From contig DYJV01000021.1 in the NCBI GenBank assembly GCA_020722945.1, positions 1 to 36,403 on the forward strand: 36,403 bases of DNA. Reading direction: 5' to 3'. Each line of letters starts with the position of its first letter. Position 1 is the stretch's first letter. This stretch comes from Candidatus Methylomirabilis sp. Its GTDB lineage: Bacteria > DYJV01. The position numbers and the translations under genes were made by a program. The notes under the pieces are model-generated. The model was not told where the DNA came from, searched no databases, and worked only from the letters and a program-made list of their open reading frames with translations. This document shows positions 1-36,403 of this stretch, in pieces.

Positions 1-26
1 TTATCACTTCATATCTTCTTTGTCAA
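1..26 (-). promoter_or_regulatory. possible leftward promoter at window edge
   Basis: On the minus strand a perfect TTGACA (21-26) is followed by 17 bases and then TAA at the very end of the window, so the -10 box would be cut by the edge. It could drive a gene lying left of the window. Seen in sequence, but incomplete. Confidence 0.3.
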
Positions 27-29
27 CTA

Positions 30-62
30 ATTTTTTTTATTTTTTTTAAAAAAATAAAAAAT
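30..62. repeat. A/T-only inverted repeat after the secreted-protein gene
   Basis: A run of T with one A is followed by its mirror run of A with one T, giving a possible stem of about 14 A-T pairs. It lies just beyond the stop of the minus-strand gene at 96-770 and may act as its terminator. Simple-sequence content makes this weak. Confidence 0.3.
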
Positions 63-95
63 CTATTTATTACAAGATATTATTAGTGTAAATTT

Positions 96-770
96 TTATT
101 TGACTCCACATAAAGAAAATGAAGATGTCCAAGAACAAGTCTCTCCATCAAAAGCAGAATTACAACTATCCTGAGAATCAAACTGAGCACAATTAATTAG
201 GCACTCTTTAAAAACACCAAAAAAATCAAGATCTTTTTTACAATTTTCATTTGAAGCACACTCTGATTCAGTCAAACCTTCACAAACAGGAGGCTCAATT
301 GGGGCAGGAGTAGTAGCAGTTACAGTAACCTCATAAGCATTATATTTAAGTTCTTTGTTACTATTTCTGTAACCGTAATAAACATCAAAACTCATCCCAC
401 TTGCTTCAGAAAAATCTAAAGGGTTGCTTAAAATATCAAAAGTCTGCGTAGCCGATAATGTAACAGACTTGGAGGGAAACGGAATAGCGATGTTAAATGA
501 CTTTAGATTTACCATCATAACGAGATTAGCTTCTTGACCAACATCAACAGTTGGAACATTTAGTTGTGGCTGCATCATCACCTGATCGCATGCTACTACT
601 TCAATAGAATTCTCAGAAGGATTAGGGAGTGTATTACCAAATTGAAAAAGAACTGCATCAAGTGGTGAAGCAGGTGCTGCACTGCCACAGGTGTAAGTTC
701 CAGCAAATAAAACACCAAATGAGAGTAACATAAAAATAGCTAAAGAAAAGATAACAAATCTAAATTTCAT
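96..770 (-). CDS. secreted cysteine-rich protein of unknown function
   Basis: Not recognised as a named family. The 224-residue product starts with a clear signal peptide (residues about 1-23, cleavage likely after LFAG), so it is exported. The middle (about 25-150) looks beta-rich and has two isolated cysteines. After a Pro/Thr linker (TPAPIEPP) the last 62 residues hold nine cysteines in two similar units beginning CEGLTESECASNENC and CAQFDSQDSCNSAF. That spacing (C-x3-L/F-x3-C-x4-5-C) recalls small disulfide-bonded extracellular modules; this is inference. The start is supported by AGGAGG a few bases upstream. It is a single-gene unit with its own promoter (811-839). A role at the cell surface or in the periplasm is the most that can be said. 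Confidence 0.75.
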   Translation of the reverse strand: MKFRFVIFSLAIFMLLSFGVLFAGTYTCGSAAPASPLDAVLFQFGNTLPNPSENSIEVVACDQVMMQPQLNVPTVDVGQEANLVMMVNLKSFNIAIPFPSKSVTLSATQTFDILSNPLDFSEASGMSFDVYYGYRNSNKELKYNAYEVTVTATTPAPIEPPVCEGLTESECASNENCKKDLDFFGVFKECLINCAQFDSQDSCNSAFDGETCSWTSSFSLCGVK

Positions 771-810
771 AATAAAACCTCCTATTTTTTTGAAATACTT
801 TTACTATATA

Positions 811-839
811 AATATAATCAAAGTAAAAAATTATTTCAA
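811..839 (-). promoter_or_regulatory. promoter of the secreted cysteine-rich protein gene
   Basis: Minus strand: -35 TTGAAA (834-839), 17-base spacer, -10 TATATT (811-816). It lies about 40 bases upstream of the start codon, with an AGGAGG ribosome-binding site between. Good housekeeping-sigma match. Confidence 0.6.
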
Positions 840-877
840 GAATAAACGTTGAAATGTATATCAAATTTTAAAGAGGA

Positions 878-1918
878 TTAATTTAAAATCACTCTCACAC
901 CATCTTTTAGCTCTATATCTTTATACTTTATATTTGATGATTTTATAATCTTCACCAAATCATCCACAGTATAATTTTTTACGATGAGATGGAAACCACT
1001 TTTATTGATACGATAAATAGAGAATGAGATATTAGACTTTTCAAGGATATAGAAGATATGAGATATATCTTCATAATTTTGTGAATTATAAATAATTAGA
1101 GGGATTTGGGTCACTCTCTTGCTATAATTATTACCAACAGATTTACTGCTCTCATTTTTTAAAAACTCTTTTAACTCTGCAAAAAAATTTACATTAAAAT
1201 TAAATGTAGAATTATTGTCAGTTAGATTCGAAAATATCTTTGCTGATTCTTTGAAGGTTTTCAATAAATTGTTATCTTCAGAATATACATTTATATCAAA
1301 AGAGAGATCTTCGATCTTTTTACCAATACTATAAACTTCATTTACCTTAATTTTTTGGTATATAAATTTCAATTTTAAACTTTGATCAAATCTTTTACTC
1401 TCATTAGAACCATTACTAATATTTACAACAATATCATTTATCCCCTTTAGCTCATCATAGATACTCCTTTCACAAATATGATCAACCTCAGAGATACCTG
1501 TAATATTGTCATGTTTGAAACATGAGATAGTAACATAATATTTTTTGCTGCTATAATCTATTTTAAAATCATCAATAATTTTTGATACAGATATATCTAT
1601 TTTCAATGTTTCATTTAGAATGTTGCCAACTTGTTTCTCCTCAACTACTTCATATCCAGATATATATTTAGAAGGGTCAGCTAAAATTTTGGCAGCAATC
1701 TCTTTATCCAACTTCAATTTATCAATCAAGAGAGACATCCCTTTTTTAAGTGCATCATTAACAGCATCTTGACGATTTAGGGCTACATCTTGAGTGAGGA
1801 CACTCAAACCGGTTACTTCAAATGATTCTATATCGCCTGATGCCAAGATATTGAAAGAAAATGCCAATATAAAAAATAGAATTAAAATAAAAAATTTAGA
1901 ATCAGATAAAAAATTCAC
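878..1918 (-). CDS. secreted LPP20/DUF2066-like hypothetical protein
   Basis: 346 residues with an N-terminal hydrophobic export signal (about 9-26). The stretch that follows (VLTQDVALNRQDAVNDALKK) resembles the opening of periplasmic LPP20, FlgT-N and DUF2066-type domains, in which a strand is followed by an Ala-rich helix. No catalytic motif is visible; the rest alternates short strands and Asn/Lys/Ser-rich loops. The start is GTG, chosen because AAGGAG lies five bases upstream on the minus strand. It overlaps the end of the CvpA-like gene by 17 bases, so it is the last gene of a three-gene envelope operon. The similarity is from memory of the family pattern; function unknown. Confidence 0.65.
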   Translation of the reverse strand: MNFLSDSKFFILILFFILAFSFNILASGDIESFEVTGLSVLTQDVALNRQDAVNDALKKGMSLLIDKLKLDKEIAAKILADPSKYISGYEVVEEKQVGNILNETLKIDISVSKIIDDFKIDYSSKKYYVTISCFKHDNITGISEVDHICERSIYDELKGINDIVVNISNGSNESKRFDQSLKLKFIYQKIKVNEVYSIGKKIEDLSFDINVYSEDNNLLKTFKESAKIFSNLTDNNSTFNFNVNFFAELKEFLKNESSKSVGNNYSKRVTQIPLIIYNSQNYEDISHIFYILEKSNISFSIYRINKSGFHLIVKNYTVDDLVKIIKSSNIKYKDIELKDGVRVILN

Positions 1919-2363
1919 TCAAACTCCTTATATAATTCTCTACATATGGGAAAATCTTTGAATTTTTCAAAAGAAAAGAGTTAGTGTAAAACATTAATAT
2001 GTAAGATATCCCAAAGAGTATAAAAGTAGCTTTCAGAAAACCAAATATCAAACCTAATAACTTATCAAGTGCTGAAAATATTGTGATTTTCTCTATTGCT
2101 GCCATAATAAATTTTTTTAGGTACAAACCTGCTAATATAAAAATAAACAACAGAACAACCAATATCATAATCTTAATTTCTATTTGGAATATATAGAAAG
2201 ATTCTATCAAGATAAAAGATTTTATAGAAATAAAAAAAGAGCTTACTATAATCAACAAAGAAACAATAGAAGAGAAAAACCCTTTATTGAAACCATTAAT
2301 AAGAAAAAAGAGATAAAGTAAAATTATTATAATGTCAAAAAGGTTTAACTGAGGTAACATCAT
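1902..2363 (-). CDS. CvpA family inner-membrane protein
   Basis: 153 residues, almost entirely hydrophobic, with four predicted membrane segments (about 8-28, 30-50, 62-82, 103-125). The N-terminal FDIIIILLYLFFLINGFNKG followed by a Phe/Ser-rich second helix, and the LDKLLGLIFGFLKA motif before the last helix, are typical of the CvpA/colicin V production family. Members sit in the inner membrane and are linked to envelope homeostasis; their biochemical role is not settled. It begins one base after the stop of the AsmA-like gene and runs 17 bases into the next gene, so all three are probably cotranscribed and translationally coupled. Confidence 0.8.
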   Translation of the reverse strand: MMLPQLNLFDIIIILLYLFFLINGFNKGFFSSIVSLLIIVSSFFISIKSFILIESFYIFQIEIKIMILVVLLFIFILAGLYLKKFIMAAIEKITIFSALDKLLGLIFGFLKATFILFGISYILMFYTNSFLLKNSKIFPYVENYIRSLSEFFI

Positions 2364-2364
2364 A

Positions 2365-4008
2365 TCACTTCTTTATAATTTGAAGAAGATGCTTCTCAAA
2401 ATTAATATTGAAAATATTATTAGTTGAGTAATCTTTATCTGAAAATTTGCCATCAAGAATAATATTTTTGTAATCTTTGATATCGAGACTTCCATATAAA
2501 TAAAAAGAGAAATCTTTACCCATTAGATTTATTTTAGAGAAAGTTAACTTACTCTTTTCAGCAGAGAATAAACCTTCAGCAGAGTTAAAATTAAGTGAAT
2601 CTTTATGATCCAAATTGAGACTTTTCCCAGAAATATCAATATTAAATATACCATTCATCTTTAATGTGTTGGTTAGGTTAGAAATTTCAACACCATTAAC
2701 ATTAAAATCCTCAATAAAAAAGTGCCCTTGACCATTAGAAAAAAGAGTATCAGCCCCCTCACCTATAAATGACAAATTGAACCTTCCATCAAAAAAAGCA
2801 TTATAATCAAAAATTTTAAGTAAGTTTTTGATATTTATATTGGTTATCTCTGCAGCTACCTGAAAATTTTTATCGGTAAGATAGGTGAACATAAATTTCC
2901 CTTCCCCTAAAGCAAAATTTAATTTATCAATATTAATTTTTTTAGGTTGATAATTAAAGTGTGATTCGAAGTTGTCAAGGAGTATATTATTAACCTTAAA
3001 AGTTTTGAAGCTAATTTTACCATTACACTCCTTAATATAATCTCTTAGTAAACTAAGTTGAAATTTATCGGTCTCTAATGACTCACCATTAAAATTTATA
3101 TTAGCTTTACGAACCCCAGATTCATTTGAAATTAGCAAATCAAATATTAGAGCAGTAAATTTAAAATTTTTAAAGATAAATGATACAGGTTCATTAGCAA
3201 TAAAATTTAAGTTATAAAGAGAGGAGGAATTGGTTTCACCATTAAAAACTATCTTTTGATTATTGGGTAGGTGGATAACTCCATCTTTTAAGAAAGTTGT
3301 ATCGTTACTCTTAGATATATCAACCTCAACAAGGTAATCTAAATAATTTAGTTTAAGATTTTTCTTAAATTCAGATTTAGATTTAATACTACCTGAAAAT
3401 ATTATCTCACCTTTAAGTGAATGGATATTAAACTTGTCCGGAGATTCAAAATCGAGAAGATTAGCTATACTCTCTAATGATAAATTATCAAATGAATTTC
3501 TTATATTAACTTGAAAATTATCTGAGATTCTACCAGTAGATTTGATAGGGGTCCCATTTAAAAAAAAGTTTAATTCAAAAATAAGATGGTCTTTTTTGAG
3601 AGATACCTCTCCAAAACATTTTTTAATAAGGATATCTTCATAGTAAAATGTAAAATCTTTAAAAACAACCTTTTTTATAGGTAGTAGTAAATTGTAGTTA
3701 TTGATTAATTCGCCAAGCTTATCGGAAAAATTTTTTGATATAATTGCACTGTTTATATAGGCAACATTATTAAAAAAATCGATCTTGATATCTTTTGCAT
3801 AAAATCCCTCTGAATAGAGTCCTTGAAGCTTTAAGTGAAAAGGATTTAAAATATTAAAATCTGAATTAGAAATATTTAGGTTCTCTTTAAATAATAGATA
3901 AAAATATCCGCTGAACTTTTGATAAGAGTATTTGGGTAGTGTAGTAATCTTAAAAAAAATAAAGATAACTGGAATAATTAAAATAATAATAGCAATTTTC
4001 TTTTTCAA
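2365..4008 (-). CDS. AsmA/TamB-like membrane-anchored envelope protein
   Basis: 547 residues. One N-terminal membrane anchor (about 4-20) is followed by a long beta-rich region of repeated amphipathic strands, as in AsmA, TamB and DUF3971 proteins, which form periplasmic grooves thought to carry phospholipid toward the outer membrane. The near-C-terminal stretch LNLMGKDFSFYLYGSLDIKD resembles the conserved C-terminal segment of AsmA proteins. It is shorter than typical TamB. The start is TTG, read with a weak AGGAT upstream; no in-frame ATG precedes it. First gene of the set with the CvpA-like and LPP20-like genes. The strand is read from sequence; lipid transport is an inference from family. 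Confidence 0.6.
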   Translation of the reverse strand: MKKKIAIIILIIPVIFIFFKITTLPKYSYQKFSGYFYLLFKENLNISNSDFNILNPFHLKLQGLYSEGFYAKDIKIDFFNNVAYINSAIISKNFSDKLGELINNYNLLLPIKKVVFKDFTFYYEDILIKKCFGEVSLKKDHLIFELNFFLNGTPIKSTGRISDNFQVNIRNSFDNLSLESIANLLDFESPDKFNIHSLKGEIIFSGSIKSKSEFKKNLKLNYLDYLVEVDISKSNDTTFLKDGVIHLPNNQKIVFNGETNSSSLYNLNFIANEPVSFIFKNFKFTALIFDLLISNESGVRKANINFNGESLETDKFQLSLLRDYIKECNGKISFKTFKVNNILLDNFESHFNYQPKKINIDKLNFALGEGKFMFTYLTDKNFQVAAEITNINIKNLLKIFDYNAFFDGRFNLSFIGEGADTLFSNGQGHFFIEDFNVNGVEISNLTNTLKMNGIFNIDISGKSLNLDHKDSLNFNSAEGLFSAEKSKLTFSKINLMGKDFSFYLYGSLDIKDYKNIILDGKFSDKDYSTNNIFNINFEKHLLQIIKK

Positions 4009-4019
4009 AATATTATCCT

Positions 4020-4058
4020 AAAAAAAAAGCCACCTTTTTTATAAAAACAGATGGCTTT
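4020..4058 (-). terminator. terminator after the LysM lipoprotein gene
   Basis: Minus strand: AAAGCCATCT pairs with AGGTGGCTTT across a T/A-rich loop, and the 3' arm runs into eight or more T. It lies between the LysM gene and the AsmA-like gene, so the latter needs readthrough or its own start. Confidence 0.75.
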
Positions 4059-4085
4059 AAAAGATGATTTCTTAAAATTGATTAA

Positions 4086-4523
4086 CTATTTACCATCAGT
4101 AAGCGACCATTTTCCACGTGTCTTAGCAAATTTTACTGCTGCTGCTTTATCATTTGGAGAAAAACTTCTATTTATAGCAAGAACTTGATTTGGGAAAATT
4201 AGATCTGGATCTTTAATAATCTTTTTGTTAGCTTTGTAAATTAAAGGCCACATAAAAGGATCACTATAGATATCTTTATAACTTGAAATCTTCCACAAAC
4301 ACTCACCCTTTTTAACTTTGTAAGAGCTTGTAAGTGTGTCTTTTTTAACTTCTGCAGGTTTTACTACAGGTTTTACTACAGGTTTTACTACAGGTTTCTC
4401 AGCTACTTTTTCTTGTTTTGCTGGAGGTGTAGGCTCCTCTTTTTTTACAACTTGTTTTTTACAACAAGCAGCAAATATAAATAATCCACAAATCAGAACA
4501 ACTAAAACTTTTGAAACTTTCAT
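4086..4523 (-). CDS. LysM domain lipoprotein
   Basis: 145 residues. A lipoprotein signal ends at FAAC (Cys20), so it should be lipid-anchored; Phe at -3 is slightly unusual. A low-complexity linker follows with three VVKP units (about 46-57). A LysM domain (about 68-118: YKVKKGECLWKISS, then a PDLIFPNQVL motif) binds peptidoglycan glycan chains. The form with WPLIYKANKKII between is the one common in Gram-negative envelope proteins that carry LysM next to a Pro/Lys linker. AAAGGAG precedes the ATG. Monocistronic, with promoter 4582-4610 and its own terminator. Likely a cell-wall-associated lipoprotein; no enzyme domain is seen. Confidence 0.85.
   Translation of the reverse strand: MKVSKVLVVLICGLFIFAACCKKQVVKKEEPTPPAKQEKVAEKPVVKPVVKPVVKPAEVKKDTLTSSYKVKKGECLWKISSYKDIYSDPFMWPLIYKANKKIIKDPDLIFPNQVLAINRSFSPNDKAAAVKFAKTRGKWSLTDGK
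4355..4398. repeat. 12-base tandem repeat in the LysM gene
   Basis: Unit GGTTTTACTACA occurs three times in full with a partial fourth copy, in frame, and encodes the repeated VVKP of the linker. Copies are nearly identical at DNA level, which suggests recent slippage. Confidence 0.85.
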
Positions 4524-4581
4524 TTTTTACTCCTTTCACAATTAATAAAAATTAAGATAAAATTATTATCTCCATTTTGGG

Positions 4582-4610
4582 AATATATATAATCTGTATT
4601 TTTTTGTCAA
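4582..4610 (-). promoter_or_regulatory. promoter of the LysM lipoprotein gene
   Basis: Minus strand: TTGACA (4605-4610), 17 bases, TATATT (4582-4587). Near-consensus; leaves a leader of about 50 bases before the ATG. Confidence 0.7.
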
Positions 4611-4783
4611 ATGAAATTTATAAACAATTATATTTTAATGTGTAACTTCTCAATACTACTGTAAATATTATAAAAATTAAAAATTGAAATATACTACTTG
4701 CACACTTAAAATAAGATTTTTATAATTTACTTACTGTATCTAAAAAATCTAAAGTTTTATAGTATCTTAAAAAACAAACTATC

Positions 4784-4812
4784 TTGACTTTATGGCATCC
4801 TAATGGTAATAA
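4784..4812 (+). promoter_or_regulatory. promoter of tRNA-Arg
   Basis: TTGACT (4784-4789), 17 bases, TAATAA (4807-4812). The expected start of transcription falls only a base or two before the mature tRNA 5' end, so little 5' trimming would be needed. The 4620-4780 stretch before it holds nothing I can identify. Confidence 0.7.
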
Positions 4813-4820
4813 ATGTTCAT

Positions 4821-4894
4821 GCCTCTATAGCTCAGGCGGATAGAGCAATGGATTCCTAATCCATGTGCCGCAGGTTCGAGTCCTGCTAGGGGCA
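4821..4894 (+). tRNA. tRNA-Arg(CCU)
   Basis: A full cloverleaf folds: seven-pair acceptor stem GCCTCTA/TAGGGGC, D arm GCTC/GAGC, anticodon stem ATGGA/TCCAT with loop TTCCTAA (anticodon CCU), T arm GCAGG/CCTGC with loop TTCGAGT. The discriminator is A and CCA is not encoded. It stands alone and reads rare AGG arginine codons. Confidence 0.95.
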
Positions 4895-5006
4895 TATTTC
4901 AATATCACACAAATCATACCCAATTTTCAATAATTAAGCTGCCACATAAAATATCTAAATGGTAGACCATCTTACTTATTTAAGCTCTATCATAAAAAAT
5001 GGAAAC

Positions 5007-5038
5007 ATTTAAGAGCAATCTTTATATTGCTCTTAAAT
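5007..5038 (-). terminator. terminator after the fused 2-oxoacid oxidoreductase gene
   Basis: A 12-pair perfect inverted repeat, ATTTAAGAGCAA / TTGCTCTTAAAT with an 8-base loop, lies 25 bases beyond the stop. The T-tract on the minus side is interrupted, so termination may be partial. Confidence 0.6.
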
Positions 5039-5062
5039 TATCCGTTGATGCTTATTAAAAAT

Positions 5063-8000
5063 TTATCTCTCATTCGCCATTTTAATAATATCACTTTCTG
5101 ATAAAAGTTTATCACTGACACCTGAAAGATACTGTAGCCAATTCCACCTATATATATTCTGCTTCTCATTAACTCTGACAATTTCATCGATGGTTTTCTT
5201 GTCTCCTGCAAATTGAGCCATAAGAGTTACAATATCTCTAAAAGATGCTGGATTTTTGACTTCACCTTTTACCTTTTTAGGATTTGGATATATACTCTCA
5301 TAATCAGGATTAGCAGTAATATCTATTCCATTATAAGGCTTTCTTACAAGTATAGGCCATGCTCTTGACTCTACCATCATCTTTGAAATATCAAAAGTTA
5401 AATCATCATTCATTAATCCTTGACCAGTAGGGCATGTTGAGAAAAACTCAATAATTGAAGGTCCCTTATAAGCAATAGCCTCTTTTAATATTTTAAGAGA
5501 GTAAATAGGATCATGAATGGATAATCTCGCTACATAAACCCCTGGAATCGCAATTGCTTGAGCAACCAACTCTTTATGGAAATCTTCTTTCCCTTTCAAC
5601 TCCAGACCATATGGAGAGGTGGTTTTGTTAGAACCAAATCTGCTTGCTCCAGATTTTTGGAAGCCTGTATTCATATATGCTTCATTATTGTATATAACCC
5701 AAGTAATATCTTGATTTTCACCTAACGCAAAATTCAAACCTTGATTCCCTATATCGTAAAAAGCCCCATCACCGCCAAAAACTATAACTTTAGTCAATTT
5801 ATCTATATAATAATTTCTAAACGCACTAAAAAGAGAGATACGAGTTCCGAGAGCAGCAGCACTTGCAGTTCCAAAACCAAAATGTCCACTTGGGTAAACT
5901 CTTGAATTAAAAGGGTTGGAAAGACATGATACTTCTGCACACCCTGTTGCATTAATGGTGTAAATATAAAAACTATTCTCAATCATATGCTGTATCCCTT
6001 TTGCATGAAAACGCTGAATTAATTGAGGTAAAGATTTATAAGTTTCTTCAATAATTTTAGGATTTTCCCTAACCATTTCAGCAGCAGTAAAAACAAGATT
6101 CTCTATCACACCCTCTCCACAACCGGGACAAAGTGAGTGTCCACCGGGTAAAAATTTCTGTCCAGAGTATTTTAGCATAACCTTTTGCAGTATTTTGCTC
6201 TCATTAACTTCAGAGGCCAAAGATGTTGATATATCAAGATCTTTTATACTTTGAGGGGTAAAATCAGATGTAAAATTTACATCATTTTTATTTTTTAATA
6301 TCAGTGCACCAAATTTACAATTTTTTACACAAACTCCGCAACTTTTACAATAATCAGAATCTACATTAATATTAAAAAAAAGTTCTCTATCTTCTTCAGA
6401 TGTTTTACCGGTAAATCTCTTATAATTTAGCTTTTGGAAAAGTTTTTTAACTGAATCCGGCAATTTTAGAAAATCTTCAGATTTCAATATAGTAGTTCTC
6501 AGTGCATTATCTGGACAACCTATTACACATAATCCACAATTAACGCATTTCTCAGCCTGAAAAACAGGCAGTTCTGACCCTATCAGATTTGTTTTGTTAA
6601 ATTTTGAAGTTTTACCTGGAATTATATTTAAAAAATCTTCCCATGGAATATCACCACCATTTTGAACAGGAATTAAAACTTTATTAACAAATCTATCAAA
6701 ATATTTCTCTCCATAAAGATTAGGAAAATCAATAGTTGCAAGTTCATCATCAGTTGAATACTCAACTTTATCTATGTAAAATTTTAACTTTTTAGGTGTG
6801 CTAATTTTGTTTAAATTATCAGTTGTAGTATTTGCATCTCTAATTTCAAGTTTATCTGAGGATGGTATTGAAGTAAAAGGAATATTCAGAAGAGAAAGAT
6901 TTTTTTCAACAACTTGAGGTTTCTTATCTCCAAACTTTTGAAGAAGCTCCTCTTTAAAAATTGATAAGAATTTATCTTCCGGTAAAATTTTAACAAAGTG
7001 ATTAATAATACCAAGCATTGGTGTCCCCGGTAAATTTTTCTTTAAAACAGAAAACACAGCAGAAGTAGCATCAAAAATGATTAAGTTAAATTTATTATCA
7101 TTTAATATATTTTTTATGTTAGCAGATACCGATTTCATAAGATTTTCTACATCTTTTGCAGTATTAACAAGGAGATATCCACCATTTTTTATAGATTTAA
7201 GAAAAGGAACAAGTGAATCATCAATAAGGTATTTATCATTAAACACTCCCAGTATCTCTATCTTTGTTAAATTAGAGCAGTTTCTAATCGGAAAATCAGA
7301 AACCCTCAAACTCATTACAACCATTCCACCTTTCCTTGAAGCACCATATTTTGCACTTGTCTGAACATATTTCCCAGATTTTGCAATTATTTTTGCAAGC
7401 GTTTCCTGAGAAGTTTTGACACCTTCTGCTCCTATGCCAACAAAGGTGATACCTGTCTCCTTCTCCTTAAAATCTTCCTTTTTTACAGGAGTAATAGAGT
7501 TGATCCCAGATATTCCAACATAAAAATTATTTTTAGGTTTTTGGGATAGCATATTTTCAATAATTCCAATACAATCTTCAATACTAAAATTTTGACTACC
7601 AAGGCCATAAACACCACTCACTATTTTAGGAGTTACATTGACAAAATTTGCAGCTTCATTAACATCTTTAAATAAAAATTTCTCATTTGCCTGAGCAACT
7701 TTTTCAAGAACAGTAATAACTTTGGCACTCTGAATGCCAAAAGCTATCTCCTCTGTGCAAGAGGGGTAAAATAAAACAGGTCTTACCAAGCCAACTAAAA
7801 CTCCCTTACTCCTGTAATAATCAACAACCTCTTTCATTGTTTCAGCACCTGCTCCCATCATAACAACTACAAACTCTGCATCCTCTGTAAAATAATTTTC
7901 TACAACATCTATATTAGTGCCAAGAATTTTGTTTGCTATATCCATAACAGCTTTAACATATTTTTTAACATTTTTAAGTGCATAGTCTTGCTTAACTTGC

Positions 8001-8803
8001 GTAGGCATAGTAACATTTATATCTGTAAAAGTCCCCATTAGAACAGGATTTTCAAAATCAGTTTGAAACATACGATTGGGAGAACCAACAAAATATTTCA
8101 AAAATTCATCTGATAAAACTTTAACATTTTCAATGCTGTGGCTTTTAAGGAAACCCTCTCCAGCAATGATTGCAGGAAGCATCACCTGTCTCTGCTCAAT
8201 AGCTTTGCATACTAAAGGAATTAGGTAATGCATCTCTTGATTGTTGCTGCTCATAAGTAAAACCCATCCAGTCCCTCTTGCTGCATAAAGATCAGCATGA
8301 CTATTATGAATACTCAAACCCCCTTTATTTACCTCTCTTGTTTGGAGAGTCATAAGAGCTGGGAGTCTTTTACCTGCTATTGAAAACATATTTTTAAATT
8401 TGTATGTTAATCCTTGGGAAGAGGTGTTATCAGCAAATCGTCCACCCTGAGAAGCAGCTCCTTCAAGAAAAGCCATAGCACCCAACTCACTCTCAGGTTG
8501 AAAATAAAATATCTTTTCACCATAGACATTAACAAAACCATCTGAATAAGCTTTCGCCATACCCTCTGCAATAGGCGTTGATGGAGTAATAGGATAACCA
8601 ACCAACCCTGTCACTAATCTTTTAAGCACATTCACAACCACACTATTCCCGTCACCAATAAAGTCTTCCTGCTTTTTTAATGCTAAAAAATTCTCTTCCC
8701 CAATTTGTATTTTCAAATCTTCAATAAATTTAGATGAGTCAAAGAGATATTTACCATTAAACCTATAATTAAAATCGTAATCAAAATTTATTTTTTTTAG
8801 CAT
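5063..8803 (-). CDS. fused 2-oxoacid:ferredoxin oxidoreductase (pyruvate:ferredoxin oxidoreductase type)
   Basis: A 1246-residue single-chain enzyme that oxidatively decarboxylates a 2-oxoacid, probably pyruvate, with CoA to acyl-CoA, CO2 and reduced ferredoxin (or the reverse). Domain order matches PFOR/NifJ: alpha domain with YPITPSTP (Thr73) and TREV (Arg156), which align with the substrate-binding Thr and Arg of pyruvate enzymes; transketolase-like domain II; gamma domain (about 455-650); ferredoxin domain with CVNCGLCVIGCP (about 752-763) and CKSCGVCVKNCK (about 818-829); then the TPP domain with CPGCGEG (about 891) and GGDGAFYDIGNQG (about 1006). Later Cys in GCAEVSC and STCP fit the proximal cluster. 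It carries about 40 extra N-terminal residues and is longer than usual NifJ (about 1170-1200). AAAGGAG precedes the ATG. Single gene with a palindrome-rich control region. Substrate assignment is inference. Confidence 0.9.
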   Translation of the reverse strand: MLKKINFDYDFNYRFNGKYLFDSSKFIEDLKIQIGEENFLALKKQEDFIGDGNSVVVNVLKRLVTGLVGYPITPSTPIAEGMAKAYSDGFVNVYGEKIFYFQPESELGAMAFLEGAASQGGRFADNTSSQGLTYKFKNMFSIAGKRLPALMTLQTREVNKGGLSIHNSHADLYAARGTGWVLLMSSNNQEMHYLIPLVCKAIEQRQVMLPAIIAGEGFLKSHSIENVKVLSDEFLKYFVGSPNRMFQTDFENPVLMGTFTDINVTMPTQVKQDYALKNVKKYVKAVMDIANKILGTNIDVVENYFTEDAEFVVVMMGAGAETMKEVVDYYRSKGVLVGLVRPVLFYPSCTEEIAFGIQSAKVITVLEKVAQANEKFLFKDVNEAANFVNVTPKIVSGVYGLGSQNFSIEDCIGIIENMLSQKPKNNFYVGISGINSITPVKKEDFKEKETGITFVGIGAEGVKTSQETLAKIIAKSGKYVQTSAKYGASRKGGMVVMSLRVSDFPIRNCSNLTKIEILGVFNDKYLIDDSLVPFLKSIKNGGYLLVNTAKDVENLMKSVSANIKNILNDNKFNLIIFDATSAVFSVLKKNLPGTPMLGIINHFVKILPEDKFLSIFKEELLQKFGDKKPQVVEKNLSLLNIPFTSIPSSDKLEIRDANTTTDNLNKISTPKKLKFYIDKVEYSTDDELATIDFPNLYGEKYFDRFVNKVLIPVQNGGDIPWEDFLNIIPGKTSKFNKTNLIGSELPVFQAEKCVNCGLCVIGCPDNALRTTILKSEDFLKLPDSVKKLFQKLNYKRFTGKTSEEDRELFFNINVDSDYCKSCGVCVKNCKFGALILKNKNDVNFTSDFTPQSIKDLDISTSLASEVNESKILQKVMLKYSGQKFLPGGHSLCPGCGEGVIENLVFTAAEMVRENPKIIEETYKSLPQLIQRFHAKGIQHMIENSFYIYTINATGCAEVSCLSNPFNSRVYPSGHFGFGTASAAALGTRISLFSAFRNYYIDKLTKVIVFGGDGAFYDIGNQGLNFALGENQDITWVIYNNEAYMNTGFQKSGASRFGSNKTTSPYGLELKGKEDFHKELVAQAIAIPGVYVARLSIHDPIYSLKILKEAIAYKGPSIIEFFSTCPTGQGLMNDDLTFDISKMMVESRAWPILVRKPYNGIDITANPDYESIYPNPKKVKGEVKNPASFRDIVTLMAQFAGDKKTIDEIVRVNEKQNIYRWNWLQYLSGVSDKLLSESDIIKMANER

Positions 8804-8823
8804 TGGCTACTCCTTTATGTTTT

Positions 8824-8833
8824 TTGTATACAA
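8824..8833. promoter_or_regulatory. operator-like palindrome O1 (TTGTATACAA)
   Basis: Perfect 10-base palindrome between the predicted transcription start and the start codon of the 2-oxoacid oxidoreductase gene. It matches the other boxes at 8907 and 8929. Position fits repression by roadblock. Confidence 0.6.
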
Positions 8834-8848
8834 TAATCTTAAAAATTA

Positions 8849-8877
8849 ATTATGCCATACAAAAACAATATTTGCAA
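8849..8877 (-). promoter_or_regulatory. promoter of the fused 2-oxoacid oxidoreductase gene
   Basis: Minus strand: TTGCAA (8872-8877), 17 bases, CATAAT (8849-8854). It is flanked by operator-like palindromes on both sides. Confidence 0.5.
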
Positions 8878-8906
8878 CATATTTTTAAGAACATTATTTT
8901 AAAAAA

Positions 8907-8916
8907 TTGTATACAA
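8907..8916. promoter_or_regulatory. operator-like palindrome O2 (TTGTATACAA)
   Basis: Second exact copy of the 10-base palindrome, about 30 bases upstream of the predicted -35 box of the oxidoreductase gene and 12 bases from O3. Confidence 0.6.
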
Positions 8917-8928
8917 ATGCTTAATGCT

Positions 8929-8945
8929 TTGTATACTGTATACAA
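8929..8945. promoter_or_regulatory. operator-like palindrome O3 (17 bases, two overlapping half-boxes)
   Basis: TTGTATACTGTATACAA is a perfect palindrome about a central base. TTGTATAC and GTATACAA are the same half-sites as in O1 and O2, so the region contains four related boxes in about 120 bases. Such T-GT-N-AC-A symmetry is typical of GntR-type (FadR subfamily) operators; the regulator is not in this window. Confidence 0.65.
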
Positions 8946-9001
8946 TTTTTATAATTACACTCTTCTTAAGTTAAAAATTAAAGTAATATAAAAATTTTAT
9001 C

Positions 9002-9028
9002 TTGACTTTTTATGTCACTACTTATAAT
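9002..9028 (+). promoter_or_regulatory. possible promoter of the glycosyltransferase gene
   Basis: TTGACT (9002-9007) and TATAAT (9023-9028) are both good boxes but the spacer is only 15 bases. TAATTT at 9025-9030 would give 17. The leader to the ATG is about 45 bases. Confidence 0.45.
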
Positions 9029-9079
9029 TTTTAACTTAAAATTATTTTTAACTGATTAAAAAGGATAAAATAACAATAG

Positions 9080-10084
9080 ATGAAAATATTATCTTTATGC
9101 CACACATTCTTCCTTGATAAATTAAGAGAAGTATACGACATCTACAATATTGGATTTTACGATTACAATCAGAGAAAGATAGATATAAAAATTTATGACA
9201 TAAATGAAATAATAAATTTAGCACCTTGGAAACCTGACCTAATATTTATTGGAGACAACAGCTTCCCTATACTTTTCACAGGACTTGAAAGTATCGACAT
9301 CCCAACCCTTTGGTATTCTGTTGACACCCATCTCCACCAATGGCATATATTCTACTCAGGTATTTTTGACATTGTCCTCTTTGCACAAAAATTCCCTTTA
9401 GAAGATACAATAAACTACAATTTCAATAATATAAGGCTCTGGTTCCCCCTTTACTGCAACCCTGATATTCATAAAAAATTAAATTTAACAAAAAAATACG
9501 ATCTATGTTTCATCGGCTCTCTAAACAAAAATTTAAATAATGACAGAGTTAGCTTTATTAGTAGATTAAAAAATAAAATTGATAATTTTTATGTTGGCGA
9601 AGGGGAATTCGTTGATAAATTCAATGAATCTATATTAGTTTTAAATCAAGCTGCAAATAATGATATAAACTTCAGGACTTTTGAAGCTATGAGTTGTGGC
9701 TCTCTGCTATTGAATGAGAGAATAGTTGCAAATGGATTTGATGAGATTTTCAAGGAAAATAGAGATATGATCTGTTACAACAGAGATAATATCGACGAAA
9801 TCATATATAAGGTAGAATATTTTACCAAAAACATTGATGAAACCAATGAAATAGCAGCAAACGGCTACAATTTGGTCAAAGAACAACATACTATTTACAA
9901 TAGAAGGGATCAATTTATAAAGTTAATAAACTCTTTAAATTTAAACGAACTTAAGATTAAAAGACTCAGCAACGTCAAAAATATAACATTTTATCTAAAA
10001 ATGGCATATATAGCAGCTTCTGAATCTTACTCACCACACCCAATATCTGATTTTTACATAGAAATGGCACAGAAATTAAAATAA
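9080..10084 (+). CDS. CgeB-like glycosyltransferase
   Basis: 334 residues, no signal peptide or membrane segment, so cytosolic. The N-terminal half has a GT-B-like start (MKILSLCHTF) and PDLIFIGDNS. The C-terminal half carries FRTFEAMSCGSLLLNE (about 203-219) and a run ending in HTIYNRRDQFIKLI, which is the pattern of the CgeB/YkvP glycosyl-transferase group (GT-B, group 1-like C-terminal domain). Such enzymes transfer a sugar from an activated donor, often to proteins or surface glycans; donor and acceptor are not evident. An AAGGA lies about 14 bases upstream of ATG, rather far. It stands alone between divergent and unrelated genes. Transfer to flagellin or a surface protein is possible but not shown. 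Confidence 0.75.
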   Translation: MKILSLCHTFFLDKLREVYDIYNIGFYDYNQRKIDIKIYDINEIINLAPWKPDLIFIGDNSFPILFTGLESIDIPTLWYSVDTHLHQWHIFYSGIFDIVLFAQKFPLEDTINYNFNNIRLWFPLYCNPDIHKKLNLTKKYDLCFIGSLNKNLNNDRVSFISRLKNKIDNFYVGEGEFVDKFNESILVLNQAANNDINFRTFEAMSCGSLLLNERIVANGFDEIFKENRDMICYNRDNIDEIIYKVEYFTKNIDETNEIAANGYNLVKEQHTIYNRRDQFIKLINSLNLNELKIKRLSNVKNITFYLKMAYIAASESYSPHPISDFYIEMAQKLK

Positions 10085-10186
10085 TTAACTCGGTCAATTA
10101 ACTTTTCTTATAATTTTTTACCAATTATATTTTACTTCTAATATCCACAATTCCCCTTATTCTTTCTAAATTTAAAGAATTTATTC

Positions 10187-10216
10187 TTGACTTATAGAAT
10201 ATACTTTTGCTATATA
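10187..10216 (+). promoter_or_regulatory. promoter of the cytochrome c-porin unit
   Basis: TTGACT (10187-10192), 18 bases, TATATA (10211-10216) at the start of a long TA run. The predicted start of transcription leaves a leader of about 80 bases, which holds the hairpin at 10254-10274. The rest of 10085-10303 shows nothing else I can name. Confidence 0.5.
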
Positions 10217-10253
10217 TATATATTTATTTATATATTTTTTAATAGCTTATATT

Positions 10254-10274
10254 GATATCTTCAAAAAAGATATC
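10254..10274 (+). promoter_or_regulatory. hairpin in the leader of the cytochrome c gene
   Basis: GATATCTT (10254-10261) and AAGATATC (10267-10274) form a perfect 8-pair stem with a CAAAA loop, extendable by three pairs including one G-U. It lies 15 bases before the ribosome-binding site and has no T-run, so it is more likely an operator or RNA-stabilising hairpin than a terminator. Confidence 0.45.
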
Positions 10275-10303
10275 GATTAAAATTATAAAAGGAGGGGAAG
10301 ATA

Positions 10304-10621
10304 TTGAAATTCAAAAAATTCTTAATCTATTTTTTAACAGTTTATTTTATGGCACTTACAAACCTCTGGGGTGATGAGGGGAAAGATCTTTTTATAAAGA
10401 ATTGTGCAAATTGCCATAAATCTGGTGGTTCTGCACCAGTAATCAATCCTGCAGATAAAGCAGGGGAAATTTGGAAGAAATATTTTTCAAGGGGGAGACA
10501 CCCTGACAATGAAAAGATGATGTCTTCTATAGGAGAAGAGAATTCAAAAAAAATATTAAATTATCTAATGAACAATGCTGCTGATAGTGAGCATCCTGAA
10601 GCAGCAATTATCCCTAAATAA
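10304..10621 (+). CDS. small monoheme c-type cytochrome
   Basis: 105 residues with a signal peptide (about 1-23, ending near NLWG), so periplasmic. One heme-attachment motif, CANCH (residues 34-38), comes 10 residues into the mature protein, as in class I cytochromes c of about 9 kDa. A distal Met ligand is plausible at the KMMSS segment (about 67). The start codon is TTG, chosen because AGGAGGGG stands 8 bases before it and no ATG gives a complete signal peptide. The DUF3373 porin follows after 18 bases, so the two are probably cotranscribed. Likely an electron carrier between membrane donor and a periplasmic terminal reductase; partner unknown. Confidence 0.85.
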   Translation: MKFKKFLIYFLTVYFMALTNLWGDEGKDLFIKNCANCHKSGGSAPVINPADKAGEIWKKYFSRGRHPDNEKMMSSIGEENSKKILNYLMNNAADSEHPEAAIIPK

Positions 10622-10639
10622 AATATAGAGGAGTATGAG

Positions 10640-12205
10640 ATGAATTTTAAAAAATTTTTCGTAATTTTATTTTCTTTATCTTTATTTTTATTTTCAGCTA
10701 ACATTTATGGAGACAATGAAAACATAACAATCCCTTTAAAAGATTATAATCTCCTTATTGAGAAACTTGAGAAACTTGAAAAAAGAGTTGAAACAATAGA
10801 AAAAGAAAATCCTAACCAAACCCAGATTGAAGACAAAATAGAGAAAGTTGAGAAAAATATCAAACAGGTCAACAAAGATATAGACAGCATTTACAATACT
10901 GTAGATAAAGTAGAGACCAAAACCTTAAAAGACAGGATTAATCTATCGGGTGAATTAAGAACAAGAGTGGATAATTATAAAGTTAACGACAATATGCGTT
11001 TTGATTATAAAACATATATGAAAGAGTATATGAATGGGGTTATGCAAAATCAGATGATGGCTGACCCATATTACTGGACAAAATATTACAAAAAAGAAAC
11101 TATCACAAACAACAATAGCTGGTCAAACAGACTCCGTCTAAACCTTGATGCTGAAATCACAAAAAATCTTAAATTTACTGGAAAAGCAACAATGTATAAA
11201 AACTGGGCAGATAGTGATAGATTTGTAATGTATACTGACCCCAATAGAAGTAAAACTCCAAGTGACACTACAATAAAATTAGAAAGAGCCTATGTTGATT
11301 GGGTAATACCTAATGATATTATCCCATTTTCAATTACTTTTGGGAGACAACCATCTTCCGAAGGTCCACCTTTTGAATTTAAAGAAAATAAAGAGCGTCT
11401 ATCCACATACCCATCTCTTCTGTTTGACGGTGAAGCTGATGGGATTGTTTTTACTTTTGGGTTAGAAAAATGGACAGATATAAAAAATAATGCGTTCAGA
11501 ATCGCTTATGGCAAAGGCTATCAATCTGATGACGATTTTAATATTTATTATGACGAAAGAGGTGGTCTTGATGATCTAAATGTATTTGGACTCTTTTTTG
11601 AAGGTGAAATCCCTACACTACCTAATAGTTTATTTGTTTTAAGTTATGTAAGAGGCTTTGATTTTGTAGATACGCCTTTAAATACAAGTATGAACATTGG
11701 CAGTATGGATTTATTTGGGTTGCATCTGCAAACACAGAAATTTTTAAATTCTAATTTCAATCTCTTCACATCTTTTGGAATGGATATAAGCCACCCAAAT
11801 GGAGAGTATATGGTATCATCTCCTGAAACTATGTTCTTATCAGGAGGGCTACTTGATGATAACGGCAAAAACTCTCATACAGGTTACTCTATATACACTG
11901 GAGTATCATACGATATACCATTTAAACCATTAAACAATCCCATATTAGGGGTTGAATACAATTATGGAAGCAAATATTGGTTCAGTTTTACTCAAGGCTC
12001 TACCGAATTATTTAATAAACTTGCAACAAGGGGTAATGCTTACGATATTTACTACATCCAACCAATTAATAAGTCCCTTCAATTAAGGACAGGATTTACA
12101 TATATAGATTATAATTATAGCTTAAGCGGTTGGCATATCGGAGAACCTACAGAGCTTAATAATATTTTGAGAAATTATTATTTACTTATAGATTGCAAAT
12201 TCTGA
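10640..12205 (+). CDS. DUF3373-type outer-membrane porin
   Basis: 521 residues. Signal peptide (about 1-24, ending IYG), then a predicted coiled coil (about 36-90) of Glu/Lys/Ile heptads such as LEKLEKRVETIEKEN, then a beta-barrel of alternating polar/aromatic strands that ends in LLIDCKF with a C-terminal Phe, the usual barrel-assembly signal. The sequence style (SGELRTRVDNYKVND, then SWSNRLRLNLDAEITKNLKF, then FGRQPSSEGPPFE) matches the DUF3373 family known from Campylobacterota and Deferribacterota. The coiled coil would sit in the periplasm, perhaps against peptidoglycan. GGAG precedes the ATG. Cotranscribed with the cytochrome c gene; a strong terminator follows. Substrate unknown. Confidence 0.8.
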   Translation: MNFKKFFVILFSLSLFLFSANIYGDNENITIPLKDYNLLIEKLEKLEKRVETIEKENPNQTQIEDKIEKVEKNIKQVNKDIDSIYNTVDKVETKTLKDRINLSGELRTRVDNYKVNDNMRFDYKTYMKEYMNGVMQNQMMADPYYWTKYYKKETITNNNSWSNRLRLNLDAEITKNLKFTGKATMYKNWADSDRFVMYTDPNRSKTPSDTTIKLERAYVDWVIPNDIIPFSITFGRQPSSEGPPFEFKENKERLSTYPSLLFDGEADGIVFTFGLEKWTDIKNNAFRIAYGKGYQSDDDFNIYYDERGGLDDLNVFGLFFEGEIPTLPNSLFVLSYVRGFDFVDTPLNTSMNIGSMDLFGLHLQTQKFLNSNFNLFTSFGMDISHPNGEYMVSSPETMFLSGGLLDDNGKNSHTGYSIYTGVSYDIPFKPLNNPILGVEYNYGSKYWFSFTQGSTELFNKLATRGNAYDIYYIQPINKSLQLRTGFTYIDYNYSLSGWHIGEPTELNNILRNYYLLIDCKF

Positions 12206-12213
12206 TTTTCCAA

Positions 12214-12246
12214 TAAAAAAAGGGGGGATACTCCCCTTTTTTTTTA
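12214..12246 (+). terminator. strong terminator touching the chemoreceptor ribosome-binding site
   Basis: AAAAAAAGGGG and CCCCTTTTTTT pair across a short loop (GGATACT) and run directly into T. The last T is followed at once by AAGGAG, the ribosome-binding site of the chemoreceptor at 12259. Confidence 0.85.
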
Positions 12247-12258
12247 AGGAGTAACAAA

Positions 12259-15141
12259 ATGGTAAAGAAAATCTTTAGCAATACATCTATTAAATTCAAA
12301 ATAATCTCTCTGGTTATGCTTCCAGTTTTTCTACTTATTGGAATAACATACTACTCAACAATAGAGTTTAATGTTATTGAAGATAATGAAAAGAAGATAA
12401 AAGAGGAGAATATTAATTTCAAATATAAATATGAATTTCTCCTATTAATGATTAATTATGAAGAAGCATTTAGAAATTATACCACCTTTAAACAAGAGAT
12501 ATACCTTAAAAAATTAATTGATATAAGGGATGAGCTATCTAATAAATTTAAAAATTCTGATGAAAACAATATAATCAAAAAGCTTGAACAAGAAGTTAAA
12601 AATGTTCAAATCAGAATTAGCTCATTAAACAAGAATAAAAAAGATGTATTTTCAAATATCCAAGAGTTAAAGAAAAATATATCTACCTTAAAATTACCTG
12701 AACAACAAACTTTATCAATTTTTTCAAATATTGATTTTATCCTTACCAAAATAGAACCTGCTCTGATAAATAACGATGAGTTATTAATAAAAGAGATACT
12801 AAATAATTTCAAAAAAAATAATGATATAATCAGAAAATTAAATAACAGCAAAGATATACAAAATTTAATTTATGATAATGAAGATATAGAAGATTCATTT
12901 AAAACATTAATATCTGTAAATAGTAAACTAAATGAGAGCGTAAATATACTATTTAAAGAAGCATTGACCAACGTTCACAACCTTACAGACAATTCACTAA
13001 AATCTGTATCTGATAAAATATCTTCCAATATTGCCATAGTAGATTCTCTCGGCAAAAGCATATTTCTTATCTCAATAATATCAATTATTATTTTGATAAT
13101 AATAGGAGTAGCACTATCTTTTTCAATAACACGCCCTTTATCAAACATCATAGATTTATTAAAAAATATATCTGAAGGTGAAGGTGATTTAAGGTCAAGA
13201 TTAAATTATAACAATCAAAATGAGTTAGGGAAACTTTCCCACTACTTCAACTCATTCATCGATAAACTACACACATTAATCATTGCAATAGGTTATCTAT
13301 CTGGGAATGCTAATGTAGCAGAGAAAACAATACTCTTATCTACCGTTAATCTAAATAATACCAGTAGAAATCAGAAATCTTCAAGTGAAGAAATATTTTC
13401 ATCCATTTCTGAAATAACCGATTTTTCAAAAAAATCATCACAACATTTAGAGCAAACCCATCAATTTGTTTTGAACCTTAAAGAGATAATTTCAAATGTA
13501 GAAAATCAATCTCTCAACTTAATTTCATACTCAAGTAAATTAAGTAACCAAGCAAACAGTATTGAAAATTCAGTATCAAATATGGATAATTCTATTAACA
13601 ATGTAACATCAGGGATAAAAGATATTAATAACAGCAGTTTAGTTGTTAATGATGCAGGTAATAATATGGTTAAAGTAATTGAAGAATCCTCAAAAGCCAC
13701 TATCCAAATAAAAAATGCAATTGATAATGTCCTTGCTGCTGTGAATGAACAAACTGTTTCCATAGAACAGGTGGCCTCAAATGCAAATGATACTTTGAGT
13801 ATTACAGAGACTGCAAAGAAAAAAGCTCAATTAGGGCAAGAATCTCTTTCAAAAGTTATATATTCTATGAGTGAAATCAAAAATATGGTATCAGATTTAG
13901 CAAATGTAATAGACAAGCTTGGAAAATCTGCACTTAATATTGGAGAAATTACAGATGTTATTAATGAGATATCTGACCAAACTAATTTGCTTGCTTTAAA
14001 TGCTGCAATTGAAGCTGCAAGAGCAGGTGAGGCCGGAAAAGGTTTTGCAGTAGTTGCTGATGAAGTGAGGAAACTCGCTGAGAGAAGTTCGTCCGCAACC
14101 AAAGAGATTGGAGGATTAATCAACTCCATTCAACAAGAAGTTTCAGAAGCTACAAAAAAAATGGAAGATGGTAAAGTAAAAGTAAATGACGGGGTTACTC
14201 TCGCAAATGAATCGAGTAATATAATTATCGATATAGTAGAAACCAATAATAAAGTATTAAACTATGTCAACCAGATAACACATGCAACAGACGAACAGAG
14301 TATTGTGAGCACCGGTATTTTAAAAACCGTAGATAATGTGCTAGGTGATGTTTCAAATATTGAAAAAGTGAACCAAAACCTTCAAGTAGCGGGGAATGAC
14401 ATTATAGAAAAATCAACAATATTAATAAATATAACCTCCAAAATAAATGATTCAGCAGTAGTTCTTAAAGATTTAAAAGACCAATTTATTAAAGAAATTA
14501 AAAATATAAAGGATTCCGTATTTGATACAGACACAGCAGTTTTAGCAACAAAGGGTGAAGTGGATAAAATAATAGAAGGGATACCTAAAGTAGTAAAACA
14601 AACAGAAGAGATCAAAATTTATATTAATGAACAGATACAATCTATGGATAAAATTATTGATATAGCTAACCAAAATACCCAAATGAGTAATAATATATCT
14701 TGTTCTGCTTCAGAAATTGTTTTTCAGATAGAAGAATCAAGCAAACTATTTAAAACCATTTACCAAGAATTTAATAAATTTAAATTTAAAAAAGAGTCTT
14801 TCCTAACTTATGCTGCAAATAGACATGAAGAGGAGATAATTGAATCAATAATTATGATAGATAAAGATTCTACTTCTACCCCACAAAGCGATATTGATAC
14901 CTGCTTTTTGAAAAAATGGATGGAGGAAGATGCAAAAGATATAATCATCCAACCAGAAACATTAGATAAAATAAAGGATGACCATTCAATCATACATCAG
15001 AAATTGGATGAGTATTCTAAAACAAGGAATGAAGAGGTAAAACATGAAATAATAACTTTATCAAAAAGTTTTTCTATATATTTGAAAGAGATTTATGACC
15101 AATTAGCAGATAAAAAATCATTAAAAAATCTATCGATATAA
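12259..15141 (+). CDS. methyl-accepting chemotaxis protein with C-terminal CZB zinc-binding domain
   Basis: A 960-residue membrane chemoreceptor. TM1 is at about 17-36; a helical periplasmic sensor region (about 37-265) of four-helix-bundle type follows; TM2 at about 267-290; HAMP (about 291-345, [20 protein letters not shown]); then a long coiled coil with the signalling hairpin at about 570-617 ([20 protein letters not shown]), the site that binds CheW/CheA. The last 120 residues contain His856, Cys882 with KW three residues on, His909 and His913 (HSIIH), matching the 3-His/1-Cys zinc site of CZB domains, which sense hypochlorous acid or zinc in known receptors. CZB is usually cytoplasmic, as here. 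AAGGAG starts translation. No promoter is evident after the preceding terminator. The ligand is unknown. Confidence 0.9.
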
Positions 15142-15176
15142 AATAGAATTTGCAAGAGTGTGTGTAGGATAAGAGA

Positions 15177-15215
15177 AAGCTCCTGCTTAAAAAACAGGAG
15201 CTTGAATTTTATTTT
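15177..15215 (+). terminator. terminator between chemoreceptor and PxxKW genes
   Basis: AAGCTCCTG (15177-15185) and CAGGAGCTT (15195-15203) form a 9-pair stem, followed on the plus strand by GAATTTTATTTTTT. The convergent PxxKW gene ends inside this T-rich tail, and the stem may serve both directions, though the minus side has a poorer T-run. Confidence 0.75.
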
Positions 15216-15496
15216 TTCTTTGCAACAGCTCGCTTAGAAGCTTTGAGAGGGTTAACTTTCTTGCTCTCCTCAACATACACAGGCTTTTTGTGAGTTGCTA
15301 AATTACACAAACCAAACTGCCATTTTATTGCAGGCTCAGGAGAAATCTTGCAATATTTAACACCATTAAACTCTTCCGTCCTATCACAACCTTCACACTG
15401 CTCTACTATAGGCTTACAAGCACCTTCTCTGTATTTACACCCTTGAGGTGACATAAATTTACAATCTTTCTTCGGTTTTAATGTAGTACATAACAT
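15209..15496 (-). CDS. PxxKW family cysteine-rich protein
   Basis: 95 residues, no signal peptide, eight cysteines (3, 12, 20, 27, 34, 37, 49, 64) and the diagnostic PEPAIKW segment (about 53-59) just before the last Cys. The spacing C-x8-C-x7-C-x6-C-x6-C-x2-C-x11-C is compatible with metal binding. The C-terminal 25 residues are Lys/Ala-rich and may be flexible. The family, named from its motif and seen in anaerobic bacteria, has no established function; a small iron-sulfur or zinc protein is an inference. It has its own promoter at 15530-15558 and ends in the shared terminator. AAGGAG lies before the ATG. Confidence 0.8.
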   Translation of the reverse strand: MLCTTLKPKKDCKFMSPQGCKYREGACKPIVEQCEGCDRTEEFNGVKYCKISPEPAIKWQFGLCNLATHKKPVYVEESKKVNPLKASKRAVAKKK

Positions 15497-15529
15497 TTTT
15501 ATACTCCTTGATATCTTATTAAGGGGTTT

Positions 15530-15558
15530 TAATTAACAAAAATATTTTTTAGTGTCAA
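15530..15558 (-). promoter_or_regulatory. promoter of the PxxKW protein gene
   Basis: Minus strand: TTGACA (15553-15558), 17 bases, TAATTA (15530-15535), with an ATCAAGGAG ribosome-binding site downstream. Confidence 0.65.
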
Positions 15559-15643
15559 TAATTTATTTACATTAAATTTTTTAGTTTTTTTTTTACTATT
15601 ATTGTGGTATCAAAAAAATAATTATTCTTTTGGGAGTCAAAAT

Positions 15644-16957
15644 ATGGATTTTATCAAATATTATACAGAGAAAACAGCAAAATCAGCAGAGTTATTCAAA
15701 CAGAGCACTACACTTATGCCAGGGGGTGTTTCACATAACATAAGGTATTATGCCCCACATCCTGTTTTTATGAATCGTGGTGAGGGTTCAAAAATATTTG
15801 ATGTTGATGGGAACGAATACATTGATTTATGGATGGGGCACTATGCACACATATTAGGGCACAATCCAAATATCATAAAAAAAATAAATCATAAAAATAT
15901 CGAAGATGCCACTCATTTAGGGACTGTTAACCCTTTCGAAATTGATTTGGCTAAAAAAATTACAAAAAATATTCCAAGTATAGAATCATTAAAATTTTGC
16001 ACTTCAGGGACAGAAGCAGCAATGTATGCACTCAGATTAGCAAGAGGTTACACACAGAAACCGATAGTTATAAAAATGGCTGGGGGCTGGCATGGAGCAG
16101 GTTCTGAATTATCAAAAGCAATAAAATACCCTTATGTCAATGGTGTAACGGGTGTTTTCAAAAATATCTCTGATGGGACAGATTATATATTTTTTAACGA
16201 CATAGAGAATAGCTATAAAGTTTTGAAGCAATACAAAGATTCCATTGCCTGCATAATATTGGAGCCTGTAATTGGTGAGGGGGGGTTTTTACCTGCCGAA
16301 AAAAATTTTCTTGAGTTTTTAAGGGAAGAAACCCACAAAATGAACTCTCTACTTATTTTCGATGAAGTGATAACAGGTTTTAGATTATCATTAGGTGGAG
16401 CTCAAGGTGTATATGGCATTACCCCAGATTTAACAACGATGGGAAAAATAATCGGTGGTGGATTTAATATCGGTTTGGTTGGAGGGAAGAGAGAAATTAT
16501 GGAGTTATCCTCACCCAAATATAAAGGTGAGGATAAAGTTTTAATAGGTGGTGGGACATTCTCGGCAACACCTTATACAATGAGAGCTGGGACAGAAATA
16601 ATAAATTTTCTCGAAAACAACCCCGATATATATACCGAGCTACGAGAGAAAGGGGATTATGTCAGAGGAAGTATTAGAAAATTCATAAAAGACAACTCCA
16701 TAAAAGCTATTGTAACCGGCACAGAATCTCTTTATATGGTAAGCTTCCCATTTGATTCTGATACCCAAATCAACTCTCCTTCAGATATAGGAGGGAAAAC
16801 TGACATTTATAAAAGAGAGCATGAATTTAAAGTGAGACTTTTAAATAATGGTATTCATGTAATGCACGGAGGAGGTGCAATCTCTTTTGCTCATACAAAA
16901 GATGACCTCGATCTAATAATAGCAAAAACATCCAAAGTCCTTATGGAGATGAATTAA
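15644..16957 (+). CDS. class III PLP aminotransferase, glutamate-1-semialdehyde aminomutase-like
   Basis: 437 residues from the ATG at 15644, preferred over a TTG at 15602 because GGGAG stands just upstream and the following MDFIKYYTEKT matches the usual N-terminus. Fold-type I, PLP-dependent: CTSGTEAAMYALRLAR (cofactor phosphate loop), GWHGA, LIFDEVITGFR (Asp binding the pyridine N) and TTMGKIIGGG with the Schiff-base Lys. The MPGGVSHNIRY opening and overall length fit the GSAM (HemL) group, but HemL has GGVNSPVRAF here, so this may be a paralog with a different amino/keto substrate. No heme gene is adjacent. rlmN follows after 78 bases. Family sure, substrate not. Confidence 0.8.
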   Translation: MDFIKYYTEKTAKSAELFKQSTTLMPGGVSHNIRYYAPHPVFMNRGEGSKIFDVDGNEYIDLWMGHYAHILGHNPNIIKKINHKNIEDATHLGTVNPFEIDLAKKITKNIPSIESLKFCTSGTEAAMYALRLARGYTQKPIVIKMAGGWHGAGSELSKAIKYPYVNGVTGVFKNISDGTDYIFFNDIENSYKVLKQYKDSIACIILEPVIGEGGFLPAEKNFLEFLREETHKMNSLLIFDEVITGFRLSLGGAQGVYGITPDLTTMGKIIGGGFNIGLVGGKREIMELSSPKYKGEDKVLIGGGTFSATPYTMRAGTEIINFLENNPDIYTELREKGDYVRGSIRKFIKDNSIKAIVTGTESLYMVSFPFDSDTQINSPSDIGGKTDIYKREHEFKVRLLNNGIHVMHGGGAISFAHTKDDLDLIIAKTSKVLMEMN

Positions 16958-17035
16958 TATTTTATTTCTCAGTTGCTGCTAATCTAATAACAGTAGAAGG
17001 ATTGAGAGAGTTTTTAATATAAAATAACACAACCA

Positions 17036-18079
17036 ATGAAAGAGATAAAAAATTTTACAATAGAAGAGCTTAAAGAGCAGCTATCATTAATTGACATAAA
17101 ACCTTTCAAAGCAAATCAGATTTTTCAGTGGATATACCAGAAAGGTATCTTTGATTTTAGCCAGATGAGCAATATCTCCAAAAAAGATCATCAACTCTTG
17201 TCTGACAATTTTAAAATATCTTTACCCCAAATCATCCAATCATCCCAATCTATCGACGGGACAATAAAGTTTGCAATCAGACTTTACGACAACCACATAA
17301 TTGAATCTGTTTTGATCTTTGATGAGGATAGAACTACCCTCTGTCTATCTACTCAGGTTGGATGCAGAATGGGTTGCAAATTCTGTTTTACTGCAAAGAT
17401 GGGATTCAAGAGGAATCTTGAAGTCAGCGAAATAGTTGATCAAATTTTAGCTGCAAAATTTCTTTTAAATAATGGATGTTTCAAAATCACTAATCTTGTT
17501 TTTATGGGTATGGGTGAACCTCTTGATAATTTTGAAAATTTAAAAAAAGCGTTATCAGTAATAATGAATGAATACGGATTTAATTTCTCTTACAGAAAAA
17601 TCACAGTTTCAAGCTGTGGAATTACTGACAAGATCACAGAATTTGGGGAAAATTTTAAAATAAATCTTGCAATATCTCTACATTCCCCTTTTAAAGAGGA
17701 GAGAGATACTATTATGCCTATAAACAAAAAATATAATTTAGAGGAGTTGATTAATGTTTGTAGAAGATACCCTTTGTTAAATAGACAGAGGATAACCTTT
17801 GAATATCTTATGATAAAAAACTTCAATGACAAGATTAAAGATGCAAAAGAGCTTGTCAAATTACTCTCTCCGCTAAAAAGTAAAGTAAACCTCATACAGT
17901 TTAACTGCTTCCCATCTTCAGAGTATCAAACATCAGATTATGAAACAATTATTAAATTTCAAGATTATTTATCATCAAAAAAAATTTCAACTACGTTAAG
18001 AAAAAGCAAGGGGCAAGATATACTTGCAGCATGTGGTCAGCTAAGCAGTCAAATAAATTCAGAGCAAATAAAAAAATAA
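17036..18079 (+). CDS. rlmN: 23S rRNA/tRNA adenine C2-methyltransferase RlmN
   Basis: 347 residues. A radical-SAM enzyme that methylates C2 of A2503 in 23S rRNA and A37 in some tRNAs. The cluster motif is CRMGCKFC (Cys110, 114, 117). The two catalytic cysteines of the mechanism are present as Cys103 (TLCLST) and Cys333 (ILAACGQL). FMGMGEPL, SSCGI and LAISLHSP are standard RlmN landmarks. The N-terminal helical domain (about 1-95) is complete. The ATG has no clear Shine-Dalgarno; it is preceded by an A-rich stretch. It could be cotranscribed with the aminotransferase gene. A stem with T-rich tail follows at 18126. Confidence 0.95.
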   Translation: MKEIKNFTIEELKEQLSLIDIKPFKANQIFQWIYQKGIFDFSQMSNISKKDHQLLSDNFKISLPQIIQSSQSIDGTIKFAIRLYDNHIIESVLIFDEDRTTLCLSTQVGCRMGCKFCFTAKMGFKRNLEVSEIVDQILAAKFLLNNGCFKITNLVFMGMGEPLDNFENLKKALSVIMNEYGFNFSYRKITVSSCGITDKITEFGENFKINLAISLHSPFKEERDTIMPINKKYNLEELINVCRRYPLLNRQRITFEYLMIKNFNDKIKDAKELVKLLSPLKSKVNLIQFNCFPSSEYQTSDYETIIKFQDYLSSKKISTTLRKSKGQDILAACGQLSSQINSEQIKK

Positions 18080-18125
18080 AATAGAGTATTATGCTCATTT
18101 TTATTAACTAAAACTGATAGATACT

Positions 18126-18165
18126 ATCGTTTAAAAAAAAATTTTTAAACGATGTTTTATATTTT
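18126..18165 (+). terminator. terminator-like stem after rlmN
   Basis: ATCGTTTAAAAA (18126-18137) and TTTTTAAACGAT (18142-18153) form a 12-pair stem with a 4-base loop, followed by GTTTTATATTTTT. AT-rich, so perhaps only moderately strong. Confidence 0.55.
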
Positions 18166-18178
18166 TCAAAAAAAGTAT

Positions 18179-18207
18179 TTGACATAAAAAAAAATTAATG
18201 TTAATTA
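18179..18207 (+). promoter_or_regulatory. promoter of the second porin gene
   Basis: TTGACA (18179-18184), 17 bases, TAATTA (18202-18207). The leader would be about 110 bases and carries the orphan Shine-Dalgarno at 18250-18260. Confidence 0.6.
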
Positions 18208-18249
18208 ATAAAAATTAATTCTTGCAAATTATCTTTTGTTATTAATAAA

Positions 18250-18260
18250 GAAAGGAGGTG
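18250..18260 (+). promoter_or_regulatory. orphan strong Shine-Dalgarno (STAB-SD-like) in the porin leader
   Basis: GAAAGGAGGTG is nearly the full complement of a 16S rRNA 3' end, yet no start codon with an open frame follows it at a usable distance; the next GTG reaches TAA after three codons. The true ribosome-binding site, AAAGGAGG, is at 18310-18317. GAAAGGAGG is the sequence of the known mRNA-stabilising STAB-SD of Bacillus cry3A leaders. Confidence 0.55.
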
Positions 18261-18324
18261 GAGAAGTAAAATTACACTTTATACATCATAAAGCAATATA
18301 CCAAAATTAAAGGAGGATATCTAA

Positions 18325-19788
18325 ATGAAGAAATTTATTAGTTTTTTATTTGTAGCTATATTGTTGTGCTTTGCAGCTAACTCTTATGCTGCTATGGGTT
18401 ATGTTAGTGCTAAATCAAGCGATGTGGACATCAAGCTTTTTGGTAGTGAGCAAATGTGGCCTACTTTCATCTCAAATGCAAGCTTCAATTCAGATGTGCA
18501 AGGAGCTATCGGTAGAGAAGATGGTAACGAAAGAGAATTTGATATCAGAAACCAATTCAGAATGGGTTGGGATATTCAAGGTGACAAATGGACAGGCTTC
18601 TTTATTTTAGAAGATGACATTAACGCCACCAAGACCAACACTGACCGTGTAGAAAATGGTCTTAATAGTTCAGGTGGATTTGGTCTTGAGAAGTTACAGT
18701 TTACTTATGAATTCTGCAAATGTTTTGTATTAGAAGCAGGTTGGAACGATAAATTTCTTGATATTCAATCTGGTGGGTTACTCTATGGTGATGACCATCC
18801 ATTTATAGGCTTTAAAGGTGGAGAGAAAAATTGGAACTATGAATTACTATTCCTCTCAATCAGAAATGATGGTAAAGATAATATAAAAGTAAGACCAGGT
18901 GCTACTTTTAATGGGTCACAAGATAACCTTTTTGCTTACACAGCTAAATTTGCTTACACATTTGATACAGGTGCAGGAAAATTTACAGTATCTCCATTTG
19001 CTGCATACCAAAATAACTCTATAGCAAGAGCAAATTCATACTATTTTGGATTTGAAGGTTATGGTAAACTTGGTATGATTACACCAAGATTTGAAGTTGT
19101 TTATGCTGGTGGTAAACAAGATGGTGTTACAAACTCTGACAAAACAGTAGATAATCTTGATATTTCTGCATGGGCAGCTTATTTGTCATTTGAATTTGCT
19201 GTTAATAAAGCTTTCAACCCTTATATTGGTGGATATTACATCAGTGGTGATGGCGATGGTAATGATGGCGATATCAGTAACTTCCAAGGTATTACCGGTA
19301 TCTCCAAATTCACATCTACATTCGGTATGGGTTATGGCGATGCTATGACTGATACAAATGCTCTTGGGATGGTTCTCTACGATATCAACCCTATATTAGT
19401 TACACCAACTGGTGCAGCACTCGGTTCTGGTTACGGTGGAATCGGTGGAGCTAGCAAAAATGCTCAGCCTGGTCTTATCTTCTTAGGTCTTGGTTTTAAA
19501 GGTGATTTAAGTGATGTAATGGCAAAAGGTCTATCATACAAAATCCAAACATACTATTTACAGTATGAAGATACTGGCGCTCTTGAAGATTATGCAGGAC
19601 GTAAAATTAGTGATGATTTAGCTTGGGGTTTCACATGGAATCTATCTTATGCACTCAACAAACACTTCACTGTTCTCAATACATCTACTGTAATAATTCC
19701 TGATAATGCTATTGAAGATTTGAGAAACAGCAAAGATTATAATGACACAATGTTTGTAAATACTACAGAACTTGTTTGGAGATTCTAA
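18325..19788 (+). CDS. outer-membrane beta-barrel porin
   Basis: 487 residues with a signal peptide (about 1-22, ANSYAA), then a Gly/Phe/Tyr-rich barrel whose strands end in aromatic residues (for example FRMGWDIQGDKWTGFFIL) and whose last residues are TTELVWRF, a classic C-terminal Phe barrel signal. Asp/Gly-rich loops such as GDGDGNDGD (about 311) may bind calcium. Two Cys in EFCKCF (about 130) are unusual for a barrel. It resembles major outer-membrane porins of Deferribacterota and Desulfovibrionales; the exact family is uncertain. Codon choice is more even and GC richer than neighbours, which fits high expression. It has a strong promoter, a long leader with an orphan Shine-Dalgarno, a perfect ribosome-binding site and a strong terminator. 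Probably the major porin. Confidence 0.8.
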   Translation: MKKFISFLFVAILLCFAANSYAAMGYVSAKSSDVDIKLFGSEQMWPTFISNASFNSDVQGAIGREDGNEREFDIRNQFRMGWDIQGDKWTGFFILEDDINATKTNTDRVENGLNSSGGFGLEKLQFTYEFCKCFVLEAGWNDKFLDIQSGGLLYGDDHPFIGFKGGEKNWNYELLFLSIRNDGKDNIKVRPGATFNGSQDNLFAYTAKFAYTFDTGAGKFTVSPFAAYQNNSIARANSYYFGFEGYGKLGMITPRFEVVYAGGKQDGVTNSDKTVDNLDISAWAAYLSFEFAVNKAFNPYIGGYYISGDGDGNDGDISNFQGITGISKFTSTFGMGYGDAMTDTNALGMVLYDINPILVTPTGAALGSGYGGIGGASKNAQPGLIFLGLGFKGDLSDVMAKGLSYKIQTYYLQYEDTGALEDYAGRKISDDLAWGFTWNLSYALNKHFTVLNTSTVIIPDNAIEDLRNSKDYNDTMFVNTTELVWRF

Positions 19789-19814
19789 TCTAACAATTTT
19801 CATATCTTATTTTT

Positions 19815-19844
19815 AAAAGCGGGGTTTATCCCCGCTTTTTTTTT
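19815..19844 (+). terminator. strong terminator of the second porin gene
   Basis: AAAAGCGGGG (19815-19824) and CCCCGCTTTT (19830-19839) pair across TTTAT, followed by more T. Textbook intrinsic terminator. Confidence 0.9.
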
Positions 19845-19847
19845 ACA

Positions 19848-19943
19848 ATAATATCAACTCTAAATTTGATCAGTCTCAATATGTTATAAAATTTCAGTAG
19901 CCAATAACCTCTCTTTTTTTACCATAATATCAACTCTAAATTT
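19848..19943. repeat. pair of 20-base direct repeats, 76 bases apart
   Basis: ATAATATCAACTCTAAATTT occurs at 19848-19867 and 19924-19943. The T-runs just before (…TTTTTTTACA and …TTTTTTTACC) extend the similarity to about 30 bases with one or two differences. Both copies lie between the porin terminator and the ribH promoter. Confidence 0.7.
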
Positions 19944-19957
19944 AAAAAACTTACTTC

Positions 19958-19986
19958 TTGATAAAAGGGGAATTTAATGTTATTTA
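19958..19986 (+). promoter_or_regulatory. promoter of ribH
   Basis: TTGATA (19958-19963), 17 bases, TATTTA (19981-19986); leader about 28 bases. No FMN-riboswitch sequence is visible before ribH. Confidence 0.5.
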
Positions 19987-20020
19987 AGTTAGAACTATAT
20001 GTATAAAATAGGGAGGAGCA

Positions 20021-20479
20021 ATGAAAATTATAGAGGGCCATATGAATGGGAATGGCTTAAAAGCAGCTATAATAGTTAGTAGATTCAATAGCTTTATTAC
20101 AGAAAGGCTGCTTGAAGGTGCCATCGATGGATTGACAAGGCACGGAGTTAGCAAAGAAGATATAGACATTTATAAAGTTCCCGGAGCTTTTGAAATCCCA
20201 CTTATTGCTCAAAAAGTAGCATCCAAAAATTACGACGGAGTTATCTGTCTTGGTGCTGTCATAAGGGGCTCTACTCCTCACTTTGATTATGTTGCAAATG
20301 AAGTCTCAAAAGGTATCGCTCACGTTTCATTACAACATAATAAACCTGTAATTTTTGGAGTCCTGACCACCGATACCATAGAGCAAGCTATAGAGAGAGC
20401 AGGAACAAAATCTGGCAACAAAGGTTATGATGCAGCACTTTCACTTATAGAATCATCAAATCTACTTAAAGGGATATAG
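20021..20479 (+). CDS. ribH: 6,7-dimethyl-8-ribityllumazine synthase
   Basis: 152 residues. It condenses the ribityl-aminouracil intermediate with 3,4-dihydroxy-2-butanone 4-phosphate, the penultimate step of riboflavin synthesis. Landmarks: SRFN (substrate aromatic site), [22 protein letters not shown] (active-site His next to the phosphate-binding loop) and [11 protein letters not shown]. Full length for the family, with no signal. GGGAGGAG precedes the ATG. nusB follows after 8 bases, a common ribH-nusB pairing. The other riboflavin genes are not in the window. Confidence 0.97.
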
Positions 20480-20487
20480 CCTACAAA

Positions 20488-20973
20488 ATGAAATCGAGAA
20501 GAAAAGCAAGGGAGCTTGCTTTATTGGTTCTTTACCAATTTGAAGTAGGAAAAGAGCCCGATATTTTAAGTTGTATGAGGAGTGTAATAGCAGAGTTTTC
20601 AGATCTACAAAATATGATACTCAACGAAATAAACGATGATAATGATATTTTTTACAACGATTACCCTATAGATCAAGAAGTAATAGAATATTCAAGTGGT
20701 TTACTAAAAGGGATAAAAGATGAGTGGGATACACTAAATAAAATAATTAGTAATTATGCAAAGGCTTGGACACTTGAAAGGATACTGATAATTGACAGGA
20801 ATATCCTTAGAATTGCAATTTACGAATTTTTCTTTATAGATGATGTTCCAATAAAGGTTTCTATAAATGAAGCTGTAGAACTTGCAAAATTTTATTCAGG
20901 TGTAGAATCAAAAACCTTTATAAATGGGATATTAGACAAAATATACAAAAAAGAGCTTTACAAAGATGAATAA
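20488..20973 (+). CDS. nusB: transcription antitermination protein NusB
   Basis: 161 residues, all-helical. It starts with the conserved KSRRKARELALLVLYQFE, which binds boxA RNA with NusE (ribosomal protein S10) in rRNA antitermination. The C-terminal half has WTLERILIIDRNILRIAIYE and VSINEAVELAKFYSGVESKTFINGILD patterns typical of NusB. It is slightly longer than usual because of an acidic insert at about 45-60 (EINDDNDIFYND). The ribosome-binding site is weak, suggesting coupling to ribH. The next gene overlaps its end by 8 bases. Confidence 0.95.
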   Translation: MKSRRKARELALLVLYQFEVGKEPDILSCMRSVIAEFSDLQNMILNEINDDNDIFYNDYPIDQEVIEYSSGLLKGIKDEWDTLNKIISNYAKAWTLERILIIDRNILRIAIYEFFFIDDVPIKVSINEAVELAKFYSGVESKTFINGILDKIYKKELYKDE

Positions 20974-21247
20974 TGCTATATTCCTCTTCATAGATAAGAG
21001 CACTAACCCATTAAAAGGGAATTTAAGTTATTTTAATTTTTATCTAAATGGTCAAATTAGCAAACTTTTATATAATAATGAGCTGTTCCTAAATGAGAAA
21101 GAGTGTGTCATTCTATTCAAAAATGAAATAAACAACCTTTTGCCAGAAAAAATAGTTTTTTTTGTTAATTTTAAAGAAAATATTCAGCAAAAAATAGAAA
21201 AAGTTAAACAATCATTAAATGTTCAACATCCTGTTATAATTTTTTAA
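20966..21247 (+). CDS. small protein of unknown function downstream of nusB
   Basis: 93 residues, no recognised family. It overlaps the last codons of nusB, so it is probably coupled to it. Neutral to mildly basic, with short predicted strands (NAIFLFID, VILF, IVFFVNF) and a final helix with KIEKVKQSL: an alpha/beta pattern, no signal peptide, no membrane segment and no cysteine besides Cys at KECVIL. Base use matches neighbours, so it looks native. It could be a fast-evolving or clade-restricted gene. Function not assignable. Confidence 0.55.
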   Translation: MNNAIFLFIDKSTNPLKGNLSYFNFYLNGQISKLLYNNELFLNEKECVILFKNEINNLLPEKIVFFVNFKENIQQKIEKVKQSLNVQHPVIIF

Positions 21248-21291
21248 TACTCTTACTTTTATTAAAAATTTTATTATGGATAAACTATCTT

Positions 21292-21321
21292 TTGATATCT
21301 AAATTTTAATATTGCTATCAT
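21292..21321 (+). promoter_or_regulatory. possible promoter of the hsp20-lon unit
   Basis: TTGATA (21292-21297), 18 bases, TATCAT (21316-21321). No CIRCE element and no clear sigma-32 box is seen in 21248-21407. Confidence 0.4.
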
Positions 21322-21346
21322 AATTTTTACTCTCTGAAATCGTAAA

Positions 21347-21364
21347 AAATATTTTAAAATATTT
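21347..21364. promoter_or_regulatory. 18-base AT-only palindrome before hsp20
   Basis: AAATATTTTAAAATATTT is a perfect palindrome placed between the predicted promoter and the hsp20 start. In such AT-rich DNA it may be chance, but its position suits an operator. Confidence 0.3.
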
Positions 21365-21407
21365 ATCCAATATAGAAAATGAATCAAGTCATTAAAAAGA
21401 GGATTTT

Positions 21408-21800
21408 ATGGGAAGGAAAATTACAAAATTATTAGACAAAATATCTCTTTTTGAAAATCAGATTGAAAAGATAGCAAATTCGATTAACTTTTATTATAAC
21501 AACTACACTCTAACTCTTTATACTGACATACTTGAATCAGAAGATTCCCTGATTATAAAAATTGATATACCCGGAATTAACAATAATTGTATAAATATCT
21601 ACAACGAAAACGATTCACTAATCATTGAAGGGGTAAAAGATAGAGATGATATCTACGAAAAGGGGAAATATCTATTAGCAGAGCGGAGCTTTGGCAAATT
21701 CAGAAATAACATCCAAATATCAGATAAATTTGATTTAAAGAGTATTGATCACTATATTAAAAATGGTGTCCTACACATTACAATAAAAAAACATTCATAA
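21408..21800 (+). CDS. small heat shock protein (Hsp20 / alpha-crystallin)
   Basis: 130 residues. An ATP-independent holdase that keeps unfolding proteins soluble. The alpha-crystallin domain spans about 40-128: IDIPGINNNCINIYNENDSLIIEG, then the hallmark ERSFGKFRNNIQI and KNGVLHITIKK. It ends right after the domain, so the usual C-terminal I-x-I tail that docks in oligomers is missing or degenerate, which may limit assembly size. AGAGGA precedes the ATG. lon follows 17 bases later; chaperone and protease as one quality-control unit makes sense. Confidence 0.92.
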   Translation: MGRKITKLLDKISLFENQIEKIANSINFYYNNYTLTLYTDILESEDSLIIKIDIPGINNNCINIYNENDSLIIEGVKDRDDIYEKGKYLLAERSFGKFRNNIQISDKFDLKSIDHYIKNGVLHITIKKHS

Positions 21801-21817
21801 TATTAGGAGGAGAATAA

Positions 21818-24175
21818 GTGGAACAAGAAGTTAAACAAATTGAAGAGTTTAACATACCAGAAGAGTTGCCGTTACTTCCAGTTAAAGATATGGTTGTTTT
21901 TCCATATATGATAATACCTCTGTTTGTAGGAAGAGATTTTTCTGTTCAGGCTATTGATGAGGCTCTCTCAAAAGATAGATTAATTTTTATTTCAGCACAG
22001 AAAAATCAAAATGAAAACCCTCCAAAGTTTGACAATATATACAAAATAGGGACAGTATCAATGATAATAAGGATGCTCAAACTTCCTGACGGCAAGGTAA
22101 AAATTTTGGTTCAAGGTATTGCAAAAGCTGAAATAGAATCTATCGTAAGAGATAAACCTTTTTACACTGTAAAGATAAACAAAATAGAAGAGGATAAAGA
22201 TAAAGCAATTACCAACGAAGAGGAAGCTCTAATAAGAGATATCAAAGAAAAGCTCGAAAAAATGCTTTCGATGGGGAGAATATTATCACCTGAAGTTGTT
22301 ATGATTCTGGAAAGTATCAATGACCCCAACAGATTATCAGAGTTAGTCGCTGCCAACATAGGCCTTAAAGTTGATGAGTTACAGAAAATACTCGAAAACA
22401 ATAATCCAATTGAAAAATTAAGAGAAGTTCACTCTATCTTATCAAGAGAGGTAGAGATACTTAATATGCAATACAAGATCCAATCAAAAGCCAAAGACGA
22501 AATGAACAAGGTCCAAAAAGATTATTTTTTAAGGGAGCAGCTCAAAGCAATCAAGAGTGAGCTTGGGGAAGCAAATGAAAGAGATGAAGAGATTGAAGAG
22601 TTATCGAAAAAGATAAAAAAATTAAAACTCCCCAAAATTGCAAAAGAGGAAGCCATGAAGCAGTTAGAACGATTGGACAAAATGCATAGCGATACTGCTG
22701 AATCAAATATAATAAGGACATACCTTGAATGGATGATAGATATCCCATGGTCAAAATCTACAAAAGATACTCTTGATATAAAAAAGGGTAAGAAAATCTT
22801 AAATGAAGATCACTACGGATTAGAAAAAGTAAAAGAGAGAATTCTTGAGTTTTTGAGTGTAAGAAAATTAAAAGAGACACATAAAGGTCCAATTTTATGC
22901 TTTGTAGGTCCACCCGGCGTGGGGAAAACATCTCTTGGGAAATCAATAGCAAGAGCTCTTGGAAGAAAATTCTACAGACTTTCGCTCGGTGGGGTTCGAG
23001 ATGAAGCAGAGATACGTGGTCACCGAAGAACATACATTGGAGCAATGCCCGGAAGAATAATACAAGGATTAAAACAGGCAGGGAGTAACAATCCTGTATT
23101 TATGCTTGATGAAGTTGACAAAATTGGTATGGATTTCAGAGGAGACCCTGCATCTGCACTACTTGAAGTATTAGACCCTGAGCAGAACAAGGAGTTTTCT
23201 GATCACTACCTAAATGTCCCTTTTGATCTATCCAATGTTATGTTTATAACTACTGCAAATTCCATAGACCCTATCCCCCCTGCATTAAAGGATAGGATGG
23301 AAACCATAGAAATATCAGGATACACCGATGAGGAGAAATTACAAATATCTAAGAAATACCTCATCCCAAGACAGATTAATGAAAATGGAATCACATCAGA
23401 AAACATAAAAATAACAGATAGAGTAATATTAAAAATTATAAATGAATATACAGCCGAATCAGGAGTGAGAAACCTTGAACGGAATATTGCATCTTTATGT
23501 AGAAAAGTTGCAAAAAATATAGCCTCACATGAAGGCACATTTTTTAATATAAATGCCAAAAATCTTACCAAATTTTTAGGACCTCCCAAATTCTTGCCTG
23601 ACGACGATATATCTCAAAATAGTGTTGGGGTTGCGACAGGTCTTGCTTGGACAGAGTATGGTGGTGAGATACTATACATAGAAGTTCTTCTGGTTGATGG
23701 GGAAGGGAAACTTATTCTTACAGGTCACCTTGGAGATGTAATGAAAGAATCTGCTCAGGCGGCTCTTACTTTTACAAGAAGCAGAGCTACTTTCTACAAC
23801 ATAGATAAAGAGCTATTTACTAAAAAAGATATACATATACATTTCCCAGCAGGTGCAATACCAAAAGATGGACCATCAGCAGGGATAACTATTACCACAG
23901 CAATCGTATCAGCTTTCAGTAAGATCCCTGTTAAAACTGAAGTCTGTATGACCGGTGAGGTAACTCTCACAGGAAGAGTCTTTCCGATAGGAGGATTAAA
24001 AGAGAAGAGTCTTGCAGCATTAAGAGCTAAAAAGAAGATTATAATTTTACCTGAAAAGAATAAAAAGGATTTTGAAGAGATACCAAAAAGGGTAAAAGAC
24101 AATATAAAATTTGAATTTGTTACAAATATGGATCAAGTTTTAGATATTGCATTAGATAAAAAAAATGGTAAATGA
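21818..24175 (+). CDS. lon: ATP-dependent protease Lon
   Basis: 785 residues. It degrades misfolded and regulatory proteins in the cytosol as a hexamer. Order: N-terminal substrate domain (LPVKDMVVFPYMIIPLFVGR, about 20-210), coiled coil, AAA+ module with GPPGVGKT (about 363-370) and FMLDEVDKIG, and the protease domain with the catalytic Ser687 (DGPSAG) and Lys730 (GGLKEK), spaced 43 residues as in E. coli Lon. The start is GTG, with AGGAGGAG just upstream; this matches the usual Lon N-terminus. thiL overlaps its end by 11 bases. Complete, standard length. Confidence 0.97.
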   Translation: MEQEVKQIEEFNIPEELPLLPVKDMVVFPYMIIPLFVGRDFSVQAIDEALSKDRLIFISAQKNQNENPPKFDNIYKIGTVSMIIRMLKLPDGKVKILVQGIAKAEIESIVRDKPFYTVKINKIEEDKDKAITNEEEALIRDIKEKLEKMLSMGRILSPEVVMILESINDPNRLSELVAANIGLKVDELQKILENNNPIEKLREVHSILSREVEILNMQYKIQSKAKDEMNKVQKDYFLREQLKAIKSELGEANERDEEIEELSKKIKKLKLPKIAKEEAMKQLERLDKMHSDTAESNIIRTYLEWMIDIPWSKSTKDTLDIKKGKKILNEDHYGLEKVKERILEFLSVRKLKETHKGPILCFVGPPGVGKTSLGKSIARALGRKFYRLSLGGVRDEAEIRGHRRTYIGAMPGRIIQGLKQAGSNNPVFMLDEVDKIGMDFRGDPASALLEVLDPEQNKEFSDHYLNVPFDLSNVMFITTANSIDPIPPALKDRMETIEISGYTDEEKLQISKKYLIPRQINENGITSENIKITDRVILKIINEYTAESGVRNLERNIASLCRKVAKNIASHEGTFFNINAKNLTKFLGPPKFLPDDDISQNSVGVATGLAWTEYGGEILYIEVLLVDGEGKLILTGHLGDVMKESAQAALTFTRSRATFYNIDKELFTKKDIHIHFPAGAIPKDGPSAGITITTAIVSAFSKIPVKTEVCMTGEVTLTGRVFPIGGLKEKSLAALRAKKKIIILPEKNKKDFEEIPKRVKDNIKFEFVTNMDQVLDIALDKKNGK

Positions 24176-25133
24176 ATTTGAGCTTATCTCAGTTATAAAA
24201 AGTAAGTTCAATGCACCACTTATAGGTGATGATGCGGCAGTTATAGGCTCTCTTTTGATTAGTAAAGATTTACTTATTGAAAATATTCATTTTAAGATAG
24301 ATAACAATTTTTTTGATATTGGAGCAAAATCCCTTATTTCAAATATCAGCGATATAATTGCAATGGGTGGGAAAGCCACCCATTTCTTTTTAGGCTTGGG
24401 AATTCCTCCCAAATACTCATTTGAAGAAATTGATAATTTACTTGATGGCATAAATTTTATATCTCAGAAGTATGGAGTAACCCTCGCTGGTGGAGATACT
24501 TCAAAAAGTCAAAATCTATCAATTTCAATCACAATTATTGGGGATCTTATGGGGAATCAACCTATTTATCGTTCAAATGCAAATGTAGATGATGATATAT
24601 GGGTTACTGGAAATTTGGGAGACTCACATATCGGGTTACAGATAATATTAGAAAACATCAAAATACCCAATCTGACTCTAAAAGAGTATTTTATAAAAAA
24701 ACATTTTTCAAAAGAGTTACACCCAGAGTTTATCTTTGAGTTAAACAAAAATAAATTGATAAACTCTATGATTGATATATCGGATGGCTTTATTCAAGAT
24801 ATTGGACATATTCTTAGCCAAAGCAGTAAATTTTCAGAGATAACTATTGCTCAAATCCCTATTTCAGAAAATTATTTGCAAATCAAATCACTCCTCAATG
24901 ATGACTTTTATAAAATACCTTTATATTCAGGAGAGGAGTATGAGCTTATATTTACATCTTCGTATCACAATAGAGATTCAATCTTGGAGATAGGTAATAA
25001 ACACAACGTAAAACTCTCTAATGTTGGAAAAGTTGTAAACCGAAACTCTCAAAGTAGAATTAAATTTATCGATTCAGATATCTTTAATTTTACATCTTCC
25101 GATATAAAAAATTTAGGTTATAGGCATTTCTAA
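24165..25133 (+). CDS. thiL: thiamine-monophosphate kinase
   Basis: 322 residues. It phosphorylates thiamine monophosphate with ATP to thiamine pyrophosphate, the last step of cofactor synthesis. PurM/AIR-synthetase fold: GDDAAVIG near residue 20 (Mg-ATP Asp pair), then ISNISDIIAMGGKATHF, LAGGDTSKS and IDISDGFIQDIGHIL are typical ThiL landmarks. It overlaps lon by 11 bases and shares one base with the next start (TAATG), so translation is coupled in the lon-thiL-methylase set. It supplies TPP, which the fused oxidoreductase at 5.1-8.8 kb needs; that link is functional inference only. Confidence 0.93.
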   Translation: MVNEFELISVIKSKFNAPLIGDDAAVIGSLLISKDLLIENIHFKIDNNFFDIGAKSLISNISDIIAMGGKATHFFLGLGIPPKYSFEEIDNLLDGINFISQKYGVTLAGGDTSKSQNLSISITIIGDLMGNQPIYRSNANVDDDIWVTGNLGDSHIGLQIILENIKIPNLTLKEYFIKKHFSKELHPEFIFELNKNKLINSMIDISDGFIQDIGHILSQSSKFSEITIAQIPISENYLQIKSLLNDDFYKIPLYSGEEYELIFTSSYHNRDSILEIGNKHNVKLSNVGKVVNRNSQSRIKFIDSDIFNFTSSDIKNLGYRHF

Positions 25134-25876
25134 TGGCAAAGCTTTACCTTGTTGGGTGTGGCCCGGGAGATAGAGAGTTAATAACCAAAAAGGGTGAAAA
25201 TATACTCAAAAACTCTGAAATAATATTTTACTTCCCACCATTTGATAAGATCTTTGCCGATGTTATACAAAACAAGGAGAGTTATTTTTATTTCGATTTT
25301 AAATTTGAAGATATAAAAAACATCATTGAAAAAGCTCTTAAAGAGGATAAAAATGTAAGTTTTATGGTGCCGGGAGATTTCTCAATATTTTCACCCTTCT
25401 CATCTTTTATCAACTATTTTAACGAAAAAACAGAGATAATATCAGGAATCGGTTTTTTCAATTATCTTGCAGCAAGGGTAAAAAAACTTCTTAATCCATC
25501 GTCCACAGTAAACCAGATTACAATTTTAAACACAAAAGTTCTTAAAGAGAAACTGAAATATTTTAAATTAGCAGATTTTACAAATTTTACCACAACTATG
25601 ATCATCTATATGAATGACATACAATTATCAGAGTTGAAAACAGAGCTTTTAAAGGTATATAATAAAAATACAGCAATATTAATAGGCTACAAATTAGCTC
25701 TTGAAAATGAAGAAATTTTTGTTGGAAATCTTGGGAATATTGAGGAGATTGTAAATAAAAGAGAGCTCAACCCCAAATTCACTACAATCATTATAGGAGA
25801 GATAGGTCAACTGCCTTCAAATATAGAGTGGTGGGACAACAAAGTTGACGAAATCAGGAGAGGAAAAGATAGTTAG
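25133..25876 (+). CDS. SAM-dependent tetrapyrrole methylase family protein
   Basis: 247 residues. The start LYLVGCGPGDRELITKKG is the SAM-binding GxGPGD/ELLT motif of cobalamin/siroheme methylases, and FMVPGDFSIFSP and IISGIGFFNYLAA match the second and third conserved blocks. It could be CobI/CbiL-like or CobM/CbiF-like, but no cobalamin gene is next to it. Sequence is divergent: the GDP of block two reads GDF, and the usual serine-rich PGxS block reads SGIG, so it may act on another substrate or be weakly active. Coupled to thiL by TAATG. Its stop overlaps tadA by 4 bases, convergently. Confidence 0.75.
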   Translation: MAKLYLVGCGPGDRELITKKGENILKNSEIIFYFPPFDKIFADVIQNKESYFYFDFKFEDIKNIIEKALKEDKNVSFMVPGDFSIFSPFSSFINYFNEKTEIISGIGFFNYLAARVKKLLNPSSTVNQITILNTKVLKEKLKYFKLADFTNFTTTMIIYMNDIQLSELKTELLKVYNKNTAILIGYKLALENEEIFVGNLGNIEEIVNKRELNPKFTTIIIGEIGQLPSNIEWWDNKVDEIRRGKDS

Positions 25877-26340
25877 ATATCTTTACAACGTAATTTTTTA
25901 AAGAAATCTTTCATAAGATTTTTCAGCTCATCTTCAAATATCCCATAATCATATTCAACTTTATGATTAAATTTTATATCAAAAAGATTTGCCTTGCTCA
26001 CAACACCACCAAATTTTGGCTCTGTAATACCAAACACGACTCTCCCTACTCTAAAATGCAAAATTGCACCTGCACACATAACACAAGGTTCAAGAGTTGT
26101 ATATAGAGTGGCATCGTAAAGTCTCCAATCTCCTATGATTTGAGATGCTTTCTCCATTGCAAGAATTTCTGCATGAAGAGTAGGATTTGATTTCTCCTCT
26201 TTACGATTGTGCCCATACGAAATAATGGCATCATCAATAACAATCATAGCAGCAACAGGAACATCTCCAGAACATCCTGCTATCTTTGCTACTTCAAAAA
26301 GCTTCCCCATATAAAAAATATCATATTTTGAGATAGACAT
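25873..26340 (-). CDS. tadA: tRNA-specific adenosine deaminase TadA
   Basis: 155 residues. It converts A34 to inosine in tRNA-Arg(ACG), needed to read CGN codons. The cytidine-deaminase zinc site is complete: His56-Ala-Glu58 (catalytic Glu) and Pro85-Cys86-x2-Cys89 (PCVMCAG). RVVFGITEPKFGG and the basic C-terminal helix (LMKDFFKKLR) fit TadA rather than free-base deaminases. The ribosome-binding site is weak. Convergent with the methylase gene; 128 bases separate its start from the tRNA-Cys 3' end upstream, with no obvious promoter in 26341-26467, so readthrough from the tRNA unit is possible. Confidence 0.93.
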   Translation of the reverse strand: MSISKYDIFYMGKLFEVAKIAGCSGDVPVAAMIVIDDAIISYGHNRKEEKSNPTLHAEILAMEKASQIIGDWRLYDATLYTTLEPCVMCAGAILHFRVGRVVFGITEPKFGGVVSKANLFDIKFNHKVEYDYGIFEDELKNLMKDFFKKLRCKDI

Positions 26341-26467
26341 TATAGAAATACAACCTTAAGATTTTAAATAATAATTGATAAACTATTAAATTTAGGGGTT
26401 TTTACCTTTGGATGTAAAATTCGATTTTATATTTCTATTATTTAATTTTTCGAGATGATTTTAAAAA

Positions 26468-26538
<71 letters not shown>

Positions 26539-26569
26539 AAAAAAAATTTTAAAGGGGGAATCAGGTAAG

Positions 26570-26641
<72 letters not shown>

Positions 26642-26655
26642 ATAAAGTGTTGCAC

Positions 26656-26684
26656 TGTATAGCATCAATAAATTTTAAAGTCAA
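26656..26684 (-). promoter_or_regulatory. promoter of the tRNA-Gly/tRNA-Cys unit
   Basis: Minus strand: TTGACT (26679-26684), 17 bases, TATACA (26656-26661). Transcription would start about 8 bases before tRNA-Gly. Confidence 0.7.
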
Positions 26685-26767
26685 CAATAAGTTTGACTTA
26701 TATTAAAAAATTTTTAACTTATCCCTGAATATAAAAAGAGTGTAGAATACAAGAAAAAGAAGTTAGG

Positions 26768-27613
26768 TTAATCTTTAAATTTTAACTCTATTGCACCCTT
26801 ACTGCATACATTTATACATTCAAGACACCTTATGCAATCGTGATCAATAGGAATCTCTTTAAAAGATAGGGACATTGGACAAACTTTTACACACTTCATA
26901 CAGGAGTTGCAACTGCTCTTTATCTTATTCAGTTTTAAAATAGAATATTTGTTAAAAATTGAATAAATTGCACCCAAAGGGCATAAAAATCTGCAAAAAG
27001 GTCTTTTTATAAATAAAAAACTGAATAAAAGGATAGATAAGAAGATAATTTTATAAAAATATAAAAAACCTATCATCTTTTTCAATGATGGGATTAGAAA
27101 AGGGAGAATTACCCCACCCTCAAGTGTCCCAACAGGACATATATATTTACAGAAGTATGGCTCTCCATAACCAAAGTTATCAACAAAAATCATAGGGAAG
27201 AGGATAACTGTTAAGAGAAGTATAATAAATTTTAATATTTTGAGTTTATTGATATGAAAATTAAACTTTCTTGAGGGTATTTTGTAGATTATATCCTGCA
27301 AAAACCCAAATGGGCAGACCCAACCGCAAGCTACTCTTCCACCCAAAATTCCTATGCTTCCAAGAAACCCAAAAATATAAAAACCAAAAATAGGTTTACC
27401 AAGTGAGAGATTTAGCTTCAATGACAAGAAAATACTCTGTATTGCTCCTATAGGACAAGATAGAAGAGAAAAAGGGCATGAATAGCAATTAAGACCCGGT
27501 GAACAGAAATATTTTAGTTTACCTTGATAAATAGTGCCTTTAAAAAGGGAGTAGATGTAACTATTATTAAGCAAAAGTGCTATAAATTGAAAGATTCTTC
27601 TCTTAACCTGCAT
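26768..27613 (-). CDS. NapH-like membrane polyferredoxin (4Fe-4S) protein
   Basis: 281 residues with about five membrane segments and many cysteines. Near the N-terminus CSPGLNCYSCPFSLLSCPIG (Cys37-Cys53) precedes helix one; CGWVCPFG (Cys96, Cys100), CKYICPVG (155, 159) and CRFLCPLG (207, 211) lie at membrane edges, as in NapH/CcoG-type proteins. The C-terminus holds two classic 4Fe-4S motifs: CNSCMKCVKVCP (235-245) and CIRCLECINVC (260-270). It should pass electrons between the quinone pool or cytosolic donors and a periplasmic or membrane acceptor; the partner is not known. Start sits four bases after the stop of a 45-residue CXXC gene, with no good ribosome-binding site, so the pair is probably translationally coupled. 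Confidence 0.85.
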   Translation of the reverse strand: MQVKRRIFQFIALLLNNSYIYSLFKGTIYQGKLKYFCSPGLNCYSCPFSLLSCPIGAIQSIFLSLKLNLSLGKPIFGFYIFGFLGSIGILGGRVACGWVCPFGFLQDIIYKIPSRKFNFHINKLKILKFIILLLTVILFPMIFVDNFGYGEPYFCKYICPVGTLEGGVILPFLIPSLKKMIGFLYFYKIIFLSILLFSFLFIKRPFCRFLCPLGAIYSIFNKYSILKLNKIKSSCNSCMKCVKVCPMSLSFKEIPIDHDCIRCLECINVCSKGAIELKFKD

Positions 27614-27617
27614 AGTA

Positions 27618-27755
27618 TCACTTTATCCCGATGCAACTCAAACATACAGAGATAGCTTTTTGATATACTATTTGATCCTCTTTAAATTTTATCCCTATAA
27701 ATATAAGGGATATAAAAATAATCAGAAGGAGTCCCTTACTCAATAATTTTTTCAT
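27618..27755 (-). CDS. 45-residue membrane-anchored CXXC protein (CD1871A-like)
   Basis: Found by reading the minus strand between the two larger genes. It begins ATG AAA AAA TTA TTG inside the last 20 bases of the CNNM-type gene and ends at TGA four bases before the NapH-like start. One N-terminal hydrophobic segment (about 5-22) is followed by a short charged part and a C-terminal ISVCLSCIGIK, a CXXC with the ending I-G-I-K. This resembles, from memory, the small CD1871A-type CXXC proteins that end in a CLxCIGIG motif and sit beside NapH-like Fe-S proteins. The cysteines could carry a thiol-disulfide or a metal. Ribosome-binding site weak. The gene is short, but motif, overlap and position support it. 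Confidence 0.75.
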   Translation of the reverse strand: MKKLLSKGLLLIIFISLIFIGIKFKEDQIVYQKAISVCLSCIGIK

Positions 27756-29025
27756 CGTCCAATATATCAACTTGTAACTTTTTTATAGCAAATTTTTCCA
27801 TTTTGAGAACAGTAAAATTAAATTTTCCATACCTTCCGCTATCACCCTCTTTTGCAAGATAGCCAACCAATGAAATAAAGAAACCAGCAAGGGTAAACTC
27901 ATCTTCATACGGCAAATCTGCAAGAAATATTTCGTTAAACTTTTTAATAGAGAAATCTCCATCAATAATATACTTCTTCTCATTTATCTTCTCTATCCTT
28001 TCACCCTCTTCGTCAAATTCATCCTGTATTTCACCTACTATCTCTTCTAAAATATCCTCCAGAGTAACAATACCTTCAAACCCGCCATATTCGTCAACAA
28101 CAATCCCAATATGAATATTGTTTTGCTTCATCTTTTTTAGAAGATACTCAACTTTTGTAAATTCAGAAGTATAATAAACTTTCTGAAGACAAGCTTTAAT
28201 GTCATCTTTTGATATATTTTTTCTTTCAGCAATAAATTTAAGAAGTTTCTTTGTATGGAGTATCCCTATAATATTGTCAACACTCCCCTCATAAACAGGG
28301 TATCTTGAATAATTATGTGCATTTATTAGTGTGAATATCTCTTCCATACTATCATTGAGGTCAATGGCTAAAACCTCTATTCTCGGGATCATTATATCTT
28401 TGGCAATAAAATTCCCAATTTCAAGGAGATTATTGAGCATTTTCCTCTTTTCAGGGTCTATAAACCCACTACTCTCACCAGTTATAAATATGGTTTTGAG
28501 CTCATCTTTAGATATATTTGTGTTGTCTTTTTTGATATCAATAGAGAACATCTTCATTAATAACTTGATAAGGTAGGTTATAAAGATAATAAAAGGTTTA
28601 AGGATAAAAATCATCTTCTCTATTATATGAACAGAAAAAAAAGCAACCTTTTGAGGATAGGTGGAGGAGTAAATTTTAGGTGTTATCTCTGAAAATATCA
28701 GAATAACAAATGTAACGACAATAGTAGAGAGTATAACCCCTGTATTCCCAAGATATTTGATAAAGAGATATGTAGAAATAGAGGATGCAGCAATATTAAC
28801 AAGATTGTTCCCAAAAAGCACTGAAGTAATTAAGGTTTCTTTATCTTTTAATAAATTATAAATCTTTGTTGCATTTTTGTCACCCTGCCTTACAAGGTGA
28901 TATAATTTGAATTTATTAAGTGCAAAGAACGATGTTTCTGAACCTGAAAAAAACGCTGATAGAAGTATCAGGATAAGGAAAATTAGAAGATACAATATAT
29001 CAAGATACATCGATGGGTCATCCAT
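27736..29025 (-). CDS. CNNM/CorC-type membrane protein (DUF21, CBS pair, CorC/HlyC domain)
   Basis: 429 residues. DUF21/CNNM transmembrane domain (about 8-185, four hydrophobic segments, with SAFFSGSETSFFALN and FGNNLVNIAASSIST as signature), then two CBS repeats (about 200-320, including MIPRIEVLAIDLN and VVDEYGGFEGIVTLEDILEEIVGE), then a CorC/HlyC domain (about 340-420). The family is tied to Mg2+/Co2+ handling, probably Mg2+ efflux, although often annotated as hemolysin. AAGGGA lies before the ATG. Possible promoter at 29063-29091. The small CXXC gene overlaps its 3' end, so the three minus-strand genes down to 26768 may form one transcript. Confidence 0.9.
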   Translation of the reverse strand: MDDPSMYLDILYLLIFLILILLSAFFSGSETSFFALNKFKLYHLVRQGDKNATKIYNLLKDKETLITSVLFGNNLVNIAASSISTYLFIKYLGNTGVILSTIVVTFVILIFSEITPKIYSSTYPQKVAFFSVHIIEKMIFILKPFIIFITYLIKLLMKMFSIDIKKDNTNISKDELKTIFITGESSGFIDPEKRKMLNNLLEIGNFIAKDIMIPRIEVLAIDLNDSMEEIFTLINAHNYSRYPVYEGSVDNIIGILHTKKLLKFIAERKNISKDDIKACLQKVYYTSEFTKVEYLLKKMKQNNIHIGIVVDEYGGFEGIVTLEDILEEIVGEIQDEFDEEGERIEKINEKKYIIDGDFSIKKFNEIFLADLPYEDEFTLAGFFISLVGYLAKEGDSGRYGKFNFTVLKMEKFAIKKLQVDILDDEKIIE

Positions 29026-29062
29026 TTAAATCCCTTCATAAAAAATTTTATTGCAAATTTTA

Positions 29063-29091
29063 TGTTTATACCTTTTAAAAAATAATGTCAA
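29063..29091 (-). promoter_or_regulatory. possible promoter of the CNNM-type gene
   Basis: Minus strand TTGACA (29086-29091) followed at 17 bases by TAAACA (29063-29068), or at 15 bases by TATAAA (29065-29070). It sits between the manC-type gene and the CNNM-type gene. Confidence 0.45.
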
Positions 29092-29110
29092 CATTGATAA
29101 AAATAAACCT

Positions 29111-30508
29111 CTATCTTCCATAAGAATCTTCCAATCTTACAATATCATCCTCCTCTACATATTCACCAACCTGAACTTCAATTATCTCAAGTGGAATCTT
29201 GCCCGGATTCTCAAGGCGATGATTTGTAGATTTGGGAACATATATACTTTCATTCTCATGTATAAAATATTGCTCTTCACCTCTTGTAACTTTGGCTGTC
29301 CCTTTTACAACAACCCAATGCTCACTTCTGTGAAAATGCTTCTGCAGACTCAACTTTTCACCTGGAGCAACAGATATTCTTTTTATCTTGTATCTATCAG
29401 CCTCTTCAAGTGTCTTGTAGTAACCCCAAGGTCTATCAACCTTTGTATGAATATCTGCCAAAAAGGAGATATCTCTCCGCTCAGATATAATTTTGACAAC
29501 ATCTTTAACCCTCTGAGATTCACCCCTTTTAGCTAAAAGGATAGAATCATCTGTGGATATAAGGATAATATCCTCCACACCTATCGAAGCAATAACTTTA
29601 TCTTCTGTTATAAAGATTGAATTTTTGGTGTCAATAGATATAGCATTCCCTATTGTAACATTATTTTGAGAATCTTTTGGAAGTATATCAAAAAGTGTAT
29701 CCCAAGAACCGATATCTGACCACTTAATATCAAGAGGCAAAACTGATACATTGTCATGCTTCTCCATCACAGCATAATCTATCGAGATAGCTGGAATTTT
29801 AGAGAAATTGGATAAAAAATCAGAGTATGATAAATCCATTAGATTTCCTGCTTCTGGGAGATATCGCTTTAACGCATCTACTATTACATCATATCTAAAC
29901 CCAAACATACCTGAATTCCAGAGATACTCACCCGATTCAAGATATTTTTGTGCAGTTTCTATATCAGGTTTTTCAACAAATTTATCAACAGTAAAGAGTC
30001 CAAGTGAAGAATCAAGAATACCACCTTTTTTAATGTAACCATACCCTGTATCAGGAGTATCAGGCTTTATTCCAAAAGTAACAACCCCTTTGTAACAGGC
30101 AGCTTCATTGCTCTTTTTTAAATAATCTACAAAAAGATCATCGGAAGTTATCATATGATCAGAGGGGGAAAAAAAGATCACCTCAGCATCATTTATTCCA
30201 ACTTTATCCTTCAAATACTTTGCAGACAATGCTATTGCAGCGGCAGTATTGCGAGCTTCTGGTTCGAAAATAAGAGCAATCTGATCTTTCAAATTTAACT
30301 CTTTAAGCTGCTCTATAACAAGAAATTTTTGATCAGAATTTGTTACGAGGAATATATCTTCAGAATTTACATAATTGAGGAACCTTAAAATACTCTTTTG
30401 AAGGAATGAATACTCCTGATTAATTTTTAAGAACTGCTTAGGATAACTTCTCCTCGATAATGGCCATAGCCTTGTGCCACTGCCCCCGCATAGAATAACA
30501 ACTTTCAT
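29111..30508 (-). CDS. manC: mannose-1-phosphate guanylyltransferase / mannose-6-phosphate isomerase
   Basis: 465 residues, bifunctional type. The N-terminal nucleotidyltransferase has CGGSGTRLWPLSRRSYPKQF (residues 7-26; the usual first residue is Ala, here Cys), which binds GTP and mannose-1-phosphate, and FSPSDHMI. The C-terminal cupin (about 345-465) has LSLQKHFHRSEHWVVVKGTA and YVPKSTNHRLENP, the metal-dependent isomerase site. Together they make GDP-mannose from fructose-6-phosphate via mannose-6-phosphate, for surface polysaccharide or LPS sugars. GGGGAGAT precedes the ATG, nine bases after the SurA-like stop. Cotranscription with mfd and the SurA-like gene is likely. The glycosyltransferase at 9.1 kb may use such sugars; not shown. 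Confidence 0.9.
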   Translation of the reverse strand: MKVVILCGGSGTRLWPLSRRSYPKQFLKINQEYSFLQKSILRFLNYVNSEDIFLVTNSDQKFLVIEQLKELNLKDQIALIFEPEARNTAAAIALSAKYLKDKVGINDAEVIFFSPSDHMITSDDLFVDYLKKSNEAACYKGVVTFGIKPDTPDTGYGYIKKGGILDSSLGLFTVDKFVEKPDIETAQKYLESGEYLWNSGMFGFRYDVIVDALKRYLPEAGNLMDLSYSDFLSNFSKIPAISIDYAVMEKHDNVSVLPLDIKWSDIGSWDTLFDILPKDSQNNVTIGNAISIDTKNSIFITEDKVIASIGVEDIILISTDDSILLAKRGESQRVKDVVKIISERRDISFLADIHTKVDRPWGYYKTLEEADRYKIKRISVAPGEKLSLQKHFHRSEHWVVVKGTAKVTRGEEQYFIHENESIYVPKSTNHRLENPGKIPLEIIEVQVGEYVEEDDIVRLEDSYGR

Positions 30509-30517
30509 CTATCTCCC

Positions 30518-31366
30518 CTATTTTGTGGAATCATTGTCAAAATTTACTAATACATCTATTTTTGATAGCTCTTTTAGTGAATCAACATACTCTTTGAGCA
30601 GATCTTTCTCTTTACCCTTTTTAAGCTCCTCAAATATCTCCCCTTTAACTTTTTCAAAAGGTAAAATTTCACCCTTCACTCTATTTAATAATTTAAAAAC
30701 ATAATAACCATTCTCAAGAAGAATAATATTTTGACTATACTCACCTTTTTTTAAATTTTTAAGTTGATTTGCCACTCTTATATCCAATGTATCTAATTTT
30801 TTATCTTCAACTTTCTCAACTATATATTCTGAAGAATTTTTAGGCAAGATAGATTTACTTTGAAATATAGATGCAGCGGTATAATCCCTGAATATAAACT
30901 GCTCATACGTCATCAAATCTGGAGAGTAATATTTGTTGCTATTCTTAATATAAAAATTATACGCTTCATCTTCAGTAATATTTATAGAGTTCTTTATTTT
31001 AGATTCAATCAACGCATTAATAATAACATCTCTCTCAAAACTTTCAACAGCCTGTTTTACCCCTTGAGTATTTTCAAGACCAAGTCTCTTTGCCTCTTGG
31101 TATAGAAGAGATTTGGTAATAAGATTGTCAATAAATTGTTTCTTTTTGGAGCTATCTTTTAGTAGCTCACGTAAATTTTGAGGAAGCTTCTTCTCTTCAC
31201 GTTCATAGTCAGATTTGGTTATTGGGATACCGTTGATACGTGCATATACAACATCATCACCCTTTTTAACACTCCCAACAACTCTCTCCTTTCTCATCTC
31301 CTGTTCACAAGAAATGAGCATAAAAGTAACAACTACACATAAAAATAAAGATAATTTTGATGTCAT
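30518..31366 (-). CDS. SurA/PpiD-like periplasmic lipoprotein chaperone
   Basis: 282 residues. The signal ends in LISC (Cys20), a clear lipobox, so the protein is lipid-anchored. The N-terminal domain has INGIPITKSDYEREEKKLP, then FIDNLITKSLLYQEAKRLGL and a stretch around ITEDEAYNFYIKNSNKY, all features of SurA/PrsA chaperone arms. A parvulin-like segment (about 150-235, GEYSQNIILLENGYYVFKLL) is present but short and lacks clear catalytic histidines, so isomerase activity is doubtful. Role: helping outer-membrane proteins fold. Starts directly after the mfd stop (TAG ATG). mfd followed by a peptidylprolyl-isomerase-like gene is a pairing I associate with several phyla. Confidence 0.8.
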   Translation of the reverse strand: MTSKLSLFLCVVVTFMLISCEQEMRKERVVGSVKKGDDVVYARINGIPITKSDYEREEKKLPQNLRELLKDSSKKKQFIDNLITKSLLYQEAKRLGLENTQGVKQAVESFERDVIINALIESKIKNSINITEDEAYNFYIKNSNKYYSPDLMTYEQFIFRDYTAASIFQSKSILPKNSSEYIVEKVEDKKLDTLDIRVANQLKNLKKGEYSQNIILLENGYYVFKLLNRVKGEILPFEKVKGEIFEELKKGKEKDLLKEYVDSLKELSKIDVLVNFDNDSTK

Positions 31367-34300
31367 CTACAATATCTCTTTTAATATTTGGTCAGCTTCA
31401 GAATATTTTCTCTGCAATGTATCACTTTTAAGATTAATTTTCAACGAGTTTTGGGATAAAAACATAAATCTTTTATCACCTTTTACAACCTTCTCTAAGA
31501 CTTTTTTTGGATCTATCTTACTTTTACTGTCAATGGTCAATATCAGAAAAGTATCCTTTATCTCTATTTTCTGAAGCATCAATTTTTTTGAAAGTATCTT
31601 AAAATAAAATATATTTATTAGATTATCCGCCTCTTCTGGCAATCTACCATATTTATCCTCAATATCAACTCTTATCTCCTCTAATTGGGAATATTCATCA
31701 GAAACTGCAAGTTTTTTGTAGTAATAAAGCCTCTCTTTATCGTCAGAGATAAAGTTTTCAGGGAAAGAAACAGATGAATCGTAAATTATATCTGGTTCAA
31801 ATTCATCCTCAGTCACTATCTCACCCTTTAATCTGTTGATACTCTTTTCAAGCATATCCATGTAGTATTCAAACCCAACAGACAGCAAGTTCCCCGACTG
31901 CTCCTTACCAAAAAGGTTGCCTGCTCCTCTTATCTCAAGATCACTCATTGCAAGTTTGAATCCTTGACTTAAACCAGAATGAGTTTGGAGGATTTTTAAT
32001 CTCTTTAAAGCAAGAGGCTGAATAAGCTCCTCCGAAGGGACAATCAGATAGGCGTAAGATTTTAAATTACTTCGGCCAACTCTGCCTCTTAACTGATAAA
32101 GCTGCGATAAACCAAAATTATCAGCTCGATTTATCAGTATTGTGTTTACATTGCGGTTATCAAGCCCCGATTCTATGATGCTGCTAGATAAAAGAAGGTC
32201 ATACTTTGCATCAATAAAATCTTTATAAATATTTTCAAGTTCACTTCTATTCATCTGTCCATGAGCAACAGCAATTTTTATTTCAGGAACAAGATTTTTC
32301 AGGAAATCACCCATACTAAATATAGATTTTACTCTGTTATGAACAAAATAAACCTGCCCACCCCTCTCTTTCTCTTTTAAGATAGCACTCCTTATAACAC
32401 TCTTTTTAAATCTTACTATATGGGTTTCTATACTTTGCCTTTCAGCAGGTGGAGTATTTATAACTGATAGGTCTTTTACTCCGAGGAAAGACATCTGCAA
32501 AGTTCTTGGGATAGGTGTCGCTGTCATTGACAAAACATCTATACTCTTCTTTAATAATTTTAACTTCTCTTTATGATTAACACCAAATTTATGCTCTTCA
32601 TCAACTATCAGAAAACCAAGATTTTTAAATTTGACATCATCCTGTAATAATCTATGTGTCCCTACAACAATATCAATCTTACCTGATGCAAGGTTTTCAA
32701 GCACCAAACCTTGCTCCCTTTTTGTTTGAAATCTTGAAAGCATATCCACAACAAAAGGGTATCCAGAAAATCTATCTTTAAGATTTTTATAATGTTGGAG
32801 GGCAAGTATGGTAGTGGGAACAAGAAATCCAACCTGATAACCATTTAAGACAGCTTTTAAAGACGCCCTTATAGCAACTTCAGTTTTACCATATCCAACA
32901 TCACCACAGAGGAGTCTATCCATAGGGTAATCAGCATCCATATCAGAAAAAACATCATCAATAGCTTTCTGCTGATCAGGAGTTTCTTCAAAATCCCATT
33001 GGAGTGAAAACTCTTCAATAAGATTTTCATTACCCTTAAATGAGATACCTTTAATTAATTTTCTTGATGCGTATAATTCAAGTAACTCTTTGGCAACAGA
33101 TTCAACAGCCTTTTTTACACTCTCTTTTACTTTAGCCCATCTCTCTCCACCAAGCTTGTCAGGGGATGGAAGATGACCCTCTTCACCAACATATTTCTGA
33201 AGTAGATTTATCTTCTCAATAGGGATATAAAGTCGATCTTTATTCAGATATTCAAGAATGATAAACTCTTTAATACTACCTGAAATATCTATCCTCTTAA
33301 GACCTTTGAAATTCCCTATACCATGCTGGATGTGGACAACAAAATCATCCTCTTTAAGCTCTGAAAATTGTTGCAACGAATGTTCGCTAATTTCAAATTT
33401 TTTATAAGGTTGAGACTTTTTACCAAAAATATCTTGCTCGGTAATAATTACAACTTTAAGTAGCTCGCTTTTAAATCCATTTATACCATCTCCGTTTATA
33501 AAAGCTATTCTATCCCTTCTATCAATATAGGTAGATAGCAAATCGTGCTCTGATTCATAAAATTTATATTTTCTACTCGCAAGCAAATTCTTTATATTGT
33601 CAGACTTCACTTTGTCATTAAAGAAAAAATATATCCTACTCTCATCTTTCAAATTTTTCTCTATATCATCAAAGAGTGGATGAAAATGATCCTCTTTTTG
33701 GGCAAGTATCTTTTTTCTCATATTTTTAAGATTACTACTCCCAATATCTATCGTATTAACACTCTCTTCTGAAAGAAGGAGCTCTTCAAAGAAGATGTCA
33801 CACTTATCAAGAGAGGTGTAGCAATATTCGTAATCAATGAAGTAATCTTGATAAGAAAAGGCATCATACCCATCCGTAGCTATTTCTTCAAAATGTAAAG
33901 ACAAATCGTTGTAGTAATCTTTTAACTTCTTCCTCAAATTGTTGTGGTTAAAGATCAATACTTTTGACTTACTCAACTTAATATAATCGAATATTGTGGA
34001 GTAAGGAGAGACAAGCATTGAAATATTGAGATCTGACTGTTTTAAAGAAAGCTTCTCCTTTAGATAACGCTCATGTTTTGAGGAAGATAACTTATCAAGT
34101 ATAGCTTTTATGTTCTCTTCATTGTAGATAAACTGGCTATTTTGAGGGATTATAAACTCATTAATAACCTCCTCTTTTGACCTTTTTTGATTGTCAGGGT
34201 TAAAAAAGTTAATACCTTCAATTATATTATCAAATAGTGTGATTCTTAAAGGCAATTCAAATATCGGAGTAAATATATCAAATATATCACCCCTAAAAGA

Positions 34301-34789
34301 GAATTCCCCTTTATTTGAAACAAGATAAGAAAATTGGTAGCCATACTCAATAAGAAACATTGATAAAACCTCTCGGTCAATGCTCTCACCCCTCTTGAAT
34401 GTTAGAAAGTTTTTTACAACAATTTCTGGGGTAACAAATTTATTGAGGATAAGGGAACATGGAAGGATAAATACAACTCCACTCTGATTTAAAAGTGAGT
34501 ATAGCAGATTTATAACTTCTGAAATAAGATTTTCATTTTTGAGTGTATTACTGAAGGGAAAAAATTTTGGTATATTAAAGAACTTTACATCTATCTCTTG
34601 AGATACACCCTTTACCCCTTTATATATAGACCAAGAGGTATCTCTGTCAGGTGTGAAGATTACAATATTTTGTCTACTATGCCCCTTTAGAAGAGCAGTA
34701 AAAAAAGAGAAGCTTGAAATATCATAATTTGTTGCAATAAAATTTTGACCCGAATCAAGCTTACCGATTAAATCAGAAAATAGCTGCAT
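31367..34789 (-). CDS. mfd: transcription-repair coupling factor Mfd
   Basis: 1140 residues, full length. It removes RNA polymerase stalled at DNA lesions and recruits UvrA. Order: UvrB-like N-terminal domains (about 1-330), RNA-polymerase interaction domain (about 470-545, EDDFVVHIQHGIGNFKGL), helicase module with Walker A GDVGYGKTEVA (about 625-635), DEEH box (DEEHKFGV), TATPIPRTL, and QLRGRVGRS near 920, then the TRCF C-terminal domain (about 1000-1110). The ATG has no Shine-Dalgarno; GATAAAACTA directly precedes it. Possible -10 TATAAC only a dozen bases upstream would make the mRNA almost leaderless. First gene of the run mfd, SurA-like, manC-type. Confidence 0.97.
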   Translation of the reverse strand: MQLFSDLIGKLDSGQNFIATNYDISSFSFFTALLKGHSRQNIVIFTPDRDTSWSIYKGVKGVSQEIDVKFFNIPKFFPFSNTLKNENLISEVINLLYSLLNQSGVVFILPCSLILNKFVTPEIVVKNFLTFKRGESIDREVLSMFLIEYGYQFSYLVSNKGEFSFRGDIFDIFTPIFELPLRITLFDNIIEGINFFNPDNQKRSKEEVINEFIIPQNSQFIYNEENIKAILDKLSSSKHERYLKEKLSLKQSDLNISMLVSPYSTIFDYIKLSKSKVLIFNHNNLRKKLKDYYNDLSLHFEEIATDGYDAFSYQDYFIDYEYCYTSLDKCDIFFEELLLSEESVNTIDIGSSNLKNMRKKILAQKEDHFHPLFDDIEKNLKDESRIYFFFNDKVKSDNIKNLLASRKYKFYESEHDLLSTYIDRRDRIAFINGDGINGFKSELLKVVIITEQDIFGKKSQPYKKFEISEHSLQQFSELKEDDFVVHIQHGIGNFKGLKRIDISGSIKEFIILEYLNKDRLYIPIEKINLLQKYVGEEGHLPSPDKLGGERWAKVKESVKKAVESVAKELLELYASRKLIKGISFKGNENLIEEFSLQWDFEETPDQQKAIDDVFSDMDADYPMDRLLCGDVGYGKTEVAIRASLKAVLNGYQVGFLVPTTILALQHYKNLKDRFSGYPFVVDMLSRFQTKREQGLVLENLASGKIDIVVGTHRLLQDDVKFKNLGFLIVDEEHKFGVNHKEKLKLLKKSIDVLSMTATPIPRTLQMSFLGVKDLSVINTPPAERQSIETHIVRFKKSVIRSAILKEKERGGQVYFVHNRVKSIFSMGDFLKNLVPEIKIAVAHGQMNRSELENIYKDFIDAKYDLLLSSSIIESGLDNRNVNTILINRADNFGLSQLYQLRGRVGRSNLKSYAYLIVPSEELIQPLALKRLKILQTHSGLSQGFKLAMSDLEIRGAGNLFGKEQSGNLLSVGFEYYMDMLEKSINRLKGEIVTEDEFEPDIIYDSSVSFPENFISDDKERLYYYKKLAVSDEYSQLEEIRVDIEDKYGRLPEEADNLINIFYFKILSKKLMLQKIEIKDTFLILTIDSKSKIDPKKVLEKVVKGDKRFMFLSQNSLKINLKSDTLQRKYSEADQILKEIL

Positions 34790-34800
34790 TAGTTTTATCA

Positions 34801-34806
34801 GTTATA
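34801..34806 (-). promoter_or_regulatory. possible -10 box for mfd
   Basis: Minus strand TATAAC inside TTGTTATAAC, with no convincing -35 at 16-18 bases. If used, transcription would start about five bases before the ATG. Tentative. Confidence 0.3.
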
Positions 34807-34834
34807 ACAAAAGTTAATTTCAGAAAATATGTGA

Positions 34835-34867
34835 TAAAAAAAGATATAAGGGGGATTCCCCCCTTAT
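34835..34867 (-). terminator. terminator of metK
   Basis: Minus strand: ATAAGGGGG and CCCCCTTAT (34859-34867 and 34846-34854) form a 9-pair stem with a 4-base loop, followed by ATCTTTTTTTATC. It separates metK from mfd. Confidence 0.88.
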
Positions 34868-34879
34868 AAAAATTATTAG

Positions 34880-36046
34880 CTATTTGAGATGCTTTGCTTT
34901 ATCTTTAAGAATTTCTGCCATATCTGTCTTTTCCCATGTAAATTCCGGCAACTCTCTTCCAAAATGTCCGTAAGCAGCAGTTTTCTTGTAGATAGGTCTC
35001 AACAAATCAAGCTTTTCAATTATTGCTCTCGGCCTCAAGTCAAAATTTTCAAGAACAAGCTCTTTAATTTTGTCAGGTGCTATCTTGCTTGTCCCAAAAG
35101 AGTTGATCATAACAGATACAGGCTCTGCAACACCTATAGCATAAGCTATCTGAACCTCTACTTCACTTGCAAGATCAGCCGCAACTATATTTTTGGCAAC
35201 ATATCTTGCCATGTATGAAGCAGATCTGTCAACCTTTGAAGGATCTTTTCCTGAAAAAGCTCCACCACCATGTCGACCATATCCACCATAAGTATCAACT
35301 ATTATCTTTCTCCCAGTAAGACCACAATCACCCATAGGTCCACCTACAACAAATCTACCAGTAGGATTGACATATATTTTGGTATCTTTATCAACAAGAT
35401 TTTCAGGCATAACTTTTTTTATAACTTCTTCAATTATCCCCTCTCGGATAGTTTCGTTCTTTGCTTCAGGTGAATGCTGTGTCGAAACCACTATAGCCTC
35501 TACCCTTTTAGGGCTTTTATGCTCATACTCCATAGTAACTTGAGATTTGCCATCTGGTTTTAAAAAATCAAGTATTCCAGAGTTCCTCACATAACTTAAT
35601 CTTTTGGTAAGCTTATGGGCATAATATATTGCATGAGGCATCAGAACATCTGTCCCTTTGCAAGCATAACCAAACATTAACCCTTGATCCCCTGCTCCCT
35701 GATTGAGTCCTGCTTTATTAACACCCATAGCAATATCAGGAGATTGTTTGTCTATACTTGAAATAACTGCACATGTCTGGCTGTCAAAACCCATATCAGA
35801 ACTATTGTAACCAATCTCTCTTATAGTGTCTCTAACTATCTGAGGCATATCAACATAGCAATCAGTAGTAATTTCACCTGCTATTACAGCCATACCAGTA
35901 GTAACCAATGTTTCACAGGCAACCCTGCAATTCTTGTCCTGAGCCATTATTGAATCTAATATAGCATCTGAAATCTGGTCTGCAACTTTATCCGGATGCC
36001 CTTCAGTAACTGATTCTGAAGTAAATAAAAAATTTTTTGTAGACAT
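34880..36046 (-). CDS. metK: S-adenosylmethionine synthetase
   Basis: 388 residues. It makes S-adenosylmethionine from methionine and ATP. The N-terminal [20 protein letters not shown] carries the catalytic His and Mg-binding Asp; [16 protein letters not shown] is the ATP signature; [19 protein letters not shown] is the second signature, with phosphate-binding Lys. The length is standard. A perfect AGGAGG precedes the ATG. It has its own promoter (36075-36102) and terminator. SAM feeds RlmN and the tetrapyrrole methylase found in the window. No SAM riboswitch could be recognised in the leader. Confidence 0.97.
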
Positions 36047-36074
36047 ATTGACCTCCTGATCTATTTTGTTAGCT

Positions 36075-36102
36075 TTAATATAAAGTAGTTACCACTTAAC
36101 AA
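36075..36102 (-). promoter_or_regulatory. promoter of metK
   Basis: Minus strand: TTGTTA (36097-36102), 16 bases, TATTAA (36075-36080); short leader of about 25 bases. A GGTAA-ATA-TTACC inverted repeat lies further upstream at 36186-36198. Confidence 0.5.
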
Positions 36103-36201
36103 ATGCCAAACTTACATTTTTTTTAAAGAAAAATCAATTAAATAATTTATAGATATAACCCTTTTTCAATAATATACTGTTACAGGTAAATATTACCACT
36201 A

Positions 36202-36403
36202 TTATTTATCCTGTAAATCTCCTTCTAACTGTTCAAAGCTGAGTGAAAATTCATTCTGCCGTGAGGAAGGTTCGAGAGCTGTTTTTTCTCTGTTTTTATT
36301 TTTTAGTTTTTCCCTCCAGCACTTCAGCCTGTTCTTCTAAGGAGTGTAGCAAAGCAACGGAAAATTCCCCTCTACTCAAGGGGTGGACAGCGAAGCTGGA
36401 CGG
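36202..36403. repeat. partial dispersed-repeat-like element with decayed coding remnants, cut by the window edge
   Basis: Composition changes: the last 200 bases are visibly richer in G and C than the flank. Minus strand has a frame open for 44 codons without a start (36205-36336, ending QLEGDLQDK then TAA) and, in another frame upstream, LLHSLEEQAEVLEGKTKK then a stop. These look like pieces of one reading frame split by a shift. At 36366-36382 CCCCT and AGGGG form a short hairpin, followed by GGTGGACAGCGAAGCTGGACGG. Such CCCCT..AGGGGTGG..GACGG blocks are, from memory, dispersed repeats of some anaerobic bacteria, often beside DUF559 endonuclease genes. The element continues beyond the window. 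Confidence 0.45.

Follow-up and report, generated by a model that had tools for sequence, protein, structure and literature searches.

Palindromic boxes before a fused oxidoreductase gene suggest a tandem FCD-type GntR regulon for propionate and pyruvate oxidation

Which regulator might read the palindromic sites crowded into the short region before a fused 2-oxoacid:ferredoxin oxidoreductase gene, and do the same sites stand before other genes of the genome? The stretch of DNA that we analysed, hereafter the window, comprises 36,403 nucleotides of a contig from Candidatus Methylomirabilis sp. A preliminary description of it had proposed a GntR/FadR-type operator with four boxes at this gene and, possibly, a regulon for 2-oxoacid metabolism. 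The relevant features of the window are the following.

5063–8803, minus strand: fused 2-oxoacid:ferredoxin oxidoreductase gene (1246 amino acids; POR_N, PFOR_II, POR, two [4Fe-4S] and TPP domains)
8824–8833, no strand: box 1, exact TTGTATACAA, downstream of the predicted -10 and ahead of the start codon, at about +8 to +17
8849–8854, minus strand: predicted -10 of the oxidoreductase gene, CATAAT, 17 bp from the -35 (consensus match only)
8872–8877, minus strand: predicted -35 of the oxidoreductase gene, TTGCAA (consensus match only)
8907–8916, no strand: box 2, exact TTGTATACAA; the predicted -35 lies 29 bp downstream
8929–8945, no strand: 17-bp perfect palindrome TTGTATACTGTATACAA, in which two boxes overlap at a centre-to-centre distance of 7 bp
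9080–10084, plus strand: glycosyltransferase-like gene, divergent, on the other flank of the gap

The oxidoreductase scores 385 bits against TIGR02176 (classical PFOR), below the curated cut-off of 911 bits, and its YPITPS motif and the arginine of its TREV motif align with solved PFOR. Judged by its sequence, it belongs to a divergent fused PFOR-like family, common mainly to Tharpella-type genomes, with a putative 2-oxoacid substrate. The intergenic gap of 276 bp (18% G+C) holds what had been described, namely two exact copies of TTGTATACAA, a 17-bp palindrome made of the same half-sites, and a TTGCAA-17-CATAAT promoter on the minus strand at 8849–8877, which sits between box 1 and box 2. The positions also agree with the described arrangement of one box behind the predicted start and the others before it: box 1 comes after the predicted -10, and the remaining sites come before the -35. 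The count of four boxes holds if the 17-mer, which contains two GTATAC cores 7 bp apart, is taken as two overlapping boxes, and not otherwise. Measured from box 1, the site centres lie at 83, 105 and 112 bp, and box 2 is separated from the nearer half of the 17-mer by 22 bp between centres, about two helical turns. When the gap was shuffled 20,000 times with its dinucleotides preserved, two exact boxes never occurred, and one box did in 0.3% of the shuffles. Any perfect 17-bp odd palindrome arose in 6.6% of 4,000 shuffles, so palindromy on its own is weak evidence; the construction of the 17-mer from the same half-sites is not. By eye, the glycosyltransferase-like gene appears to have its own TTGACT...TATAAT promoter at about 9003–9032, separate from the boxes.

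A search of the whole genome (2.51 Mb in 184 contigs, estimated contamination 5.8%), which the preliminary description had proposed as a check, identified exact TTGTATACAA eight times, including the two copies in the window. Seven of the eight are intergenic according to ORF-based gene calls, and they head carbon-oxidation operons or regulator genes. The sites outside the window, together with two inexact ones, are as follows.

C50:4763, exact box: at tandem GntR/FCD regulator genes
C10:4624, exact box: upstream of carboxyltransferase (mmdA/PccB-like) and methylmalonyl-CoA mutase genes
C82:2492, exact box: upstream of a DUF4212 and Na/solute symporter gene pair
C111:11405, exact box: upstream of sucCD
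C123:28323, exact box: upstream of fumarase alpha and beta, then HdrC- and HdrB-like genes and a further two, HdrA-like, assigned by eye
C56:44308, exact box: within an ORF
C50:18091, 17-mer with one mismatch: overlapping the -10 region of porG-porD-porA-porB-nuoE-nuoF
C173, near-exact box GTGTATACAA: at a propionate–CoA ligase-like gene (prpE), with TATACA 17 bp after TTGACA

Near-exact boxes stand before at least two operons of this genome, porGDAB-nuoEF and the propionyl-CoA ligase. For the 17-mer we used only matches with no or one mismatch; at three mismatches the matches equal those of the control. At four promoters (gntR1, sucC, fumA and prpE) the -10 is a TATACA inside the box, 17 bp from the -35. 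In the light of the established biochemistry of the methylmalonyl-CoA route, the targets can be read as a pathway with a putative direction of flux: uptake, propionyl-CoA formation, carboxylation, mutase, succinyl-CoA synthetase, fumarase and pyruvate:ferredoxin oxidation. The suggested 2-oxoacid regulon is borne out in that 2-oxoacid and linked carbon-oxidation operons are marked by the box; its scope is wider than had been thought, running from propionate/acetate to pyruvate.

The placement of the boxes is remarkable and their genome-wide number is not. The 10-mer TTGTATACAA occurs 8 times and the reversed-pattern control AACATATGTT 4 times. The exact boxes are intergenic in 7/8 cases, compared with 0/7 for the TNGTATACNA variants examined and 1/4 for the reversed controls, of which the other 3/4 lie inside ORFs (Fisher P = 0.0012). 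All of the examined TNGTATACNA variants fall inside ORFs, and we dropped them as sites for that reason. Random frequency had been named beforehand as an argument against regulatory boxes; the count of 8 against 4 is within what base composition allows, and the intergenic placement is non-random. The pattern TTG-N18-TGTATACAA, in which the TATACA of the box serves as the -10, has 4 matches in this genome, at the four promoters named above, and 12 in 39 other genomes, a set that leaves out this genome and its order-mate. This excess has a Poisson P of about 3e-4, which is approximate since base composition differs among genomes.

The preliminary description, which saw no regulator gene in the window, had also raised the question of a GntR-type gene carrying the same boxes, and the tandem pair on contig C50, with an exact box at its promoter, answers it.

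C50:4059–4772: GntR1, GntR winged helix-turn-helix and FCD domains
C50:3392–4057 (L024:3392–4057): GntR2, GntR winged helix-turn-helix and FCD domains

Read from the sequence, the likely start of GntR1 is the TTG at 4736 after GGGGGG, which would place the box 27–36 bp upstream. Both proteins have an N-terminal GntR winged helix-turn-helix (PF00392; E 5e-17 for GntR1 and 3e-16 for GntR2) and a C-terminal all-helical FCD domain (PF07729; E 4e-18 and 6e-9, respectively). Neither matches an NCBIfam equivalog at its cut-off. In the PDB, the GntR1 profile finds its best sequence match in 7xp0 (PmiR of P. aeruginosa, E 1.3e-32), and FCD structures, including PmiR and Atu1419 (VanR group), are the top matches of its AlphaFold monomer model (pLDDT 89). 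The recognition segment ISRTPIREA is identical in the two proteins, so GntR1 and GntR2 could both read the same box. The potential metal ligands of GntR1 (H140, H144, H187 and N209) are invariant. Compared against the FCD ligand pattern D/N-x3-H, H, H, most ligands are missing from GntR2 here and in G001, a genome of the same order, and are retained in Tharpella-type GntR2, which suggests from sequence that the former two might be ligand-blind partners. A U32-peptidase-like gene (L024:2172–3392) lies directly 3' of the tandem regulators, as it does in distant relatives (L227–L231, L241).

The tandem arrangement extends to other lineages. Homologues of GntR1 were found in 11 of the 14 genomes searched, G001 included; GntR1 and GntR2 neighbour each other wherever the contig permits, followed by the U32-peptidase-like gene, and the GntR1 of relatives is usually preceded by a near-exact TTGTATACTA-like site. 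G001, the closest of the genomes compared, keeps the tandem regulators, with TGGTATACAA, a variant of the box, at -36. GntR1 and GntR2 each form one clade with 97% support apiece, so the regulator pair is old. The comparison of orthologous upstream regions, likewise proposed at the outset, bore on the oxidoreductase itself. Fused oxidoreductases 60–62% identical to that of the window are present in Candidatus Tharpella-type genomes, and a box with no or one mismatch precedes the gene by about 115–215 bp (L043–L049 and L058), some 10 bp ahead of a strongly conserved TTGCYA-17-TATA promoter; in L041 the box has two mismatches. Across L041–L058, about 100–200 bp before the oxidoreductase gene, the spacer of the TTGCYA-N17-TATA that follows the box is itself conserved and ends in TTTTTAGCG, which may mark a second regulator.

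In ten Tharpella-type genomes, about 18 of 27 exact boxes by our own count stand before the oxidoreductase, por, nuoEF, prpE/acsA or an acyl-CoA dehydrogenase-mutase locus. Among the rest, four are one repeat in G046 (L222:2853, L223:42, L224:42 and L225:3809), mostly at contig ends; we excluded this near-identical four-copy repeat from the regulon. Tharpella-type nuoEF forms a separate operon with its own TTGACA-17-TATACA box promoter, and in the genome of the window nuoEF closes the por operon, which is itself box-controlled; since nuoEF is boxed both ways, its regulon membership has been retained despite operon rearrangement. The 17-mer-like composite TTGTATACAGTACACTG upstream of Tharpella-type por indicates that the overlapping double site recurs. 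The orthologous sucC of Tharpella-type genomes has no box, and sucC is therefore not a conserved target. The exact boxes of G001 number only four; they head other genes, for branched-chain amino-acid-type ABC transport and a porin-like protein, or fall within an ORF. We rejected a regulon in G040, where ten exact boxes are mostly inside ORFs and there is no GntR1 homologue, as well as a 416-residue GntR1-GntR2 fusion in G047, which is an assembly gap of N. In G021 (L242–L252), which is more distant than the order and has a GntR1 homologue, exact TTGTATACAA occurs 11 times against 2 reversed controls, and by eye several of the boxes lie before citrate synthase-, aconitase-, dsrAB- and thiolase-like genes; they may constitute a related central-metabolism regulon.

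Taken as a whole, the boxes are probably (at a rough probability of 0.78) the operators of an FCD-type GntR1/GntR2 system, itself box-bearing, that would control a dispersed regulon from propionate to pyruvate and acetyl-CoA. The predicted targets are the propionyl-CoA ligase, the carboxyltransferase with methylmalonyl-CoA mutase, sucCD, the fumarase with its Hdr-type electron-transfer subunits, porGDAB-nuoEF, the oxidoreductase of the window and the Na/solute symporter; together they would take in most of the steps by which propionate is oxidised via methylmalonyl-CoA, yielding pyruvate and acetyl-CoA. The regulon most likely controls the oxidation of propionate/acetate through pyruvate, mainly by repression. 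What the analysis shows directly is the sequences, their positions, their conservation and the family of the regulators; from these we infer that GntR1/GntR2 bind the boxes and repress, that a metabolite of the propionate or pyruvate pathway induces, and that a loop may form. At single-site promoters, a dimer of the regulator would sit over the -10, whose TATACA lies within the box, and block RNA polymerase, and the block might be lifted once a metabolite of the propionate or pyruvate pathway frees the regulator. At the window promoter, with box 1 behind the start and further sites upstream, dimers on adjacent sites, at distances of 22 and 7 bp, might bind cooperatively, and a short loop could form across 83–112 bp. 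Since most targets have a single box over the -10, looping would not be the general mechanism and is possible only at the window promoter. We advance more tentatively the idea that the two diverged tandem paralogues act jointly on shared overlapping operators, as a hetero-oligomer or as a sensing regulator with a ligand-blind partner, forming a switch for the whole pathway of anaerobic propionate/pyruvate oxidation.

The same regulators might instead activate transcription at the window promoter and at Tharpella-type PFOR and PrpE genes, acting from the sites that precede the -35. FadR has such a dual role, both activating and repressing, and in Tharpella-type genomes the sole box before the PFOR gene lies just upstream of its TTGCYA-17-TATA promoter, as does the prpE box about 8 bp before TTGACT. 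However, the window has an exact box just downstream of its -10, and the -10 inside the box at gntR1, sucC, fumA and prpE and at the nuoEF of relatives is a repressor position which, together with the por 17-mer over its -10, argues for repression; we consider activation unlikely. Still less probable is the explanation that the operators belong to another GntR/FCD protein and stand at the tandem pair only by coincidence. The recognition-helix residues are widespread in the subfamily, so that several members could read GTATAC-cored sites, and a third GntR/FCD homologue does exist at C164:34482. This gene, however, is placed after ABC-transporter genes with no such box upstream, whereas the tandem genes have an exact box across their -10, near-exact forms precede the orthologous regulator in relatives, and the genomes with the tandem pair largely coincide with those that box the shared pathway genes. 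It is scarcely credible that the boxes are AT-rich palindromes which arose by chance and regulate nothing: AT-rich composition allows their number, but not readily their pairing in the gap, which the shuffles never reached, nor their intergenic placement, functional coherence and cross-lineage conservation at orthologous promoters.

The proposed regulator-operator pair would provide a model of transcription control for anaerobic propionate/pyruvate oxidation in uncultivated lineages, both Tharpella-type and that of the window, for which we found no such model in the literature searched. It might carry the theme of GntR propionate regulators (PrpR/PmiR) beyond the methylcitrate cycle and into the methylmalonyl-CoA route, and targets in related metagenome-derived genomes could be annotated with the help of the box.

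A literature search for TTGTATACAA with GntR returned nothing relevant. LurR of Desulfovibrio was rejected as a precedent for por regulation, being a two-component, sigma54-linked activator with an unrelated 16-bp motif. In C. glutamicum, GntR1 and GntR2 are functionally equivalent paralogues for gluconate catabolism and glucose uptake (PMC2230225). They resemble the present system as a paralogous GntR pair co-ordinating a central-carbon regulon; the difference is that here two diverged paralogues share one box-bearing operon and the GntR2 of the genome analysed lacks most metal ligands. Atu1419 of Agrobacterium fabrum (VanR group) regulates hydroxycinnamate degradation, with looping by a tetramer and methylenetetrahydrofolate as effector both proposed (PMC7797058). 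It matches GntR1 in sequence and fold, and its 10-bp operator ATGTATACAT has the same GTATAC core, with several boxes per promoter and one over the -10. Its metal ligands are N-H-H-H, whereas those of GntR1 are H-H-H-N. By analogy, the box spacing of 83–112 bp in the window might permit an Atu1419-type loop between palindromes.

The best characterised relative of the GntR1/GntR2 system is PrpR/PmiR. Operators of the FadR subfamily have TKGT/ACMA half-sites, with a 2-nt gap in some groups including PrpR (PMC4494728). The half-sites TTGT-AT-ACAA of the box satisfy this pattern and the 2–3 nt spacing rule of the subfamily, and the GntR/FadR-type symmetry noticed from the start fits FCD regulators whose own promoter carries the box. 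In P. aeruginosa, PrpR (PA0797, the same as PmiR) binds upstream of prpR and represses the propionate (prp) operon, with ATTGTCGACAAT as its predicted operator (PMC9765439, PMC13086498). Both systems have an FCD-type GntR protein, an ATTGT-N2-ACAAT site with 2-nt spacing, a site before the regulator's own gene and a tie to propionate catabolism, and PmiR is among the top fold matches of GntR1 as well as its top sequence match. The consensus here is ATTGTATACAAT, which differs from ATTGTCGACAAT only in the two central bases (AT here, CG there). The genes targeted here belong to the methylmalonyl-CoA route or are ferredoxin-dependent, in place of the 2-methylcitrate cycle genes, no methylcitrate operon being among the exact-box operons found, and there are two tandem regulators here and one there. 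Because the operator departs from that of PrpR, we file the system as a separate FCD-GntR regulon, though one that would be PrpR-like in its working.
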